Below, one piece after another: positions 1 through 63,442 of a stretch of 63,442 bases of DNA. Within the stretch, counting starts at the first letter, position 1. Every line of letters starts with the position of its first letter. Origin of the DNA: a virus; IMG/VR virus record IMGVR_UViG_3300044641_000353, positions 1-63,442 of that record. One strand, 5' to 3'. A program made the translations under genes and the position numbers. The notes beneath the pieces were generated by a model. That model did no database searches, had not been told where the DNA came from, and saw only the letters and a program-made list of their open reading frames with translations.

Positions 1-127
1 GTAACGCTCCTGCGCCATTACTTGTCAAAACGTGTGTCGCTGTACCGGGGCCAGCCGATGCCTGAAATGCGCCGGTACTTGTAGTGCCTGAGAACACCAC
101 GCTATACGCAGTTGTTGTAGAAAGACC
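1..127. repeat. Left copy of terminal 127-bp direct repeat
   Basis: Bases 1-127 are identical to 63316-63442. The split minus-strand gene is continuous only if the ends are joined once, so this is an overlap of a circular assembly and not a physical terminal repeat with independent content. The length of 127 matches a common assembler k-mer, which is inference. Confidence 0.95.
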
Positions 128-754
128 TGTACCGCCCTGATCCGCACCAAGAGTTCCAGTAGACACCAAGTTTTTGCTTGCGTCTGTAAAGACGGGTTTG
201 CTGGCTGTCAATGAAGAATCAATGAAGTTATTAGCCGTCAGCGTTGTGCCGTCCCATGTCAGGCCAGAAGAAGCACCAAATGCACCGGAGTTATTAAACT
301 GTAACTGCGTGTTAGAGCCTGCCGCAGAGCCACCGCCCACATTAACAAAGTCAGAGCCGTTCCAAGCAATGATTGCCCGTGTACCCGCCGCTACAGTTAC
401 ACCCGTTGTAGGAGTTGAAGGGCCACCACGAACTGTTACCGCAAAGCCACCTGTCGTATCGTTGATGACAACGTAGGTCTTAGACTGCTTCGGGGTATTG
501 ATGAAGCGTAATGCTGTACGTGCGCCTGTACACAGGAGAACCGCATACTGAGAGCTATTGGCTGTTAGACCTGTACTTGAATCACTACCTACTGTAACCG
601 CCAAGTTAATGTCTGTATCAACCGTAATTGTCTGTGTGCCAGCAACGGCAGCGTCCACAATCTGGGAGATCGCATTGTTAACCGTATTACCCCAGCTACC
701 GGATAGAGTTCCTTGTACTGGAAGGGTTAGTCCAATTAGCGATGTATTTGCCAT
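1..754 (-). CDS. Tail-fibre-like protein, N-terminal part (gene continues across the origin)
   Basis: ATG at 754 starts MANTSLIGLTLPVQG. The frame stays open to base 1 and resumes at 63315, ending with TAA at 63239-63241, giving 276 aa in total. The product is rich in Gly, Ser, Thr and Asn with beta-strand-like texture. A C-terminal stretch containing NTQLQFNNSGAFG and GADQGGTGLS is typical of phage tail-fibre and head-fibre proteins. It is the first of the receptor-side genes in the minus-strand late set, followed in transcription order by the 131-aa product at 62834. The class assignment comes from composition and motif style, so receptor binding itself is inferred. Confidence 0.8.
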   Translation of the reverse strand, partial: MANTSLIGLTLPVQGTLSGSWGNTVNNAISQIVDAAVAGTQTITVDTDINLAVTVGSDSSTGLTANSSQYAVLLCTGARTALRFINTPKQSKTYVVINDTTGGFAVTVRGGPSTPTTGVTVAAGTRAIIAWNGSDFVNVGGGSAAGSNTQLQFNNSGAFGASSGLTWDGTTLTANNFIDSSLTASKPVFTDASKNLVSTGTLGADQGGTGLSTTTAYSVVFSGTTSTGAFQASAGPGTATHVLTSNGAGAL

Positions 755-763
755 TTAATTCTC

Positions 764-1600
764 CTACTGAGTAGAAATTACTGTCCAACCGGGCGATTCC
801 GTTGTATCAACAGCACCCCAGCCCGGTGTTTGCGGATTGCTGATATTTTGCCATGTAACGCCTTGTGTGTCATCAATAATTTCCCACAAGTATCGTCCAC
901 CATTTATTTCTGTTATAGCCATCGTTTCCGTCTGGCTCACTTGGTAGTTTGCACCACCATCGTTTGTATCCGTGATTGCAACAGATTCATCCAAAAACTC
1001 TGTGTAATACGTCCCTACAGTCGTTCCTTCTGCAATAGCCATCGACTCTACGATGGTCATAATCAGCACAGCCACCTGTGCTTCTGCTATTGCAATCGAT
1101 TCCGATATATCACCCAAGAATGTAGCAACTGCCTCTTCTACACTCACAATTCCCACTGAATCTGACACGCTCTCGTTGTAACTTGTCTGCGCGGCCTCAT
1201 CATCTGTAATTGTCTGGCTATCCGCCACACTGACGTTGTAGCTAGTTATTGCTGCGTTATCTTCAGCAATAGCCATAGTCTCAGTTACAGACCCTGCAAA
1301 GTTAGCAACAACAGACTGGTCTTCAGCAATAGCCGCAGATTCAGATACTGCCACATTCATAGTCAGAGCTACAGTCTGAATATCCTGAATGCCCGCTGTA
1401 CCACCCCACGAATCAACACCCCAAGCGTCTTGACCCCAAGACGTACCACCAGTCAACGACTCCGTAATACTTACATCAATCAACAATCCAGCCGCAGGTG
1501 AATCAGCAATTAGGGCAGTTTCAGTAACGCTGACAGGGAAAGTCTCTCCCCCGCCCCATGCGTTATCACCCCATGCGCCATCACCCCAAGCTAACGCCAT
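764..1600 (-). CDS. Repeat-rich fibre-like structural protein
   Basis: 278 aa with no enzymatic motif. The N-terminus has short Trp/Gly repeats (AWGDGAWGDNAWGGG), and a related WGQDAWGVDSWGG follows later. The body is built from about eight imperfect units of roughly 25-30 residues centred on S-V-T/S-E/D-S/T-x-A/T-I-A/T-E/D, for example SVTETMAIAED. The C-terminus is Trp-rich. Repeats of this kind form beta-solenoid or fibrous structures in virion proteins. It sits 9 bp from the upstream fibre start and 1 bp from the next gene, so it is translated in the late operon. I read it as a minor fibre or appendage protein; the exact role is unknown. Confidence 0.65.
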   Translation of the reverse strand: MALAWGDGAWGDNAWGGGETFPVSVTETALIADSPAAGLLIDVSITESLTGGTSWGQDAWGVDSWGGTAGIQDIQTVALTMNVAVSESAAIAEDQSVVANFAGSVTETMAIAEDNAAITSYNVSVADSQTITDDEAAQTSYNESVSDSVGIVSVEEAVATFLGDISESIAIAEAQVAVLIMTIVESMAIAEGTTVGTYYTEFLDESVAITDTNDGGANYQVSQTETMAITEINGGRYLWEIIDDTQGVTWQNISNPQTPGWGAVDTTESPGWTVISTQ

Positions 1601-1601
1601 A

Positions 1602-2165
1602 TCAAGTCAATGTTAATGTGTACGTTACCGCAATCGTGTCACCGTTAACAACAGCCTTAGAACTAGAAAAATCACCAGCAGAGAACAATGTGCCAGTGGT
1701 TGAATCTTTAGTTGCGCTACCGCCAATGTTGATAAAGCAACCTGCCACCGTACCTGTGCTGGTCATAGAAAACGACACGGCAGAAGACGTTGCTTTGCTA
1801 GATGCGGCGGCGGCGCTGAATGAAGGTGTAGGACGATTGCCAGAATAAGCAGGGGCGTTAGCCAAACCAACTTCTAACCAGCCTGCGTGAGATGCTTGTG
1901 TATCAGCAACGTTAGCTGAACCCACACCCTTCAAGCCCATCACAACTGCGCCAGCGGCTGAGTTACCAAGGATAGTATCCAAGGTCAAGTTCTTACCAAC
2001 AGTCGTTACTAAGTTCTGAATAGGTTCTTCCCATTTGATAAAACCATCAATGCTGTAGCAAACAGCATGGTATGTACCGTGGATAGCCATCTCATCAGAG
2101 GGCATGGTGTTGTATTTTGTAATTGCGGCTACTTGATCGGTAGCGGTGATTTTGTCCAAGCTCAT
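1602..2165 (-). CDS. Putative virion structural protein
   Basis: 187 aa. The N-terminal half reads as a compact domain (ATDQVAAITKYNTMPSD, then a YSIDGFIKWEEPIQNLVT segment). The C-terminal half is Ala/Ser/Thr-rich beta sequence ending YTLTLT. The family was not recognised. Its position inside the block of adaptor and tail genes, with 1-bp and 10-bp spacing to its neighbours, supports a structural or tail-associated role. No catalytic signature is visible. Confidence 0.6.
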   Translation of the reverse strand: MSLDKITATDQVAAITKYNTMPSDEMAIHGTYHAVCYSIDGFIKWEEPIQNLVTTVGKNLTLDTILGNSAAGAVVMGLKGVGSANVADTQASHAGWLEVGLANAPAYSGNRPTPSFSAAAASSKATSSAVSFSMTSTGTVAGCFINIGGSATKDSTTGTLFSAGDFSSSKAVVNGDTIAVTYTLTLT

Positions 2166-2175
2166 GTGAGGCTCC

Positions 2176-2592
2176 TTAATTAGAAGAACGGATCAATGCT
2201 GCCGTCGCTGTGTTAGCAGGCATTGTGATGGTGAAATTGGTAGATGTTTTGTCAGACCCAAAGTCCAACACAGCAATGGATTTATTACCCTGAGTAACGT
2301 TGTAGATTAAGGCACAACGTGCCGTCACGGATGCGTTAAACACCACATCGGCAAAGTCTACAAAAGCTGTATACCCAGAGGAGCTAATGGTTACACCTGT
2401 AAGAGTTACACCACCAGCTACGTATCCAGTTCCCGTAACCTCGCCTACCGTCGTGTAAACAGTGGTTGCCTCGTTTAAATCAGCACTAGCCGTGTACAGA
2501 GCAATCTTTAGCGTATTGGTGGATAGGTTATGAACGCCTGTATATAGCTCTGTTTTAAAGCTGGTCGTCTGGGTTTGGAGAATGTTGCTCAT
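2176..2592 (-). CDS. Putative virion structural protein
   Basis: 138 aa, mostly predicted beta strand, with pairs of polar strands and no Cys motif. It overlaps the upstream adaptor-like gene (start codon at 2592, upstream stop at 2589), which indicates translational coupling in the tail-assembly block. Similar small beta-rich proteins near phage adaptors often decorate the tail or fibre base, but the family was not recognised here. Confidence 0.6.
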   Translation of the reverse strand: MSNILQTQTTSFKTELYTGVHNLSTNTLKIALYTASADLNEATTVYTTVGEVTGTGYVAGGVTLTGVTISSSGYTAFVDFADVVFNASVTARCALIYNVTQGNKSIAVLDFGSDKTSTNFTITMPANTATAALIRSSN

Positions 2593-3440
2593 GAAACTGC
2601 GACCCTAATCTGACCATCACGATAAGCATCTGCGCGTTGCTTACCATCACCCAAGTTCTTGAGGAGCGCCATAGCTTGTACATACCGCTCTTGGTACACC
2701 TTGTACATACCGTCTTCCGGCGCGCTCTTCATGTATGTTCCTGCTTCAGACAGAGTGCCATACAGCAACGCAGAGTCAAAATTATCACCCAGCCATGTGG
2801 TCAATGCGGTAACAATAGATTCTGGATAGTAGTAATAATGCAGTTCTGCGTAGTAGTTGGCATTTGGCGTAGGGCCAAGAATGAACGACAGTTCATTAAC
2901 GTTAGCTGACTGTGGGCCAAAAATGGCGTAGTGCTTAGGCTCAGACTGCTGTGCACTCAAAGGATATGCTTCACGGACAAAATTTACATCTTTGTTTAGC
3001 AGGTACAAATAGTCGCCTTGAAAAGTGACCGTGGTATTGACTGTACCGCTGTTAGCTACAGTTAAAGAGATTGTAGTTCCACTAATAGCGCGAACAACGG
3101 CGTTAGTGCCAATGTTTGTGCCCGTAACTTGTTGGCCTACAGCAATACCCGTTGTACTTGTTACAACAATACTTTTTGCGCCAGCCGTGCCAGTAGCAGT
3201 TGTAGAGTTAAACGGATATATAGCAAGGCTATATGTTGACAAAAAGTCTTCTGGGCAAGCCAAGTACTTGTTGCCGGTTGACAATACACCCGTCACGTTC
3301 TTACGCAAGTTGGCAATCTGCACCGTGTTATAGATGCGTTGCTCCGCCTGCTTAATCAGCGTGTTGATAGTTGTGGTATCAAACGTGTTCTGCGTATAGT
3401 CAACTACCGCAGCAACAAGTTGGGCGTATGTCATTGCCAT
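2589..3440 (-). CDS. Head-to-tail adaptor-like protein
   Basis: 283 aa. The N-terminus (TYAQLVAAVVDYTQN followed by INTLIKQAEQRIYNTV) and the C-terminal helices (GTLSEAGTYMKSAPED then YQERYVQAMALLKNLG) match the general pattern of podoviral adaptors, which are two helical ends clamping a beta domain. The middle carries an inserted Thr/Val-rich beta module of about 70 residues. It lies two genes away from a second adaptor-like product (4292-5227), as in phages with stacked adaptor rings. The family call is by architecture, and no single catalytic or binding residue can be named. Confidence 0.6.
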   Translation of the reverse strand: MAMTYAQLVAAVVDYTQNTFDTTTINTLIKQAEQRIYNTVQIANLRKNVTGVLSTGNKYLACPEDFLSTYSLAIYPFNSTTATGTAGAKSIVVTSTTGIAVGQQVTGTNIGTNAVVRAISGTTISLTVANSGTVNTTVTFQGDYLYLLNKDVNFVREAYPLSAQQSEPKHYAIFGPQSANVNELSFILGPTPNANYYAELHYYYYPESIVTALTTWLGDNFDSALLYGTLSEAGTYMKSAPEDGMYKVYQERYVQAMALLKNLGDGKQRADAYRDGQIRVAVS

Positions 3441-3443
3441 AAT

Positions 3444-3707
3444 TTAAGCCATTGGCCCCCGAGCCATCAAACCTTTAGTAGCCGCGCCTGTACCGCGAAC
3501 CTTGATACCAGACGTTTTAGTTGCTGGTTGTGCACGGCGAGAGATGTTGCCTACAGACATATTGACTGTATTTGCATCACTGTGGTCAGGGCCAGAGCCG
3601 GGGTTGTCAGAAGCTTTAACAGCTTTACCAGACATCGTGTGTGGTTTGGCATAGACCTTGGCATCGCCAACTTCTTTACCCATTAATTTTTTACTGTATG
3701 TAGCCAT
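3444..3707 (-). CDS. Small basic protein, unknown
   Basis: 87 aa, rich in Lys, Gly, Ala and Thr, including KLMGKEVGDAKVYAKPHTMSG. The family was not recognised. It belongs to a set of short basic proteins scattered through the head-tail block (3444-3898 and 6367-8212), which suggests a nucleic-acid or capsid-lumen association. That role is inferred from charge and context only. Confidence 0.55.
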   Translation of the reverse strand: MATYSKKLMGKEVGDAKVYAKPHTMSGKAVKASDNPGSGPDHSDANTVNMSVGNISRRAQPATKTSGIKVRGTGAATKGLMARGPMA

Positions 3708-3709
3708 GA

Positions 3710-3898
3710 TTAACCTCGTTTCTGATTGGCAATCTTTGCCAAGTTACGACCCATAGTCTTCATATCGGCATTGGTTTTACCCTTACCTTTGCCTTTACCG
3801 CCGTGCATCATGCCAGAGGTAGGGCCGCTATCACCTAAATTTTTACCTTCGGTTTTGCCTTTTTTAGCAATGCCGTCGGCTGATTTTCTGAATGCCAT
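3710..3898 (-). CDS. Small basic protein with DGIAxxGKTxG motif
   Basis: 62 aa, very basic and Gly/Lys-rich. Near the N-terminus it carries DGIAKKGKTEGKNLG, a motif that recurs at the C-termini of the products at 7047-7319 and 7323-7787. The function is unknown. The shared peptide in three separate virion-block proteins suggests a common binding partner. Confidence 0.55.
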   Translation of the reverse strand: MAFRKSADGIAKKGKTEGKNLGDSGPTSGMMHGGKGKGKGKTNADMKTMGRNLAKIANQKRG

Positions 3899-3908
3899 TT
3901 TAAGCTCC

Positions 3909-4292
3909 TTAAGATATGCTTACTGTACCAACAAATGTCGTTGCCACCAAGTAGTTTGGCGTCAATCCTGCATCATTTAAACTAGACCCACCAACTGGAG
4001 CCCAGCCCCATTGAATATCTCGTGAACCACCTGACAAGTTGCCGTTAAAGTTAACACCAGAAGTTACATACGTTGTATCTCTACGTGGGTTACGCAAAGC
4101 TTGTGGATCATCTACTGGAAACGTACCTAACATTAACTGTGGCTGATCGGGATCCCAGCACTCAGGGCAAACCAACAACTCATACTTACGCTGCTTAATG
4201 ATCTCTGTCTTAAGCTGTTTTAGTTTGAACTGCTGGCCACAGCGATCACATTCAGCAATCGCTATCTTGCCGGATGCGTACCGATTACCCAT
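3909..4292 (-). CDS. Zinc-ribbon virion-block protein
   Basis: 127 aa. The N-terminus has four cysteines in CxxC pairs (C15/C18 and C42/C45, in ECDRCGQQFK and LLVCPECWD), a zinc-ribbon layout. The C-terminal half is low in charge and beta-like. Its start codon overlaps the stop of the upstream adaptor-like gene at base 4292. It could help head-tail completion or DNA contact at the vertex. The family was not recognised, and the zinc site is inferred from Cys spacing. Confidence 0.6.
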   Translation of the reverse strand: MGNRYASGKIAIAECDRCGQQFKLKQLKTEIIKQRKYELLVCPECWDPDQPQLMLGTFPVDDPQALRNPRRDTTYVTSGVNFNGNLSGGSRDIQWGWAPVGGSSLNDAGLTPNYLVATTFVGTVSIS

Positions 4293-5227
4293 TAGTAACC
4301 TCCGCCACTTCCAATAAACATTGGCCTAGGAACAAGGCGAAGCGGAGCTTTCTCACGGTCTTCACCAGCGGCAATTTCAAAAGTCTCGTCGTAAATCTGT
4401 TTAAGCATCTGGATGCGGGGCATCAATTCAGGTACTTTGATTGCAATGTGGTACGCCAAACCAGCCACAAGGCATGGTAAAAAGCGGAAATTCATGTCAG
4501 CAGTCTCAACACCAGCGCCAGCATCCTGCACCCTACGCAGTCTCCAGTACACAAACTGATACGGCGTGCTGTTATCAGGTGTGGGCCACACAGTCACAGC
4601 TGGTAGTTGAGGAACAAAAATAGCTGAGCCATCAGTATGGGACGCGGCAGTTGTGTTGTTCTGACCACGGTACACACCACCTAGGGTATTCCCTGATACG
4701 TACGTGTAGTAAATATCTTCTGAATCAATACGCATAAACCCTGAGCCAGCTAAACCCACTATGGTGTTAAGCGTTATTGTGGTGTCCGTTGCCGTAATCG
4801 CGCCCACCAAGACTGAATTGGTTGGGTTAGTTTCACCAGAAAGGCGCTGAATCCAGACTTGAATTGGGCGAGCTTGGCTAAGCTTGTTTGGAATAGTTGC
4901 ATAAGTAGAGACGCTAATGCGTGAAATAGTTAGGTCGGCTTGCGTAGAAGCAGTGTTAGATCCAGTACGGATTACATGTTCTAGAAGGTCAATGGTGTCG
5001 GTCGGCAGTGCATACGTGGCTAAACCGGGGGTCAAGTTAATGATCCCCTGCTCCATTGTCCACATGTTGATGCCTTTGTTCTGCCACTCAACAGTCATGA
5101 GGTTCATTGAGCGACGTGCTGTACGCAGGTCATAGCCAGAACGCATCTCACGGCCAGCCCTCTCCCACGCCTCTTCAGCGATCTCCGTGAAGTCCATGTT
5201 AAAGAGGGTTGAGCCGGTAGTAGTCAT
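4292..5227 (-). CDS. P22 gp4-like head completion/tail adaptor protein
   Basis: 311 aa. The helical N-terminus EIAEEAWERAGREMRSG, followed by RRSMNLMTVEWQNKGINMW, is characteristic of phage adaptor proteins that dock below the portal. A beta-rich central insertion (residues about 100-230) and a C-terminal helical part (FLPCLVAGLAYHIAIKVPE and RIQMLKQIYDETFEIA) complete it. In P22-type virions this protein binds the portal, closes the head and provides the tail platform. The portal and gp10-like genes are also present here, which supports that scheme. No muramidase motif is seen. Confidence 0.7.
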   Translation of the reverse strand: MTTTGSTLFNMDFTEIAEEAWERAGREMRSGYDLRTARRSMNLMTVEWQNKGINMWTMEQGIINLTPGLATYALPTDTIDLLEHVIRTGSNTASTQADLTISRISVSTYATIPNKLSQARPIQVWIQRLSGETNPTNSVLVGAITATDTTITLNTIVGLAGSGFMRIDSEDIYYTYVSGNTLGGVYRGQNNTTAASHTDGSAIFVPQLPAVTVWPTPDNSTPYQFVYWRLRRVQDAGAGVETADMNFRFLPCLVAGLAYHIAIKVPELMPRIQMLKQIYDETFEIAAGEDREKAPLRLVPRPMFIGSGGGY

Positions 5228-5230
5228 TGC

Positions 5231-6367
5231 TTATCCTCTGATTGAACCAAGAAGTTCTATTAGTCTGCGTTGTTCGTCTAACGAACCGCCTCCACCGTTT
5301 CTAGCAAGTGCTTTTGCAATCAGTGCAGCTAAGCCCTCACTTTGTTGACCACCTGAACGTGAAGTTAAGTCTTGTAATAACTTTTTTAAATCATCGCTGC
5401 GTTTTGGCGTTGGGCTAAAGTCTACAGGTGGTAGATAAAACCCCGGGTCTTCTATAAAGTCCATAGGGGGTGATGGATTGTAGTAATCCACAGGTCGCGT
5501 TGGAGTGTAGTCCACAGGCGGTTGGTAAAAACCGGGGTCTGTTGGGAAATCCACAGGCGGCTGGTAAAAACCGGGGTCTGTTGGGAAATTTACTTCGGGC
5601 TCAATGTACGTTTCAGGCATTGGCTCTTCAGGATAATAGGGCATTGTCGGCGCAATAGGCTCTTCATACCTTGGCTGTGGGTCTGGGCGTGGCATTTCAG
5701 GCTCTGGGTTATACCCAATCTGAGGGCCATTTGGCACTTTGGTATAGCCTTCTCCGTTCCAAACATAACGATACTCAGATGGCGTAACACCTGTTGTGGC
5801 GTTGTGCATATCTAATTGCTGTTGCGTATAACTAGAAATAGGCTGACCATCGTAGCCAATCTCAGTTAATGTGCCATCAGCTTCTTGACGGTAAGAGGTG
5901 CGCGGCCCTTGTGGTTGTTGCGGTGCAATATATGGCGTTTCCCGATCAGGAGCTATTGGGCGTGATGGCTCTTCATAACGTGGCTCTGGGCGTGGGTCTG
6001 GTGTAGGTATCCCTCTTCCACCTTCGCCCGGGCTGTAAGGAATTGGCTCCGGTGGGGTCAGTGCTTGCGGCGTAGGTTGTGACGTTTCAGGTGCGTAATA
6101 TTTTGACAAGATAGAACCAATTGTATTTTCGTCTATCCCCATACTTAGGAACTGATTTCGCAAATCATTAACAACACCAGCCCCGCCAAACGCATCATAC
6201 GCACGGCTGTAGTCTGGAGCAGTGCCAGTAACATCACCACCCGCTGCGTATTTACGCATGGCAGAGCGCAGGCTCACAGGAGCTTTACGTAGTTGTGTAG
6301 AGTTTGTGGCTGCGGCGGCCTTTGGAGCGCCTTTAGAAGCCATTAACTGTTCGTATAGAGACGCCAT
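5231..6367 (-). CDS. Pro-rich virion protein with tandem repeats
   Basis: 378 aa. Residues about 1-40 are basic. Residues about 50-90 form a small helical domain (YDAFGGAGVVNDLRNQFLS then MGIDENTIGSIL) that closely resembles residues about 50-85 of the 2026-aa protein encoded at 47777. Residues about 95-330 are Pro/Tyr/Glu-rich and probably disordered, with repeats such as VDFPTDPGFYQPP. The C-terminus (LKKLLQDLTSRSGGQQSEG, LIELLGSIRG) is helical. The layout suggests a flexible linker between a docking domain and a helical tail in a minor structural or ejected protein. The function is unknown. Confidence 0.55.
   Translation of the reverse strand: MASLYEQLMASKGAPKAAAATNSTQLRKAPVSLRSAMRKYAAGGDVTGTAPDYSRAYDAFGGAGVVNDLRNQFLSMGIDENTIGSILSKYYAPETSQPTPQALTPPEPIPYSPGEGGRGIPTPDPRPEPRYEEPSRPIAPDRETPYIAPQQPQGPRTSYRQEADGTLTEIGYDGQPISSYTQQQLDMHNATTGVTPSEYRYVWNGEGYTKVPNGPQIGYNPEPEMPRPDPQPRYEEPIAPTMPYYPEEPMPETYIEPEVNFPTDPGFYQPPVDFPTDPGFYQPPVDYTPTRPVDYYNPSPPMDFIEDPGFYLPPVDFSPTPKRSDDLKKLLQDLTSRSGGQQSEGLAALIAKALARNGGGGSLDEQRRLIELLGSIRG
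5511..5588 (-). repeat. Two 39-bp tandem repeats in the Pro-rich gene
   Basis: Units 5511-5549 and 5550-5588 differ at one base and encode two copies of VDFPTDPGFYQPP. Degenerate further units follow on both sides at the protein level. The near identity points to recent slippage expansion. Confidence 0.85.
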
Positions 6368-6600
6368 TATCTGAACCCCGCTGTTTTCTTTGCAATAGAT
6401 TTAGGTTGCGCCACAAACTGTTTACCAGATGCTTTACCAGCACGTTTGGCTTTGGTTGTAGCTGCGTATTCTGCTGGGCTTAAAGATTTAATAGCCGCTT
6501 CAGGCAAATATCGCTCTCCCGTCTTACTTGACGGTTTACCAGACTTGGTGCGCCATTTCTGGTCACCCCAATCTTTGAGCGATTTTTGAGGAGCTTTCAA
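6367..6600 (-). CDS. Small basic conserved-type phage protein
   Basis: 77 aa, strongly basic. It starts with KSLKDWGDQKWRTKSGKPS, followed by RYLPEAAIKSL and EYAATTKAKRAGKASGKQF. This looks like a short domain widespread in phages and large viruses, but I cannot name it with certainty. It overlaps both neighbours by 1-4 bp (stop at 6367, start at 6600), so translation is coupled. A DNA or nucleoprotein contact is plausible from the charge. Confidence 0.6.
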   Translation of the reverse strand: MKAPQKSLKDWGDQKWRTKSGKPSSKTGERYLPEAAIKSLSPAEYAATTKAKRAGKASGKQFVAQPKSIAKKTAGFR

Positions 6601-6872
6601 TCTTTGTACCCCCCGCCAGCTTCTTTGTACTTCTTAGCAACAAGTTGCGCTTTGCGTGCAGACCATTGACCTGCCCCAGTACCATGTGTGTTAGCAGCCT
6701 TTACCTGAGAGACAATCCGCTTACGCAAACCGGGTTTCGTGTAGTTGCCAGCAGCATTGACTTTGCCGCCCTCTTTGTACTGAGTAAAGTCAGTGTCATC
6801 CCGACGTGCTTTTTTCTTTGCACCGGGCATCTTGCTTGGGGATATGGCTCCCATACCACGGCTTGGCATCAT
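6597..6872 (-). CDS. Small basic conserved-type phage protein
   Basis: 91 aa. The C-terminal half, with GNYTKPGLRKRIVSQVKA and then GQWSARKAQLVAKKYKEAG, is a recognisable small domain common in environmental phages and some large viruses. It is thought of as a DUF, with no proven role. The N-terminus has MPGAKKKARRDDTDF and the local motif YKEGGKVN. It overlaps the genes on both sides by 4 bp. Confidence 0.6.
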   Translation of the reverse strand: MMPSRGMGAISPSKMPGAKKKARRDDTDFTQYKEGGKVNAAGNYTKPGLRKRIVSQVKAANTHGTGAGQWSARKAQLVAKKYKEAGGGYKD

Positions 6873-7045
6873 TTTGTTTTACCTTTAGCTTTTTTGGCTA
6901 AAAACAATTTATCAACCATCTTTATCCGCTGGGGTTTGGTTGTAACTTTGTTAATGATAGCCAGTCGTTTGGGTTCACTTGCACCGTAAAACCCAGCCTT
7001 TTTTAAAGACTTAACTACACTGCCTGCGGGTTTTGCGGTTGCCAT
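6869..7045 (-). CDS. Small basic protein, unknown
   Basis: 58 aa when started at ATG 7045 (MATAKPAGSVVKSLKKAG). A longer frame begins at 7111, but that part overlaps the upstream gene and has non-phage-like hydrophobic sequence, so I prefer the short form. It is Lys-rich throughout and ends KKAKGKTK. The family was not recognised. It is part of the basic-protein cluster. Confidence 0.5.
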   Translation of the reverse strand: MATAKPAGSVVKSLKKAGFYGASEPKRLAIINKVTTKPQRIKMVDKLFLAKKAKGKTK

Positions 7046-7046
7046 A

Positions 7047-7319
7047 TCAGCACATCTTTCCGCGTGTCTTACCACGCTGAGCAATACCGTCTGCACGGGT
7101 AACGCCACCACTGGCCATCTTCTTAGTTTTACTCACAGATGCGCCATCCTTGTCTTGTGGAACTGGCATACCTTCGCGGAACACTGTGTCTTTTGGAGGC
7201 GCAGTTTTCTTAGGCGCAGGCTTAGGCGCGGTCTTTTTTACAGCGGGTACGCCTTCTGGGTCAGTAGGAGGTTTACCCATTTCAGCGGTATAGATACCAC
7301 CTTCAGCGTATTTTTTCAT
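7047..7319 (-). CDS. Basic Pro/Lys-rich protein with DGIAxxGKTxG motif
   Basis: 90 aa. It starts MKKYAEGGIYTAEMGKPP, continues with a Lys/Pro/Ala-rich linker and ends in GVTRADGIAQRGKTRGKMC. The terminal motif is shared with the products at 7323 and 3710. Composition suggests an extended DNA- or capsid-binding peptide. The function is unknown. Confidence 0.55.
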   Translation of the reverse strand: MKKYAEGGIYTAEMGKPPTDPEGVPAVKKTAPKPAPKKTAPPKDTVFREGMPVPQDKDGASVSKTKKMASGGVTRADGIAQRGKTRGKMC

Positions 7320-7322
7320 GGC

Positions 7323-7787
7323 TTAGCACTTCCCGCCATTTTTCATGGTAATCATTGTGCCCTTAGTTTTACCTTTAGTAGCAATACCATCACGGCTAGA
7401 AGAAGTTTTAACCGAACCCATTTTAGATGAAGCCATACCGCCAGCCTTCAGACCTTTGTGAGCCTTGGAAGCTGGCATGCCTGCATGCTTAGCCAAAGCT
7501 GCTGGCATTTTGCCTTTAGCCATACCGCCCTTAGCCATTTTGCCTTTGCCGTCAGCAGCAAAGTCAGGAACCATTTTGTCGCCCTTTTTGACCATGGTCA
7601 TGCCACCGTCGGCGTATCCGCCCATATTCATCTTTTTCATATCGCCACCTTTAGAAAATTTACGGCCCTTGTCGGCCTGATTGAACTCTTTACCCACAGA
7701 CTGTGGGACGCCTGCTTTCTTAGCAAACGATGGGTTGTTAGCCACCGCTGCCATGAAATTGTGTTGCTTCTTACTCGTCGATGGCAT
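7323..7787 (-). CDS. Basic Gly/Met/Lys-rich protein, unknown
   Basis: 154 aa. The N-terminal 45 residues (KKQHNFMAAVANNPSFAKKA, then GVPQSVGKEF) form a compact helical domain seen next to holins or head genes in many environmental phages. The rest is low-complexity Gly/Met/Lys with repeated KGGMAKGKM-type units and the motif RDGIATKGKTKG near the end. It overlaps the start of the holin candidate by 17 bp. No function can be assigned. Confidence 0.55.
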   Translation of the reverse strand: MPSTSKKQHNFMAAVANNPSFAKKAGVPQSVGKEFNQADKGRKFSKGGDMKKMNMGGYADGGMTMVKKGDKMVPDFAADGKGKMAKGGMAKGKMPAALAKHAGMPASKAHKGLKAGGMASSKMGSVKTSSSRDGIATKGKTKGTMITMKNGGKC

Positions 7788-7965
7788 TTACAGCCTTCTT
7801 ACGTTTAGTCATTTCACGAACAGTATCAGACTCCCAGATACGGAGACCAAGATAAATAATCGTGAACAGAGAAGCCAGAGGTGGAAGCCACGTAGCCATA
7901 ACGCCAACAGTTGTTAAGACTGCTGCGCCATCTGCAACTGCTTTAGCTGTGTCATGCTGGGTCAT
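7771..7965 (-). CDS. Putative small holin
   Basis: 64 aa. A hydrophobic stretch of about 30 residues (ADGAAVLTTVGVMATWLPP and then LASLFTIIYLGLRIWES) is long enough for two membrane spans with a Pro-Pro turn, followed by a charged tail (TKRKKAVNAIDE). Size, topology and charged C-terminus fit class II holins, which form inner-membrane lesions for endolysin release. It is about 14 kb from the endolysin gene on the circle. A second membrane protein (56797-57300) fits the 3TM holin family, so this one could instead be an antiholin or another membrane protein. Confidence 0.55.
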   Translation of the reverse strand: MTQHDTAKAVADGAAVLTTVGVMATWLPPLASLFTIIYLGLRIWESDTVREMTKRKKAVNAIDE

Positions 7966-7966
7966 G

Positions 7967-8212
7967 TTAACAATTCCACGCTCTAAGAGCTTTGTTGATT
8001 CGTGAATCCGGATCGTTGGCGGTCTTGGCAGAGGTTAGCTTCTTTTTCATCCCGCCCATCCTCGCACAGAAAGAGTCGCGCCGGGAGCCGCCTTCGGGCT
8101 GGGGAGCCTTCAAGTTCATACCTTGCGCTTTCGCGGAGGCCCGACCCTTGGCGTTCAAGCCGCCCTTCTCGGACTTGCCTTCTTTCCTCTGCCATGCTGG
8201 ACTCTTAGCCAT
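7967..8212 (-). CDS. Small conserved-type basic phage protein
   Basis: 81 aa from ATG 8212 (MAKSPAWQRKEGKSEKGGLN). A frame extension to 8233 adds seven unlikely residues that overlap the upstream gene more deeply. The blocks GGLNAKGRASAKAQG, GDSFCARM-like SRRDSFCARMGGMKKKLTSA and NDPDSRINKALRAW are a familiar set in marine and freshwater phages, with no proven function. The segment 8030-8170 is visibly richer in G+C than its neighbours. Confidence 0.6.
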   Translation of the reverse strand: MAKSPAWQRKEGKSEKGGLNAKGRASAKAQGMNLKAPQPEGGSRRDSFCARMGGMKKKLTSAKTANDPDSRINKALRAWNC

Positions 8213-8726
8213 AGTAAATCTGCACTGAATCAATAGCAGTCATCAATGCATAAATACCTTGAGTAGCTAACACACCTTCGCCCGGAATAACGGGTGCATT
8301 ACTAAAAGTATCAGTGCCGTCTATTTCGTAAGTCATCAGCCACCGACCACCGCCACTTACATACGAAGCCGCAGTAGAAGTAATTGTTCCGGTGTTAATG
8401 TCTGTTAGCGTAAATGTATCCGCGCCTGTGCGAGTGATAGTGTAATTTCCATCAGTTGCTGATTGACTTGTATTGCTGTCAAAGTGAATACCAACAACAG
8501 CGCCTGTAGACAAGCCGTGAGCAGTCTTTGTCACCGTCACAGTTGTACCAGAGCGGGCATAAGTAACACTAGCCGTTACAGGTACAGAAGCGGTATCAAA
8601 CAACACTAAAGTGCCATCCGTGCCAGAACCAAAAAACGAAATGCCTTTAACGCGATTTCGTCCAAGAACAAAAAAACCACTTTGGTTTAAATGCCCTTGC
8701 TTAACGTCTGTTTGCATCATAATCAA
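8205..8726 (-). CDS. Putative virion surface or decoration protein
   Basis: 173 aa, beta-rich. The central part contains TAHGLSTGAVVGIHFDS, then GNYTITRTGADTFTL, which is a pattern common to small beta modules repeated in tail and capsid-decoration proteins. The same TxxHGxxTGDxV pattern also appears in the gp10-like protein (DASHGAITGDFVTF). It lies directly downstream of the UUCG terminator at 8735-8754 and has its own strong RBS (AAAGGAG). A structural role is inferred. Confidence 0.6.
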   Translation of the reverse strand: MIMMQTDVKQGHLNQSGFFVLGRNRVKGISFFGSGTDGTLVLFDTASVPVTASVTYARSGTTVTVTKTAHGLSTGAVVGIHFDSNTSQSATDGNYTITRTGADTFTLTDINTGTITSTAASYVSGGGRWLMTYEIDGTDTFSNAPVIPGEGVLATQGIYALMTAIDSVQIYYG

Positions 8727-8734
8727 TCTCCTTT

Positions 8735-8754
8735 AAAAAAGGGGCCGAAGCCCC
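8735..8754 (-). terminator. Rho-independent terminator with UUCG tetraloop
   Basis: On the minus strand GGGGC-TTCG-GCCCC is followed by six T. It lies between the genes at 8764 and 8205 and only a few bases before the RBS of the latter, so it probably attenuates late transcription downstream of the capsid genes. Confidence 0.85.
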
Positions 8755-8763
8755 TTGGGTTGA

Positions 8764-9312
8764 TTAGGAATCTGCGAATGGTGTAGCAACAGTGCTAGAA
8801 CCAATAACGTTTCCAGTCACCATGTACTTGTCAGCAGCAACTGCGACAATTTGAATCCATGTGCCTGCAACACCGCCGGTAGTTGTACCGTTCAAGTTGA
8901 TGAAGTCATTAGAAGAGCCGTTGGCAGTAAAGCCAACAACCGCGCCAGATGAGTCTGAGTCAACAGAAATCACAGTGCCAACGTACAAATCGCCGGAACC
9001 AGAAGTTGTACCAATCTTCAAAGAGCTTGTGGAGATGGTAGTAGGAACCCAGATTGTGTAAACAACGCCTTCGTTGTTAGCTGTGCTTGGGTCTTGACCG
9101 GGGCCAGATGTTGTAGAGTTTGCTGAAACGTTGATTGCTGGCAAAGTCAAAGTGACTGCCGCCGCCAAAGAGCCACCAACAGCGATGATACGACCGCCGT
9201 GAGCTTCTGGGCTTAATGTAGTGCTGGTTGTGATGTCAACGATAGACGCTGGGCCTTGTTGATAAATGCCGCCCAATGAACGAACTGGGCCTTGAAACGT
9301 AGTGCGTGCCAT
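8764..9312 (-). CDS. Putative head-associated structural protein
   Basis: 182 aa, Gly/Ser/Thr/Val-rich, almost no charged residues after the first 20. It starts MARTTFQGPVRSLGGIYQQG. The location directly after the major capsid gene and its terminator suggests a capsid decoration or stabilising protein present in many copies. The family was not recognised. Confidence 0.6.
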   Translation of the reverse strand: MARTTFQGPVRSLGGIYQQGPASIVDITTSTTLSPEAHGGRIIAVGGSLAAAVTLTLPAINVSANSTTSGPGQDPSTANNEGVVYTIWVPTTISTSSLKIGTTSGSGDLYVGTVISVDSDSSGAVVGFTANGSSNDFINLNGTTTGGVAGTWIQIVAVAADKYMVTGNVIGSSTVATPFADS

Positions 9313-9409
9313 GATAATTCCTTACATGCAAGTTGGGGTGTTCTGTCTGCATGTCGTCAGCCGGGACTGTCAGAACACCGGATAAGCCCGGGTTAAATAC
9401 AATATACAA

Positions 9410-9437
9410 CAAAAGAAAAGGGGGCACAAGGCCCCCC
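9410..9437 (-). terminator. Rho-independent terminator after the capsid gene
   Basis: On the minus strand GGGGGC-CTTGT-GCCCCC is followed by TTTTCTTTTG. It lies in the 147-bp gap downstream of the major capsid gene, and should lower expression of later genes relative to capsid. Confidence 0.8.
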
Positions 9438-9459
9438 TTCAAATATTTCCTAAGAAATA

Positions 9460-10368
9460 TTAAGCTCCGGGTGAACCGAAGATACCCAGTGGGTCTGACA
9501 CACCGAAGCTATAACGCTCACGGGCTTTGTATCTCACGTTCCCTGTATCGAAGTCACCATCCATTCCAGTGCTCATAGGAGTACGGATAAAGTGCTTCAA
9601 ACCGTTAGGCACGTCTGTCAACAGGAACCAAGCATTGGTGTCTGTCAAGTAGTGGTTAACGCAGTAGCCGTCAGGGATAGAACCATTGTTCTTCAAAGCG
9701 TTGATGTCGTTGTCAGCAGTAGAAACGCGGAGTTCGGTCTCAAGCAGACGAGTCGCAACGAATTGCAGAGCAGGTGGAATTACCAACTTCTTAGGCTTAG
9801 CGGCGATCAACAAGCTACGCTCATCTGTCCAAGCAGCGATCTGAATAACGGCATTCTCAAGAGAAGTCTCGTTCAAATCGGAAGGAGTAGATGGAGTGTT
9901 ACTGTTAGTACCACCAGAAACCAAGGGGTGAGCAGTAGAGCAAAGCACCACGCCGTCGCCGTATGTTGGGCCACCTGTGAAGGCGTTGTTCAACACAAAA
10001 GCGGCTTTAACCTGCTTGGTGTAAGCCATACCACGGGCCAGAGCCTTGGTATAACGTGAAGACAGGCTGTCGTACAAGTTATCTTCCACAGCTTCCTCTG
10101 TGATGGCAAAGCCCATCGCAATGGTTTCGTGTGTGTAACGTGCAGTAAATGCTTCCTGTGCGTTGTCATAAGCGATGGCAGAACCCTCGTTTTTAACAGG
10201 TGCAGCAGCAAAGCCAGACAGCTTTGTCTCTTCTTCAAAGCTACGCTCAGATGACTCTGTTTCGTAGATTTCTTTGTGCTCTTCGCCGTATTTAGCGTAC
10301 TCAAGACCGAACAAAGCGTTCAAGCCGGGGAGTAATTCTTTGAGCAGTTGTGCGCGTGAAATAGCCAT
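9460..10368 (-). CDS. Major capsid protein, Mu gpT-like
   Basis: 302 aa. The N-terminus AISRAQLLKELLPGLNALFG, the FEEETKLSGFAAAPVKNEG segment, the VVLCSTAHPLVSGG segment and ARERYSFGVSDPLGIFG near the C-terminus match the Mu gpT-like capsid family, which has the HK97 fold and builds the icosahedral shell. The length is normal for the family. The gene order scaffold, unknown, 202-aa structural protein, capsid, with a terminator immediately downstream, is what is expected for the highest-expressed late gene. No protease domain is fused, and I saw no separate prohead protease gene. Confidence 0.85.
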   Translation of the reverse strand: MAISRAQLLKELLPGLNALFGLEYAKYGEEHKEIYETESSERSFEEETKLSGFAAAPVKNEGSAIAYDNAQEAFTARYTHETIAMGFAITEEAVEDNLYDSLSSRYTKALARGMAYTKQVKAAFVLNNAFTGGPTYGDGVVLCSTAHPLVSGGTNSNTPSTPSDLNETSLENAVIQIAAWTDERSLLIAAKPKKLVIPPALQFVATRLLETELRVSTADNDINALKNNGSIPDGYCVNHYLTDTNAWFLLTDVPNGLKHFIRTPMSTGMDGDFDTGNVRYKARERYSFGVSDPLGIFGSPGA

Positions 10369-10379
10369 GATTTAGCTCC

Positions 10380-10988
10380 TTAGATGCCAACGGCGTTAGT
10401 GAAAGCGGAAGCGCCGGGATTGAACTTAACAAACACTTCAGTGTAAGTATCAGTCAATGGTGAAGCGAAACCGATGATCTTAAACGCAGCGGCAGTAGTA
10501 ACTACTGTGCTTTCCAATGCGCTGGTAGAGTTACCTGTACGGGTGTTACCTGTAGAAGTAGACTGTGCAGCAGCAAAGAAGGTGTTTGCGCCAAGAGCGG
10601 CCTGAGTAACTTGGCCATCCAATTGAGCTTGGAAAGTCACGTTAGGGTCAGTGATAACGTAGGCTGTAATAGGGCCGCCGTTAGCTGTACCAGAAGGATA
10701 GTACTGACCGTAAATCTGTTGACCTTGCGCGTTAACGTAAGAGCAACCGACAAACACGCCCCAAGCACCCATACTGTCGCCACCAAGGTTATTGGTAGTT
10801 AAGTCTGCGCCGGTAGCGGTGGACAGAGCGATATAACCGTCAGCGCCAATGATAACTGCTTGTCCAAAAAACAAGTTAGTCGCTTCACCAGCGGGGTCGA
10901 TTAGGAACTGACTCGTAGCGCCAGCATAAGGCATGCCGTCGTTACGGTTAATGGCTCGTAGGCCATAGGGGGTATTGGTCATTGACAT
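10380..10988 (-). CDS. Putative head structural protein
   Basis: 202 aa. It starts MSMTNTPYGLRAINRNDGMP and continues as a beta-rich Gly/Ala/Thr sequence (DGYIALSTATG, GVFVGCSYVNAQGQQIYGQ). It is placed 11 bp upstream of the major capsid gene. Proteins of this type in related environmental phages are annotated as structural, and a head-fibre or decoration role is likely. There are no catalytic motifs. Confidence 0.65.
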   Translation of the reverse strand: MSMTNTPYGLRAINRNDGMPYAGATSQFLIDPAGEATNLFFGQAVIIGADGYIALSTATGADLTTNNLGGDSMGAWGVFVGCSYVNAQGQQIYGQYYPSGTANGGPITAYVITDPNVTFQAQLDGQVTQAALGANTFFAAAQSTSTGNTRTGNSTSALESTVVTTAAAFKIIGFASPLTDTYTEVFVKFNPGASAFTNAVGI

Positions 10989-11006
10989 TTAAGTCTCCAA
11001 AAAAAT

Positions 11007-11462
11007 TTAAGTACCTTTTCCGAAAGTGACCGTGGACTTACGTTCTTTAAACATAGGCATCCTCGGATCATTCTCGCGCATGTAGGTGTTGTCTACTGAC
11101 TGCATTTGTGCTTCCGCTTGATTGCGATAGTACGAATTGCGCTGTTCAGTAAATTCCACAGGTGTTTTGCAAAGCAACAAACCGCCCACTTCAACGCTGT
11201 CTGGGAACCTTGCGTTACCGCTAGAGCCAAACATACGAATCTCAGGGTGGTCAGAAGCCCTAACGGGTTCCCAGCCTTCGCGTAGTTTTCCAGAAATATT
11301 AGTGGCGTCGTCTTTGCCTAACGAAGCAATTCGGATCCAGCGATACGCATAGCCTGCTTCCGGAGTAGGGTCAGGCAGAAGTTGAGGGGGCATCCAATGT
11401 TTTGGGCGCTCCGTCTTTTCGCGTGTATCAAGTTCTCGTGCTAAACGTGTTGACTTTTCCAT
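11007..11462 (-). CDS. Capsid-block protein, unknown
   Basis: 151 aa, charged, no membrane segments. Recognisable blocks are RPKHWMPPQLLPDPTPE, YRWIRIASLGKDDATN, KLREGWEPVRASDHPE and GGLLLCKTPVEFTEQRN. The combination is familiar beside scaffold genes of podovirus-like environmental phages, but I know of no assigned function. It starts 1 bp after the scaffold stop, so it is translationally coupled to it. Confidence 0.6.
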   Translation of the reverse strand: MEKSTRLARELDTREKTERPKHWMPPQLLPDPTPEAGYAYRWIRIASLGKDDATNISGKLREGWEPVRASDHPEIRMFGSSGNARFPDSVEVGGLLLCKTPVEFTEQRNSYYRNQAEAQMQSVDNTYMRENDPRMPMFKERKSTVTFGKGT

Positions 11463-11463
11463 T

Positions 11464-12417
11464 TTATTTCCTTAACTGTTCTTCCGCAACCTTACGAGCA
11501 TAGAGATCCAAAGGAACTCCAAGCCGCTTGGCGATATTCACCTGTGTCTGCGTAAGCACGATCTTTTTAGGCGCTGTGCTACGGGTTGCAGGTGCAACGT
11601 TTGATCTTTTCGGCGAAGTTGGCGCATTCACCGGTCTCTCAGACTCAAACTGATCTGGGAAAACTTGTCTAACTCGAGAATTTAACTTCTCGTAATACTC
11701 GTTGGACTGAGGATCAACTCCAGATTTAACTAGCTTGGTGTGGAGTCCAAGTGCAAAGCTAGTCATCTCATCATCAGAACCAAACCACTTATTTTCTGAT
11801 TGCCAAGCCAGAGCTTTTTGATCTACTGGTGGCTGTTTTGTAACTTGTTGTGGTATTTGTACCTCAGATTTTTGTTGTTGTAAAGGGGCAGGCTTAAAAT
11901 TGTTCACGCGCTCCATCTTGGATTTAGCGGAGATCAATGCTTCCTGCGCATCCACAATAGCGTCTGAGTCACCTGATTCATAGGCTTCTTTGTATCTGGC
12001 CTTGGCTTTTTCAACCTCGTTACCAACTACTTTTTTAGCCTGTTCTAGCAAGGCTTGCTGGTTGGTATTCAAAGAGCCTTTGAGCTTTTTGTTCTCCTCA
12101 ACCACGGCTTGAGCAATACGCAGGGCTTCTTCTCTCTCCCGCTCTGCTGATTCTTTAGCACGGCGTTCTTCGTGATAGCCTTTTGTAAAATGCTGGATGC
12201 GCTTGCGCACACCCTCATCGTACTTAGTTAGTTCATCCTCGGCAAAGTCCTTGGGAGGCTCTTCCATGCGGCTACGCCCACGGTCTTCCTCGGGGGTGTC
12301 GTCTACTACCTCGACTTGCGTTTCACCATCGCCTTCAATTTCGTACTCGACTTTTTCTTCCTTGTCGGCTTTAGTTTCTATTTCATCGGGAAATTTATAT
12401 TCTTCGTCTTTGGCCAT
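11464..12417 (-). CDS. Capsid assembly scaffold-like protein
   Basis: 317 aa. The N-terminal 75 residues are very acidic (DETKADKEEK-type runs). Residues about 85-180 are an Arg/Lys/Glu-rich predicted coiled coil (HEERRAKESAEREREEALR and then NKKLKGSLNTNQQALLEQA). A Gln/Pro linker and a basic C-terminal helix (TQTQVNIAKRLGVPLDLYA, EEQLRK) follow. This is the usual scaffold layout, where the C-terminal basic helix binds capsid subunits and the coiled coil oligomerises. The position between portal and capsid genes supports it. Confidence 0.7.
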   Translation of the reverse strand: MAKDEEYKFPDEIETKADKEEKVEYEIEGDGETQVEVVDDTPEEDRGRSRMEEPPKDFAEDELTKYDEGVRKRIQHFTKGYHEERRAKESAEREREEALRIAQAVVEENKKLKGSLNTNQQALLEQAKKVVGNEVEKAKARYKEAYESGDSDAIVDAQEALISAKSKMERVNNFKPAPLQQQKSEVQIPQQVTKQPPVDQKALAWQSENKWFGSDDEMTSFALGLHTKLVKSGVDPQSNEYYEKLNSRVRQVFPDQFESERPVNAPTSPKRSNVAPATRSTAPKKIVLTQTQVNIAKRLGVPLDLYARKVAEEQLRK

Positions 12418-12427
12418 GATTTACTCC

Positions 12428-12832
12428 TTAGTTGGGACGTTGAATGCCACGGGGGTCTTGTACGACCGCTTGAATAGAGTCATCATTAATGAGTCTCCAT
12501 TCTGTACCGTGAATCTTCATGCGGGTTCCCGTGTTAGGACGTACTAACACAAAGTCACCAACTTTACAGGATGGGCCAGAAGGGAATCGGGCTTTATCTG
12601 CAAACGCATCTGGGCCAATTTTTGCCACAAACAACACGGGGGATAAAAGCTCCTCGTGATACATAGCAGTAGCAGACTTCAAAATCCCAGTCTCGCTAAA
12701 CTCCTCTTCGGCCTTGGGCAACATACACAAAATATGGTACGTCGCTGGATCGGGCACTTGTTTGGCTTTTTCTTCAGCGGATACATTAAGTACCGCCGAT
12801 AAATCTACCGCACTAACATCAAATTCAGTCAT
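12428..12832 (-). CDS. GroES-like co-chaperonin
   Basis: 134 aa. Residues about 50-130 follow the Cpn10 order: a Gly-containing mobile-loop-like segment (FSETGILKSATAMYHEEL), a strand LLSPVLFVAKIGPDAF, then KVGDFVLVRPNTGTRMKIHG, and the final EWRLINDDSIQAVVQ that matches the conserved end of GroES (yDxxYLIMxExDILAIV type). Phage co-chaperonins such as T4 gp31 pair with host GroEL to fold the capsid protein. Placement between portal and scaffold genes fits that use. An N-terminal extension of about 25 residues is extra compared with GroES. The call rests on motif order, without an alignment score. Confidence 0.7.
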   Translation of the reverse strand: MTEFDVSAVDLSAVLNVSAEEKAKQVPDPATYHILCMLPKAEEEFSETGILKSATAMYHEELLSPVLFVAKIGPDAFADKARFPSGPSCKVGDFVLVRPNTGTRMKIHGTEWRLINDDSIQAVVQDPRGIQRPN

Positions 12833-13022
12833 CTTCAGAGTCCTTTAATTTACGCACGAGGTCACCTATTTCATACTGCGCAGTCTGGAGACCTCGGATA
12901 AAACCGCACAGTTCTTTGTAGTGATCGTAGGATTTCGCGCTACCATCACACAAAACTTCAGCTTGACTCTTACGATGCTCTTCGAGCTTAGAGGAGAGCA
13001 AATCTAGGATTCTTCTGTCCAT
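12825..13022 (-). CDS. Small helical protein, unknown
   Basis: 65 aa, mostly charged helix (MDRRILDLLSSKLEEHRKS, YDHYKELCGFIRGLQTAQYE). It overlaps the co-chaperonin gene by 8 bp and begins 2 bp after the portal stop. The size and helical content resemble small gene products between portal and scaffold in other podovirus-like phages. The function is unknown. Confidence 0.55.
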   Translation of the reverse strand: MDRRILDLLSSKLEEHRKSQAEVLCDGSAKSYDHYKELCGFIRGLQTAQYEIGDLVRKLKDSEDD

Positions 13023-13024
13023 AT

Positions 13025-15550
13025 TTATCCTTCACCGGGCGGTTGTTGGGCTTGCTGTTTTGCCTGCATCATCTTCTGCAACATCTCCATCTTGTGTCGC
13101 TGGTCGCCCTGACTTATTTGCTGCTGGGCTTGCTGCGCCTGAACTTGTTGCTGCTGTTGCTGATTTGCAACTTCTAGGGCGTGTAACTCCTGCGCCTGCA
13201 TGATCTCTTGCTGCATACGCATCGCTGCCATGTTTGGATCTTCACCCGTTCTAGCTGCGCTCTCGCGTGCTTTGAGTGATAGCTCTTCGGCTTTAAGCTG
13301 CAAGTCGCCACGTACTTTGAGCTCTTTGGTCTTGGCATCTTGCGCCTTGATCTGGAGTTCTGCTTGCTGCATTTGCACCAGCGGGTCTTGCTGCATTTGC
13401 TGGGCTTGCTGTTGTTGCTGCTGAGCCATGTTTGCATTGAGAAGCTGAGCGGATGCTTGCGCAACCAACTGAGACAACTGCACCTCCACCTGCTCTGGCA
13501 ACTGCTCTCCGGGTGGGGGAAGTGGCACGCCCATCTGCTCTTCAATCTTGCGGCGGTATGAGAACGCTAAGTGTTCTGCAATGTGCGCTTGGATAGCAGC
13601 CATCATCTGCTGAGCCATGGGGTTCTGACCCATCGTTGCCGCAATCATCGGATCTCTCATGAACGTCGTATGTACAGCGATGTGCGCGTCTTGATCCTGA
13701 TAGATAAACGCACGAGTTGGCTCGCCTTTGAGGAAGCCCATGTTCTCGCTGATTGGATCTTTCGGCTTCTCGTCGTCCTCTGTGGGCACGAGCTTGTCTG
13801 CGTTCTTGATGCCCAACACTTCAATCATCTGACGGTGCAACTGCGGCAAGTCATAGATCTGCGGTGCTTGCTGCGCCAACTGAATAACAGCTTGATACTG
13901 CATGATGCGCTGAGCCATCGTCGCGCTGTTGGGGTCACTTACTGGAATGACATCAACTGCATCGTAGTCAGACTGCTTGGCCATGCGGTCACCGCTGGCT
14001 GGGTCATACTCATACTCGCTCGGTGCGTAGTCACGGATGATGTTCTTCAAGAGCTTAAACTCTTGCTTCATGCTGTAGTGCACACGGGCTTGTACAGCAC
14101 TCATAGTCTTCAACTGACGCTCAAGAATAGCCAGCGTCGTACCAACAGGTGCGTTAGCACTCATATCACTGACCTTCATGTCAGCAACAGAACCCAGTCG
14201 GCGACCTTCTTCAGTGATCTTATCTAAGAGACCCGCCAAAACCTGCGATGGTTCTTTGTATGGCAAAGCCATGATGTTGTCACGGATTGAACCAGAAGGC
14301 ACGTCCATGTCGCGGAACTCACCGGGAGAAATTGGGGTATCGTCGTCTTTGATTCGTAAGCCACGGGTCTTCAAACCACCGGGCAAGTTGCTCAGTGTGC
14401 CAGCGTCAATAAGTTGTCTAATAAGAGATGTACCGGCCCGGGCATAGCCACCAATAAGGTGTATGAAGCCAAAGCCATAAGCACCAAAGCCGGGTATGTA
14501 ATCGTATTGGACAAAATGCTGGCGCTTAATTTTGAGATCGTCTTCTTCTTCCCAGTTGCGGTAGATAGAGAGGATTTTGTTTGTGCCTTTATCAATAGAG
14601 ATAATGTACGGAAGAGCAATCTCATCTTCATCTTCATAGCCGGGTAAGTTGTAATCAATCTGGATTTCATAAATCTGATAGCGGTCGTCGTCCGTTAAGC
14701 TGTAGCCTTGTTCATCGGCTTTTTTCTTCTCAACGTCTGTGTGTACTTGAGCAGGCTCACCTAACTCAATCTCACGATAGAAGCCTGCAACTTGCAACTT
14801 CTTTACATCGTTCTTTGTCTTGCGCATGATGTGAGACACGCGCTCTGCTGTACGTGCGCCAGAGGAGCCGTAAGGAATGATGATGTCTTCAGCAGGAATA
14901 AACACCGAAGTCTGACGACCAAGCGCTGGGTCGTAGTAAACTTTCTTAAACGCTGATCCAGCCAGACCTAAGTTAAACAACATGCGCTCATGCTCAGGGC
15001 GATACTCAGACATTACCTCAGTAAGCTGGTAGTTCATGTCTTCTCTGACACGCTCCGCCGCCTGCTCTTTAAGTTTATCAATTGCGCCAATGATCTCGGT
15101 TTTGACCGGGCCCGCAGCAGGGAACGTTTCAATGATAGTCTCGCTCTGGAACCGTACAGCAGCTTCTGTAAGTACCGTTGAGTAAACACCGCAAGCACCG
15201 AGCCACGGTTCAGTACGCTCTTCATACTTCATCCCCAGAACATCTAGTCCTTTGACAAACATCTCAACCCAGTCTTTGCGGGAATTGATGTCTCCGTCTA
15301 CGTCACCCATGATGTCTTCAGCAATGCTTTGCAACTCATCGTCGCTCATGAAGTCAGCAAGGTTAGAGTCAAACTCTTCGCCTTCTTTACCTTCTGTGCC
15401 GGGCTCGATTTCTATCTCTAGGCCATCCATGCCAATGCGAACACCCTCTGGGTTCTCAATCTCAATCTCAATGTCGGATATGCCACCTAGCTCTTCTTCT
15501 ATACCAAGAGGTGCTGCATATAAACTTTTTTCCATTGAACTTGTAGCCAT
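13025..15550 (-). CDS. Portal protein, P22-like
   Basis: 841 aa, which is the long form typical of P22-type portals. An acidic N-terminus precedes the wing/stem region, which has RTEPWLGACGVYSTVLTEAA, FNLGLAGSAFKKVYYDP and FIPAEDIIIPYGSSGARTAE. These are the blocks I associate with phage portals that contact a gp4-type adaptor. Residues about 690-840 are extremely Gln-rich helix (a probable barrel or crown). The portal is the dodecameric DNA channel at one vertex and the docking site of the terminase. It lies directly after terminase large, as usual. Confidence 0.85.
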   Translation of the reverse strand: MATSSMEKSLYAAPLGIEEELGGISDIEIEIENPEGVRIGMDGLEIEIEPGTEGKEGEEFDSNLADFMSDDELQSIAEDIMGDVDGDINSRKDWVEMFVKGLDVLGMKYEERTEPWLGACGVYSTVLTEAAVRFQSETIIETFPAAGPVKTEIIGAIDKLKEQAAERVREDMNYQLTEVMSEYRPEHERMLFNLGLAGSAFKKVYYDPALGRQTSVFIPAEDIIIPYGSSGARTAERVSHIMRKTKNDVKKLQVAGFYREIELGEPAQVHTDVEKKKADEQGYSLTDDDRYQIYEIQIDYNLPGYEDEDEIALPYIISIDKGTNKILSIYRNWEEEDDLKIKRQHFVQYDYIPGFGAYGFGFIHLIGGYARAGTSLIRQLIDAGTLSNLPGGLKTRGLRIKDDDTPISPGEFRDMDVPSGSIRDNIMALPYKEPSQVLAGLLDKITEEGRRLGSVADMKVSDMSANAPVGTTLAILERQLKTMSAVQARVHYSMKQEFKLLKNIIRDYAPSEYEYDPASGDRMAKQSDYDAVDVIPVSDPNSATMAQRIMQYQAVIQLAQQAPQIYDLPQLHRQMIEVLGIKNADKLVPTEDDEKPKDPISENMGFLKGEPTRAFIYQDQDAHIAVHTTFMRDPMIAATMGQNPMAQQMMAAIQAHIAEHLAFSYRRKIEEQMGVPLPPPGEQLPEQVEVQLSQLVAQASAQLLNANMAQQQQQQAQQMQQDPLVQMQQAELQIKAQDAKTKELKVRGDLQLKAEELSLKARESAARTGEDPNMAAMRMQQEIMQAQELHALEVANQQQQQQVQAQQAQQQISQGDQRHKMEMLQKMMQAKQQAQQPPGEG

Positions 15551-15558
15551 ATTAATCC

Positions 15559-17082
15559 TTAGTAGTACGCCGCGCGTCTGCCCGATTTAAACAATCTAAC
15601 TTCGTCTAGTTCATCACTAGGAAGTCGGAGGAATCCACCTTGCCTAAAGCGCATTAAAGCAAGTGTTGTCGCGTCAACCAAGTCATCATGCTCGCCTGAC
15701 GGGAACGCCCCAATCTCATCAACCAATTCTTCAGCCCAACGAGTATCGGGAACCCACACTTTCCCAGAAGCGATTATGTCCGATACTGCGTTCAAGCGGG
15801 CAATTTTGTCTTGCCCTTTACCCGGTGTGAACTCCTGCACAGGTATACCCATGGCACGCAGTTCGTAAATGAGCGGGCCACCCGTGGCTTTCTTCTCAAT
15901 CAACATGCCGTCTGGCTCCCACTCGTTGTACTCTCTAAACACATCTTTCTTCAAGTCCACCCACTCCACACGCTTGCGGTAGGTGTTGAGTAATATGATG
16001 TTTGGGCGCATATCATCTTCTTCGCAATTGAAGATGCCCCAAGTTGTGCCTGCTGAATAGTCAGCCCGCTGTGTTTTCTCAAACGCCGTGTCCCATGTCT
16101 GCAAAACATAGTCACATTTAGGCGCTCTCTCGTGCGGCCATATCTTCCACCAGTCGCGTTTGATAATCGCTGACTCATTTCCCACGGGATTCTGCTGATA
16201 CTGGGCTTGCCACTTAGCATTTGGCAGTTCTTCATGCAGTGCTTCGAGCTCTTCTTTGCTCCAAAACTCAGGCCAAAGTGGGTTTCCAGAGGGCAAAATA
16301 GCCGGAAATTCAATCACTTCCCAGTCGTTTTCACCTCTTAAAGCGGCGTTTTTGAGCACTTGACCGGTCAAATCGCGCTGCGCCCAGCGTGTCATCACAA
16401 TAACAATCGACCCACCCGGCTGTAAACGCTGCCTAGGGCCAGATGTGTACCACTCATACACCTTGTCGTAGATCTCTGGGCTACTTGCTGCCTGTGCAGC
16501 CTCTTGTTCTGAGTGTGGATCGTCAATAATGAGCAGGTCAGCACCCTTACCGGTCACTGTACCCCCCACACCAATCGCAAAATAGTCACCACCCTTGCTG
16601 GTATTCCACCGACCGGCTGCTTTTGAGTCAGCTTGCAGGTGTAAATCAGGAAATATCTCGCTGTAGACCTCAGAATCCACCAAATTTCGCACTTTTCGGC
16701 CAAAACCGACCGCTAATTCGCCTGTATTTGAGCTTTGAATGACTTTTTTGTGCGGAAACTTGCCCAAAAACCAAGCAGGTAGTAAGTAAGAGGCAAACTC
16801 TGACTTAGTGTGGCGAGGAGGCATATTAATAATGAGACGCTTGCATTCTCCACGGGCTACCCTTTCAAAAGCTTCGGCCATCCGCTTGTGATGTTTACCC
16901 GAAATGAAGGTTGGCCAGACTCGGGCTGTAAACTGAATGAACTTTTCCTGAGATAACTCACGAGCTTTGAGCTTTTCCAGATGTATTAGCTGCTTCTCTA
17001 GCACACGCAGGTCAGTATCCGTAAGCTTGCCGGTATCAACAAGCCCTTCTAGGTCTTTTAGCGAGATTGATGCTTCACTCAT
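15559..17082 (-). CDS. terL: Terminase large subunit
   Basis: 507 aa, with ATPase then nuclease. The Walker A-like loop is MPPRHTKS at residues 87-94, a variant common in phage terminases. Walker B is LLIIDD with D187/D188. The RNase H-like nuclease has D331 (QTWDTAFEKT), E396 (MLIEKKATGG) and the terminal D466-D470 cluster (HDDLVDATTLAL). Motor and nuclease residues are all present, so the enzyme should be active. It packages DNA into the prohead and cuts the concatemer. It overlaps the small-subunit gene by 8 bp. A P22-like portal together with a circularly closed assembly is consistent with headful packaging. Confidence 0.95.
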   Translation of the reverse strand: MSEASISLKDLEGLVDTGKLTDTDLRVLEKQLIHLEKLKARELSQEKFIQFTARVWPTFISGKHHKRMAEAFERVARGECKRLIINMPPRHTKSEFASYLLPAWFLGKFPHKKVIQSSNTGELAVGFGRKVRNLVDSEVYSEIFPDLHLQADSKAAGRWNTSKGGDYFAIGVGGTVTGKGADLLIIDDPHSEQEAAQAASSPEIYDKVYEWYTSGPRQRLQPGGSIVIVMTRWAQRDLTGQVLKNAALRGENDWEVIEFPAILPSGNPLWPEFWSKEELEALHEELPNAKWQAQYQQNPVGNESAIIKRDWWKIWPHERAPKCDYVLQTWDTAFEKTQRADYSAGTTWGIFNCEEDDMRPNIILLNTYRKRVEWVDLKKDVFREYNEWEPDGMLIEKKATGGPLIYELRAMGIPVQEFTPGKGQDKIARLNAVSDIIASGKVWVPDTRWAEELVDEIGAFPSGEHDDLVDATTLALMRFRQGGFLRLPSDELDEVRLFKSGRRAAYY

Positions 17083-17713
17083 CTTCAGGTACGTTTCCGC
17101 GGGTTTCAGAGTCTACGGGTTCTTCAGTATCCAGATCTGTTTCAAATGCAGAGTTATCCGATTGCTGATAATCCGGGATTCCTAGCTGGGCATCTAGGTC
17201 GTCGAGTGGTGTTATGTCTATCACGTCGCTGTGCAGCAGGCGTTTGATCCGCTCTTTGATTGAATTCTCAAGAGACTGGGATGTTGTGTGATGCACAGTA
17301 ATTTCACTGCGTTCAGTAAAAATTCCAATGTCTGAATGCTTGCCGAGTAGCTCAAGAGCCTTGATCTCAATCTTCAGGTCACCGCAATCTGCTAGTTCGA
17401 TTAGCTTGTTTGTAATCAGGTTGCGTGCCTGCTGTGCATCCGCAATAGCCTGAAAGTCGTACTTCTTTAGTATTGCTAGGGCAGCCGCAGCTTGGCCGGG
17501 TGACTTGATGTGCTTGGGTGTCTTGGCTGCTTTGGTAACCAGATCAACGACTTGCTTACCGTCTTTCTCGTTGAAGTCCAGCCCACCGCCAAGTTCTTTA
17601 ATGAAGTCAGCAGTATTTGCAGCAATGGCAATGGCATCCTTCTGAGTCTTTGGGGACTCTTCGGATACGTCAAAAGGAACAGGATGTTCCGCAGTAGGTT
17701 CTAGTTTAATCAC
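17075..17713 (-). CDS. Putative terminase small subunit
   Basis: 212 aa from a GTG start at 17713 (MIKLEPTAEHPVPFDVSEES). It is helical and acidic at the C-terminus, and contains FQAIADAQQARNLITNKLIE and DLKIEIKALELLGKHSDIG, which read as a DNA-binding/oligomerisation core. It sits immediately upstream of the large subunit, with an 8-bp overlap, as the first gene of the minus-strand set. The small terminase subunit recognises phage DNA for packaging. The call is mainly positional, with supporting helical content. The RBS before GTG is poor. Confidence 0.7.
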   Translation of the reverse strand: MIKLEPTAEHPVPFDVSEESPKTQKDAIAIAANTADFIKELGGGLDFNEKDGKQVVDLVTKAAKTPKHIKSPGQAAAALAILKKYDFQAIADAQQARNLITNKLIELADCGDLKIEIKALELLGKHSDIGIFTERSEITVHHTTSQSLENSIKERIKRLLHSDVIDITPLDDLDAQLGIPDYQQSDNSAFETDLDTEEPVDSETRGNVPEDE

Positions 17714-17745
17714 CGGGTAAGCGCACCAATGAATATGAAGCCTGA

Positions 17746-17774
17746 AATGTAACAGCGTTTTTAATTTTTTGCAA
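17746..17774 (-). promoter_or_regulatory. Candidate promoter for the minus-strand late genes
   Basis: On the minus strand TTGCAA (17774-17769) and TACATT (17751-17746) are 17 bp apart, each matching 4 of 6 consensus bases. It is the best sigma-70-like site upstream of the terminase gene, but weak, so activation by a phage factor is possible. Confidence 0.3.
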
Positions 17775-17824
17775 AAATTTTTTGTGATTAGGGTTTTTAC
17801 TTAGACCCGGGGGGTGTTCCCGAA

Positions 17825-17845
17825 CTTCCCCCAAAAAGGGGGAGG
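17825..17845. other. Hairpin in the divergent intergenic region
   Basis: CTTCCCCC-AAAAA-GGGGGAGG forms an 8-bp inverted repeat (one G-T pair) in the 407-bp gap between the two gene sets. There is no T run on either side, so it is not a canonical terminator. An A/T tract with a near-palindrome around TTTTTTGCAAAAA lies at 17756-17784. No gene is seen in the gap. Confidence 0.6.
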
Positions 17846-17969
17846 GTGGAATTTTAAAACGCGAGATCGTTTGAGCTCCACAGTGTGTATGGTATTTCTA
17901 GGATTCCTCTTGGGCTCTTTGGTGTCCCCGCCCTCCGTACCCTCTGACCTTTTGACTTTTTTAAATGAC

Positions 17970-17982
17970 CTAACATTGTTAC
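17970..17982. repeat. Palindrome site 1 (one mismatch)
   Basis: CTAACATTGTTAC, 12 of 13 matches to the repeat. It lies about 30 bp upstream of the -35 box of the first early promoter and is the first site of the series. Confidence 0.8.
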
Positions 17983-18013
17983 ATCAATTCCCTAATTATT
18001 GTTCACGCTACAT

Positions 18014-18042
18014 TTGATTTTCAGTGTTTTTTGTGGTATAAT
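18014..18042 (+). promoter_or_regulatory. Early sigma-70 promoter P1
   Basis: TTGATT, a 17-bp spacer, and a perfect TATAAT at 18037-18042, preceded by TTTGTGG. The sequence TGTGGTATAATATA is shared with the promoters at 19513 and 22006. Predicted +1 is near 18049. It drives the first plus-strand gene, at 18121. Confidence 0.85.
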
Positions 18043-18050
18043 ATATTCAA

Positions 18051-18069
18051 GCAAACAAAATCAGTTTGC
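18051..18069 (+). other. 5' terminal hairpin of the P1 transcript
   Basis: GCAAAC-AAAATCA-GTTTGC, a 6-bp stem that begins 2-3 nt after the predicted +1. Hairpins at the extreme 5' end can protect mRNA from RNase E. It is comparable to the hairpins after the other two early promoters. Confidence 0.55.
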
Positions 18070-18120
18070 CTCAGTTGCCTAGTCTGTTTACTGGGTTTTA
18101 TTAGAAGGTTAGAACGTATC

Positions 18121-18633
18121 ATGGAAAATATTACAGTTACTCAAGTGTCTGAATTGTCATTGTCTGATTTGCGCAACAATGTTGCTGAAGCGGTTGTCAG
18201 GGCTTATGGTGCTGAGCGTGACTATGCTATCAAGGTCTGCGAAGTATTGCCCTTTGCATGGTATCTTGTCGAACACAATGACAAGGGTGAGGATGCAAAG
18301 TTGGTTCACACTGAGAAAAAGGAATTATTCAAAGTTCTCAATAGTGCAAAGCATAGTAATCCATCGACAGTGTGGGCTCGGGTTCGTAAGTATGCACAAG
18401 AGCACATGGAACCCAAAAAGCCCAACGCTGACGGAGTGATTGCACCAACTGACGCACCGGTAGGCGCTCGACAAAACCGCTCGCTAACCTTGCGTTTGGT
18501 TGAGGAATTGACCACGCTATACAAAGCCACAAAGAACGCTGATTCACTCAGCGACAAAGAACGTGATTGCCAAACGCATATTGCATCGGCACTCATGGCA
18601 ATGGGTATTGACTTAGCCACAATTCAAGACTAA
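18121..18633 (+). CDS. First early protein, unknown
   Basis: 170 aa, starting MENITVTQVSELSLSDLRNN. The RBS-like block AGAAGGTTAGA (18103-18113) is the same as before the starts at 19631 and 22171, so I chose ATG 18121 over an upstream in-frame ATG inside the promoter leader. The middle (KVLNSAKHSNPSTVWARVRK) is basic, and the C-terminal helix (LTLRLVEELTTLYKATK) looks like a dimerisation helix. It is the first gene transcribed from P1, so it should be immediate-early. A host-takeover or regulatory role is possible but unproven. Confidence 0.75.
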   Translation: MENITVTQVSELSLSDLRNNVAEAVVRAYGAERDYAIKVCEVLPFAWYLVEHNDKGEDAKLVHTEKKELFKVLNSAKHSNPSTVWARVRKYAQEHMEPKKPNADGVIAPTDAPVGARQNRSLTLRLVEELTTLYKATKNADSLSDKERDCQTHIASALMAMGIDLATIQD

Positions 18634-18663
18634 GGGTAAACCAAGGTAAGGGGAAACCCTTAC

Positions 18664-18676
18664 CTAACATTGTTAG
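18664..18676. repeat. Palindrome site 2
   Basis: Exact CTAACATTGTTAG, extended to a 17-bp palindrome at 18662-18678. It sits 16 bp upstream of the ATG at 18695, just before the RBS GGAGA. Confidence 0.95.
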
Positions 18677-18694
18677 GTCAATTGGAGAAATGTT

Positions 18695-18946
18695 ATGAAA
18701 TACTGTACTCAATCAAGCGAAGTCTATCAAAAGCAAGATCAAGAAATTCAAGCCTTGCTCGATGAAATTCGCGCCACTGTACCGCCATTGGTAGCACTAA
18801 GGGGAAACGTCAGGACTAACCCGCATCGTGCTAGGGTTGCCAAAGTATTCAAAGAGTATCGTTTCCCTGATGCTTACCTGACTTCATTTTGGATTGCGTT
18901 TGCTGAGGGTAAACCTTTCCATCGTAGGTTATGGGATAAAACCTAA
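18695..18946 (+). CDS. Small early protein, unknown
   Basis: 83 aa. An acidic N-terminal helix (YQKQDQEIQALLDEIRATV) precedes a basic middle and an aromatic C-terminal segment (AYLTSFWIAFAEGKPFHRR). No family was recognised. It has RBS TTGGAGAA and the palindrome directly upstream. It is followed at once by a strong terminator, so it closes the P1 unit. Confidence 0.65.
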   Translation: MKYCTQSSEVYQKQDQEIQALLDEIRATVPPLVALRGNVRTNPHRARVAKVFKEYRFPDAYLTSFWIAFAEGKPFHRRLWDKT

Positions 18947-18965
18947 TCCCTGCTCACTTATCCAC

Positions 18966-18989
18966 AGCCCCGCTAGTCGGGGCTTTTTT
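18966..18989 (+). terminator. Rho-independent terminator
   Basis: AGCCCCG-CTAGT-CGGGGCT, a 7-bp perfect stem, followed by TTTTTT. It ends the short P1 transcript before the noncoding region. Confidence 0.9.
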
Positions 18990-19003
18990 GCGTCTGCTCG
19001 CAC

Positions 19004-19016
19004 CTAACATTGTTAG
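19004..19016. repeat. Palindrome site 3
   Basis: Exact CTAACATTGTTAG, with 17-bp extension at 19002-19018. It lies at the left edge of the 43-bp tandem duplication, after the terminator and away from any start codon. Confidence 0.95.
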
Positions 19017-19017
19017 G

Positions 19018-19103
19018 TCGATTTGAATACCAGTTCTCTGGTCGGCAGTAGCAAGTGACCTCGATCTGAATACCAGTTCTCTGGGCGGCAGTAGCAACCG
19101 ATC
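19018..19103. repeat. 43-bp tandem duplication
   Basis: Copies 19018-19060 and 19061-19103 share TGAATACCAGTTCTCTGG and CGGCAGTAGCAA and differ at a few bases. Each contains CCAG-TTCT-CTGG, a small hairpin. The pair is flanked by palindrome sites 3 and 4. Confidence 0.9.
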
Positions 19104-19115
19104 TAACAATGTTAT
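19103..19115. repeat. Palindrome site 4 (one mismatch)
   Basis: CTAACAATGTTAT, 12 of 13. It lies at the right edge of the 43-bp tandem duplication. Confidence 0.8.
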
Positions 19116-19512
19116 GTTTTTTCTAATGTTACGAGCTAATGTTACGCACGTAACGCCCCGCAACCCGCATGAAACCTAGAAAGTTATAATGTTACGCGTT
19201 TTTCGGAAAGGGGTACGAGTTACGAAAGTTTTGAGGCAGTGACGTTGCTCAGAAGTGCAAAGTGTATTGCGCAAATAATAATTTTGGAGACCACATACCC
19301 TTTCTTAAAAATCACATAACATTATAACATTACATTAAAAAAACATCATTTACAGAGGAGAACCCCGCGTTACGTTTCACGTTACGTTTACCCCAATTTT
19401 CGTTACATTTCCACTATTTCCATAACGCACCCCCGATTGCTTTCATAACACTGCCTACTTTTTAAGCACCCTGCTCACTTCGTAACTTTCGTCACACCCA
19501 AGACTAAAGAAC

Positions 19513-19541
19513 TTGACTTTGGCATAACTTTGTGGTATAAT
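19513..19541 (+). promoter_or_regulatory. Early sigma-70 promoter P2
   Basis: TTGACT, 17-bp spacer, TATAAT at 19536-19541. The spacer ends GCATAACTTTGTGG, a degenerate half of the palindrome repeat next to the -10 box. Predicted +1 is near 19548. It drives 19631 onward. Confidence 0.9.
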
Positions 19542-19547
19542 ATAAGT

Positions 19548-19568
19548 TAGATGGGATAAAACCATCTA
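19548..19568 (+). other. 5' terminal hairpin of the P2 transcript
   Basis: TAGATGG-GATAAAA-CCATCTA, a 7-bp stem beginning exactly at the predicted +1. Confidence 0.6.
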
Positions 19569-19595
19569 GGGGCAATCCCGCCCATTAGAAGCACC

Positions 19596-19608
19596 CTAAC
19601 ATTGTTAG
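19596..19608. repeat. Palindrome site 5
   Basis: Exact CTAACATTGTTAG in the P2 leader. It lies 22 bp before the ATG at 19631 and just upstream of the conserved block AGAAAGGTTAGA (19616-19627). Confidence 0.95.
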
Positions 19609-19630
19609 GTCAATTAGAAAGGTTAGATGT

Positions 19631-19855
19631 ATGAATGATTGGAAAGAGTGCCGCAACTGCGGTGACGATATACACAGTGAGCGGTGGTCACTAGGCTACC
19701 GAGTCTGCCTATTCTGCGGTGAAGAAGCCGCCCGAGAAGAACGCATGAGTTGGTGCGTAGTCCAAGAATACGGCAAGGGCAACTACCAACTTGTTACACC
19801 TGCCAGCGCAAGAGTAACGCTCAAGCAAACCAACCAAAAAGAACTGCGGGGCTAA
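19631..19855 (+). CDS. Small zinc-ribbon early protein
   Basis: 74 aa. Four cysteines in two CxxC pairs (C7/C10 and C26/C29) suggest a zinc ribbon. The C-terminal half (QYLVTPASARVTLKQTNQK-like, ending KELRG) is basic. The start is set by the shared RBS block AGAAAGGTTAGA. Its TAA stop lies inside palindrome site 6. It could bind nucleic acid or a host protein. No family was recognised. Confidence 0.7.
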   Translation: MNDWKECRNCGDDIHSERWSLGYRVCLFCGEEAAREERMSWCVVQEYGKGNYQLVTPASARVTLKQTNQKELRG

Positions 19856-19864
19856 CAATGTTAA
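19852..19864. repeat. Palindrome site 6 (one mismatch), stop/start junction
   Basis: CTAACAATGTTAA. Its TAA (19853-19855) ends the upstream gene and its ATG (19858-19860) starts the next. Confidence 0.85.
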
Positions 19865-19947
19865 CTAGATGGGAGAAACTCGAACGCATTGTTATTTTGT
19901 GTGCTTGCATAGTGCTTGCACTTGACCTACTTTATTGGAGACCATGA
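19858..19947 (+). CDS. 29-aa single-pass membrane peptide
   Basis: It begins at the ATG inside palindrome site 6 and reads MLTRWEKLER, then IVILCACIVLALDLLYWRP. The basic N-terminus followed by about 17 hydrophobic residues fits a single inner-membrane helix. It ends in a TGA that overlaps the next start. There is no strong Shine-Dalgarno, so translation may be coupled to the upstream gene. A small membrane effector is possible but not shown. Confidence 0.5.
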   Translation: MLTRWEKLERIVILCACIVLALDLLYWRP

Positions 19948-20459
19948 TGAGACACGAACATTTACCGGCACTGAAGGGCTACACATCCCAAGCCCAATAC
20001 GATGCACTTAAGTCTATTGAAGAAACCAAGTCGATCAAGGCTTTGGTGTTCTCGGGTTCATCAAGTCGCACCCTCGGTGCTTTGGTGCGTAGCGCATGGA
20101 TAAACACTTTCCCCTACGTTGAGGATGGTATCAAGTACGAGGGTTGGTGCGTAACCGATGCGGGTAAGCACGCAATGGCTATGTTTGCCGAGCGACTACG
20201 CTTGCAGAAAATTGAGGATGACAAGAAAGCGCAGAAACTTACCTTGTATCGTGAGTGCGTGTATCACGCATATACGCTAGAGCGTGACACCCGAGCAAAG
20301 CGTGAGGAGCTTGAGCTTGAGTACAAAAAACTAACTGATGAAATAGAAGAAGCCAAGCGCAAAGTTTCTGCGGCTGGCATGTGGCTGAGCAGTCACGACA
20401 AAACCTCTGTGATCTACGCAGTACGAGAGCAACTGAAGGAGCCTAACAATGTTAGCTGA
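19947..20459 (+). CDS. Early protein with winged-helix-like N-terminus and coiled coil
   Basis: 170 aa from ATG 19947, 6 nt after GGAG (an ATG 3 nt upstream is the alternative). Residues about 15-80 (YDALKSIEETKSIKALV, TLGALVRSAWI, GWCVTDAGKHAM) resemble a winged helix. Residues about 85-150 are charged coiled coil (RAKREELELEYKKLTDEIEE). The last residues NNVS come from palindrome site 7, which also starts the next gene. A regulatory role is plausible; no family was named. Confidence 0.6.
   Translation: MRHEHLPALKGYTSQAQYDALKSIEETKSIKALVFSGSSSRTLGALVRSAWINTFPYVEDGIKYEGWCVTDAGKHAMAMFAERLRLQKIEDDKKAQKLTLYRECVYHAYTLERDTRAKREELELEYKKLTDEIEEAKRKVSAAGMWLSSHDKTSVIYAVREQLKEPNNVS
20443..20455. repeat. 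Palindrome site 7, gene-junction copy
   Basis: Exact CTAACAATGTTAG. It encodes the C-terminal NNVS of the upstream gene, and its ATG (20449-20451) is the start codon of the downstream gene. Confidence 0.95.
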
Positions 20460-20658
20460 GACCTACTACCTTTGCCGAGTGCCTAGTTACGACATTATTG
20501 TTATGTTTAACGAGAGGGACTACCGATACCAACGCGTAGTCGAGAGCCACCTGAACGTGCCTAACGAGGCAAACAACGTGGTGCTACTAGCGCAGGGTAC
20601 AAAGAAACAGATACGAATGTACTACGATTTAATGAAGGAGGATAACAATGTTAGCTAA
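20449..20658 (+). CDS. Small early protein, unknown
   Basis: 69 aa, MLAETYYLCRVPSYDIIVMF at the N-terminus. It starts at the palindrome ATG, overlapping the previous gene by 11 bp, with GAAGGAG upstream. It ends in DNNVS, again encoded by a palindrome (site 8). The content looks like a mixed alpha/beta domain. The function is unknown. Confidence 0.6.
   Translation: MLAETYYLCRVPSYDIIVMFNERDYRYQRVVESHLNVPNEANNVVLLAQGTKKQIRMYYDLMKEDNNVS
20642..20654. repeat. Palindrome site 8 (one mismatch), gene-junction copy
   Basis: ATAACAATGTTAG. It encodes the final NNVS of the 69-aa product and supplies ATG (20648-20650) for the next gene. Confidence 0.85.
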
Positions 20659-20821
20659 ATTCCTAATGACAGGATGGAGTAACCGCTTTGGCTATTGGGT
20701 GACTGAGGTTGCCGAGGCTAAAGATATAAGCACCGCAAGGGAACGCTTCTGCCTGAAGTACCCCATGCTGAAGAATGTAAAAGCCCTGCGCCTACGCGCA
20801 CCCGCAGAACTAATGGAGTAA
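20648..20821 (+). CDS. 57-aa early protein
   Basis: Starts MLAKFLMTGWSNRFGYWVTE at the ATG of palindrome site 8 and ends at TAA 20819-20821, 2 bp before the next gene. AAGGAG lies upstream at a good distance. The size and content (TGWSNRFGYWVTEVAEAKD, ALRLRAPAELME) suggest a small alpha/beta fold. The function is unknown. Confidence 0.6.
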   Translation: MLAKFLMTGWSNRFGYWVTEVAEAKDISTARERFCLKYPMLKNVKALRLRAPAELME

Positions 20822-20823
20822 TC

Positions 20824-21984
20824 ATGAAAGAAAGACAGACGGGGCTCCATGCCTCAACCTATTACTTGCCACGTATCCGTAGCCACGCAGATGCAAAGGC
20901 ACGCCTCAAGAAAACCAAGCCGATCAGAGGTCGCACGCCTACCAACAACAAATGGGGTGGAACAGTCAACGCTTGCACCCCATTGGGTAGACGCGAGGAC
21001 ATTGACACATACTCAATCCGCGAGGGTGAGAATGGGAATATCGAATTGATTTGCTATACGCGAGCAGTGATAACGTATACGCCCGACAACAAAATCATAC
21101 TCACGCCTCACTTCATGGGACTGATGGAGTCAGGGATGATCGGTCGGGTGCTAGATATACCTGCTTGGCTAGACCGCAAGAAGATCGGCATCATCCTTGA
21201 TGGTGAACGCCATGTGCTTAAACAGAACGGCTCGCTCACATTAAGTTGTGAAGGCGAGTGCCTGAGTGTGGACAGCAAAGAGACCATCTACTCGTACTAC
21301 GTTAACCGCAAGGCATCTAACATTGTTAGGTCTCAATACTCGGAGTTCATCAAGTATTGCAATGGCTTTCTCCAACTGCGCAAGGACATGGACACCAACG
21401 AGATCTCAATATCTCTAACTGAGATTGCCGACTGCATTGGTTACGAATATAGCGAGCAAACGGCATGGCGTAACATAAAGCCGGTGGGCAAAGAGACTGT
21501 GTGGAAGCCCGACCTCAAGCATGCGAGGCACATCGAGTTCAAGCCACAAGGCACAAGGTGTTTGGGGTTGGTGCGAAACAATGCAGTAGAAGGGGACAAG
21601 GCAAACCCAGAGGAGACCCTGTGGTCTGCATACGCTAGGCAGTGCAAGAGTTTTATGGCAGCGATCAGCAACAATCAGGCGGAAGATGGGAAGGTCGACA
21701 ACTATTACCGCATGACCCTAACATTGTTAGGTATGGCGATGCCGTACATACACAGAGCGCCAAAGGAAGGAGAGGATGTGGTTGTGGATATACCCGTAAG
21801 TGCAGTTGATCGCTTGCTGACCAAGATCATGTTGCAGTGGCATAGCGAGGAGATGTTGGAGAGCAGACCACTCAAACCGAATCAGTTGCCCAACGACAAG
21901 TACGATTTGTACATAACAAGGATGCCGACAACGGAGGAGATTGATCGGATACAAAAAGCAACCGACAGGTTGATAATTCTTTAG
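20824..21984 (+). CDS. Large early protein, unknown
   Basis: 386 aa. The N-terminal 60 residues are basic with a THYLP-like substitution (STYYLPRIRSHADAKARLKK) and GRTPTNNKWGGTVNACTP. A central beta-rich part (NIELICYTRAVITYTPDNKI) is followed by helical segments containing SEFIKYCNGFLQLRKDMD and VSAVDRLLTKIMLQW. No known domain was recognised. Two palindrome sites lie inside the coding frame (SNIVR at 21317 and TLTLLG at 21718). It is the last gene before promoter P3. Confidence 0.65.
   Translation: MKERQTGLHASTYYLPRIRSHADAKARLKKTKPIRGRTPTNNKWGGTVNACTPLGRREDIDTYSIREGENGNIELICYTRAVITYTPDNKIILTPHFMGLMESGMIGRVLDIPAWLDRKKIGIILDGERHVLKQNGSLTLSCEGECLSVDSKETIYSYYVNRKASNIVRSQYSEFIKYCNGFLQLRKDMDTNEISISLTEIADCIGYEYSEQTAWRNIKPVGKETVWKPDLKHARHIEFKPQGTRCLGLVRNNAVEGDKANPEETLWSAYARQCKSFMAAISNNQAEDGKVDNYYRMTLTLLGMAMPYIHRAPKEGEDVVVDIPVSAVDRLLTKIMLQWHSEEMLESRPLKPNQLPNDKYDLYITRMPTTEEIDRIQKATDRLIIL
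21317..21329. repeat. Palindrome site 9, inside a coding frame
   Basis: Exact CTAACATTGTTAG, read as part of A-S-N-I-V-R in the 386-aa gene. Confidence 0.95.
21718..21730. repeat. Palindrome site 10, inside a coding frame
   Basis: Exact CTAACATTGTTAG, read in another frame as L-T-L-L-G in the same gene. Confidence 0.95.
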
Positions 21985-22005
21985 TCAGACCCATGACGAA
22001 AGGAC

Positions 22006-22034
22006 TTGACTTTACCATAACATTGTGGTATAAT
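22006..22034 (+). promoter_or_regulatory. Early sigma-70 promoter P3 with operator-like spacer
   Basis: TTGACT, 17-bp spacer, TATAAT at 22029-22034. The spacer holds ATAACATTGTGG, which shares TAACATTGT with the palindrome repeat, so a repressor of the repeat could cover the -10 box. Predicted +1 is near 22041. It drives the MoxR/VWA gene group. Confidence 0.9.
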
Positions 22035-22039
22035 ATAAG

Positions 22040-22068
22040 CTGATGTGGGGTAGTTGTACCCATATCAG
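22040..22068 (+). other. 5' terminal hairpin of the P3 transcript
   Basis: CTGATGTGGG pairs with CCCATATCAG (10 bp, one G-U) around a 9-nt loop, starting at -1 relative to the predicted +1. Confidence 0.65.
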
Positions 22069-22137
22069 AGAAGTAGCAGTTGAAATCATTGTTAAACACC
22101 CGTGTATCTCACTTCATCAAAGAACTCGGGAACTCGC

Positions 22138-22150
22138 CTAACAATGTTAG
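22138..22150. repeat. Palindrome site 11
   Basis: Exact CTAACAATGTTAG, extended to a 17-bp palindrome at 22136-22152. It is followed by AGAAAGGTTAGA (22158-22169) and the ATG at 22171. Confidence 0.95.
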
Positions 22151-22170
22151 GCACATCAGAAAGGTTAGAT

Positions 22171-23247
22171 ATGTCAGAGATCAAATTCGGTAAATCAATT
22201 ACCCTTAAACAAGCCGCGAACCTGATTCGCACCAATCCTACTACGCGCTTTCTCCTACAAGGTGAGCCGGGTATCGGCAAGTCTTCCCTATTGGAGAGTA
22301 TTGCTAACGGCTTGGGCTACGAGTACGCATACATAGACGTGCCGAACATGGACTTGGGCGACATTGCCATGCCTGTGATCGACCACGATACCAAGACCAC
22401 TAGGTATTACCCTAATGCTAGGTTCAAGATTCATGAAGGCAAACCCCTTGTCATCATGCTTGACGAATTTTCAAAGGGCGCAGACCCCGTGAAGAACATG
22501 CTTCACCCTATGCTAGAGAAGGCAAACCCTAGACTAGGTGACATTCCACTACCGACCGATGGAGACAGACAGACCATTGTCTTTCTTACTGGTAACCTTT
22601 CAACAGACGGCGTGGGCGATAACCTGAAAGCGCATAGCCGTAACCGACTGGTTCCCGTAACGATCAGCAAACCCGATGCCGAGCAGTGGATTGAGTGGGC
22701 TATTGGTAAAGGTATCGAGCCCGAGGTGATTGCGTGGGTCAACCGATTCCCTCATGCAATGGCTAGCTACACAGACGCAGGGCAAGGCGACAACCCCTAC
22801 ATCTTTAACCCTAAGAACTCTCAGAAGGCGTTCGTGTCTCCACGTTCTCTAGAAACTGCATCTAACATTGTTAGGTCACGCAAAGACAACGACCCTGAGA
22901 CTGTGATTGCGGCTTTGTCAGGTGCGGTGGGTGAGTCAGCCGCTCGGGATATGCAGGCATACATTGAGTTCTCAGATCAGTTGCCGACATGGGAGTCAAC
23001 GATCACGCATCCCAAGACAACGGCAATACCTACGTCAGCGGGTGCTTGTGCCATTGTGGTATTCGGTGCGATTGCTCGGGTAGATAAGACAACGATTGCC
23101 CCATTCATGGAGTACTTACAACGATTCGATGCAGAGTGGCAAGCGGTGTTCGCTATCAACATTGCCAAGACACCAAGCAAACAGAGCATTGCGTTTAGTT
23201 GCAAGGCGTTCGCTGATTGGGTGGCTAAGAACCATGACCTTCTCTAG
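22171..23247 (+). CDS. MoxR/CbbQ-type AAA+ ATPase
   Basis: 358 aa from ATG 22171, chosen because of the shared RBS block and because an earlier in-frame ATG lies upstream of the palindrome. Walker A is GEPGIGKS at residues 31-38, and Walker B is LVIMLDEF with D98/E99. A conserved sensor-1-like Asn is in FLTGNLSTDG, and an Arg-finger-like segment is in AHSRNRLVPV. MoxR ATPases act with VWA proteins as metal-dependent chaperones or activators. A metallopeptidase/VWA gene follows 237 bp downstream. Palindrome site 12 lies in the coding frame (SNIVR). Its substrate in the phage is unknown. Confidence 0.85.
   Translation: MSEIKFGKSITLKQAANLIRTNPTTRFLLQGEPGIGKSSLLESIANGLGYEYAYIDVPNMDLGDIAMPVIDHDTKTTRYYPNARFKIHEGKPLVIMLDEFSKGADPVKNMLHPMLEKANPRLGDIPLPTDGDRQTIVFLTGNLSTDGVGDNLKAHSRNRLVPVTISKPDAEQWIEWAIGKGIEPEVIAWVNRFPHAMASYTDAGQGDNPYIFNPKNSQKAFVSPRSLETASNIVRSRKDNDPETVIAALSGAVGESAARDMQAYIEFSDQLPTWESTITHPKTTAIPTSAGACAIVVFGAIARVDKTTIAPFMEYLQRFDAEWQAVFAINIAKTPSKQSIAFSCKAFADWVAKNHDLL
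22862..22874. repeat. Palindrome site 12, inside a coding frame
   Basis: Exact CTAACATTGTTAG, read as A-S-N-I-V-R in the ATPase gene. The same peptide comes from site 9. Confidence 0.95.
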
Positions 23248-23482
23248 GATTGGTAACGCATTTGTGCGTAGGCAGACGACAGTAGAGTTGAGTGAGCATG
23301 ACCCAAAGTTTAGGTCACCCGCTCGACTTTACTACACAGGCAAGTATGAATTGGTTGACGCTAAGGATTATCCAAGTGCATTTAGGGAAACCCAAAGAGT
23401 TATATCAATACATGACACGTTTGAAGAGGCGAAGTTATTTGCCGACATGATTAACAAGCAACGACATTTAGAAGGAACCTAA
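23234..23482 (+). CDS. Small basic protein, unknown
   Basis: 82 aa from ATG 23234, overlapping the ATPase gene by 14 bp. It contains ARLYYTGKYELVDAKDYPSA and a C-terminal helix (TFEEAKLFADMINKQRHLEG). The fold looks alpha/beta. The TAA stop is supplied by palindrome site 13. Position between the ATPase and the VWA gene suggests a cofactor or adaptor for that pair. Confidence 0.6.
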   Translation: MTFSRIGNAFVRRQTTVELSEHDPKFRSPARLYYTGKYELVDAKDYPSAFRETQRVISIHDTFEEAKLFADMINKQRHLEGT

Positions 23483-23491
23483 CAATGTTAG
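23479..23491. repeat. Palindrome site 13, stop/start junction
   Basis: Exact CTAACAATGTTAG. TAA (23480-23482) ends the 82-aa gene and ATG (23485-23487) starts the metallopeptidase/VWA gene. Confidence 0.95.
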
Positions 23492-24675
23492 AAGAACGTA
23501 AATTGCAGAAAGCCAAGATCACGCTCATGCGTAATCCTAAGTTCGCCTTACTCCAAGGTGTGATGATGGTTGGTCGTACTAGCGTAGCGGATGACGTACC
23601 CACTGCATGCACCAATGGCAGGGATGAGAAGTATGGGCGTAAGTTTGTGGGGATGCTGACCGATAAGGAACTGGCATTTGTTGTGGCACATGAGGTGTCG
23701 CACAAAATGTATCGGCATTTGACCACATGGCGTAAGTTACATGACGAGGATGCGAGCCGTGCCAACAGTGCTTGTGACTACGTTATTAACTACATGCTCC
23801 ATGAACTCGACCCCAACGAGGATGTGATTGCCATGCCTAGGTTTAAGGATGGGGCGAAGAAGGGTGAGCGCATGGGACTGTACGACCCACAGTACAAGGG
23901 CATGAACTCTAAGCAGATATTCGACTTACTCAAAGATGAACAAGGCGGGGGCGGTCAGGGTGGTGATGGGCTTGATGAGCATGATTGGGATGGTGCAAAA
24001 GGCATGACCGAGGAGGAGAAGAAAACCCTTGAGCGTGAGATCGACCAAGCTATTCGTCAGGGTGTCATGGCACATGAGAAGGCACATGGCAAAGGTGCGG
24101 GTGGTATCGGGCGTGAGATTGATGAACACTTGCAACCCAAAATCAACTGGCGTGAGGAACTACGTGAGTATGTGAAAGCTACATGCCACAACAAGGACAC
24201 ATCGTCATGGCGCAGGGTCAACCGCAGATACTTATCTAGCGGTACGTATATGCCGAGCATGATCGGTGAGAAGGTTGGACACATCGTAGTAGCCATAGAT
24301 ACATCGGGCTCCATCGGTGGGCGTGAGCTTGACGAATTCTTAGCCGAGGTGAAAGGCGTGGCAGAAGAAGTCAACCCCGAGATGGTGGACTTGATCTATT
24401 GGGATGGTGATGTAGCGGGGCATGAGAAGTATGAGGGTGCGGAAGTATCTAACATTGTTAGCTCGACCAAACCCAAGGGTGGTGGAGGCACTGACCCTAG
24501 TTGCGTATCTCAATACTTGCGTGACGAGGCTATCAAGCCCGAGTGCATCATCGTGTTGACCGATGGCTATGTACCCAACTGGGGTAGCGAATGGACTGCA
24601 CCGACTATGTGGGTAATCACAGGAGGCAACGATGCGGTTTCTGACAATGGCAGAACGATTCATATTCAAGATTAA
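23485..24675 (+). CDS. Metallopeptidase-like/VWA protein (DUF2201 type)
   Basis: 396 aa. The N-terminal domain has the zinc-protease motif HEVSH at residues 69-73, followed by MYRHL. The middle is Gly/Glu-rich and acidic (residues about 150-200). The C-terminal VWA domain has the MIDAS motif DTSGS at residues 272-276, and IIVLTDGYVPNWG further on supplies the third metal-site region. Bacterial proteins of this layout pair with MoxR-type ATPases, as here. The role in infection is unknown: it could be a chaperone, a protease or a takeover factor. Palindrome site 14 lies in the coding frame. Confidence 0.85.
   Translation: MLEERKLQKAKITLMRNPKFALLQGVMMVGRTSVADDVPTACTNGRDEKYGRKFVGMLTDKELAFVVAHEVSHKMYRHLTTWRKLHDEDASRANSACDYVINYMLHELDPNEDVIAMPRFKDGAKKGERMGLYDPQYKGMNSKQIFDLLKDEQGGGGQGGDGLDEHDWDGAKGMTEEEKKTLEREIDQAIRQGVMAHEKAHGKGAGGIGREIDEHLQPKINWREELREYVKATCHNKDTSSWRRVNRRYLSSGTYMPSMIGEKVGHIVVAIDTSGSIGGRELDEFLAEVKGVAEEVNPEMVDLIYWDGDVAGHEKYEGAEVSNIVSSTKPKGGGGTDPSCVSQYLRDEAIKPECIIVLTDGYVPNWGSEWTAPTMWVITGGNDAVSDNGRTIHIQD
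24449..24461. repeat. Palindrome site 14, inside a coding frame
   Basis: Exact CTAACATTGTTAG, read as V-S-N-I-V-S within the VWA domain. Confidence 0.95.
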
Positions 24676-24685
24676 GGGAGGCAAC

Positions 24686-24931
24686 ATGGTAATAGTAGAC
24701 ATTGGATACAAGAAGTACATCATGCCCAAAGAGAAAGCCATGCAGTTAGTGGAAGTCTTAGAGAGCGCAGAGATATACGAAGAGAAGTATTGGAGTGAGG
24801 ACAGGCGCAAAGAGTTGGGCATGACTGAGACGTACACCTACCATGTGTATGCGAACGAAGCCAACTTCAGTATGCAGATCATAGGCGACAGTAAATATCA
24901 AATGGCTAGATTAGCCGGTAAACCAATTTAA
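24686..24931 (+). CDS. Small early protein, unknown
   Basis: 81 aa from ATG 24686, preceded by GGGAGG at a good spacing. A longer in-frame start lies inside the VWA gene. It reads MVIVDIGYKKYIMPKEKAMQ, then a helix and a Tyr-rich segment (MTETYTYHVYANEANFSM). It looks like a compact alpha/beta domain. No family was recognised. It is in the MoxR/VWA unit. Confidence 0.65.
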   Translation: MVIVDIGYKKYIMPKEKAMQLVEVLESAEIYEEKYWSEDRRKELGMTETYTYHVYANEANFSMQIIGDSKYQMARLAGKPI

Positions 24932-24941
24932 GGAGAATGAA

Positions 24942-25790
24942 ATGAGTATTAGTGCATCAGCAGTGTTAGTGGAATTGAACATCAGCGTGTGGCCTGCGTC
25001 AAAGCTAGACCGCGATACAACGGCACAAGTGAATACTGACGCATCAGCAGTCGTAGACGCAGCGCGTGTCCACAAGAACCTATTCGCAGGTACTAACTTG
25101 CGTAAAGAGATCGAGAACTTTGCCGCCAAGGTTAGGCTCTATCACAATCAGCGAACGCTACCATGGGCAGACAAGGGCGAGCGTATGTTGCCGACCGCCT
25201 TGTTTATGGAGTACAAGCAAACCATGAACGCATACGAGCAGACGTTCAATGCAATGTGTGGCTCATTCTTTCACGCATATCCTGAGCTAGTGAAGGATGC
25301 ACCTACGCACCTAGGCAAGATGCACAGAGCCGAGGACTATCCCGAGCTTGAGGATGTGAAGCTGAAGTTTGGGTTTCGTAGAACAGTCAAGCCTGTACCG
25401 GAGGCGGGTGACTTTCGCTTAGACATACCTGCGAATGACTTAGCCGAGATGCAAGCAGAGTTCAGCGCACAACAAGACAACAAGCTAGCTGACGCTATGC
25501 GTGAGCCATGGGAGCGGTTACATGAAATGCTAGTAGGCATGTCTAAGAAACTCGACGACACATCGGGTGGTAAGAAGCGATACCACGACACACTGGTGAG
25601 CAACCCGCTAGAGCTTTGCTCATTGCTTACTAAGATGAACATCACCAACGACCCCAAGTTGGAGGAAGCACGCAAGGAACTAGAGCTAACAATGTTAGGT
25701 ACTAACATAGAAGCAATCAAGGAAGACGAGCATCATCGCACCGAGGTGAAAGCCAAGGTAGATGCAATCATTAAAAAGTTTGAATGGTAA
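24942..25790 (+). CDS. MoxR/VWA-associated protein, possibly DUF3150-like
   Basis: 282 aa, mainly helical. Blocks include WPASKLDRDTTAQVN near the N-terminus, HKNLFAGTNLRKEIENFAAK and HNQRTLPWADKGERMLPTAL, then EPWERLHEMLVGMSKKLDD. Proteins with this layout occur next to AAA/VWA pairs in phages, and I associate them with the DUF3150 group, though not with certainty. It may be the substrate-handling partner of the ATPase. Palindrome site 15 is read as LTMLG. Confidence 0.6.
   Translation: MSISASAVLVELNISVWPASKLDRDTTAQVNTDASAVVDAARVHKNLFAGTNLRKEIENFAAKVRLYHNQRTLPWADKGERMLPTALFMEYKQTMNAYEQTFNAMCGSFFHAYPELVKDAPTHLGKMHRAEDYPELEDVKLKFGFRRTVKPVPEAGDFRLDIPANDLAEMQAEFSAQQDNKLADAMREPWERLHEMLVGMSKKLDDTSGGKKRYHDTLVSNPLELCSLLTKMNITNDPKLEEARKELELTMLGTNIEAIKEDEHHRTEVKAKVDAIIKKFEW
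25686..25698. repeat. Palindrome site 15, inside a coding frame
   Basis: Exact CTAACAATGTTAG, read as E-L-T-M-L-G in the 282-aa gene. This is the same frame type as site 10. Confidence 0.95.
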
Positions 25791-25800
25791 GGAGTAGATC

Positions 25801-26688
25801 ATGGATGCAAGCACAGCAATGACATTGAGTAACGTCACCATTAGCGAGAAGCTATTGAATGGTAGGCGTAAGACCGACTTTGATTTCGTAGTGGAGAAAC
25901 CCCTGCACGAGATCATGTGGAAGGTCATCACCGAGAACCCATCATGGGAGTTCAAGGTACAGGAATACTATGGACAAGTTAAGAGTGAGACCATGGACAC
26001 ACGCCCACGGATCACAGTTTCTAAGTTCGCAGTATTCAAAGATGGAGAAGAGATTGGCAAGATCGACCGAGACTACCGCTACGATCAGGGTGGGCATGTG
26101 TTCTCTATCACTAGCAATGCGATCAGGAATGAGCGTGAGCGTATAAGTTCGTATCGCACTAAGGATGCTAAGAAAGCCCTAGCCGCTATCAAGAAAACAT
26201 TCAGTAACAAGAGTGTAGGCGAGCGTGTGAATGAAGCGTTGGCAGAAGCTGTTCGCGTTGTTGGTAGACAAGTTAGTCAAAAGCGCAGTAACCATGGGAG
26301 TGCTTTGCATAGCCTGATACCACTTATGAAAACATTTGCGTTCATTGAGAACAACGATGAGTTTAGGCAGTACGCAGTGAACAACGGACAAGCCCATCAG
26401 CTAGTGAAGTTGCGGGAAACGGAAGCCGAGATGCTTACTGTTACTGACATAGAAAGCAAGTTTAAATCAGACAAGGGTACGAGCCTAGTCTTGCTATCTA
26501 GTGGAAAGTACTTAGTTAAAACAGGTGACGATATACAACTTTACGATGATAATACGCTCCCACTTGACATGAGAGGTAAGTTGGGTATGTTGAAATTAGT
26601 AGAGCCTGAGCAGATGATTGAAGGTGTGGGTTGCCGAGCCACTACCGAGGTCTTTGTCTTACTTACCGCAGAGCGGGAACTGGCATAG
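25801..26688 (+). CDS. Early protein, unknown
   Basis: 295 aa, ATG 10 bp after the previous stop with RBS AAGGAG. The N-terminal half is beta-rich (SWEFKVQEYYGQVKSE, AVFKDGEEIGKIDRDYR). The middle is basic and helical (TKDAKKALAAIKKTFSNKS). The C-terminal half has a KYLVKTGDDIQLYDDN beta segment. No known domain was recognised. It is the last long gene of the P3 unit. Confidence 0.65.
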   Translation: MDASTAMTLSNVTISEKLLNGRRKTDFDFVVEKPLHEIMWKVITENPSWEFKVQEYYGQVKSETMDTRPRITVSKFAVFKDGEEIGKIDRDYRYDQGGHVFSITSNAIRNERERISSYRTKDAKKALAAIKKTFSNKSVGERVNEALAEAVRVVGRQVSQKRSNHGSALHSLIPLMKTFAFIENNDEFRQYAVNNGQAHQLVKLRETEAEMLTVTDIESKFKSDKGTSLVLLSSGKYLVKTGDDIQLYDDNTLPLDMRGKLGMLKLVEPEQMIEGVGCRATTEVFVLLTAERELA

Positions 26689-26697
26689 TGAAACAGG

Positions 26698-26710
26698 CTA
26701 ACAATGTTAG
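26698..26710. repeat. Palindrome site 16
   Basis: Exact CTAACAATGTTAG. Its 3' end merges with the RBS (TTAGGAGA) of the gene at 26721. Confidence 0.95.
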
Positions 26711-26720
26711 GAGAATCTAA

Positions 26721-26888
26721 ATGAAAGACGAAATGAAATACCAATCCAAAGTAATCCCCTTGCGGGGTTACGACCACCCCAAATTTAAATGGGTTAACTC
26801 TGCACAAACCGATATACGTAGAACGTGGCGTAAAGCAAGACTACTTATTCGCTTAACCAATGGGGCCGCTTATGAAAGCCGTACTTGA
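26721..26888 (+). CDS. 55-aa basic early protein
   Basis: Starts MKDEMKYQSKVIPLRGYDHP, ends AAYESRT. It has a strong AGGAG 7 nt upstream, formed by the palindrome. It is basic (TDIRRTWRKARLLIRL). No family was recognised. Confidence 0.6.
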   Translation: MKDEMKYQSKVIPLRGYDHPKFKWVNSAQTDIRRTWRKARLLIRLTNGAAYESRT

Positions 26889-27054
26889 GTTTCAGTATCC
26901 GGAAGACGAGTACAAGCTAGAGCATGCACTAAAGGGTACGCAGTACTACGACGCATTGTGTGAGATAGACATAATACTTGCCGCTCCGTATACCAAAGCA
27001 GACGCATACGGCAGGATTAAGAAAGTAATTTTAGAAGTATTGGGGGACACATGA
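26872..27054 (+). CDS. Small early protein, unknown
   Basis: 60 aa from ATG 26872 (MKAVLEFQYPEDEYKLEHAL). An ATG at 26860 gives a 4-residue longer form. It overlaps the previous gene by 17 bp and ends in a TGA that overlaps the next ATG. It contains KGTQYYDALCEIDIIL and a C-terminal helix. The function is unknown. Confidence 0.6.
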   Translation: MKAVLEFQYPEDEYKLEHALKGTQYYDALCEIDIILAAPYTKADAYGRIKKVILEVLGDT

Positions 27055-27272
27055 GAGGCACTGGATTTGGAAATGTTCTTGCGGGCAACATTGCGGCTCT
27101 CAAAGGACAGAAAAGAAACGAAAAACGCATGAGCCAAAAATGGAAAATGTGTTGGAAATGCCAAAAAGACAAAAGCCCTAATGGTGGGTTTCTCCGAATA
27201 ACTGCGGGGTTACACAAATTTATTTGCAAGGATTGTATGGATGCTAAACAAAAGAAATTGGAGGATGTATGA
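27051..27272 (+). CDS. Small zinc-finger-like basic protein
   Basis: 73 aa. Four cysteines in CxxC pairs (C34/C37 and C59/C62) follow a basic N-terminus (GQKRNEKRMSQKWK). The pattern suggests a zinc-binding nucleic-acid protein related in layout to phage HNH-like or small zinc proteins. It has no HNH histidines in order, so I do not call a nuclease. It overlaps its neighbours by 4 bp. Confidence 0.6.
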   Translation: MRGTGFGNVLAGNIAALKGQKRNEKRMSQKWKMCWKCQKDKSPNGGFLRITAGLHKFICKDCMDAKQKKLEDV

Positions 27273-27445
27273 AAGAAGATGACGATGACATTCAGGAGTA
27301 CGTTAGCACGAAGCAAGTGAACGAGGTCTACGAGAAGATACGCAACAACACGCTAGAAGAAGTAGCGCAAGAGTTTGACAAGATGAAAGCCTTTGGTGAT
27401 ACGTCAGCATCCTTTGCAGTATACGTACGGGGGATGAAAAGATAA
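27269..27445 (+). CDS. 58-aa acidic early protein
   Basis: Starts MKEDDDDIQEYVSTKQVNEV and ends AVYVRGMKR. It overlaps the zinc-protein gene by 4 bp and the next gene by 1 bp. GGAGG lies before the start. It is a charged helix with an acidic N-terminus. The function is unknown. Confidence 0.6.
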   Translation: MKEDDDDIQEYVSTKQVNEVYEKIRNNTLEEVAQEFDKMKAFGDTSASFAVYVRGMKR

Positions 27446-27705
27446 TGCCAAGACCAAAACCGCCTGAGCCACTTAAAGGTCGCAACATGCGAATGTCTGA
27501 TATTGAGTGGCTTATGTTTATAGAATTAGGAGGAGCCGAATGGCTAAGAAAACATGTTAAGCAAAAAGCAAAGTACCCAAAAGGATACTACGAAGCCCTT
27601 GCCAAACAAGGTGCTGACTCAAGAAGAGCTAATGGCGTGGTGGCCGTTCACACGACTAGACCCGAAGCGATTCCCCAAGCTAAAGAAACCACAACAGGAT
27701 TATGA
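27445..27705 (+). CDS. Small basic early protein, unknown
   Basis: 86 aa. It starts MPRPKPPEPLKGRNMRMSDI, continues with EWLMFIELGGAEWLRKHVKQ and a basic C-terminus. The MSDIEWxxFxxLGG-WLRKH pattern looks like a helix-turn-helix or RHH-like core of a small DNA-binding protein. The family was not confirmed. Confidence 0.55.
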   Translation: MPRPKPPEPLKGRNMRMSDIEWLMFIELGGAEWLRKHVKQKAKYPKGYYEALAKQGADSRRANGVVAVHTTRPEAIPQAKETTTGL

Positions 27706-27717
27706 GGAGGCAACATT

Positions 27718-27924
27718 TTGACCACAGGAATTGAGTATTTGAAAGTAGAGAAGAAACGCAAGGGGCGGGGGCTTGGTAAGAAACCCGCATTAACTTGCAC
27801 GAGCTTGCGACTGCCGAGAGAGGTGATGGATTATTTCGACACCAACCATCGAATGTCAAAGCAAGCCAAGATGAGAGAAGTTCTTACCGAGTACGTTAAC
27901 AACCAAACAGGAAATAAACCATGA
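27718..27924 (+). CDS. Ribbon-helix-helix-like protein
   Basis: 68 aa from a TTG start at 27718, 8 nt after GAGGAG. A basic N-terminus (EKKRKGRGLGKKPALTC) precedes TSLRLPREVMDYFD and then SKQAKMREVLTEYVNNQ, which follows the strand-helix-helix order of RHH regulators (CopG/Arc type). RHH dimers bind short palindromes, so it is a candidate binder of the dispersed repeat. That link is inference. Confidence 0.6.
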   Translation: MTTGIEYLKVEKKRKGRGLGKKPALTCTSLRLPREVMDYFDTNHRMSKQAKMREVLTEYVNNQTGNKP

Positions 27925-28532
27925 CAATCAAAAAAGTAACCAAAGCCGCACAAGTGCGTAACTACGTAGCCTCTAACCCCAAAGCCAAACCACAAGAGGT
28001 GGCAAACGCTGTCGGTGTTGGACTTCAGTACGTATACACAGTGCTGTGGAACGCAAAGAAGAAAGCCGGAGTTAAAAAGAAGGCTACGCTTACACTGAAA
28101 CGAGAGGGCGCACCGAGAAAAGGCGTGACGCTTGACCTGATTAAAGCAACTAACGAAGCGTTAAAGAAAGAGTTTGAAGCTAAAAGAACGCAAGAGCAGG
28201 TAGACAAGTATTGGAAAGCCGTAGGCGAAGTTCAAAAAGCAGGGCTATCAGCCGCCCGTGTTGCTGAACTTACTGCACAAGCGGGTAAACCAAAACTGCG
28301 TATGCAGGGTAGCGAGCCCACGCAGATCGAAATGTTCGACCCAGTAGACCATCCTGCCCATTACAAAGTAGGTGGAATCGAGACCATTGACTTCATCGAA
28401 GCAAAGAAGCTCGGGTACAACATCGGCAACGTGATTAAGTATCTAACTCGTGCCGACTACAAAGGCAACAAGCTCGAAGACTTGCGTAAAGCTCAGTGGT
28501 ATCTGACTCGTGAGATCAGCATGCTGAAGTAA
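27921..28532 (+). CDS. HTH and DUF3310 (gp1.7-type) protein
   Basis: 203 aa. Residues about 8-50 (AQVRNYVASNPKAKPQEVAN then VGVGLQYVYTVLWNAKKK) are a winged helix. Residues about 140-203 form a DUF3310 domain (PVDHPAHYKVGGIETIDFIE, LGYNIGNVIKYLTRADYKGN, LEDLRKAQWYLTREI). T7 gp1.7, a nucleotide kinase, has been linked to this domain, so a nucleotide-metabolism role is possible. The HTH fusion may add regulation. It is the last gene before a terminator. Confidence 0.7.
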   Translation: MTIKKVTKAAQVRNYVASNPKAKPQEVANAVGVGLQYVYTVLWNAKKKAGVKKKATLTLKREGAPRKGVTLDLIKATNEALKKEFEAKRTQEQVDKYWKAVGEVQKAGLSAARVAELTAQAGKPKLRMQGSEPTQIEMFDPVDHPAHYKVGGIETIDFIEAKKLGYNIGNVIKYLTRADYKGNKLEDLRKAQWYLTREISMLK

Positions 28533-28539
28533 AACCAAC

Positions 28540-28552
28540 CTAACAATGTTAG
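28540..28552. repeat. Palindrome site 17 (last copy)
   Basis: Exact CTAACAATGTTAG between the stop of the 203-aa gene and the terminator. It is the rightmost site, and no further exact copy was found to 38.4 kb. Confidence 0.95.
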
Positions 28553-28562
28553 GGTAATTCCT

Positions 28563-28585
28563 AGCCGCCTACGGGCGGCTTTTTT
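28563..28585 (+). terminator. Rho-independent terminator
   Basis: AGCCGCC-TACG-GGCGGCT, a 7-bp perfect stem, followed by six T. It separates the early region from the replication genes. Confidence 0.92.
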
Positions 28586-28597
28586 ACGTCTGTACTA

Positions 28598-28625
28598 TTG
28601 ACAAAGTCAAGCGGTGTGCTATATT
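28598..28625 (+). promoter_or_regulatory. Replication promoter R1 with palindromic operator
   Basis: TTGACA, a 16-bp spacer, and TATATT at 28620-28625. The -35 lies in TTGACAAAGTCAA, a 13-bp palindrome (28598-28610). The same pattern recurs at 33598. It drives the nuclease and polymerase genes. Confidence 0.8.
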
Positions 28626-28651
28626 GACTCCATAAACAACTGGAGTATTAG

Positions 28652-28963
28652 ATGGCAACGACACCTGAAGCCAAGGTCAAAGCAAAGATCAAGGCAATCC
28701 TCAAAGCCCACGACATTTACTACGCCATGCCCATCGGTACTGGCTACGGAAGCAGTGGCACTCCTGACTTTCTCTGTTGCATTAACGGCCACTTTGTAGC
28801 TATCGAAGCAAAGGCAGGCAGGGGCGCGGCAACAGCCCTCCAACTCAAAGCACTCGACCACATTCAGCGTAGCGGTGGGCATCCAATGATTATCCGCGAA
28901 GACAACTTTGCGTACCTAGAGCGTGTGATTGAAGACTGTATGAACTTGGAAATTAAAAAATGA
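28652..28963 (+). CDS. VRR-NUC nuclease
   Basis: 103 aa, the size of phage stand-alone VRR-NUC enzymes. The PD-(D/E)xK core is visible: D39 in GTPDFLCC and E52-A-K54 in HFVAIEAKAG, with an upstream helix (EAKVKAKIKAILKAHDIYYA). VRR-NUC proteins resolve branched DNA such as flaps or Holliday-type structures in replication and recombination. It overlaps the polymerase gene by 4 bp, so the two are coupled. The catalytic residues look intact. Confidence 0.9.
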   Translation: MATTPEAKVKAKIKAILKAHDIYYAMPIGTGYGSSGTPDFLCCINGHFVAIEAKAGRGAATALQLKALDHIQRSGGHPMIIREDNFAYLERVIEDCMNLEIKK

Positions 28964-30777
28964 AAATAATAACAGTTGACTTTGAGACGTTCTACTCCCG
29001 CGAGATTGGGTTTGCCAAGCAGACTACCGAAGAGTACATCCGTGACCCTGAGTTCCATGTCGTAGGGGTATCAGTGCAGATAGATGACGGAGAGCCAGAA
29101 TGGTTCAGCGGAACGATGGTTCAGACTGCCGAGTACCTTAAACAATTCGATTGGGGCAATTCATTGGCGCTAGCACACAATGCCATATTCGATGGGGCAA
29201 TCCTGAGTTGGCACTTCAACATTAAACCAAAGGGTTGGTTAGACACACTTTCCATGGGGCGTGCATTACATGGTACTAACGTAGGGGGCAGTCTCAAGGT
29301 GCTAGCGCAGTACTACGGCATAGGCGAGAAGGGTACAGAGGTTGAGAACGCCCTTGGTCTGAGACGGATCGACTTTCCCCCCGAGCAGTTAGCAAGGTAT
29401 GGGGAATACTGCATGAACGATGTAGCCCTGACATGGCAGTTGTTTGGCAATATGAGCAAAGACTTTCCACAGGTAGAGCTGCGTCTAATTGACTTAACCA
29501 TACGCATGTTTACAGAACCGTCTTTGGCGCTGGACTTGCAAGTACTCGGTGACCACTTGGATTCAGTACAGGATTTAAAGGCGATGGCGCTAGGCGCTTA
29601 CGAAAAGGGCGACTTGATGAGCAACCAAAAGTTTGCGATTATGTTGCAAGCCGCTGGTGCTTTACCACCAATGAAGATTAGCCTAACCACAGGCAAAGAG
29701 ACTTTCGCTTTCTCTAAAACTGACGAAGAGTTCAAAGCATTGCTTGAGCATAAGAACCCCGCAGTACAAGCCCTAGTATCTGCACGCCTTGGTACGAAGT
29801 CAACCATCGAGGAGACGCGAACCGAAAGATTCATTGGGATTGCCAAACGAGGACTTATGCCAGTTCCCTTGCGGTATTATGCGGCTCACACAGGGCGGTG
29901 GGGCGGTGATGACAAGCTCAACCTACAAAACATTCCGCGCAACTCCCCCCTGAAACACGCCATTTTTGCGCCAACAGGATACGTGATGATCGACTCAGAC
30001 TCATCGCAAATTGAAGCCCGTACGCTAGCATGGCTTGCGGAACAGAACGACTTAGTGGAGGCATTTGATCGTGGCGAGGATGTATACAAAATCATGGCAT
30101 CTGCTATTTATGGCAAGGACGCCTCGGAGATTACAAAGGATGAGAGATTCGTTGGTAAGACCACTATCCTTGGTTGTGGGTACGGGATGGGTGCGGCAAA
30201 GTTCCAAGCGCAACTCAAGAACTTTAACGTGGCGATTACGTTGGAAGAAGCAAAACGCATTATCGACACTTACCGCACTACGTATCCGAAAATTACTGCA
30301 CTTTGGAAGAAAGCAGGGACTACGCTAGAGGCAATTTTGCGGGGCAATTCAATGGCGCTAGGCCGCGATGGTGTCTTAAAAATAGAAGGCAACAACGGTG
30401 TTTTGCTTCCCAATGGTTTGTACTTGCGCTACCCAAACCTGCGAATACTTCAGAGTGAGGAAGGTAAGGCCGAGATGGTCTACGATACCAAGCGGGGCAA
30501 AGCCACCATCCCCAACCGAATCTATGGCGGCAAGGTGATTGAGAACGTATGCCAAGCCCTAGCCCGTATTGTGATTGGTGAGCAGATGCTAATGATTGCA
30601 AAGAAGTACAAGGTTGTGATGACTGTGCATGATGCGATTGCTTGCATAGCGCCGAAAGCCGAGGCTAAGACTGCACAAGAATACGTAGAGATGTGTATGC
30701 GTATGCGCCCCAAGTGGGCGAAAGACTTACCGCTTAATTGCGAATCAGGATACGGACAGAGCTATGGAAGTTGTTAA
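28960..30777 (+). CDS. Family A DNA polymerase
   Basis: 605 aa, without a 5'-3' exonuclease domain, as for T7 and many phages. The 3'-5' exonuclease starts at once (D7 and E9 in TVDFETF), and NDVALTWQLFG carries a later acid. Polymerase motif A has D345 in MIDSDSSQIEAR, motif B is in KTTILGCGYGMGAAKFQ, and motif C has D558 in MTVHDAIACIA. All catalytic positions are filled. It replicates phage DNA with the primase-helicase at 35319. No thioredoxin-binding insertion was noticed. Confidence 0.95.
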   Translation: MKIITVDFETFYSREIGFAKQTTEEYIRDPEFHVVGVSVQIDDGEPEWFSGTMVQTAEYLKQFDWGNSLALAHNAIFDGAILSWHFNIKPKGWLDTLSMGRALHGTNVGGSLKVLAQYYGIGEKGTEVENALGLRRIDFPPEQLARYGEYCMNDVALTWQLFGNMSKDFPQVELRLIDLTIRMFTEPSLALDLQVLGDHLDSVQDLKAMALGAYEKGDLMSNQKFAIMLQAAGALPPMKISLTTGKETFAFSKTDEEFKALLEHKNPAVQALVSARLGTKSTIEETRTERFIGIAKRGLMPVPLRYYAAHTGRWGGDDKLNLQNIPRNSPLKHAIFAPTGYVMIDSDSSQIEARTLAWLAEQNDLVEAFDRGEDVYKIMASAIYGKDASEITKDERFVGKTTILGCGYGMGAAKFQAQLKNFNVAITLEEAKRIIDTYRTTYPKITALWKKAGTTLEAILRGNSMALGRDGVLKIEGNNGVLLPNGLYLRYPNLRILQSEEGKAEMVYDTKRGKATIPNRIYGGKVIENVCQALARIVIGEQMLMIAKKYKVVMTVHDAIACIAPKAEAKTAQEYVEMCMRMRPKWAKDLPLNCESGYGQSYGSC

Positions 30778-30907
30778 TGGTGTACGCATACTGTGGAAAT
30801 ATTGGCACAGGCGGTTCCCCGAGATTCATTACTCATGGGAGCGGTGGAGCTACAACGACCGCAAGGAGTATTATGAAAAGCGTTTCCCTCCTGAGCAAGA
30901 AAGTTAA
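30764..30907 (+). CDS. 47-aa protein after the polymerase
   Basis: Starts MEVVNGVRILWKYWHRRFPE, overlaps the polymerase end by 14 bp and stops 3 bp before the nuclease gene. It is aromatic and basic (Trp, Tyr, Arg). No family was recognised. Its length and position suggest a real coupled gene. Confidence 0.5.
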   Translation: MEVVNGVRILWKYWHRRFPEIHYSWERWSYNDRKEYYEKRFPPEQES

Positions 30908-30910
30908 TTT

Positions 30911-31576
30911 ATGAAACAACTCATTTGGTCGTTCAGTAGTCTCAAGACTTTTCAGCAGTGCCCTAAGAAGTACTATCACACCAAGGTTGCCAAGGATGTA
31001 ATCGAGGGGGATACAACCGCTACGCTGTACGGCAAAGAGATGCACACGGTTGCCGAGGAATACATTCGAGATAGCAAGCCGATACCTGAGAAGTTTGCGT
31101 ACATTAAATCTTCTCTAGATAGACTAAACGCCATCCCCGGGGAGAAGCATTGCGAGGTAAAACTAGGGTTGACCAAAGATTTAGAACCTTGCGAGTTCTC
31201 AGCCGAGGGCGTGTGGTGGCATGGGATTGCCGACTTGGTTATCTTAGACCGCGAGAAGAAGCTAGCCTACTCGGTTGACTACAAGACAAGTAAGAACGCA
31301 CGCTACGCTGATATGGGTCAGCTTGACTTGATTGCCGCCGCCCTGTTTGCCAAGTACCCCGAGATCGAGCGGGTCAAGTCTGCGCTTATGTTCGTAGTCA
31401 GTAAGGAATTCGTCAAGGCCGACCATGATGCCAAGATGAAGTCAGTGTATGTGCAGAAAGTGTTGCCCGATATTGAGCGACTCGAAGGCGCATTCATGAG
31501 CGGGGTTTGGAACCCCAAAACAGGGCCACTTTGCAAGTGGTGTTCAGTGAAGCAATGTGAATATAACAAAGGATAA
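30911..31576 (+). CDS. Cas4/RecB-like PD-(D/E)xK nuclease with Fe-S site
   Basis: 221 aa. The order is helical N-terminus with C17 (FQQCPKKYYH), a GKEMHTVAEEYI segment with H45, D108 in GIADLVILD, D123 and K125 in SVDYKTSK, then QLDLIAAALFA and a C-terminal Cys triad C208/C211/C216 (CKWCSVKQC). C17 plus these three is the typical 4Fe-4S pattern of Cas4- and AddB-type nucleases. Phage homologues act in recombination or DNA end processing. No CRISPR array is present, so it is not an adaptation gene. Confidence 0.85.
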   Translation: MKQLIWSFSSLKTFQQCPKKYYHTKVAKDVIEGDTTATLYGKEMHTVAEEYIRDSKPIPEKFAYIKSSLDRLNAIPGEKHCEVKLGLTKDLEPCEFSAEGVWWHGIADLVILDREKKLAYSVDYKTSKNARYADMGQLDLIAAALFAKYPEIERVKSALMFVVSKEFVKADHDAKMKSVYVQKVLPDIERLEGAFMSGVWNPKTGPLCKWCSVKQCEYNKG

Positions 31577-31579
31577 ACT

Positions 31580-31936
31580 ATGTCAGATGATTATGTACGC
31601 GCACGTAACACAGACCCCTCGACAAGTCACGAGGCGGCAGATAAAGTAGGGGAGTTCGCCCATGCCCATTACTATCAGATACTACACGCCTTGCTAGACC
31701 ATGGCCCGCTAGGTAAAGATGGTATTGCTAAGGTAGCGAATATGAATGGCCGTGAAGATGGGAATGCCGTAGCTCGCCGACTGCCTGAGTTGCTTAAGCA
31801 AAGTTTGGTATCCCTCACGGGTGAAAAAGTTCTATCACGTAGCGGTCGTAGCGAACGTGAATGGGCTATTAACGAAGCCGTATATCAAGAAAGAGTTAAA
31901 CAAAATGCCTTACGTAAACAAACCCCGCCCCTATAA
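31580..31936 (+). CDS. Winged-helix protein
   Basis: 118 aa. Residues about 20-100 read as a winged helix (YYQILHALLDHGPLGKDGIA, NAVARRLPELLKQSLVSLTG, then RSEREWAI). The N-terminus contains ARNTDPSTSHEAADKVGEFA. This set is familiar in phages between nuclease and helicase genes, with no proven function. A DNA-binding role is likely. Confidence 0.65.
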   Translation: MSDDYVRARNTDPSTSHEAADKVGEFAHAHYYQILHALLDHGPLGKDGIAKVANMNGREDGNAVARRLPELLKQSLVSLTGEKVLSRSGRSEREWAINEAVYQERVKQNALRKQTPPL

Positions 31937-32219
31937 AAAAGAATACCAACAGCAAGTTGCTCGTGGTGAGTTGCCTGACCGGATGGAGCGTCAGCGTGCC
32001 CGTAATGAGTACGACAAAAAGAACCCCGACAAGAACAACGATGGCACTGCCGATTCTAGGGAAGGCAAAGATATTGCCCACGTCAAGGCGCTGAGCAAGG
32101 GTGGCTCCAATAAAGATGGCACGAAGGTGCAATCCCCAACGGCCAACCGCTCGTTCAAGCGTAACTCACAACACAAGTTGGTGACTGAGACAAGCGCCAA
32201 GGAACGTAAGAAGAAATGA
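31905..32219 (+). CDS. Small basic protein, HNH-like C-terminal motif possible
   Basis: 104 aa from ATG 31905 (MPYVNKPRPYKKEYQQQ). An ATG at 31821 is in frame but lies deep inside the previous gene. The N-terminus is basic and the second half contains DSREGKDIAHVKALSKGGSN and then PTANRSFKRNSQHKL. The H, Gly-Gly-Ser and Asn-Arg order recalls degenerate HNH proteins, which I rate as weak. It overlaps the helicase start by 4 bp. Confidence 0.6.
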   Translation: MPYVNKPRPYKKEYQQQVARGELPDRMERQRARNEYDKKNPDKNNDGTADSREGKDIAHVKALSKGGSNKDGTKVQSPTANRSFKRNSQHKLVTETSAKERKKK

Positions 32220-33601
32220 AACTATCAGAGTATGACTGGCCGCGACCACACGGCTTCACCCCGTTCGATCATCAGAAGACCACCGCTGAGTTTCTAATTA
32301 GCAACCGCAAGAGCTTTTGCTTTAACGAGCAGGGCACAGGCAAGACCGCATCAGTGATTTGGGCGGTGGATTATTTGATGAAAGTTGGAGTAATTAGCCG
32401 AGTGCTTATTGTTTGTCCATTGTCGGTGATGAAGGCCGCATGGCAAGAAGATCTGTTTAAGTTTGCTCTGCATCGCACAGTAGCTGTAGCCCACGGTGGA
32501 AGAGAGAAGCGCAAAGAAATCATTAACGGCCTTGCTGAGTTTGTCATCATTAACTTTGATGGCGTTGAGATCGTTAAGAAAGAAATCATAGCAGGTGGGT
32601 TTGATCTTATTGTGATTGATGAAGCGTCTGCGTACAAGAACGCACAGACCGACAGATGGAGAACCATGCGGGACATTACCAAAGTGGTTAAGGGTCTATG
32701 GATGTTGACGGGTACGCCAGCGGCTCAGTCGCCTGTGGATGCTTACGGATTGGCAAAGCTTGTGAACCCCCAAGGTGTGTCACCTTTCTTTGGTCAGTTC
32801 CGCGACACAGTCATGCACAAGATCAGTGACTATCGTTGGATACCTAAGCCCACTGCGGAAGCAACTGTACACAAGATACTTCAGCCTGCTATTAGGTTTG
32901 AGAAAGCCGACTGCCTTGACTTGCCCGAGGTTACAGCAGTTGACAGAGAAGCTCCGCTTTCGCCACAGCAGATGAAGTACTACAACATACTCAAGAAGCA
33001 GATGTTAATTGAGGCAGCAGGAGAAGAGATTACAGCTATCAACGCCGCAGTAAAGCTCAACAAGCTCTTGCAAATCTCAGGTGGCGCAGTGTATTCAGAC
33101 ACGGGCGAAGTGATTGAGTTTGATGTGTCTGATCGCCTCAAAGTAATTAAGGAAGTGATTGATGAGTCAAGCCACAAGGTGCTCGTGTTTGTTCCGTTCA
33201 CGCACACGATTGAGTTGTTAACCAAATACTTAATTAAGAACGGCATTACATGCGATGTCATTAACGGGGCTGTGTCTGCTAACAGACGCGCAGAGATTGT
33301 CAAAGAGTTTCAGACACGGGATAACCCTAAAGTGCTTGTCATTCAACCGCAAGCGGCATCACACGGGTTAACACTGACTGCGGCTAACACTGTTATTTGG
33401 TACGCTCCCACCTCCAGTGTCGAAACGTATCTGCAAGCAAACGCACGCATCGACAGGCCCGGCCAACGCAATCCAATGACTATCGTACACATACACGGAA
33501 GCCCAACGGAGAAGCGTTTATATGCTTTGTTGCGTAACAACGTAGCGAACCATAACAAAATAATTGATTTGTATAGAGAAGAATTTATAGACGCCTCTTG
33601 A
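32216..33601 (+). CDS. SNF2-type DNA helicase/translocase
   Basis: 461 aa. Motif I is GTGKT at residues 40-44 (FNEQGTGKTASV), and motif II is DEAS at 135-138. Motif III is LTGTPAAQSP. Motifs V-VI are in ANTVIWYAPTSSVETYLQAN followed by RIDRPGQRNPMTIVHI, the Q-x-x-x-R-x-x-R-x-G-Q signature of SNF2 enzymes. Phage members such as those near recombination genes remodel or unwind DNA. It belongs to the R1 unit and ends 3 bp before the R2 promoter begins. Confidence 0.88.
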   Translation: MKLSEYDWPRPHGFTPFDHQKTTAEFLISNRKSFCFNEQGTGKTASVIWAVDYLMKVGVISRVLIVCPLSVMKAAWQEDLFKFALHRTVAVAHGGREKRKEIINGLAEFVIINFDGVEIVKKEIIAGGFDLIVIDEASAYKNAQTDRWRTMRDITKVVKGLWMLTGTPAAQSPVDAYGLAKLVNPQGVSPFFGQFRDTVMHKISDYRWIPKPTAEATVHKILQPAIRFEKADCLDLPEVTAVDREAPLSPQQMKYYNILKKQMLIEAAGEEITAINAAVKLNKLLQISGGAVYSDTGEVIEFDVSDRLKVIKEVIDESSHKVLVFVPFTHTIELLTKYLIKNGITCDVINGAVSANRRAEIVKEFQTRDNPKVLVIQPQAASHGLTLTAANTVIWYAPTSSVETYLQANARIDRPGQRNPMTIVHIHGSPTEKRLYALLRNNVANHNKIIDLYREEFIDAS

Positions 33602-33625
33602 CAATGTCAAAAGTGGTGTTATATT
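33598..33625 (+). promoter_or_regulatory. Replication promoter R2 with palindromic operator
   Basis: TTGACA, 16-bp spacer, TATATT at 33620-33625. The -35 lies in TTGACAATGTCAA (33598-33610), whose centre ACAATGT is the same as in the dispersed repeat. The spacer shares GTGGTGT/GCGGTGT with R1. Predicted +1 is near 33632. Confidence 0.82.
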
Positions 33626-33630
33626 AGAGT

Positions 33631-33725
33631 TGTGTCGCAGTGATGGGTAACGGGTTAGCGCCGTTGCAGACGTTAAATGTTTTGAAACAATCACACTGCT
33701 TTATGTGAACTGTCACTGCGACACA
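33631..33725 (+). ncRNA. Structured 5' leader RNA, cloverleaf-like
   Basis: TGTGTCGCAGTGA (33631-33643) pairs perfectly with TCACTGCGACACA (33713-33725), and three more inner pairs including two wobbles extend it to 33646/33710. Inside are AACGG/CCGTT (33649-33653 with 33661-33665), a possible TGTT/AACA hairpin near 33679-33690, and TCACA/TGTGA (33691-33695 with 33704-33708). It begins at the predicted +1 of R2 and ends 21 bp before the ATG at 33747. It is likely a stabilising or regulatory leader; no known riboswitch was recognised. Confidence 0.65.
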
Positions 33726-33746
33726 TTTAACAATTAGGAGAATCAG

Positions 33747-34169
33747 ATGGAAGAAGTTGAAGATAAAGTCACCTCCGTAGACTTGGACAGATTGACCTCA
33801 ATCTATATCAAGATACGCGACAAGCGGGCGGCAAACAAGAAAGTGTTTGAAGCCGAAGATCAAGACCTCGAAGAGCAGATGAAAGTGTTAGCACAAGAGA
33901 TGCTCGACGTATGCAAAGACATGAATGCCGACAGCATTCGCACCCCACATGGCACGATCATGCGTTCAATTAAGTCACGGTATTGGACAAACGATTGGGA
34001 TTCAATCTACGGTTTCATTGAAGAGACCGGAGCATTTGGCCTGTTAGAGAAAAGACTTCATCAAACAAACATGAAAGACTTTCTCGCTGAGAATCCAGAC
34101 CTTTACCCCAAGGGGCTAAATGTCGAAAGTGAATACACCGTGGTAGTTAGACGTTCTAAAGAAAGCTGA
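33747..34169 (+). CDS. Conserved-type replication-region protein
   Basis: 140 aa, acidic and helical. Blocks are KIRDKRAANKKVFEAEDQDL, LAQEMLDVCKDMNADSIRTP, SIKSRYWTNDWDSIYGFIEE and FLAENPDLYPKGLNVESEYT. I recognise the YWTNDWDS and NPDLxPxGLN pattern from many phages, next to SSB-like genes, but no function is known to me. RBS TTAGGAGAA lies 6 nt before the ATG. It is the first gene of R2. Confidence 0.7.
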   Translation: MEEVEDKVTSVDLDRLTSIYIKIRDKRAANKKVFEAEDQDLEEQMKVLAQEMLDVCKDMNADSIRTPHGTIMRSIKSRYWTNDWDSIYGFIEETGAFGLLEKRLHQTNMKDFLAENPDLYPKGLNVESEYTVVVRRSKES

Positions 34170-34171
34170 AA

Positions 34172-35062
34172 ATGAGTAACATTACAATCCTCAACGAAGA
34201 CCTCCCCGAATTCTTGCAAACCGCAGGAGTTAGCGACCTTACACGACAACTCGCTGGTCGTACCGGAGTCAAACGCATTGTGCCTAAGAATGGCATTTTC
34301 CGTAAGACAGTCGGCGGCGAAGAGATGGGCAAGGTCAAAGGCAACGTGAATGCCGTCATCGTTAACGCATCCCCTGCTGTTGGTCGTATCTTCTACGCTA
34401 AACAGTGGAGCCCTGATGCTGAGCCGACTGCACCTGATTGCTTCTCTAATGATGGGCGCGCACCCGATGCAGGCTCAGCTAACCCACAAGCAGATCGTTG
34501 CGATAGTTGCGGGCAGAATATCAAAGGCTCAGGCCAAGGTAACTCTAAGGCTTGCCGCTATTCACGCCGCATTGCGCTTGTGTTGGAAGAAGACTTCGGT
34601 ACATCACTTGAAGGTTCAGTCTACCAAATGAACTTGGCGTCCAAGTCTTTGTTTGGTGAAAGCGTAGGTGATAACACGCACACGTTTGAAAACTACTCTA
34701 AGTACTTGTCCAACAACGGCAAGAGCTTGGACTACGTTGTGACGCAGATTAGTTTCAACGAAGACAACGACAACCAGTCTGTGTTGTTTACGCCGACTAA
34801 GTACATTAACAAGACACAGTACGCTGTGACTAGCAAAGTGGCTAACACTCCTGAAGTGCTGAAGATGGTAGTTATGACACCATACCAAGCTGACATGTCC
34901 GGCAAGACCGCTAAGTTGGAAGCACCTGCCCCCAAAGCAGAAGCCCCTGCTAAAGTTGATCCAATCGACGAGCCAATCAAGCGCCCCGCTAAGGCCGCGC
35001 CTGCACCTGTGACCAAGAAGGATTTGGATTCCGTGGTGAAGGCTTGGAGTGAAGAGGAGTAA
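34172..35062 (+). CDS. Possible ssDNA-binding protein with zinc site
   Basis: 296 aa. Four cysteines C90, C110, C113 and C128 could form a zinc ribbon (DRCDSCGQNIKG). The N-terminal and central parts are beta-rich. A Pro/Ala/Lys-rich linker (PKAEAPAKVDPIDEPIKRPA) leads to an acidic end (VKAWSEEE), as in SSB proteins whose tails bind partner enzymes. It lies between the leader-controlled gene and the primase-helicase. No other SSB candidate exists in the genome. The role is inferred. Confidence 0.5.
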   Translation: MSNITILNEDLPEFLQTAGVSDLTRQLAGRTGVKRIVPKNGIFRKTVGGEEMGKVKGNVNAVIVNASPAVGRIFYAKQWSPDAEPTAPDCFSNDGRAPDAGSANPQADRCDSCGQNIKGSGQGNSKACRYSRRIALVLEEDFGTSLEGSVYQMNLASKSLFGESVGDNTHTFENYSKYLSNNGKSLDYVVTQISFNEDNDNQSVLFTPTKYINKTQYAVTSKVANTPEVLKMVVMTPYQADMSGKTAKLEAPAPKAEAPAKVDPIDEPIKRPAKAAPAPVTKKDLDSVVKAWSEEE

Positions 35063-35065
35063 CGC

Positions 35066-35314
35066 ATGACCTATGGTTATAGCCAGAGCTTGGTGCACGC
35101 AAATAAAAAAGCAAGCGTCAAGTCTCTGGGTGTGGCCTTGGGTCGTGTATGTATCCGCGAAAACATAAGCGTTAGCAAGATTGCAGATGACTTTGGGGTA
35201 ACCCGAATGACTATCTACAATTGGTTTAAGGGGGACTCAGTCCCCTTTCATTCCTACGATCAAGCGATCAGCGATTACATACTCCACCTTAAAGCCCACC
35301 ACCAACTGAAATAA
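35066..35314 (+). CDS. HTH DNA-binding protein
   Basis: 82 aa. A helix-turn-helix covers SVSKIADDFGVTRMTIYNWF, with the YNWFKG end typical of Cro/CI-like domains. The rest is helical. It lies between the SSB-like gene and the primase-helicase in the replication block. It could regulate R1/R2 or the dispersed repeat, or act in initiation. The target is unknown. Confidence 0.7.
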   Translation: MTYGYSQSLVHANKKASVKSLGVALGRVCIRENISVSKIADDFGVTRMTIYNWFKGDSVPFHSYDQAISDYILHLKAHHQLK

Positions 35315-35318
35315 ATAA

Positions 35319-38159
35319 ATGTCCCACTTTGACCTACTAGATGCAGTACTACCCACAGAGGGTCGGTACTGTGTGTTTGGGCTAGGGAAGTATCCAGATC
35401 AGAAGTTTTACGATACAAGAGCAGAAGTAGATGAGCAAATTGAGACGCTAGTAAGTAACAAGTTCGATGTGTTTTTTGGTTGCGCCAAGTTTGGCCCGCT
35501 CAATAACCGCACACACGAAAACGTTGCCTATGTTCGCGCACTGTGGATGGATATTGATTGCGGCCCCACGAAGGCTGTACCCGATGAAAAGGGAGTTATC
35601 AAAGGTTACATTGACCAAGCCACAGGTCTTGCCGAGTTTAAGAAGTTCTGTAAAAACGTAGGGTTACCACAACCAATTTTAGTTAGTTCAGGCTACGGCA
35701 TCCACGCATACTGGTTGCTAGAAGAGACCATAACTCGCACAGATTGGGAACCCCTTGCAAACCGCCTTCGTGAGTTGTGCGTAGAGCAAGGATTCATTGT
35801 TGACCCTGCTGTATTTGAAGCATCCAGAGTACTGCGTGTCCCCGGCACATACAACTTTAAAGCTGAACCTGTTGAAGTAAAGGTTCTTAACGAAGTCACT
35901 CAGCGTATGACCTACGCACAAGTGAAAGAGCTACTCGGCGCACCGGATGCAGAACCGGAAGACGAGCGGCCAGACTTTATACCGCGCACCATGAGTCCTT
36001 TGATGGAATCGGTGATGCAGAATAAGGTGAAGCGATTTAAAACAATAATGCTGAAATCAGCGCAGGGCGAAGGTTGCAACCAACTGATGCACTGCTACGA
36101 GAATCAAGCCACACTCGACTACAACTTATGGCGCTCAGCGCTTTCGATTGCAACTTTTTGCATCGACCGAGATTCCGCAATACACAAAATGTCTGCGGAG
36201 CATCCCGACTACGACCGGTTTAAGACCGAGTACAAAGTTGATGACCTGCAACGCACGGGTGGGCCGCATCATTGCGCTACCTTTGAGAAGCAGAACCCCA
36301 CGGGTTGCGAAGGGTGTAAACACAAGGGCAAGATCAAATCACCAATCATGCTTGGTGTGGAGATTGAGGAAGCCGAAGACGAAGATTACGATGTTGTAAT
36401 TAAAGCCGAAGACGGTGAGGTTGAGACAGTGCGCATACCTGAGTATCCATTCCCATTCTTCAGGGGTAAAAACGGCGGCATCTACCGCAGACCCGCAACT
36501 GACGAAGCAGAACCAGACCTTGTGTATGAGCACGATCTATACATCATCAAGCGGTTAACAGACCCCGATATTGGGGAGACGTTGCTATTCCGATTGCACC
36601 TACCAAGGGACGGCATGAAGGAGTTTGCAATCCCACTCGGAGTACTTTCATCAAAAGACAAACTGCGGGAAGCACTAGCGTCTAAGGGTGTGGGCTTGTT
36701 TAGTAAGCAAGTCGACCTCATGTGCGTATATGTGATTACAGCGGTTAAAAATTTACAAGTTATGCGGAAGGCAGATATTATGAGAACACAGTTTGGTTGG
36801 GTCGATAACGATAGCAAGTTCATTCTTGGCGATAGAGAGATTACAAAAGATGGTGTGTATTACAGCCCGCCCTCACACATTACCAAGGCGGTAGCCGAGC
36901 ACCTTAACGAACACGGTGACTTTGAGAAGTGGAAAGAAGTCTTCAACATGTACGCGCAGCCCGGCCTTGAGCCCCATGCTTTTGCGGCACTGACGGCCTT
37001 TGGTTCACCACTGTTGAAATTTACAGGTATGTCTGGTGCAATCATCAACTTGATTCACAGTAGCTCAGGCTCGGGTAAGTCGACTGCCTTGTTTATGTGC
37101 AACAGTGTATGGGGTCACCCCGTTAAGAACGCCTCGATCTGGAAGGATACGTTCAACGCAAAGATGCACAGGCTTGGCGTGATGAACAACCTGCCCAACA
37201 CAATCGACGAGATTACGAACACCAGCCCTATGGAGTTCTCTGACCTGTCGTATAGCATCTCTCAGGGTCGAGGCAAGAACAAGATGCGTGGCTCGGTCAA
37301 CGAAGAGCGGGTTAACTTAACTAGCTGGAATGGGATGACCTTAACGTCCTCAAACGCTAGCTTCTACCAAAAGCTTGGTGCGGCAAAAGATTCCCCCGAT
37401 GGTGAGTCCATGCGTCTACTTGAGTATGAGATCAAGCCTAACAACCTGATTGACGTGCAAGTCGGCAAGCAAATGTTTGACCACCAACTGCGGGAGAACT
37501 ACGGGTTTGCCGGTGAGATTTACGCCCAGTGGCTTGTCAACAACTTGGAAGATGCCAAAGACCTAGTGCGCAAGATTCAGGCTAAGCTCGACAAAGAAGT
37601 TAAGTTCACACAGCGTGAGCGTTTCTGGTCAGCCGTAGCCGCCTGTAACATTGCCGGTGGCCTAATCGCTAAGAACCTGCAACTGCACGACTACGACATG
37701 AAGGCCGTGTACGACTGGCTTAAAGGTATGCTCGGCGAGATGCGTGAGGATATTAAGCCCCCAGTCAGCAACCCCGCCTCTACCCTTGGTGAGTTTATCA
37801 ACGGCAACATGAACCACGCTTTGGTTGTAAATGGTGAGAATGACGCACGGAGCAACATGATCCCTATGCCGACTATGGAGCCAAAGGGTGAACTGCTTAT
37901 ACGCTACGAGCCGGATACCAAACTGTTATGGATTGCGGCCAAGTCGTTTAAAGACTTTTGCGTCCAGCGTCAGATTAACTACAAAGATTTACTTAACGAG
38001 CTGAAAGAGGCTAATGTATTTAAAGAAGCAGTCAACAAGCGTATGGCTAAGGGTATGAAGGTTGTGTCTCCCGCAGTGCGTGCCCTGATGTTTGATGCGT
38101 CTCGGTCTGATTTTATTCACATAGATACACCCGATGAAAATCGAGACAGTTCACTATGA
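35319..38159 (+). CDS. Primase-helicase
   Basis: 946 aa. The N-terminal primase-polymerase-like part has ALWMDIDCGP with two acids, LVSSGYGIHAYWLLEE, and ASRVLRVPGTYNFK, as in prim-pol domains. A linker with Cys/His (HHCATFEKQNPTGCEGCKH) may bind zinc. The C-terminal ATPase has the P-loop SSSGSGKST (K587), the Walker B region MNNLPNTIDEIT and downstream motifs in a DUF927-like helicase. It unwinds and primes for the family A polymerase. No separate DnaB- or DnaG-type gene is present. Confidence 0.85.
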   Translation: MSHFDLLDAVLPTEGRYCVFGLGKYPDQKFYDTRAEVDEQIETLVSNKFDVFFGCAKFGPLNNRTHENVAYVRALWMDIDCGPTKAVPDEKGVIKGYIDQATGLAEFKKFCKNVGLPQPILVSSGYGIHAYWLLEETITRTDWEPLANRLRELCVEQGFIVDPAVFEASRVLRVPGTYNFKAEPVEVKVLNEVTQRMTYAQVKELLGAPDAEPEDERPDFIPRTMSPLMESVMQNKVKRFKTIMLKSAQGEGCNQLMHCYENQATLDYNLWRSALSIATFCIDRDSAIHKMSAEHPDYDRFKTEYKVDDLQRTGGPHHCATFEKQNPTGCEGCKHKGKIKSPIMLGVEIEEAEDEDYDVVIKAEDGEVETVRIPEYPFPFFRGKNGGIYRRPATDEAEPDLVYEHDLYIIKRLTDPDIGETLLFRLHLPRDGMKEFAIPLGVLSSKDKLREALASKGVGLFSKQVDLMCVYVITAVKNLQVMRKADIMRTQFGWVDNDSKFILGDREITKDGVYYSPPSHITKAVAEHLNEHGDFEKWKEVFNMYAQPGLEPHAFAALTAFGSPLLKFTGMSGAIINLIHSSSGSGKSTALFMCNSVWGHPVKNASIWKDTFNAKMHRLGVMNNLPNTIDEITNTSPMEFSDLSYSISQGRGKNKMRGSVNEERVNLTSWNGMTLTSSNASFYQKLGAAKDSPDGESMRLLEYEIKPNNLIDVQVGKQMFDHQLRENYGFAGEIYAQWLVNNLEDAKDLVRKIQAKLDKEVKFTQRERFWSAVAACNIAGGLIAKNLQLHDYDMKAVYDWLKGMLGEMREDIKPPVSNPASTLGEFINGNMNHALVVNGENDARSNMIPMPTMEPKGELLIRYEPDTKLLWIAAKSFKDFCVQRQINYKDLLNELKEANVFKEAVNKRMAKGMKVVSPAVRALMFDASRSDFIHIDTPDENRDSSL

Positions 38160-38328
38160 GGTTAACTGGGCTAAGTTCCGCAAGGGGTACTCGTTTTTTG
38201 TACCCTGCATTGATACAGCGAAAGCTAAAGCGGAACTTGACCGAGTGGCCCGCCGACTAAAGATGGATCTACTTACGAAAGTAGTCATAGAAGACGGCAT
38301 AAAAGGTTTGCGAGTGTGGAGGCTTTAG
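38134..38328 (+). CDS. Small basic protein, last plus-strand gene
   Basis: 64 aa, MKIETVHYEVNWAKFRKGYS at the start. It overlaps the primase-helicase end by 26 bp. It contains AKAELDRVARRLKMDLLTK, a basic helix, and a C-terminal beta part. It resembles small phage proteins seen after primase genes, with no known function. Confidence 0.6.
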   Translation: MKIETVHYEVNWAKFRKGYSFFVPCIDTAKAKAELDRVARRLKMDLLTKVVIEDGIKGLRVWRL

Positions 38329-38387
38329 GCTAAACTTTAGTTGTCGGGAAGCAGTTGCCGACGGTTTATTTTGGTTGCCCTCCTTGT

Positions 38388-38416
38388 ACCCCCGGCTAAT
38401 CCCCGGGGGTTTTTTT
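38388..38416 (+). terminator. Rho-independent terminator at the convergent point
   Basis: ACCCCCGG-CTAATCC-CCGGGGGT, an 8-bp GC-rich stem, with seven T. It ends the plus-strand set. The minus-strand set ends at the same place, where no T tract exists in that direction. Confidence 0.92.
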
Positions 38417-41400
38417 CATTTCGCCGCTTCTTTTTCAAGCTTCTCACGAGAGGGCTCAAGCAACTGCTCCAAGTATGGATAGAACTTCTTGTCCACATCA
38501 AACCCACGATCAGACTTGGCGCGCTTAGCTATACGCGCTTGAACTAATTTGCTTAAGTCACCACCATCAACCCTAGCTTGCGGGTTACGCGCACCGAACG
38601 CAATTAGTTTTTCCAGTGCGTCATCAAACGCTTCGTCATCGCCTCGTGTAGCTTCTAGGTCAACACGATTAACAAGCTTACCTTTCTCAATCACTACTTT
38701 TGCTTTAAGTGCATTGGCTTTAAAGTTAGCTTCTTGCGCGGAAGCCAAACCTGTAGTCCGTGCACCGCCTGCTTGAGCAAGTAATTGCGCTTTTGTGAAC
38801 TCCTCGGGCTCTCTAATAACTGCGCCTGTACTTGTTGTAGCGCCTTCTTGACTATATCGAACAGCAGTCAATGGCTGGCGCAGGGCGGCAGGGAGAAGTC
38901 TTTCCAAGCCTTGCATGGTTTTACCCTCTTGCAGTAGACGGATAGCTGAAGGTATTTGATTTAACGCCAAACTAGCAAACGGCCCCATTAACGACAGCGC
39001 GTATTCTTGCACTGTATCTTCAAGAGCGCGTTGTTCTTTTAACTCAGGCATCCACATGTTGTTCATTGACAAGCTATTGGACATGGCGTAGCCCGAGATA
39101 GTGTCAATTAAACCAGAATCTAGGATGTCACTAATCTTATATCCACCAATCTGGGCTTCACCAAAGAACTCAGGAATAAATACACTGCGACCCCAGAATT
39201 CAAGATCGCGCTCTTCTAACGGGTCTTCATCGTCTTCGTCACGCATTGCATTAATAATACCTTGCACAGCACCCATAGCCGCGCTGATACCGGGGATACC
39301 AACATAACCAGCAAGCAAGCCTGACATAAACAAAGTACCAAAGAACTGAGTAGCCGCTTCTTTCTTAGCCGCCGCATCCATACCGGCCATCATGCGGTAA
39401 GCGTTACGAGCCAAGTATGTGGTTACGAAAGCAGGGAAAGTCTTAAATTGCAGCAGCGTACGACCAAGCGGGCCACGCATGACACGCGCACGATTTTGCT
39501 CAGAGAAGTTACCAAGGGCATCGTAAGTATCTTTAACTGCTTGATCGACAGCGTCGTCGAAAGACATGCCTTCTTTGCGGCTCAAACGGAATGAAGTCAT
39601 AAACATGACTTCGCGGTTTAAACGCTCAACGTGGTGGAACAAACCACCCATCATGTTAGTCGCAGATTTCCATGCGCCAGAGTACTTAGTTGACGGAGTG
39701 TTGCGACGATCCATTAAGTCATAGGCCATCGTGATCTCACTGACACCACGATCTGTCATTGCTTCAATAGCCAGTTGCTCTTCCTCGTTCATCTTAACGC
39801 GACGAGAGTTAGCTAAAGACAACTGCTTAAGGTTTCCATCTTTATCAATAACACCGACGTCGTTAAAGATCAACATCATTTTGCCCATCTCAGCGGCTAC
39901 AGCGGCAGGGCTATGGCGAGACATAAGGACAGGTGCGCCAAATATAGGCAATGAGGAGAACTGAACAACAGCGGTCTTAACCGAAGTCATGAAGTATAGG
40001 AACGCCGACTTGTTTGCAAAGTTAGCCGCACTTTGCGCTACAGAATCTACAGCAGGTGGGTAGACTTCTAACTGAACACGGTTACCAAGTTCATCGACTA
40101 GCATCTCTAGCTTGTCTTTCTCAGGATTGCCCTTGAGACTTTCTTTGGCAGCGTCAACTTCACGAAGCATTGTCGGGCCATATTTCAGACGCGCAAGCTG
40201 GTTAGCCATATTAGTGGATGACGTGATAAAGTTACGCAGCGCGTCACCTGAGAAGCCAGCAGTACCCTTGCGGTGAATAAACTGACGACGGAAACTCTGC
40301 TCCGGCATCGTAGTCAAATACAACTGATAGATTTGATCCTTGAGTGTCTCGGCATCAGTCTCACTAATACCATCACCAATTAGCTCAAAGATTTGTTTAA
40401 GCAGAGGCGCGGTGTCGTTAGTTGTGCTCTTATCGCGCAAGCCCTTTAAATCATTACCGGTTTCAATATCCTCGTCGGCTTTCATCTCAGCCATACTGCG
40501 GGTATCACCGTCTTTTTGCAGATCACGCACTCGCTGACGCATAAACATCTCGCGGTCGACTACGCTTTCAAACATGTAGAACTCTTTCTTCTTACCAGAG
40601 CCCACACGCAACCAGTAATCACCATAGCGCATCAATGGGAAGTATGGAGACAGACCCTTTGCTGTCTCGTACATCTTCTTAATCTCAGCCATTAACTTAC
40701 CCTTGGGTGTGTCGGGGTCGGCGGCATCACCGGGGATCTTCATTGCGTCAATGCGGTTGTTTAACAGCAAGCGGTACAAGTCAAAGTTAGACTTGTAGTA
40801 ATCACGTACATCAACGTAGATTTCCTTGGCCTTATCGCTCAGGCCATCCCACATCTTGTTAAGCGTAGCGTCTTTTCTATTTGTAGCAGGGTCAATGCTC
40901 TTGTCTGTGGCGTAGTGCATCACAGCAGATAGCTCAGCAAGTTCATTCTTTTGGCCCTTGACTAGCTTGCCGTACATACCGGGCTGGACGTTTAACCATT
41001 TGGTTACTACATCTGAAGCACCACCAAGCATCTTCATGCGCATAGCACCCATGTCTTGCATAGCACGCCATGTTTTATCCATGTGCGTAATACCAAGGTT
41101 AGTGCCCCACTCAACTAAAACGTTAGTCTGGATAGCAGGCATCAGCGCTTTTAACTTAACAACGTTGAGCGCACTCCACATAGACTCAAGGGTATCTAAG
41201 AAAATCTGCGGGTCGCGTAGCTTAACCATTGTGTCAATGCCGTCGACTACCTCTTGCGCTTCCTTGCTGCGCAGGATTTTCTTTTCAGCAGCGGTAATCT
41301 TTTTAGCGTTGGCTTTGGCCTTAGCTTTAGCCGCAGAAACTTTCTCACCACGGCCTTCACGGATTGCGTTAGCTTTGTCAGCCTTGGCAATCATCTTCAT

Positions 41401-44256
41401 TGTTGGTGTTAGCTTAGCCGTCAGAATCTCATCAGTAACAAGAATTAAGTCAGACAGGGCGTTGATGGAGTCGAGCCCCATGCCAAGTAATTCACGGATT
41501 GCGTCTACAAAACGGTTAAACAGACCTGTGTCTTCTTCAAAACCATAAGCCCCCATCAGGAACTTCTGGAAGTAGGGGTCGGTCATGCCATAGGAAACAA
41601 ACTCGTGCGGGTTGCTAAACACACCAGACACGGTCTTTAGGTAGTAAATATCTGTGGGCAGCTCGCCCAAGTTAGACAGTCGGTTGTATTCATCCTTTGC
41701 GTTGTTCATCACGTCGATGAGCTTGTTGTACGCACGAGTTAGTTTGGCATCACCTGAAAACCCACGTTGAACGGCGAGGAGAGCAAGCTCAAGCTTTTGC
41801 TGCGTTGCAGCATGAAGTAACTCGTGCAGTACTGTGGTGTTATTAATACCTTGGAAGTCACCTGCGCTAGAGCCGCGCACGTAGATAATCTTTTCACCAG
41901 TAGTTGTGTTCTCAAAATACACACCACGGGCACGGGAGTTGTCATTGCCCCAAGCCTCTTGATGGCGAGACAGTTGTTCTGGTAGGGGGTCGGTCTCTTC
42001 AACTACAACAAATTTAACGCCGTTGACCAGCCCACGAAGGCGTTTGGCCAAGAATTTTTGCATGCCAGTTCCTGTTTTAACAACTTGATTAACGGCCTGC
42101 GCAGCGTTCTTAGCTTTCTTAAACCCTTCGTCTGCGGCTTCGACTTCTTCGTTACTTGCAGAGCTTTTGTTTACGCGCTCTTGAGATTTGTACTTGCGTC
42201 CAGCCTGCACATCGTCGTAGTCTCTTTGAGAAATCTTTGTGCGATCAGCAAGTGCGGCTTTAACCCGTTTACCCAAAGCAGTGCCACGGTGCTTAGTTTC
42301 CAAGTCCATCATTGCGTTGATGGTGTCTCGTTTAAGCGCACGCTTCTCGTCTTGGGCAGAAGATAACTCTAGGTCGTCGGCAAACTTAGTTTCGTCAACA
42401 GGTTTGGCGGCTTCTTCTAACTGGGTTTGGAGCTTGGGTAAAGCACGCTCGCCCTTCATGTACTCAGCACGGCCTTCGGTACGGGCTTTCTCTTTCTCCG
42501 CACGCTTTTCTTCAGTGATGTCAGCCTTTGGCCGACCACGTTGTTTGCCGGTTACTGCTCCGGCTGCTGGTGCTTCTTGTCCTTCTTCTTTTGTTTGGAC
42601 GGCTTCAGGGGTCTCAGTGCCAAGTTCGGCTCCTTTAGTTTCTACGGGGGTTTTTACGGGGGTTGGCTCTACTGCAACGGGTTCAACTCTTTCTCTTTCA
42701 ACAGGCTCTGTAACATCCGCTCTAGCAGGAACCACTCCATCTCGTTCAGCTTCTCCAACTCCTGTGGTGGCGGGAACGTTGTCGGCTGGTTGTGCAAGTA
42801 CCGCAGGGCTCTCTCTACCTGCTTCACTGATAGGTTCTGTAACATCTTTTGCTCCCTCTTCAATAGGCGCATTTGCTTCCTCAATCTCGTTACGCGCTAG
42901 TGTAGCGGCGTCTTCGGGCATGTAGCCCCGCTTCTTGTATTTTGCTACAAGTGCTTCAAGCTCTGGGGAGGGCGCAGGTTGTACCTCTGGAGTTACTTCC
43001 GTAGGAGCAGCTTCCGATACCACCGTAGGGGGCGCAGGTTGTACCTCTGCCGCAGGTTGTTCTTCTACCGCAGGCTTCATGCGTTTGGCTAGGGCATCTT
43101 TAAGTGCTTGGCGCTTGTCAACTGGGGCTGTCGGGGCTAAGGGAGTTTCTTCTTCTACCGTCCATGGGTCTAAAGTAGGTTCAATCTTTTCTGCGGTTGG
43201 TTTTGGTTCTTCTCTACGACGCCCTTTAACGGCTGTAGCACCAACGCCCATAGTTGCACCCGTTACAAGGCCCATACCAGCCGCTTCAGGAACACCTTCT
43301 AAAATAGGCTTATCTAAAGCGTAGTTTGCCCACATCTGTTCTTGCGCAGACTGCGGCATCTCTTCAAATACACCTTCGGTTACACCAGCGGCAGTAGCAC
43401 GCACGGCAAAATCTTTAACCGACTTTGAACCACCACCTGTAGTTGCTTTACTAGCCAGTAGCGTGTCAATATCATCAATGCCTAATTTATTGGCTAACCT
43501 ACCACCAGCCACACCAAATGCCGCCGTACCAGCACCGGAACCAACGGCAGATAAAGCTTGTTTGCCAGTTAATAATTTGTCTTCGGTTTGTTGGCGTGTT
43601 TGCTCAGCAGCACTACCAGCACCAATTAAACCTTCACCCGCAGCGGCGGCTAAATATGGGGAAACTTTTGGCGCGGCTTTTAAAACCCCTCTAGCAATAC
43701 CTGCTCCGCCAAGCATTGGTGCTATTGATTCGCCAACCGTTGTAGCAATAGTGCTGGGGTATTGAAGGGCTTTGCCAATGGTTGGTAAGAAACCTTTTGT
43801 TTCTTTTACTTGGCGATTTGCGTATTGTTGTGCCTCAGACAAATACGTATCAAGTATTTCTTTGGCTTCGTTAGGTTTGTAACCCGCTTGCTCAAGAAGT
43901 TTACCAACACGGCCAAGCGTGGGAATGTCAGCTAAACCAACAAAAGCTTCAGGTAAACCAATAGCACTTTTAAGAAAAGTAATACCGGCATCGAGGGTTG
44001 TACCGCCAATAGTTCTGTCGTAACCCTTTGCTTCCCTTGCCGCAACTTGAGCACGGTACTCATCCGCAGTCATGGAGTTAGGATTACGCACCGGATTTGT
44101 GCCTACAAAACGCTCCATCTGCTGGGGCGTCATTTGTTGCGTAGGGGCAACGGCAGGGGCGGGGGCAATAGGAGTTTCAGACGCGACTTCCCAGCCAGAA
44201 CTATCGGCTGCACCGACTGGAGTTTCGGAAACAACCGACCATTCGTCTTTTGCCAT
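38416..44256 (-). CDS. Giant virion protein with metallopeptidase motif
   Basis: 1946 aa, with ATG at 44256. Residues about 1-340 include hydrophobic, membrane-active-looking helices (PFLGGAGIARGVLKAAPKVS-like). Residues about 340-620 are Pro/Glu/Ala-rich and low complexity. A zinc-peptidase motif HELLH is at 811-815, and NPHEFVSYGMTDPYFQKF with H884/E885 follows, the usual downstream acid site. The remaining 1000 residues are helical and include hydrophobic segments. Length, modular form and place next to the other giant gene suit an ejected internal protein that breaches the host envelope. The peptidase could process virion or host proteins. Confidence 0.65.
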   Translation of the reverse strand: MAKDEWSVVSETPVGAADSSGWEVASETPIAPAPAVAPTQQMTPQQMERFVGTNPVRNPNSMTADEYRAQVAAREAKGYDRTIGGTTLDAGITFLKSAIGLPEAFVGLADIPTLGRVGKLLEQAGYKPNEAKEILDTYLSEAQQYANRQVKETKGFLPTIGKALQYPSTIATTVGESIAPMLGGAGIARGVLKAAPKVSPYLAAAAGEGLIGAGSAAEQTRQQTEDKLLTGKQALSAVGSGAGTAAFGVAGGRLANKLGIDDIDTLLASKATTGGGSKSVKDFAVRATAAGVTEGVFEEMPQSAQEQMWANYALDKPILEGVPEAAGMGLVTGATMGVGATAVKGRRREEPKPTAEKIEPTLDPWTVEEETPLAPTAPVDKRQALKDALAKRMKPAVEEQPAAEVQPAPPTVVSEAAPTEVTPEVQPAPSPELEALVAKYKKRGYMPEDAATLARNEIEEANAPIEEGAKDVTEPISEAGRESPAVLAQPADNVPATTGVGEAERDGVVPARADVTEPVERERVEPVAVEPTPVKTPVETKGAELGTETPEAVQTKEEGQEAPAAGAVTGKQRGRPKADITEEKRAEKEKARTEGRAEYMKGERALPKLQTQLEEAAKPVDETKFADDLELSSAQDEKRALKRDTINAMMDLETKHRGTALGKRVKAALADRTKISQRDYDDVQAGRKYKSQERVNKSSASNEEVEAADEGFKKAKNAAQAVNQVVKTGTGMQKFLAKRLRGLVNGVKFVVVEETDPLPEQLSRHQEAWGNDNSRARGVYFENTTTGEKIIYVRGSSAGDFQGINNTTVLHELLHAATQQKLELALLAVQRGFSGDAKLTRAYNKLIDVMNNAKDEYNRLSNLGELPTDIYYLKTVSGVFSNPHEFVSYGMTDPYFQKFLMGAYGFEEDTGLFNRFVDAIRELLGMGLDSINALSDLILVTDEILTAKLTPTMKMIAKADKANAIREGRGEKVSAAKAKAKANAKKITAAEKKILRSKEAQEVVDGIDTMVKLRDPQIFLDTLESMWSALNVVKLKALMPAIQTNVLVEWGTNLGITHMDKTWRAMQDMGAMRMKMLGGASDVVTKWLNVQPGMYGKLVKGQKNELAELSAVMHYATDKSIDPATNRKDATLNKMWDGLSDKAKEIYVDVRDYYKSNFDLYRLLLNNRIDAMKIPGDAADPDTPKGKLMAEIKKMYETAKGLSPYFPLMRYGDYWLRVGSGKKKEFYMFESVVDREMFMRQRVRDLQKDGDTRSMAEMKADEDIETGNDLKGLRDKSTTNDTAPLLKQIFELIGDGISETDAETLKDQIYQLYLTTMPEQSFRRQFIHRKGTAGFSGDALRNFITSSTNMANQLARLKYGPTMLREVDAAKESLKGNPEKDKLEMLVDELGNRVQLEVYPPAVDSVAQSAANFANKSAFLYFMTSVKTAVVQFSSLPIFGAPVLMSRHSPAAVAAEMGKMMLIFNDVGVIDKDGNLKQLSLANSRRVKMNEEEQLAIEAMTDRGVSEITMAYDLMDRRNTPSTKYSGAWKSATNMMGGLFHHVERLNREVMFMTSFRLSRKEGMSFDDAVDQAVKDTYDALGNFSEQNRARVMRGPLGRTLLQFKTFPAFVTTYLARNAYRMMAGMDAAAKKEAATQFFGTLFMSGLLAGYVGIPGISAAMGAVQGIINAMRDEDDEDPLEERDLEFWGRSVFIPEFFGEAQIGGYKISDILDSGLIDTISGYAMSNSLSMNNMWMPELKEQRALEDTVQEYALSLMGPFASLALNQIPSAIRLLQEGKTMQGLERLLPAALRQPLTAVRYSQEGATTSTGAVIREPEEFTKAQLLAQAGGARTTGLASAQEANFKANALKAKVVIEKGKLVNRVDLEATRGDDEAFDDALEKLIAFGARNPQARVDGGDLSKLVQARIAKRAKSDRGFDVDKKFYPYLEQLLEPSREKLEKEAAK

Positions 44257-44257
44257 A

Positions 44258-45958
44258 TTATTTCACTTGTATTGGTTGACCGTTCTTAAGAGTCCAAGTT
44301 TGCCCGTTTCCAAACTTTGTTGCAACACCTTCTTTTAGCTTACTTACGGGCGGCGTGCTTGAAGCGGCGGCAGGAGCGGCGGGGGCTGAAGAGTCGGCAG
44401 GGGCTGGGGCATTTCCGCCAGACATCACAGTCGGCGCTATTCCAAACTCGGTTTTAATTTGGTTCTTAAGCTTAGCAATACCCGCCGCATACTCAGTTGG
44501 GTTCTTTTTGCGCATTTTGCGCAAGTCCGAATATTCTGGGGTGTAGTACCTTTCAAGGAACTCTTGATTGGCCTTTTCAACTCTGCTGACGTCTACGCGA
44601 CCCGTACCAGCCGACTTGCTTAGTTGGGCTTGAGCTAAGTTCATAGCCCGTTTACGAGTAGTTGCGTCGTCAGGTTCGCCTTCAGCAAGCAAAGCTGCTA
44701 GCTCGGCGTCGTAAGACTTATCTAAATCGGTTTTCTTTGCACCGCTACCAGCGCCTTTACCTTTAGCTCTTTCTTTTGCAGATTGAATTTGAGCGTCGGC
44801 CATAATTTGGCTCTTAATAACACCAAGGTTACCGGAAAGAGCTTTACCAACAAGGTTGCTCTTAGCCACGTCCAAGTCTTTAGCAATCTTAGCCAAGTCA
44901 GAATCAAGTTTTTGTTCTGCTTTAATGTCACCACTTTTTTGGGCTTGACGCAAGGCTTGAACTTTATACTGCGCTTCGTTAAGAAGCTCATCTACTTTAA
45001 TACCTTCTTGGCGCAAGTTAGTTTCTTCACCCATGAATTTCTCAGCGGAGCCCATGCTACTGCGAGCTAATGCGCCAATACCCCCAAGACCTGTTTGACC
45101 ACGGGTTGCATCGCTATAGTCTAAAAGAGCTTTTCGAGTAGCAAATTCTTTGCTTTTATCAAGGTTTGCTTGTCGTTGCGCGCGATCCGCTAATTTAGCT
45201 TCTTTTAATGAGGCAAGACCTTCTAAATAGCCTTTACCAACTGGGCCTTCATCAACGCCGTAATCTTTTCTTGCAGTTAATTCTTCTTCAATTTTTGCGG
45301 TTGAACGAACAGGACGTGCACCCGCTTTCATACGCGCTTCAAACTGAGGTTGGAGTCGGCGAAGTTCTGCTGCCGCGTCATACTCAGCGGCATTACTAAG
45401 AGTGCCTGACTCCACGCTATCTTCATCATCTTCTTCAACTTCACCACCTTCTTCAAAAGCAACAATGCCGCCTGAGCCGTACTCAAACATGCGTGGGTCA
45501 ACAGGAACACCCATCAGACCACCACCTGCTGCCATACGAACGGGTTGCGCACCTTGAGGTGCTTGTTGTGGCATAGGGCGTGGAGCCATTTGCATTTGCT
45601 GTTGAGGCATTGGCTGTTGTTGGCGCACAGGTTGAGGAATACCGGGGGGCGCTGCTTGCTGCGCGGCTCCAACTTGCTGAGCCATTTGCTGCATACCTTG
45701 CTGCTGTCGTCCTTGCTGCAACGCACCAATACCCATGCTTTGAAGGGCTTGCTTAGGTAGGCTTTGATTCAAAGGTTCAGCAGGGGGTTGCGGCTGTTGA
45801 GACGTCTGTATCTCTTTATTGATTTCGCTAATACGAGCAAGCGCCATGAACGGAGGCACTTGGGGGTTACCGCCTTGAGCCGCCGACGTCAAATACTGAA
45901 TTGACTCGGGTAAAGGGGGCAGCTTATTTAGCCTGCTTTGTACTTCCATTAAGTTCAT
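44258..45958 (-). CDS. Gln-rich virion protein
   Basis: 566 aa. Residues about 40-150 are extremely rich in Gln, Pro and Met. The motif AAGGGLMGVPVDPRMFE then GGIVAFEEGGEVEEDDED follows. Residues about 190-500 are a long helical segment (LNEAQYKVQALRQAQKSG). The C-terminus is Ala/Pro-rich ending in KFGNGQTWTLKNGQPIQVK. AAGGGLMG also occurs in the product at 46909, suggesting shared binding. An internal virion role is inferred. Confidence 0.55.
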   Translation of the reverse strand: MNLMEVQSRLNKLPPLPESIQYLTSAAQGGNPQVPPFMALARISEINKEIQTSQQPQPPAEPLNQSLPKQALQSMGIGALQQGRQQQGMQQMAQQVGAAQQAAPPGIPQPVRQQQPMPQQQMQMAPRPMPQQAPQGAQPVRMAAGGGLMGVPVDPRMFEYGSGGIVAFEEGGEVEEDDEDSVESGTLSNAAEYDAAAELRRLQPQFEARMKAGARPVRSTAKIEEELTARKDYGVDEGPVGKGYLEGLASLKEAKLADRAQRQANLDKSKEFATRKALLDYSDATRGQTGLGGIGALARSSMGSAEKFMGEETNLRQEGIKVDELLNEAQYKVQALRQAQKSGDIKAEQKLDSDLAKIAKDLDVAKSNLVGKALSGNLGVIKSQIMADAQIQSAKERAKGKGAGSGAKKTDLDKSYDAELAALLAEGEPDDATTRKRAMNLAQAQLSKSAGTGRVDVSRVEKANQEFLERYYTPEYSDLRKMRKKNPTEYAAGIAKLKNQIKTEFGIAPTVMSGGNAPAPADSSAPAAPAAASSTPPVSKLKEGVATKFGNGQTWTLKNGQPIQVK

Positions 45959-45969
45959 ACTGCTACCTT

Positions 45970-46899
45970 TTATTTAGGAATCAAACCAAGATCTTTAAGC
46001 GTCTGTTCAACAGTGGGCAAGCTACCAGTAATTTCAGCTAATTGGCCCATACCGGATTTACCTAGTGGGCTATTAGTTACAGTAGAGATAGGCAAACCTT
46101 GCAACATAGATTGCAGATATTGCGTTTGCTTCATTGGGTAATCACGTTGTGCCAAGAACTCATTGTAGTCGGCAGTAATACCTTCTTGCTCAATACCACG
46201 TTGGGCTTGACCTGCATTGGCCATCATATTGGTAAGGTCTTTAGCTTGACCCACTTCAGTATTAAATTGACCCATACCCTTGTCGTACGCACTTGCGTAC
46301 CCTTGGCCAATAGCTTGGTTTTGTGCTTGTAATAAATTACGGTTAGCTTCAGATTCCATAATGGCTTGACGACCACCGCCATAACCACCAGCTTGAGTCA
46401 TCTTAGCTAAGCCGGGTTGCATATTAATTTGGGACTGCCTGCGTAGTTCTTCCAACTGTGGGTTAAGCACGGACTGCAAGTACGGGTTCATGTACTGAGA
46501 AGCAATACCCGGAGTACCAGCACCTGTTGCGCCAGTAGTTCCAGTGTTTAATCCAGCAATACCTGCACCCGCGCCTGTACCAATAGCGCCGGGAGTATAA
46601 GCATTAGTACTCATAGTTGGCGGTTGATATGCGCTAGTAGAACTAAAGCTTTGACCTAGTTGAGTAGGAAACGCAAGATTACCCAAACCTTTAAACACGT
46701 TGCTTTGCAGGCCAGACTCACCAGCCGTCATTGGGCCTTGATAGGTTTGATAAGGTGAGTTGGCAATAGCTTGGGCTTGACCAAGCATATTCGTTACATA
46801 CGGGCCTATGTAACTAGACAGAGTTTGTTCCGACGTACCGCCAGCGGCGGGCAATGCCGAGGCCGCTGTGCCTGCTGTAGTTGTTAAGGGAGTAGCCAT
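45970..46899 (-). CDS. Internal virion-like protein
   Basis: 309 aa. The N-terminal half is Gly/Ala/Thr/Pro-rich. The C-terminal half is helical with YMNPYLQSVLNPQLEELRRQ, GGYGGGRQAIMESEANRNLL and AQRDYPMKQTQYLQSML. The second half is a recognisable arrangement in ejection-associated proteins of environmental podovirus-like phages. No enzyme motif is seen. It is 10 bp from both neighbours, so it is cotranslated with the giant proteins. Confidence 0.6.
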   Translation of the reverse strand: MATPLTTTAGTAASALPAAGGTSEQTLSSYIGPYVTNMLGQAQAIANSPYQTYQGPMTAGESGLQSNVFKGLGNLAFPTQLGQSFSSTSAYQPPTMSTNAYTPGAIGTGAGAGIAGLNTGTTGATGAGTPGIASQYMNPYLQSVLNPQLEELRRQSQINMQPGLAKMTQAGGYGGGRQAIMESEANRNLLQAQNQAIGQGYASAYDKGMGQFNTEVGQAKDLTNMMANAGQAQRGIEQEGITADYNEFLAQRDYPMKQTQYLQSMLQGLPISTVTNSPLGKSGMGQLAEITGSLPTVEQTLKDLGLIPK

Positions 46900-46908
46900 A
46901 GTCGTTCC

Positions 46909-47775
46909 TTAAGCGGGTAAATGCTTGTCTGATTTGGTATCGGCAGCAATGTTCTTAGCCTTGCCGCGAGCCTTTTTAATTCTGTCCATCATTGCGTATA
47001 GTTTACGCGCACCAGCTTCTGTTGAGCCATTGCCTAATTCAGAGACAATACGTGCTGGGATTACAAATTCGCCGTCGGCTAACCGAGCAGGTTGCTTTCT
47101 GCCAATCGTAGCAGGGATGCTGTCAGACACGCCATCACCGGGGCCACGGAGCAATCTACCGCCATCAGAGTAGCCACCCAGATTAGCAATACCACCACGA
47201 GCGTAACCCATTAGACCACCAGCCGCCGCAACTTCTACAGGGGCAGCAACAGATTCCGCAGGGGCAGCAACAGATTCAGCAGGAGCTGTAGACGCAGGGA
47301 CTTGCCCAGCCTTAAGGTACTGCATGGGAGTGAAATAGGTAATGCCACCAGAACCGGGTCGGCGAGGGATTGGTACACCCTTTGCATCCAACATTGGAGT
47401 GCCCGCTGCATTCATCATTGTTGTGGGAATAGGCAGTTGCTGACGAGATGCAGTCAAAGTGGGGATACCACCTCTGTAACCACCGGGGCCTTTTTGTACA
47501 TCAAAAAGTTTGTCTGCCAACTTGCCCATACCAACAGCGCCCAAAGTTTGGAGCAAGGGCGAATCTTTAAACAGTTTAGCAAGGTCTGAGCCGCTAAATA
47601 GACTGCTGTTGCCATACATATTACCGGAGGTGGTGTCACCTGTAGTAGATACATTTTGCCATGGCTGAACATCCTCATAACCTTGGGAGGTCATGTAGTC
47701 ATTAAGCTCTGCCCCAGCAGTGGCATACCCGCTGTCGTCTACGCTCCAGTCAACTTGTTGATTTTCATCATCCAT
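46909..47775 (-). CDS. Internal virion-like protein
   Basis: 288 aa. It is disordered at the N-terminus. The C-terminus has AAAGGLMGYARGGIANLGG and then GPGDGVSDSIPATIGRKQPA, followed by RLADGEFVIPARIVSELGNG and a basic helix KLYAMMDRIKKARGKA. That C-terminal domain is common in virion proteins of many environmental phages. It binds presumably to the giant proteins. The function is unknown. Confidence 0.6.
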   Translation of the reverse strand: MDDENQQVDWSVDDSGYATAGAELNDYMTSQGYEDVQPWQNVSTTGDTTSGNMYGNSSLFSGSDLAKLFKDSPLLQTLGAVGMGKLADKLFDVQKGPGGYRGGIPTLTASRQQLPIPTTMMNAAGTPMLDAKGVPIPRRPGSGGITYFTPMQYLKAGQVPASTAPAESVAAPAESVAAPVEVAAAGGLMGYARGGIANLGGYSDGGRLLRGPGDGVSDSIPATIGRKQPARLADGEFVIPARIVSELGNGSTEAGARKLYAMMDRIKKARGKAKNIAADTKSDKHLPA

Positions 47776-47776
47776 A

Positions 47777-50700
47777 TTAGGCTCCTTGCCTTATGATTTC
47801 TGCAATTTCTTCAGGAGTCGCAGCGTTGTCGCTTGACCCTTCAATCTTTTTAAGCAATTCTTCGACATCATTTTCGTCGGTTTTGTCCTTCTGGGCAAGT
47901 GCTTCTTCCTCAATCTTTTCACCTTCAGCACCGGCTTTGGTGACGCTCAGCGCCTTGTATTCTTCTTGCTCCAACTGGCCTTTCTTGCCAACCTTCTGTT
48001 TCTTAGACCCAAATTCTTTGCCGTAGTAGAACACGTTGGCCAATTGAGGTACGCCAAAAGAGGCCGCCACTGCCGTAGCTTGAGGCCAAGTTAAACCCGT
48101 TTGCTTACTTGGAACCTTTGGATTCTTAGGCGGCTTAGGCGGCGGTGACTTAGTTGGATCAGCAATAATTTTATCAATAATTGGGTCATCTATCAGGGTA
48201 GTAACCTTGTCAATTACGTCATCGTCTAAGTCGTCAATGATGTCGTCAACCTCTGCTTTTGTTTTAACTTCGTCCTTAGTTTCAACTTCTGCTTTAGTTT
48301 CGGTCTTGGTTTCAGCTTTGGTTTCAGCTTCGGTCTTGGTCTCAGCTTCGGTCTTGGTCTCAGCTTTGGTTTCAGCTTTAGTATCTGCAACTACATCTGC
48401 CTTAGTGTCAGCTTTAGTATCTGCTTTAGTGTCTGCTTTAGTGTCAGCTTTAGTATCTGCTTTAGTGTCTGCAACTACATCTGCCTTAGTGTCAGCTTTA
48501 GTATCTGCTTTGATGTCTGCAACTACATCTGCTTTAGTATCAGCCTTAGTATCTGCTTTGGTGTCTGCAACTACATCTGCCTTAGTATCTGCTTTGGTGT
48601 CAGCCTTAGTATCTGCTTTGGTGTCTGTAAGCACATCTGCAACAGTGTTAGCTTTAGTCTCAGTTAACCCCGCAGTTTGTAGCTCAGAAACTACATCAGC
48701 TTTAGCGCCAACCGTAGCGTCAGTTTTAGTAGCGTTTTCAATTTTAGTTGCTAACGACGTTGCCGTTTCATCTGAAACTTTAAGCCCAAGATCAGCCATA
48801 GTTTGCTGAGCCGTATCAACCGCAGTGGTTGTACCCGTAGTTGTTTTGTTAGACGTAATAGCGTTTAGGTCAGCAACGGTTACGCTCTCGCCCTTAGCGT
48901 TTGTGCCAATGACCGCAGACGTATCAACCTTTACTTCGCCTGAAGTTTTACCTGTTGCCGATTCACCAAGCAGCTCGGCCAGAGTTACGGGTTTACCCTC
49001 AGAATCTGTAGCTACAACTTGGTCACCGTTAAGTTTTGTAACACCTAAGTTATCAAGTGTCTCTTTGCTACCTAAAATTTGGTCGCCAATGATTTCATTA
49101 GACGCAGTAATGGACTGATCTTCTGTAAGCCCAGCATCTTGTAATTGCGTAATGAGCGTATCAGACGCATTGCTTGGAGAAGTGCTGTTCTTTAACGTAG
49201 TTGCCGCAGTATCCGCAACAGACTTAACTTGGGTCTCGGACAACCCAGAGTCTTGAAGCGCTGAAACAGTAGAGTCGGCGGCGCTAATAGTCGCCGTGGT
49301 TTTGCCGCCAATAACTGCTTCCCATGCGCTTGTACCGGCAATCTTAGTCCAGTTTAAATCATCGTCGGGTTTGATTATTTTTTGCGTACCGCCTTCAATA
49401 ATGCCAGCTTCTACGCCTTCTCCAGTACCTTCTTTAACACCCACTTTAGCGGCAGTTGTGGCTATTTCTTTTGCGCCAACTTTACCTGCGGTATCTCCAA
49501 AAATTTGTTTGGTCAGTGCGTTACCGCCGGGAACTAAATTAAGTGTACCTGTAGTTACTGCACCAAGAGCTAGCGCCTTTTGTGACGCAGTTTGAGCGTC
49601 TTTGTCCGACATGCCAGCGTCTTTTGCGCGTTTGTAAGCATCTTCAGCAGCACCGCCACCTGACTCCATCATGTCTAAAACAACTTCGGTAGAAATACCT
49701 AAAGCCCTAGCAATTCTTGGCGCTGCGCCAACTAATTTAGCCGCAGTAAGCACGCCCCCAGATGCAAGCAGTTGCGTGCCTTCTTGAAGAATTTCAGACG
49801 CTACGTTATAGGCTACAAACCCGGGGTTACTAACAATTGTTTTACCTACAACAGCCAAAGCTTCCCAGCCATCTTTAGCAGCGGCCATGTTTTTATTAAA
49901 GTCCGAGCTAGCAGCCTTCATTTCTTCTGGCGTTTTAGCTTTAGAAAAAGCAGCGTAATCACTAACAGCTTGATCTACCGTACCGCCACGTTCTAAAACG
50001 TTAATAGCTTTAAGAGTACCCGTAACAAATGAAGCAATTTGAGATGTTGAGTCTACTGCTAACGCACCAGCATACTCGGCAATCTTGCCGCGCTCAGACA
50101 AATTCATACTGCCACCGGTCACATTGCCGTTTGCGTCGTATTGAACATCGTTTACGTAGCTACCACCGTTGTCGGCATTGGAAGTTTTAAGCGCGGCAAT
50201 TCGTGCAGCGGTTGCATCAAGTGAAGCGTTACGGGCGGCTGTGTCATTTTGAGCGGCTACTGTTTTACCCGCATCAGTAATTGTGGCTAGGTTAGACTGA
50301 TTAATTGAAGCAATCTTTGCATCAGCTTTTTTCTCTGCTTCGGTGGCCGACTCAGTTGTGTATTTACCTGTTACGCCCGTCGCAGGGTTAGTCCATTCAA
50401 AAGTTCTATTGGGGCCGTAAGCCAAACGAGCCGCAGCATAAGCATCTTTAAAAGAAGTAGTGCCCGGGCCAGCGGCTGTGTTCCTATCAATAGCACCTTG
50501 CAGGTCACCAAACTCAGTGTCTTCGGTTAAGCCAGCGTTTTGAAGATTTGTTACAACGTCAGTGCTCGCAGTGCCCGCAGCGCCAATTTTGTCAACCTCT
50601 TTCATGGCGTCAAAATCTGCTTGGGTTTTTGCGTCAACGCCACTTAAAGTCACGCCGTTCCCAGCATCAGACACTACGTTATTAACAACACTTGCTAACT

Positions 50701-53700
50701 GAACGCCATCGGTTGTTGCATTGCCGTCTGTTAATCCAGCGTTAGCCAAAACATTTGTAACGTCGGTGTTCTGCAACGTAGTGTTATCCACTACGTTAGT
50801 TTTAGTATCGCTTGTATTGGTTGTCGTTGTTGATTGATTAGACGCTTGAAAAGCGTTACCAAACACTAAGCCAGCTTGAATAATGTTTGCTTGGTTACCA
50901 CTTTGGAGCGCATCAACCAAGTTCTTTGCAGAAGCCGCAACGTGCAGGTCTTTACTTCCAGTCAGGTCGCCAAGAGAAACCAAAGCGGCTGAAAGGTTGT
51001 CATCTTTAATTGCAAGTGCCAAGTTTGCGGTTTGCATAGCTGTTGTAAGACCTGATGGAAGTGTTCCACCAGTCTGACCGTATGCCGATAAACTTGCGTT
51101 GATAATGCCGGGAATGTTTTCCGCTTGAAGAGCGGCAAACCCAGAAACAGCTGTTTGGGCTAGCTTAATGTCTGATAGTGTGCTTTGCAGTTCAAGAGCC
51201 CGCGAGGTATTGATGATGTCGCCAGCGGCCTCTGCTGTAGTCATTGCTGTTAACTCGGCTCCAGTAAAAGAACCAGCGGCATTCAAGCCACTCAGTACAG
51301 CACCAAGGTAGTTCTTTTGAGAGACAGCTAACGCCGCATTTGCCATCTGAGCAAACGGCTGGTGCGGCCCCGGGATCATCGCCGCAATTGAAATGACCAT
51401 TGGCCCCATCTCGCTTACGAACGCGTTAATTCCTGTTTTTTCTGTGGTTGCCGTAAGGTATGCCACACCTTCTGGTGTGAACTTGGCATTTAACCAATGG
51501 TTTTTACCGGTGAAAACGCCACCGCTTTTTTGGAAAGCAAGTTGGCCTGTGGTATCAGTAATTTCTTTACCAGTGTCTTTGTCAATAACAACGCTACCAA
51601 TTTTCTGTTGGTAAGTTCCATCTTTGATTGTTGCTAGTTCTGCCTCAGACAGCGGCACAAGTGTGCTGTAAGAATATTCTCCGTCGCCCTCAGTAACGGT
51701 CTTGAAGTATTTTTTGTTTATGCTGGATGGATCGACCTTAGCACCCAAGATGGGGTAGCCCTCAGAGTCCGTTTCCGACAAAAAGTATTCGTTGCCCTGC
51801 TTTGTGACTGGTCGGCCATCAGCCGTGGTTATACGTTCTGTTGCTGTAGTGGTTTGAAACTTGTCTTTCTGACCAAGGTCACCAATGGTGTCTAACCCTT
51901 TTTTGACAAGTAGCGCGGCGGAGTTTTCCAAATTACCAAACACGCCTTGGAAATACTGACCACCAAGTGCGTTCTTTTGGGCGTTCAGTTGCTGAAACAG
52001 ATTTTCTGATTGAATAGCGTCAGATCCATACGCACTCCACTTTGTTTCAAGCTCGGCAATCTTGTCCTCGTACCCAGTCAAAGCCTCGCCATACAGTTTG
52101 TCAATGGCTGTATTTGATTTTGCGTTAGTTACAAAATCTTTAATCTGTTGCGTGGTTGAGTCCGTGTTGTTAGCAATTTTTGAAAAATCTGTTTCAAAGT
52201 TTCTAACGGGGTTCAGGCTGTCTTGAACAACTTTTACATCAACGCCGGTAGCTTTTGCAATGTCAGCATCAGTAAAGCCAAACTGTTTCTCTAAAGCGTA
52301 ACTAGCAATCACCCTGTCAGCGTCTGTTAGAACGTTAGCGCCTGTGAGAGTATCGTTAATAATCTTGTCGCGGTTGGTTTCGTAGTTTGTTAGGATAGTG
52401 TCAAACAAAGACTTGTCTTTACCCGTCAGGTCAGCAAGTTGTTGCGAGTTAAAATTAAGATCACGGGCTAAATTGGCAACTGTTTGCGACTCTTCAAACG
52501 TTGCAGAGTTGTCTGCAATAATGTCGTTGATGCTTGTGGTTGTAGTGCTCTTTAGTTGGTTTTGGTATTGGTTGTATAAGGCTTCACCAAGAGTTGCTTT
52601 TAAGCCAGCGTCACTGATGCCCAAGTCTTTGGCGTATTTAAAACCAGCTAACAAATTAACACCACCCGCGCCAAATGCACCAGACAACTCTGCGGCGGCG
52701 GCAGTACGGAACTTCTCTTTATCAGAAGCGTCAACTTTGTTACCAACAACTTTTGCCCAAAACTCCTTGTCCTCTTTTGTTGCTTTTCTTTCTGACCCTA
52801 AAAATTCGCTGTATAAATCTTGAATTCGGCTATCCAGTTCTGCTTGCGCCGCAGTTTCAAATATTGCGCGATCTTCTGGGCTAATCTCAGAACCAACCGC
52901 TTTAAACCAGTCTGCTAAACCTTTAGCATCAGGTTTACGTCCCAGCACGTTTTCGTACAGACTAACAATACCTGAAACCGCAGCAGGTTTGGTATCTGTT
53001 AGATAGTCCGTGACATAAGTACTGTATTTATCTTCAGGATTGCTTGATAGGTAGTCAACAACAGCGGCTTGAAATGTATTGTTTAAATCCTCTGGTTTGA
53101 TTTGCCCAGTTTCCAAAGCCGCAGTCCATGCGTCAAGACTTTCTTTATCAACGTTGGATGCTTCAGTACCGACCCCTGTACGCCCAATAGAAGCGTAGCG
53201 ATCCAACACCATTTGTCTATAGTTAGGTTGTACTTGTGTGTCCGCAGTAGCCACAAGATTGGGGGCTAGTACCGCTTGTTCTTCTACAGACCGGTTGGCA
53301 AGTTCTGATTGGGCGGCTTGCAAGAAGTCAGCTTTTTCCGACTCATCTACAGTAGGCCCAAATGCGTTTTCCCAAAATGCCTTACCACCCGCATCTGATG
53401 GACGACCAAGAATGGTTGTGTACAAATCCTCTACCGTCATAGTAGACTCAGGGATAGACGCAATGTAGTCGTCTACTATGTCAGTAGTTTTTGCGGCAGG
53501 GGTGGTTACAGCGGCGGGAGTTTCAATAGCGGCTGCGCTTGTATTAGCAGGGGGTTGAGCGGCGGGAGTTTGAACAGCGGCGGCTGTGTCTGTTGTAGTT
53601 TTTTGATATGGAGCAAAGACAGAAGCAATTGCATTGTCATCTAACCCCATAGATCTAAATGTTGCAATTAAATCATTGGTAGCATCTTTTCCACCAAAAA

Positions 53701-53857
53701 CATCATAAATACTTTCGTAACTAGAGGTGCTTTCAGGGGGAGGAGGGGGAGGGGGAGCGGCGGCGGCGGGAGTATCTGGCCCAAATTGCTGGGCGTAATA
53801 ATCCGTAACGTCATCTTCTGGCTCGTAAACCGTTCTATAAGAGTCTCTGACTGCCAT
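47777..53857 (-). CDS. 2026-aa virion protein with DUF4214-like modules and TKAD repeats
   Basis: Start ATG 53857 (MAVRDSYRTVYEPEDDVTDY), overlapping the upstream TAA, with RBS GGAAGG. Residues about 50-85 (YDVFGGKDATNDLIATFRS, MGLDDNAIASVF) match the product at 5231. Residues about 145-400 hold three DUF4214-like modules (LYTTILGRPSDAGGKAFWEN, LYENVLGRKPDAKGLADWFK, LYSEFLGSERKATKEDKEFW). The centre is a very long helical/coiled Ala/Thr/Asn-rich part with hydrophobic stretches. Residues about 1745-1865 are tandem [T/V]KAD then KAE repeats. The tail is acidic. It is probably ejected with the genome or forms an internal core or long fibre. Confidence 0.65.
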   Translation of the reverse strand: MAVRDSYRTVYEPEDDVTDYYAQQFGPDTPAAAAPPPPPPPESTSSYESIYDVFGGKDATNDLIATFRSMGLDDNAIASVFAPYQKTTTDTAAAVQTPAAQPPANTSAAAIETPAAVTTPAAKTTDIVDDYIASIPESTMTVEDLYTTILGRPSDAGGKAFWENAFGPTVDESEKADFLQAAQSELANRSVEEQAVLAPNLVATADTQVQPNYRQMVLDRYASIGRTGVGTEASNVDKESLDAWTAALETGQIKPEDLNNTFQAAVVDYLSSNPEDKYSTYVTDYLTDTKPAAVSGIVSLYENVLGRKPDAKGLADWFKAVGSEISPEDRAIFETAAQAELDSRIQDLYSEFLGSERKATKEDKEFWAKVVGNKVDASDKEKFRTAAAAELSGAFGAGGVNLLAGFKYAKDLGISDAGLKATLGEALYNQYQNQLKSTTTTSINDIIADNSATFEESQTVANLARDLNFNSQQLADLTGKDKSLFDTILTNYETNRDKIINDTLTGANVLTDADRVIASYALEKQFGFTDADIAKATGVDVKVVQDSLNPVRNFETDFSKIANNTDSTTQQIKDFVTNAKSNTAIDKLYGEALTGYEDKIAELETKWSAYGSDAIQSENLFQQLNAQKNALGGQYFQGVFGNLENSAALLVKKGLDTIGDLGQKDKFQTTTATERITTADGRPVTKQGNEYFLSETDSEGYPILGAKVDPSSINKKYFKTVTEGDGEYSYSTLVPLSEAELATIKDGTYQQKIGSVVIDKDTGKEITDTTGQLAFQKSGGVFTGKNHWLNAKFTPEGVAYLTATTEKTGINAFVSEMGPMVISIAAMIPGPHQPFAQMANAALAVSQKNYLGAVLSGLNAAGSFTGAELTAMTTAEAAGDIINTSRALELQSTLSDIKLAQTAVSGFAALQAENIPGIINASLSAYGQTGGTLPSGLTTAMQTANLALAIKDDNLSAALVSLGDLTGSKDLHVAASAKNLVDALQSGNQANIIQAGLVFGNAFQASNQSTTTTNTSDTKTNVVDNTTLQNTDVTNVLANAGLTDGNATTDGVQLASVVNNVVSDAGNGVTLSGVDAKTQADFDAMKEVDKIGAAGTASTDVVTNLQNAGLTEDTEFGDLQGAIDRNTAAGPGTTSFKDAYAAARLAYGPNRTFEWTNPATGVTGKYTTESATEAEKKADAKIASINQSNLATITDAGKTVAAQNDTAARNASLDATAARIAALKTSNADNGGSYVNDVQYDANGNVTGGSMNLSERGKIAEYAGALAVDSTSQIASFVTGTLKAINVLERGGTVDQAVSDYAAFSKAKTPEEMKAASSDFNKNMAAAKDGWEALAVVGKTIVSNPGFVAYNVASEILQEGTQLLASGGVLTAAKLVGAAPRIARALGISTEVVLDMMESGGGAAEDAYKRAKDAGMSDKDAQTASQKALALGAVTTGTLNLVPGGNALTKQIFGDTAGKVGAKEIATTAAKVGVKEGTGEGVEAGIIEGGTQKIIKPDDDLNWTKIAGTSAWEAVIGGKTTATISAADSTVSALQDSGLSETQVKSVADTAATTLKNSTSPSNASDTLITQLQDAGLTEDQSITASNEIIGDQILGSKETLDNLGVTKLNGDQVVATDSEGKPVTLAELLGESATGKTSGEVKVDTSAVIGTNAKGESVTVADLNAITSNKTTTGTTTAVDTAQQTMADLGLKVSDETATSLATKIENATKTDATVGAKADVVSELQTAGLTETKANTVADVLTDTKADTKADTKADTKADVVADTKADTKADTKADVVADIKADTKADTKADVVADTKADTKADTKADTKADTKADTKADVVADTKAETKAETKTEAETKTEAETKAETKTETKAEVETKDEVKTKAEVDDIIDDLDDDVIDKVTTLIDDPIIDKIIADPTKSPPPKPPKNPKVPSKQTGLTWPQATAVAASFGVPQLANVFYYGKEFGSKKQKVGKKGQLEQEEYKALSVTKAGAEGEKIEEEALAQKDKTDENDVEELLKKIEGSSDNAATPEEIAEIIRQGA
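48262..48640 (-). repeat. 12-bp-unit coding repeat (TKAD/TKAE)
   Basis: About 380 bp of short tandem units encode more than 20 copies of TKAD-type peptides, mixed with VVAD, then KAE/KTE units. The DNA units vary at third bases, so the array is not perfectly fresh. Length variation between relatives is expected. Confidence 0.9.
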
Positions 53858-54204
53858 TATCCAACCTTCCAATTTGTTCCGTCAGAGTATACGGGCACAG
53901 CAACAGCCCCGCCAGTCACAACGGTTGCCCCAAATGTTGGGCCTAATGCATCAGTAACAAAAGACCTTGCGCCCTTACCAGAGGTGACTGCGCTGGGCAG
54001 TGTAGCCACAGTGTAATTAGTTAGAGGGGGCACTACACCAGAAGCCATTAACTGAGTGGTTAATGAATCAAGTCGGTTAAAGTACAAACGCAGGATGTTA
54101 AGCATCTGATCAAAATACACACGGTTGTATTCTTCCGGGGGCAGGGGTAAGTTAGGTGCGGCTACCTTGTTCAGTTCAAAATCGGTGGTAACAAGAAAGC
54201 TCAT
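53857..54204 (-). CDS. Tail-associated protein
   Basis: 115 aa. The N-terminus has LPLPPEEYNRVYFDQMLNIL and then LRLYFNRLDSLTTQL, a phage tail/fibre-adaptor type helix. The C-terminus has ARSFVTDALGPTFGATVVTG and AVAVPVYSDGTNWK, a module often at the ends of phage fibres. It overlaps the gp10-like gene by 4 bp and the giant gene by 1-3 bp. A base attachment or fibre-tip role is likely. Confidence 0.65.
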   Translation of the reverse strand: MSFLVTTDFELNKVAAPNLPLPPEEYNRVYFDQMLNILRLYFNRLDSLTTQLMASGVVPPLTNYTVATLPSAVTSGKGARSFVTDALGPTFGATVVTGGAVAVPVYSDGTNWKVG

Positions 54205-56288
54205 CGTCTGCCGTCCGGTCTGATGTCAATACGGGTAGCACCCAACTGCCATGTAGTACCAAGGTTTGTAGAACTTACCTTAAGGATAAGCTGACGACCA
54301 CGGACACGAGTATTGATCTGGCCTGTAAAGCCTTCAGTTACTGTGTATTGAGCGCCGGTCTGTTTAGTTACATTGCCTGTTACCGCTGTACCAGTTCCAG
54401 AGCCTGAGTTTTGCAAAGGGTAGAGCGTATAAACAACTTGCGGCGTAGGAGAAGCATCTGACCCTGAGAATGTTAAGTCAGGCAACATACGATATACAAA
54501 GCCAAATCTGTCGCCGTCATCAATGTCAAATTCTGAAGATGAGATATAAGCCTCAATACCTGCGGGTGTGCCTGTTTCGTTGTTGTCTAAGCCGTACTCT
54601 TGATCAACTAAGTTGTAGTTGTACGTAGCGGCAATAGGGAAGTCTCTTAGGCCAGAGTCTAGCCAAGCTGTTCGCTCCATCGTGCCGTAGTACCAGATTT
54701 TTTCAAGGTAGTTGTACACCACATAACGGTTGGCAACCAAGCTACCAGCCGCGCAGTAGAACCACCAGATTTCGTTGAAACCCTCGTTGGTACTGGCAAA
54801 CACTTGTTGGTTTTGCTGGAGGTTAATGTCTTGATATACGTACCGGCGCAGGTCGCATGGCAGAGTTTGTAAGCGTCCATCGTACAGATAGAACTTATCT
54901 ACGCCCATCCAGTACACCACGCCAGAAGCTTGAGCCGCTGCGTTCTGACCGAGAATAGAGATGTTGTCACCCATCAACTGGCTAGACCATACCACTGGCG
55001 GGCCAATGTACTGTAAGGAATAGATAGCCGAGTCAGTCCACACCAAGATCTCTTGGCGGGTTTGGATGGAAGTTATGATGCTTGAGCCGTGGGACAAAGT
55101 GACACTACCAGCTTGATTGGTTGCGGAGGGTGTCCAGTTAACCACAGATTCCTGATCCGACCAGCGAATTAACATGGGGTTTTGTACTGTAGAAGCGTAA
55201 TCATTACAGCCAAAAGCAAACACAAAGCGACTTACATCAGATACAAAGACAAAGTTTTGAATAATTGGGCAGTCTGATGCGCCTGACAGACTAACGATGT
55301 TTACACCATTAGGCATGATGTAATGATCACCAGATTGCGTTCCTGTCGTGGTAATAGCCGCGCCACCAACAGTGGCCGCTAAGTTAAATGTATTACCGCT
55401 AGAGTTAATAACGTAGTAGATTGTTCCGGGAGACAAGCCAGTCGGTAACGCAGCAGGATACCCACTGTTTGTAAGGATGACTGGAGAGCCATTTGGCAAG
55501 TTAAAAGCGGCAGTAACTACCGCAGGAGAAGCAATAGTTATCGTAGCCAAGGCAGGGGCTACGCCATAACCGGCATCCCAATAATAAATTGGGCCACCAC
55601 GAAAACCATAAACCAAGTCTTCACCAAAGTTGTTCTGACTCCACAACCTAATCGCAGATGTTGACGTACCACCAAAACCCCAAGTTCCTGCACCCCATGT
55701 ACCAGCACCCCAACCGGCTAGTGGGATTTCGTATGCGTCACCTGTGTTAATTTGATAGATGGCATTAACAGTTGAACCACCGCCAGCCGCAACAGTTGAG
55801 GTAGCCGCCGTAGCAGATACGATTGTGTAAGTATTGGCATCAACGTAAGTAATAGAATACTCACCGTTTAAATCAAGGCCACCTACGGGAGCTACGTTGC
55901 TAAACGTTACAAAGTCACCTGTAATTGCGCCGTGGGATGCGTCTGTAACGGTAACTAAAGTAAGCAGGTTAGTTGTGGCAAACGGGTTATTGAGGATAGC
56001 TCCCGCCCGAATAGGCGTGATGTCGTTGTACTCGCCACCCAGTTCAAGATAAAACTTTAAGTTAGTGCCGACACCAATTAAGTTTAAGTTGTCTAAGGTA
56101 ATCCAATTCCATAAGGAACGGCACAGACCTTGGAATGTAGACGCAGATATACGTGCCCAGCCACCAATTTTCTCGGGTGTACCTTGGCGGAACCGCACTT
56201 TGTCGGACTCATACCAGCCACCTTCGTTAGCATAACGGGTGTTCTCCCGGTTAACTCCCGGCTTTAGTACGAGTTTCTTAAGTGCCAT
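54201..56288 (-). CDS. P22 gp10-like tail hub / DNA stabilisation protein
   Basis: 695 aa. The N-terminus has KLVLKPGVNRENTRYANEGG, WYESDKVRFRQGTPEKIGGW and LCRSLWNWITLDNLNLIGVG, the familiar start of this family. The body has FVFVSDVSRFVFAFGCNDYA, RWSDQESVVNWTPSATNQAG and ETRQEILVWTDSAIYSLQYI-like ITSIQTRQEILVWTDSA. In P22, gp10 sits below gp4 and closes the tail channel. Its presence together with the gp4-like and portal genes supports a P22-like short tail. A 70-residue beta insert near residue 90-170 resembles the TxxHG modules found at 8205. Confidence 0.85.
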   Translation of the reverse strand: MALKKLVLKPGVNRENTRYANEGGWYESDKVRFRQGTPEKIGGWARISASTFQGLCRSLWNWITLDNLNLIGVGTNLKFYLELGGEYNDITPIRAGAILNNPFATTNLLTLVTVTDASHGAITGDFVTFSNVAPVGGLDLNGEYSITYVDANTYTIVSATAATSTVAAGGGSTVNAIYQINTGDAYEIPLAGWGAGTWGAGTWGFGGTSTSAIRLWSQNNFGEDLVYGFRGGPIYYWDAGYGVAPALATITIASPAVVTAAFNLPNGSPVILTNSGYPAALPTGLSPGTIYYVINSSGNTFNLAATVGGAAITTTGTQSGDHYIMPNGVNIVSLSGASDCPIIQNFVFVSDVSRFVFAFGCNDYASTVQNPMLIRWSDQESVVNWTPSATNQAGSVTLSHGSSIITSIQTRQEILVWTDSAIYSLQYIGPPVVWSSQLMGDNISILGQNAAAQASGVVYWMGVDKFYLYDGRLQTLPCDLRRYVYQDINLQQNQQVFASTNEGFNEIWWFYCAAGSLVANRYVVYNYLEKIWYYGTMERTAWLDSGLRDFPIAATYNYNLVDQEYGLDNNETGTPAGIEAYISSSEFDIDDGDRFGFVYRMLPDLTFSGSDASPTPQVVYTLYPLQNSGSGTGTAVTGNVTKQTGAQYTVTEGFTGQINTRVRGRQLILKVSSTNLGTTWQLGATRIDIRPDGRR

Positions 56289-56296
56289 CGGTAGTC

Positions 56297-56800
56297 CTAG
56301 GATAAAAAGAGTGCTTTTTCAGCGTCTCTGCGCTTTTTTAGCCCTAGTAGTATTTTGCCACCAGCCATGCAATACAGCAAGAGGGCATCGGCTGCGCCTT
56401 CCCAATCACCACGATTGATTTTCATCCGAATAGAAGAGCGCTGAAAAGCCCCCACTCCGGCGTTGAAGGCAAAGCTGACACACGCGTCGAAAGCGCCTTG
56501 ACGACCAGATAAAGCGGGAGCAAGTCGTAGAACACCACGTTCAGTAGGGACGACATCATCTTCGAATAATTTCTCGATCTCTTCTTTAGTCCAGACACGA
56601 TTGTCCTCCGGTTTCAGTGGCATCTCTTTGCGGATCATCCCTGCGTAGTCGTTTACACGCACAACGGGTAGTTTAATCTGGTCTTGGTACAGCACATGAC
56701 CATAACCAATCGTCCAGATATGGGCTGGGCAAAGGTACGGTTTAGTCCTGTACCCCTCCCACTGGTGCATCAAATCAGCGCCAGCTTTGCCCAGTTTCAT
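56297..56800 (-). CDS. GH24 lysozyme-type endolysin
   Basis: 167 aa. The E15-x8-C24-x5-T30 triad (HQWEGYRTKPYLCPA then HIWTIGYGH) replaces the T4 Asp20 by Cys, as known for P1 Lyz and its relatives. Downstream conserved parts are GAFDACVSFAFNAGVGAFQR and LLYCMAGGKILLGLKKRRDA. There is no signal-anchor at the N-terminus, so release depends on holin. It cleaves the glycan strand of peptidoglycan. The gene overlaps the holin gene by 4 bp. Confidence 0.93.
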   Translation of the reverse strand: MKLGKAGADLMHQWEGYRTKPYLCPAHIWTIGYGHVLYQDQIKLPVVRVNDYAGMIRKEMPLKPEDNRVWTKEEIEKLFEDDVVPTERGVLRLAPALSGRQGAFDACVSFAFNAGVGAFQRSSIRMKINRGDWEGAADALLLYCMAGGKILLGLKKRRDAEKALFLS

Positions 56801-57300
56801 TTCTTGCTCCAGCTACGTGAGCCAAACCAGAAACCAATGATGCCTCCAAGCATTGCCATCTCGTCTGTGCTAAACAGAATATCAGTCAAACGAACCAAGT
56901 CATCCATGCTTGTAACCAAAGCAGGTCGGCTGTAAATGTAGTAAGCCATCCAAGCATTGATAGCGCAGAGTTCCAACACAAAGATGTAAGTAACCATCGG
57001 GCGCACAGTACCTACAAAGTTGACCACCCAGCGGCTGGCTTCTTCCATGATTTTCTTGTCGTGGTCGTAGGCCGCTACAGTCATCTGTGCGTCTGTTTCC
57101 ATAGCAATCTGGTCGGTGCGAATCTCTTCTATCTGGGCTTGGGCAGCATAGCCTTGAGCCAGCATCTGAAGCTGTAGCTCCATCTGAACACGGGCAAGGG
57201 CCAACTCATGCTTCTGGTCTGCCTTGTTTTGGAAGAAGTCTAGAAGCTTTGGTAAGCCTGATATGAGCAAACCGCCAAGGGTTGATATGAGTGAAAGCAT
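56797..57300 (-). CDS. 3TM holin (GTA-type)
   Basis: 167 aa. An N-terminal amphipathic helix (ISTLGGLLISGLPKLLDFF), a long charged coiled part, then VVNFVGTVRPMVTYIFVLEL, a second span (NAWMAYYIYSRPAL) and the signature IIGFWFGSRSWSKK. The W-V-V-RP-x-x-TY and IIGFWFGSR blocks are those of the GTA_holin_3TM family. It should form the inner-membrane lesion that releases the endolysin encoded just downstream. It is the second holin candidate in the genome. Confidence 0.85.
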   Translation of the reverse strand: MLSLISTLGGLLISGLPKLLDFFQNKADQKHELALARVQMELQLQMLAQGYAAQAQIEEIRTDQIAMETDAQMTVAAYDHDKKIMEEASRWVVNFVGTVRPMVTYIFVLELCAINAWMAYYIYSRPALVTSMDDLVRLTDILFSTDEMAMLGGIIGFWFGSRSWSKK

Positions 57301-57302
57301 CG

Positions 57303-57587
57303 TTAGTCCTTACAAGTTTTTGATTTGTCGTCATTTTGCATGAGTTTGATACCAGACAGGAACCCAATCATGCCGCCGATAAGAGTAGAAAAAGCGGGTG
57401 AAATCATTTTGAAAATCTCGGCGTTGTCCACTTCTTTTGCCCACAGACCCAACATAAAGCTGACCACCATAGCCAATACGGAGATACATAGGGTCGTGCT
57501 TACCATGAGGGTGACCCACAGCGTCAGCTTCTCCTTTGTTTCTATCTGAGGTTTCTTGACCTGTCTAGGTATCGGCTTTCTGGTCAT
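57303..57587 (-). CDS. Two-span membrane protein of the lysis cluster
   Basis: 94 aa. Spans at residues about 25-50 (LWVTLMVSTTLCISVLAMVV) and 62-80 (SPAFSTLIGGMIGFLSGIKL), with a basic N-terminus and charged C-terminus. Position next to the 3TM holin suggests an antiholin or helper. The IGGMIGFLSG segment also resembles the IIGFWFGSR region of holins. Confidence 0.65.
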   Translation of the reverse strand: MTRKPIPRQVKKPQIETKEKLTLWVTLMVSTTLCISVLAMVVSFMLGLWAKEVDNAEIFKMISPAFSTLIGGMIGFLSGIKLMQNDDKSKTCKD

Positions 57588-57823
57588 ACAAGTTTGTCAA
57601 TCTCGCGTTTAAGGTTTGTGATGCCAATGTTTATCGTAATCTGCCGCATCCTGTATTCGTAAATCTCATACTCGTACTGGTGAAACTTCTTTACCTGCTG
57701 GTCAATCTGTACCTGCACAGCCCTCTCAGCGTCAAGCCTTTCCACCCGTTTTGCAAACGCTTCTGTCTGCACACTGGTTTGAGGCTGGACAATCGGATAC
57801 CACTTGTCGTAGCTGATCTTCAT
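57584..57823 (-). CDS. Small coiled-coil protein of the lysis cluster
   Basis: 79 aa. Helical and charged (AFAKRVERLDAERAVQVQID, YEYRMRQITINIGITNLKRE), with no membrane span. Its start overlaps the previous stop and its stop overlaps the next start (4 bp each). The function is unknown. Confidence 0.6.
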   Translation of the reverse strand: MKISYDKWYPIVQPQTSVQTEAFAKRVERLDAERAVQVQIDQQVKKFHQYEYEIYEYRMRQITINIGITNLKREIDKLV

Positions 57824-58107
57824 TTCTTCTCTCGCTCAAGCGCATCTTTGTATCCATGAATGACTTTAGTTCTGAGTTCTGCCGAATCTGCCGCGCCAGC
57901 CCACTCTGACAAGTTGTTCCACATCACCACATAATCTTGAGATCGACAGTGCTGTGCGTTGTTTGTTAACCACATTGACATCTGCTGATGGCGCTCGGAT
58001 GGGTTGTGGATTGTCCAAGCAATTGACCAGAACTCGCGCACATGGCAGCCATTCTTGGCTACGGCTCCAACTAGCCCCAACAGCAGTAACAGTATGAGCC
58101 AACGCAT
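57820..58107 (-). CDS. Exported small protein of the lysis cluster
   Basis: 95 aa. A signal-peptide-like N-terminus (MRWLILLLLLGLVGAVAKNG) is followed by a soluble part with cysteines (HVREFWSIAWTIHNPSERHQ, NNAQHCRSQDYVVMWNNLSE). It may be exported to the periplasm and act in envelope disruption (spanin-like), but the length and motifs do not match known Rz/Rz1. The function is unknown. Confidence 0.6.
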   Translation of the reverse strand: MRWLILLLLLGLVGAVAKNGCHVREFWSIAWTIHNPSERHQQMSMWLTNNAQHCRSQDYVVMWNNLSEWAGAADSAELRTKVIHGYKDALEREKK

Positions 58108-58110
58108 TTA

Positions 58111-58203
58111 TCACACCATACTCCATGCAATGATGTACGTGCCATAGATGACGAAGGCCACTATACAGGCCGCCGCAATGAATGCTTCAGCCCAGTCCCA
58201 CAT
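58111..58203 (-). CDS. 30-aa single-span membrane peptide
   Basis: ATG 58203 to TGA 58111. It reads MWDWAEAFIAAACIVAFVIY then GTYIIAWSMV: one long hydrophobic helix with an acidic N-terminus. It fits tightly between the tail-chaperone stop (58206) and the exported-protein start (58107). The RBS is weak, so it could be coupled. A lysis helper or pinholin-like activity is conceivable but unproven. Confidence 0.5.
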   Translation of the reverse strand: MWDWAEAFIAAACIVAFVIYGTYIIAWSMV

Positions 58204-58205
58204 GA

Positions 58206-58733
58206 TTAGGCAGGCTCAACCCAGTTAGGGTCGTTAGGCCAAGTGATTGTCCAAGGGAAACCTGCTTGACCTGTGATGTCACGGAGTTGCTGGCGGTATG
58301 TAGCCCATGCAGTTTTATCCGCAGTGCTGTCGGCAATCTGTGTCCAGTCGCAGTCCTTGAGCAGTTGGGTACGTTGAGTGCGTACAGATGCGGCTTGCTC
58401 TGCGTCTTTCATTGCCTTGTATGCTGTTTCCTGCTCGGCGGCTGTCTGGGCAGGCTGGCCTTCTGATGCGGCGCGGTCTGTGAACACTGGGCCAAGGATG
58501 TACTTTGTGTACCACTTGCCTTCAAGCTGTTCCACGCCAGAACGTTGGCTGTACTGATATACCGTACCGCCTGTGGCCTGTGGGCCTTCAAACACAATGT
58601 CACCAGCGGGGTCGCTGATGTAGCTGTTAAGCCACTCTTGTGTTACTGGGCGGGGTGGCAAGTTTTGAGCGAAGCGAGTACGGAACTCACTCTCATACAT
58701 AACTTCACCTGTTGAACGTAAACGAATTTCCAT
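58206..58733 (-). CDS. Tail fibre assembly chaperone-like protein
   Basis: 175 aa. Residues about 120-170 (RTQLLKDCDWTQIADSTADK, WATYRQQLRDITGQAGFPWT) match the end domain of phage tail-assembly chaperones (the LLxxxDWTQLxD and WxxYRQxLRD pattern). The first half has a beta part with MEIRLRSTGEVMYESEFRTR. It lies directly downstream of the two large tail proteins, as a folding helper usually does. Confidence 0.75.
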   Translation of the reverse strand: MEIRLRSTGEVMYESEFRTRFAQNLPPRPVTQEWLNSYISDPAGDIVFEGPQATGGTVYQYSQRSGVEQLEGKWYTKYILGPVFTDRAASEGQPAQTAAEQETAYKAMKDAEQAASVRTQRTQLLKDCDWTQIADSTADKTAWATYRQQLRDITGQAGFPWTITWPNDPNWVEPA

Positions 58734-58745
58734 GATGTGCTCCTT

Positions 58746-60755
58746 TTAAGCAATTGCGAGAAAGATAAATGTGCCAGCACTTGCGTTAATGGCGGCAGGG
58801 GCTGTTGAGGATATTTCAAAACCCGAGTTTGCGGTGTCAATGTAGTCTGTGCCTGTGACTTCATTGGTAGAAGTATTTAGTAACAAATACGGGTCATCAC
58901 CAGCCACGATGCCACGTGCGCTGTCCCAAACGTACCAGTCTCCAGTGCTATCGGTACGCTTAATAAAAACAAAACGTGCGCCTGTTGTAAACCCGCAGTT
59001 GATGGTCTGTGCCGCGCCTGTGCCTGTGTAAGAACCTACTTTGGAGACACCAGCGCAGGTTGCAAAGAGGTAGGCAACAAAAGTCGCCCCAGACCCGTTT
59101 ACATTGCTGTCTGCACCCAAACTAAACACGGTTGATGTAGGTGTTGTGCCATTCCAAATTGAATTGTCAGGCCCACCCCACGCAAAATCATAGTTTAGAA
59201 AACCTCTTCGGCTTGCACCTTCGCTTGATACATACGTATACCAAGCAGTGCTTCCTGTAGAGCGTGACTTAACAATCATCAACTCAGGCACTGCTGCCAA
59301 GTTGTGCGTCACAGTCGTTGCAGAACCCGTCCCCGTATAGCAAACCTCATCAAAGAAGCCGGGGGCACGTTTAAAATCCCAAGCAATAATGCTAACACCC
59401 GAATCGTTTTCATTGCCATTAGCACCAACACTAAATCCATTTTGTGTAAATGCAGTCAATCCTCCAGTTCTAGTTGTCTCTGCCGCAGTAGAGTCTGGAG
59501 CAAGTGATATTGTTGCACCTCTTAACCTATCGTAAAGTCTTGGGTTATTAGATCCAGTTCTGCCTTTAATCCAAACTAAATCTAAAGGAGGGCTACCACT
59601 AGTTATTGTTTGTGTTGATCCATTTCCCGTATATAAATCAGGACTAAACACACTCGTCCCCACAGTTGGGGTCTTCATTGGGCCACGGCGGATGGCTATG
59701 TAGATAAATGTTTGACTGCCACCTAAATTTGTTATATTAAAACCAGTTGCAGTTGGATTTATAAAGTCAGTGCCACTACTTTCTGAGTTAGAATTATTTG
59801 GTGCTAAATAAGCATCACCGCCGCCAACTGACATTCCTCGCATATTGTCAAAAAGAAGCCAAATACCAGTGTCTGTTATGTTTTTTACAAGCACCCACTG
59901 GGGTTCGTAGCCAAGAGTTACTGACGCATTTCCACCACTAACAGTAAACGACCCACACGAAATGCCGTTGGTTGAGCCGCTGCCGGAAGCAGGGAAGCCA
60001 CCTGCGTCATGGGCGAATAGGTAGGCTACGTAGGTTTGCCCGTTATTGTTAAGGTCAAGTAGCGATGCGGCTTGGAATGTTGTTGAGGTCACGTCCCAAA
60101 CATTGTCTCCACTTACATTGGTCGCATTAGTTAGATTAAGACGAGTGTAGTTAAAGTTTGGGTTGGACGTGCCACGGTGGTACACCATCCAATTAGTACC
60201 ACCAGTTAATGTGTTTTTAACAATGATACATCCCGGAGCACTACCAAGTGCGTGAGAAATAGCTCTGTTACCAGTGCCATTTCCAGTCCACGTCACAATA
60301 TCAAAGAACTTAGGCTGTTCGCGGAATGTCCATGAGACGTAGGTATTTCCTGACCCATTGGAGCCACTTTGTGATCCAAGAGTAAAACCCGTTGAGGTAA
60401 GCGCGGTAACTGCGTTCCCAGAACTTGCGGCGTCGGTATTGTCGCTACTTAAGTACGAGGTAATGGTTCTAGCAGAGTCTTGCAAAAAATGACTTCTGGC
60501 GTTATTTCTTTCTTTTAACCAAACCAATCCACCACTACCAGACAAGTCAATGCCGTTTGTAATGGTCTGTGATGTGCCGTTACCCGTATACAAATACGTT
60601 GAGAACAAATCCTCAATAAACACAGGTGGGCTGGGCCAAGTACCGGCTTTCTGAGCTTGCTGTTGTTGGTCAAGCGTCCAGATACCAGAAGCCGCCGTTG
60701 TTGTTGGCGCTACTGGGGACTTTGTGATAAAACCGCCGGTGTACTTTGTACTCAT
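58746..60755 (-). CDS. Large tail protein, paralogue B
   Basis: 669 aa. It shares its whole layout with the neighbour at 60765. The N-terminus has YTGGFITKSPVAPTTTAASG then IWTLDQQQQAQKAGTWP. Repeated beta modules contain GGLVWLKERNNARSHFLQD, FDIVTWTGNGTGNRAISHAL and YIAIRRGPMKTPTVGTSVFS, and the end is NASAGTFIFLAIA. These are lectin-like beta sandwiches of phage fibre or tail-tip proteins. It probably contributes to host recognition. The gene pair arose by tandem duplication. Confidence 0.75.
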   Translation of the reverse strand: MSTKYTGGFITKSPVAPTTTAASGIWTLDQQQQAQKAGTWPSPPVFIEDLFSTYLYTGNGTSQTITNGIDLSGSGGLVWLKERNNARSHFLQDSARTITSYLSSDNTDAASSGNAVTALTSTGFTLGSQSGSNGSGNTYVSWTFREQPKFFDIVTWTGNGTGNRAISHALGSAPGCIIVKNTLTGGTNWMVYHRGTSNPNFNYTRLNLTNATNVSGDNVWDVTSTTFQAASLLDLNNNGQTYVAYLFAHDAGGFPASGSGSTNGISCGSFTVSGGNASVTLGYEPQWVLVKNITDTGIWLLFDNMRGMSVGGGDAYLAPNNSNSESSGTDFINPTATGFNITNLGGSQTFIYIAIRRGPMKTPTVGTSVFSPDLYTGNGSTQTITSGSPPLDLVWIKGRTGSNNPRLYDRLRGATISLAPDSTAAETTRTGGLTAFTQNGFSVGANGNENDSGVSIIAWDFKRAPGFFDEVCYTGTGSATTVTHNLAAVPELMIVKSRSTGSTAWYTYVSSEGASRRGFLNYDFAWGGPDNSIWNGTTPTSTVFSLGADSNVNGSGATFVAYLFATCAGVSKVGSYTGTGAAQTINCGFTTGARFVFIKRTDSTGDWYVWDSARGIVAGDDPYLLLNTSTNEVTGTDYIDTANSGFEISSTAPAAINASAGTFIFLAIA

Positions 60756-60764
60756 GTTCTGTCC

Positions 60765-62819
60765 TTAAGCGATTGCCAAGAAGATGTAGGTTCCGCCAGA
60801 GGCGTTGATGTCTGCCGCCGTACTGACAATTTGAAAACCTGTGGTAATAGCAAAGACGCTGTTAGCGTTGACTTCAGCCGCCAAACTGTTGAGGAGCAAT
60901 GAGGGGTCTGTGCCGCTTGTCATGCCCCTAGCAGAGTCCCAAACGTACCAAGCACCTGTGGTGTCGGTGCGCTTGATGAGGACAAACCTAGCCCCTGCCG
61001 CAAATCCACACGCGATAGTTTGAGTAGCACCCGTGCCTGTATACGAACCCACTTTGGAAACGCCTGCACAAGTGGCAAAAAGATAAGCGACATAGGTAGC
61101 TGCGCTTAAATTTACTGTACCCCCTGTACCAACTGTAAAAACACTACTTGTCGGAGCCGTATCATTCCAAAAAACTGATGATGTTACTGCGGCATCGGGC
61201 TGGTTCAAATAAAAAGCTTTGGTTGCCCCCAAAGCAGAACTATATACAACCCAGTCTCTTCCAGTCAAAGACCTTGTTTTAACAATCATTAACTCAGGCA
61301 CTGCTTGTAAGTTATGCGTAACAGTCCTAGCACTTCCCGTCCCTGTATAGCAGACCTCATCAAAGTAGCTAGGGGCACGACTCAATATCCAGTTTGCGTA
61401 CCCAGAAGTTAGTCCATTTATACCAGCGTAATTTCCGTCAATTCCTAATGCGTAACTTAAGTTATTAAATGCAGTAACAGAAAAGCGAGTGCTATTTGCC
61501 GCATCGTAAATTTCTGCGCCGTCGTTATCAATTAAAAAAGTGTTTGCTCCACGCAATCTGTCGTAGAAAAACGCAGGGTATCCAGTTGCACCAGAACGGT
61601 TCATACTCCAAATTGAATCTGGTAGGTTTGTTGTTGTAACTGTAGCGACTGCGCCCGTACCATTTCTAGCAATAGGACTAAACACACTAGTCCCACTTGT
61701 AGGCACTTTCATTGGGCCTCTGCGAATGGCTATGTAGATGAATGTTTCACCTGAAGACCACAATCCGTTAAATCCAGTAGCAGTAGGCTGCCCGGGTATA
61801 TAGTTTCCGGGATCATCCGCGCCTGATGAGTTAGGATATAAAATTACATTCCCGTTTGTTGTGGCCGTAAAACCGCGCATATTATCAACAATAACCCAGC
61901 TTCCCCCTGTGCCTGACGATTGCTTTGCCAATAACCATTGAGGCTCAAAACCAATATTTACCGTTACTGGCGTTGTAGCACCAGCGCCGGTGAACGACCC
62001 ACACGAAATCACATTGTCTGTTTCAGTCAGGCCAAAGCCTCCTGCGTTGTGGGCGAATAGGTAGGCTACGTATGTGGTAGTGTTATTGTTTACACCAGCA
62101 CCGGCTCCTAGAGTAAATTCAGTGCTTGTTGGGGAAGTATTGTTCCAGTGTTGTGCGCCAACGTCAGGCGCTTGCGTTAAGTCTAAAAACAATGCTTGCG
62201 TGTTACCTGTGCTTCGGTGGTAAACTTCCCAATTTTGCGTTGAAGCTGGCCCAGTTGTTCCTTTAATAATAATACAACCCGGCACAGAACCAAGATTGTG
62301 GGCAACAGTTCTACCTGCTGTTCCATTCCCCGTGTAAGTCACAACATCAAAAAACTTAGGCTGCTCTCGGAATGTCCATGAAACGTAGTTAGAACCAGAA
62401 GCGTTGTACTCAGTCCCAGAGCCACTAATTGTGAATCCAGTTGTTGTAAACGAAGTAAGCTGGCCTCCTGAAGTTTGTGCGTCTGTGGTGTTTGAGTATA
62501 AATTTTTATCGACACCCCGAACCGTGTCTTGTAGCGTATTGTTTGCAACACTTGTGCGGTTTTTAACCCAAACCAATCCACCTTTACCCGACAAGTTAAT
62601 GTTGTTGGTAATAGTCTGCGCCCCACTGTTACCCGCCCAAAGATACGTACTGAACACATCCTCAACAAAAGGTGGTGGTGGTTGACTAGGCCACAACCCA
62701 GCCGCTTGCAACTGCATCTGTTGTTCTAATGTCCATGCGCCAGACGCAGTGCCTGTGTCACCACCCGTAGTCGTAGGTGGCGTTGCAGAGATAACCCCGC
62801 CTTTGTAGCGATTAGACAT
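60765..62819 (-). CDS. Large tail protein, paralogue A
   Basis: 684 aa. The module order is the same as in the 669-aa product: an N-terminal TWTLEQQMQLQ-type segment, three or more beta modules with GGLVWVKNRTSVANNTLQD, FDVVTYTGNGTAGRTVAHNL, YIAIRRGPMKVPTSGTSVFS, and an end INASGGTYIFLAIA. Identity is high at the ends and lower in the loops. It begins 14 bp from the preceding 131-aa gene. Tail-fibre function is inferred, and two paralogues may broaden host range. Confidence 0.75.
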   Translation of the reverse strand: MSNRYKGGVISATPPTTTGGDTGTASGAWTLEQQMQLQAAGLWPSQPPPPFVEDVFSTYLWAGNSGAQTITNNINLSGKGGLVWVKNRTSVANNTLQDTVRGVDKNLYSNTTDAQTSGGQLTSFTTTGFTISGSGTEYNASGSNYVSWTFREQPKFFDVVTYTGNGTAGRTVAHNLGSVPGCIIIKGTTGPASTQNWEVYHRSTGNTQALFLDLTQAPDVGAQHWNNTSPTSTEFTLGAGAGVNNNTTTYVAYLFAHNAGGFGLTETDNVISCGSFTGAGATTPVTVNIGFEPQWLLAKQSSGTGGSWVIVDNMRGFTATTNGNVILYPNSSGADDPGNYIPGQPTATGFNGLWSSGETFIYIAIRRGPMKVPTSGTSVFSPIARNGTGAVATVTTTNLPDSIWSMNRSGATGYPAFFYDRLRGANTFLIDNDGAEIYDAANSTRFSVTAFNNLSYALGIDGNYAGINGLTSGYANWILSRAPSYFDEVCYTGTGSARTVTHNLQAVPELMIVKTRSLTGRDWVVYSSALGATKAFYLNQPDAAVTSSVFWNDTAPTSSVFTVGTGGTVNLSAATYVAYLFATCAGVSKVGSYTGTGATQTIACGFAAGARFVLIKRTDTTGAWYVWDSARGMTSGTDPSLLLNSLAAEVNANSVFAITTGFQIVSTAADINASGGTYIFLAIA

Positions 62820-62833
62820 CTGTTACCCCTATT

Positions 62834-63229
62834 TCAACTTATGACTTCATAGCTTATGCTGTATGTAATACCGCTGGCTGTACCAGATGTCACCACAATA
62901 GAGTGGTCTTCCATCAAGTATATAGCCGTGGTTTTATCAGTCACGATCAACGAAGCATCAGCAGGGACAGACACTGTAGACACAACTGGGTAAGCCGTAC
63001 CGCCCGAAGGTGCAGAGCCGGGAGTTTGACCGCCGTTAGAGTAGATAGACACTGTGGTATCTACAGCCGCAGAGCCATTAACGTTAGCCGCAACGATCTG
63101 GTTGATCTTTAAAACCTGATTACTAGAAGCAGCGTTTCTAATTAACACAAGTGCAGTGGTTCCGCCGGGTGTTAGGTAAGAGGTTGTGCCGGAAGCTGTA
63201 GTCGCGGCAAGAAGGTTTGGGTTAGCCAT
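62834..63229 (-). CDS. Small structural protein, tail-associated
   Basis: 131 aa, beta-rich and poor in charge (TTALVLIRNAASSNQVLKIN, SVPADASLIVTDKTTAIYLM). It resembles small phage proteins of cement or fibre-base type. It is placed between the fibre gene that spans the origin and the paralogue pair. The family was not recognised. Confidence 0.6.
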   Translation of the reverse strand: MANPNLLAATTASGTTSYLTPGGTTALVLIRNAASSNQVLKINQIVAANVNGSAAVDTTVSIYSNGGQTPGSAPSGGTAYPVVSTVSVPADASLIVTDKTTAIYLMEDHSIVVTSGTASGITYSISYEVIS

Positions 63230-63238
63230 GTTAGTTCC

Positions 63239-63442
63239 TTAGAAGCCAAAGATAAAGGAGATCATAGTCGCTTTGGCTTGTGATACGCCAGAAGCTGCGG
63301 GTGCTTGGAAAGTTGGTAACGCTCCTGCGCCATTACTTGTCAAAACGTGTGTCGCTGTACCGGGGCCAGCCGATGCCTGAAATGCGCCGGTACTTGTAGT
63401 GCCTGAGAACACCACGCTATACGCAGTTGTTGTAGAAAGACC
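63239..63442 (-). CDS. Tail-fibre-like protein, C-terminal part (same gene as 1..754)
   Basis: The C-terminal end of the gene that starts at 754. It stops with TAA at 63239-63241 (C-terminus SQAKATMISFIFGF). Bases 63316-63442 repeat the left end and encode the same residues as 1-127. Together they form one frame of 276 aa. Confidence 0.85.
   Translation of the reverse strand, partial: GLSTTTAYSVVFSGTTSTGAFQASAGPGTATHVLTSNGAGALPTFQAPAASGVSQAKATMISFIFGF
63316..63442. repeat. Right copy of terminal 127-bp direct repeat
   Basis: Exact copy of bases 1-127. It closes the contig into a 63,315-bp circle. Confidence 0.95.

Follow-up and report, generated by a model that had tools for sequence, protein, structure and literature searches.

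A cloverleaf RNA family of freshwater phages, with comparative support for a loop–loop contact and several genomic contexts

Related RNAs and the leader in the window

Structured phage leader RNAs and loop–loop RNAs are already known as kinds. According to primary papers cited in PMC3997798, E. coli mRNAs are stabilised by 5'-terminal stem-loops, and pairing of the 5' end slows RNase E-dependent decay. The pRNA of phage phi29 forms intermolecular loop pairs over 4 bp (PMC7357161), while the phage-associated RNAs ROOL and GOLLD form RNA-only oligomers (PMC12286853).

The RNA described here is a four-armed cloverleaf in the window, the whole stretch of 63,442 nucleotides that was analysed (IMG/VR virus record IMGVR_UViG_3300044641_000353). 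Like the E. coli ompA and papA leaders, it has a stable helix at or next to the transcription start (+1) and leaves the ribosome-binding site free, whereas those leaders are simple hairpins with neither a conserved loop–loop core nor reuse beside tRNAs or in non-coding RNAs (ncRNAs). With phi29 pRNA it shares its phage origin, a helical junction and two loops complementary over 4 nt. However, pRNA pairs between molecules and serves DNA packaging, whereas the cloverleaf lies in an mRNA leader and matched no Rfam pRNA family. Purine and guanidine-II riboswitches are likewise leader RNAs with a loop–loop contact, but the cloverleaf has no conserved ligand-pocket junction and no expression platform, and its third arm is hypervariable. 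GOLLD and ROOL are also phage-associated, near tRNA genes and rich in loop–loop contacts, but they are hundreds of nucleotides long, and neither the cloverleaf nor the tested RNAs that carry it matched Rfam. Finally, tRNA has four arms, with the loops of the second and fourth touching; the cloverleaf differs in its P1 of mostly 9–20 bp, its 3-bp P4 and its lack of an anticodon. The leader is composed of the following elements, all on the + strand:

33598–33625: sigma-70-type promoter TTGACA-16-TATATT (11/12, TG ahead of the -10), its -10 ending 5 nt before P1; predicted +1 at about 33631
33631–33646: P1 5' strand from the predicted +1 on, with 13 perfect bp and three further pairs on the inner side
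33647–33667: P2 hairpin, 7 bp, with the 7-nt loop GUUAGCG at 33654–33660
33657–33660: AGCG, P2-loop half of the proposed loop–loop helix, from A-U/G-C counts across copies
33668–33693: P3 segment, weakly folded, its sequence and length both hypervariable
33694–33707: P4 hairpin CAC-UGCUUUAU-GUG, stem covarying
33697–33700: UGCU, P4-loop half of the proposed loop–loop helix, from pattern scans and covariation
33710–33725: P1 3' strand, from complementarity, fold and covariation
33736–33740: Shine-Dalgarno (SD) sequence AGGAG, outside the cloverleaf, 10 nt after P1 and ahead of the ATG at 33747

The P1 arms (33631–33643 and 33713–33725) are 13 nt each, 100% complementary and 69 nt apart, which confirms the perfect closing stem of the preliminary description, and P1 extends inward by three pairs (U.G, G.U and G-C) up to 33646/33710. 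The arm sequence TGTGTCGCAGTGA has no second occurrence in the window at two or fewer mismatches, and the virus record holds exactly one copy of the cloverleaf. Folding of the enclosed RNA yields -41 kcal/mol, whereas shuffled versions average -24.3 (z -5.9) and none of 200 does as well. The promoter agrees with the start of the element at the predicted +1, as had been described. As to the internal hairpins claimed at the same time, P2 is clear and P4 is present, while the possible third one, P3, is weak. The minimum-free-energy fold of the window prefers a slipped 5-bp UCACA/UGUGA helix over the 3-bp P4, CAC/GUG, which is the evolutionarily supported form, with its loop UGCUUUAU. No terminator was found in the window's leader.

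Four co-directional genes, separated by gaps of 2–4 nt, follow on the + strand:

33747–34169: first operon gene, 140 aa, assigned to phrog_13900, doubtfully named 'minor head protein'
34172–35062: 296-aa protein, described earlier as SSB-like, without a Pfam match and in PHROG families of unknown function
35066–35314: small helix-turn-helix (HTH) protein, from Pfam/PHROGs searches
35319–38159: DUF927 primase/helicase, 946 aa, from Pfam/PHROGs searches

The PHROGs name of the first gene looks wrong, as the gene stands first in the replication operon across distant phages. A 1946-aa open frame on the - strand (38416–44256), probably encoding a large virion protein, is convergent with the end of this operon.

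Covariation of the stems and of the loop–loop contact

Relatives of the 33747 gene were taken from IMG/VR, and their leaders have the layout of the window with different stem sequences. Covariation, the check that the preliminary description had proposed, was measured in 23 diverse copies in the window's register and came out decisively in favour of the stem, with compensatory double changes at 15/15 P1 pairs; P2 has them at 5/7. In this set 92.8% of the cells are paired, compared with 27–45% when the partners are slid, and no shuffle reached the covariation score. The same picture emerged from 109 model matches, with 771 double-change cells, and the copies from bacterial genomes, an independent set, have 90.4% of their cells paired. 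The P4 stem also covaries (CGC/GCG, CAU/AUG and, in a tandem copy, CCC/GGG), and the loop-closing pairs of P2, GG/CC, are constant among the model matches. Given that G.U far outnumbers A.C in the stem columns (186 to 28 overall, and 55 to 2 in the window's register), the sense-strand RNA appears to be the functional form, and this asymmetry argues against a DNA hairpin element. On these comparative grounds, the four-armed cloverleaf is a real RNA structure, whose pairing has been kept by matching changes in well over a hundred relatives.

The loops of P2, GUU(A)GCG, and P4, UGC(U)UYAU, are complementary to each other and nearly invariant across copies. The first clue to a contact came from two bacterial copies, in which the P2 loop has GGCG for AGCG and the P4 loop UGCC for UGCU. 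A prediction was set before scanning: copies with GGGTTGGCGCC should have ACTGCC, and copies with GGGTTAGCGCC and a base other than T there should not be real. The scan covered 2.9 million viral contigs with that position left free. Of seven G-type matches, six were model matches, all with C, and the seventh (L326) failed the model; the search for A-type copies without T returned a single sequence (L331), which is not a model match. None of the apparent exceptions (L326, L330 and L331) is a model match, and the predicted rule held in the fresh scans. Changes of the contact other than A-U to G-C were discarded as well, as the lone match with an altered G in AGCG was not an element. The contact consists of four pairs, in order A-U, G-C, C-G and G.U; the first was A-U in 29 copies, G-C in 7 and broken in 0, this being the one of the four that varies, in a sample where the search pattern fixed the loops of most viral copies. 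The comparative data thus show the P2–P4 tertiary contact from one covarying pair.

This complementarity might instead operate between molecules, forming dimers or rings as in phi29 pRNA, since here too one RNA has two different loops whose sequences match up over 4 nt; any two copies could pair because the loop sequences are common to nearly all of them. However, the 3-bp P4 together with the 4-bp contact would match the 7-bp length of P2, which fits an internal side-by-side packing, and an mRNA leader is an odd site for assembly. With the pRNA families of Rfam also giving no match, we consider an intermolecular role improbable.

Distribution and genomic contexts

The family is defined by two covariance models, R1 and R2. 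The window copy, with its P1/P2/P4 fold and covarying loop contact, scores 86.4 bits in the family model; almost all confirmed copies exceed 30 bits, with one at 21, and with filters off no element-free distant phage locus rises above 19.9 bits. Rfam 15, searched at the gathering cutoffs and at E<=5, gave no match to the element, a chance snoRNA match falling outside it, and searches of the longer ncRNA context and neighbouring DNA returned only tRNAs in the neighbouring DNA. ARAGORN detected no tRNA or tmRNA in the window, nor did the Rfam tRNA model match; together these searches bear out the earlier remark that no known riboswitch, tRNA or tmRNA pattern is recognisable. BLASTN found no match of the leader in cultured phages, or of the locus segment L180:8700–9500 in cultured phages and plasmids, and we found no open-access paper giving the loop sequences as an RNA element. 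The RNA family is new, in that it is absent from Rfam 15.

The pattern of the two constant loops matched at least 120 stretches, and the covariance model placed the element on many IMG/VR contigs, some with two copies, and rarely in Burkholderiales chromosomes. The hosts of the freshwater phages with the element are probably betaproteobacterial. Among 84,980 species genomes scanned with the pattern, six had it, Curvibacter, Achromobacter dolens and Variovorax among them. By model search, it occurs in 6 of 401 genomes of the Curvibacter family and one further genome in the order sample, and the phylum sample had none but the centre genome itself. Contig 12 of Achromobacter dolens (67705–67905; L312/L314) carries a tandem pair, the second copy of which has CG/CG as P2 closing pairs and CCC/GGG in P4, matched changes around the same loops.

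A promoter with its -10 ending mostly 5–7 nt before P1 accompanies 73 of 174 distinct filtered copies compared with 17 of 3345 control windows, a statistic that owes most to a single gene and its leaders in related phages. In most of these copies the first paired base lies 6–8 nt after the -10, and about half of all copies are not at a recognised +1. Leaders of the 33747-gene homologs account for 66 distinct copies at +1, and a Cro-like HTH gene follows three copies that have a promoter; two unrelated gene families therefore have the element at +1. At four loci (L198, L238, L262 and L281) tRNA genes lie directly 3' of it. Elsewhere it lies inserted in a non-coding stretch of about 400–600 nt behind a promoter, and this stretch also occurs without it (L288 and L298). 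Conserved between freshwater phages, the stretch of several hundred nucleotides resembles a large ornate ncRNA that may carry or lack the cloverleaf; the tested larger RNAs carrying the element had no match in Rfam. With predicted promoters as the guide, the genomic data show both the +1 position of the leader copies and reuse of the RNA in several contexts. Because the same RNA is found beside tRNA genes and inside the larger ncRNA, its role is not confined to replication genes.

Several details of these neighbourhoods were recorded. The tRNAs after the element are Met, Tyr and an odd call with the four-base anticodon CATC. Large ncRNA carriers are L180 (- strand, 1820–2400), L229 (3100–3740), L193 (- strand, 3110–3650), L259 (9430–10040), L169 (480–950) and L271 (6100–6560); the large ncRNA starts with a pseudoknot-like A-B-A'-B' arrangement, GTAGGAG..AGGCCGTTTA..CTCCTAC..TAAACGGCCTTTTTT, and long conserved blocks follow. 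The mutually complementary flanks CAGTCCCCAGCCGTGTTGG and CCAACACGCATGGGGATTG recur in either order (L170, L172, L175, L179, L187, L219, L227 and L265), which would suit a series of structured RNAs placed one after another. Intrinsic terminators follow 3 of 14 bacterial and 1 of 160 viral copies. One Burkholderiales chromosome (G086) has three copies (L315, L320 and L322), each with an intrinsic terminator immediately after it, and we propose that they are independent small-RNA genes or 3' ends.

Among close relatives, 10 of 81 leaders lack the cloverleaf, and some of these are bare and short; two (L126 and L132) have lost it and kept a small hairpin at +1. Presence or absence is clean, between promoter and ribosome-binding site. 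Two further 60-kb relatives have no copy, and in the distant cultured phages Rollin, RHph_TM3_14A and Effie the gene neighbourhood is kept and the RNA absent (3/3). The preliminary description held that the RNA controls, and could tune, the replication genes; it does lead their operon, but control or tuning is only a candidate role, given that these 10 of 81 relatives and three cultured phages do without it.

Such clean presence or absence, together with the many unrelated sites, the two copies on some contigs, the optional place in a larger RNA and the sporadic occurrence in bacteria (the 6 of 401 in the Curvibacter family), could be accounted for by an insertion, of DNA or RNA, that is mobile or spreads by recombination and has no function for the host gene. 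Against this stand the strong purifying selection on pairing and loops, the strand-specific tolerance of G.U and the stable position that 66 distinct copies keep ahead of one gene; moreover, neither an encoded protein nor a target-site duplication was seen. A functionless insert thus seems of low probability.

The third arm and possible roles

Where two leaders precede genes of at least 97% identity, the upstream DNA is 93% and P1 92% identical, and P3 only 70%. P3 recurrently contains the anti-SD-like CUCCU, GGACGAAA or GUUUUGAAA, far above shuffles, with counts that are inflated by shared ancestry, and the window's own P3 is without CUCC. CUCCU is strongly enriched in P3 of leader and non-leader copies alike. 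Pairing of P3 with the SD region was rejected as a general cis mechanism: good single pairs exist (L112 and L105), but in 114 of 200 swaps the exchanged P3s paired with the leaders' SD regions at least as well as the own P3s did. In the window, P3 and the linker share a 9-nt complement (GTTAAATGT/ACATTTAAC), to which this rejection also applies.

A multi-helix junction with a loop–loop contact in a 5' leader is reminiscent of the purine and guanidine-II riboswitches, and the element could be a ligand-sensing riboswitch or an attenuator of the replication operon. However, its conservation sits in the loops, with junctions and P3 varying, so that we found neither conserved junction or aptamer nucleotides nor an expression platform; the window has neither a terminator, which led us to reject attenuation, nor an SD-sequestering alternative, and the same RNA occurs outside leaders. 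Because a conserved junction pocket, a terminator and a specific P3–SD pairing are all lacking, we regard sensing or attenuation as very improbable.

The same three absences, together with a first paired base at the expected transcription start and a ribosome-binding site outside the structure, favour protection of the 5' end. We suggest, with a probability of roughly 0.4, that the cloverleaf is a plug-in module which in this leader caps and stabilises the 5' end of the replication mRNA in cis. The paired 5' end at +1, which is predicted and not mapped, is in keeping with a 5'-terminal mRNA stabiliser. The cloverleaf would fold as soon as it is transcribed, burying the mRNA 5' end in a helix of 13–16 bp that is locked by the loop–loop contact, with the hypervariable P3 held between P2 and P4. 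The buried end would hinder 5'-end-dependent decay (the RppH/RNase E pathway), and with the ribosome-binding site kept in the open linker downstream, the replication mRNA would last longer. In other contexts the module would give stability or insulation to the RNAs that carry it.

Since about half of the copies lie off a recognised +1, the element must do more than cap. In addition, several close relatives have short, structure-free leaders, a plain hairpin would suffice for protection, and the near-invariant loops and hypervariable P3 suggest something more. As capping leaves these loops and P3 unexplained, we hold it at the stated probability and keep the alternatives. The element may act by binding or in trans, its constant scaffold holding out the variable P3 arm to an RNA or a protein as target, whether as a leader, an excised RNA or an independent small RNA. 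A hypervariable arm on a constant scaffold fits this proposal, as do the motifs that recur in P3 (CUCCU, GGACGAAA and GUUUUGAAA) in leaders and elsewhere and the copies beside tRNA genes, before terminators and within the ncRNA. The swapped P3s that equal the own SD pairing, the absence of CUCC from the window's P3 and the ancestry behind the motif counts weigh against it, and we judge it unlikely. In a tentative and somewhat doubtful version, the leaders, tRNA clusters and large ncRNA might all use a constant kissing-loop scaffold with an exchangeable P3 finger to bind one shared factor, of host or phage, so that the element would be no mere stabiliser.

This RNA family is well defined, has a testable tertiary contact and is spread over many freshwater phages that are uncultivated; it can be studied in the named isolates Curvibacter sp. 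CHRR-16, Achromobacter dolens and Variovorax sp. A nearly unchanging scaffold, a rapidly evolving arm and use in multiple contexts make an uncommon combination, which suggests that phages have here a general RNA part.
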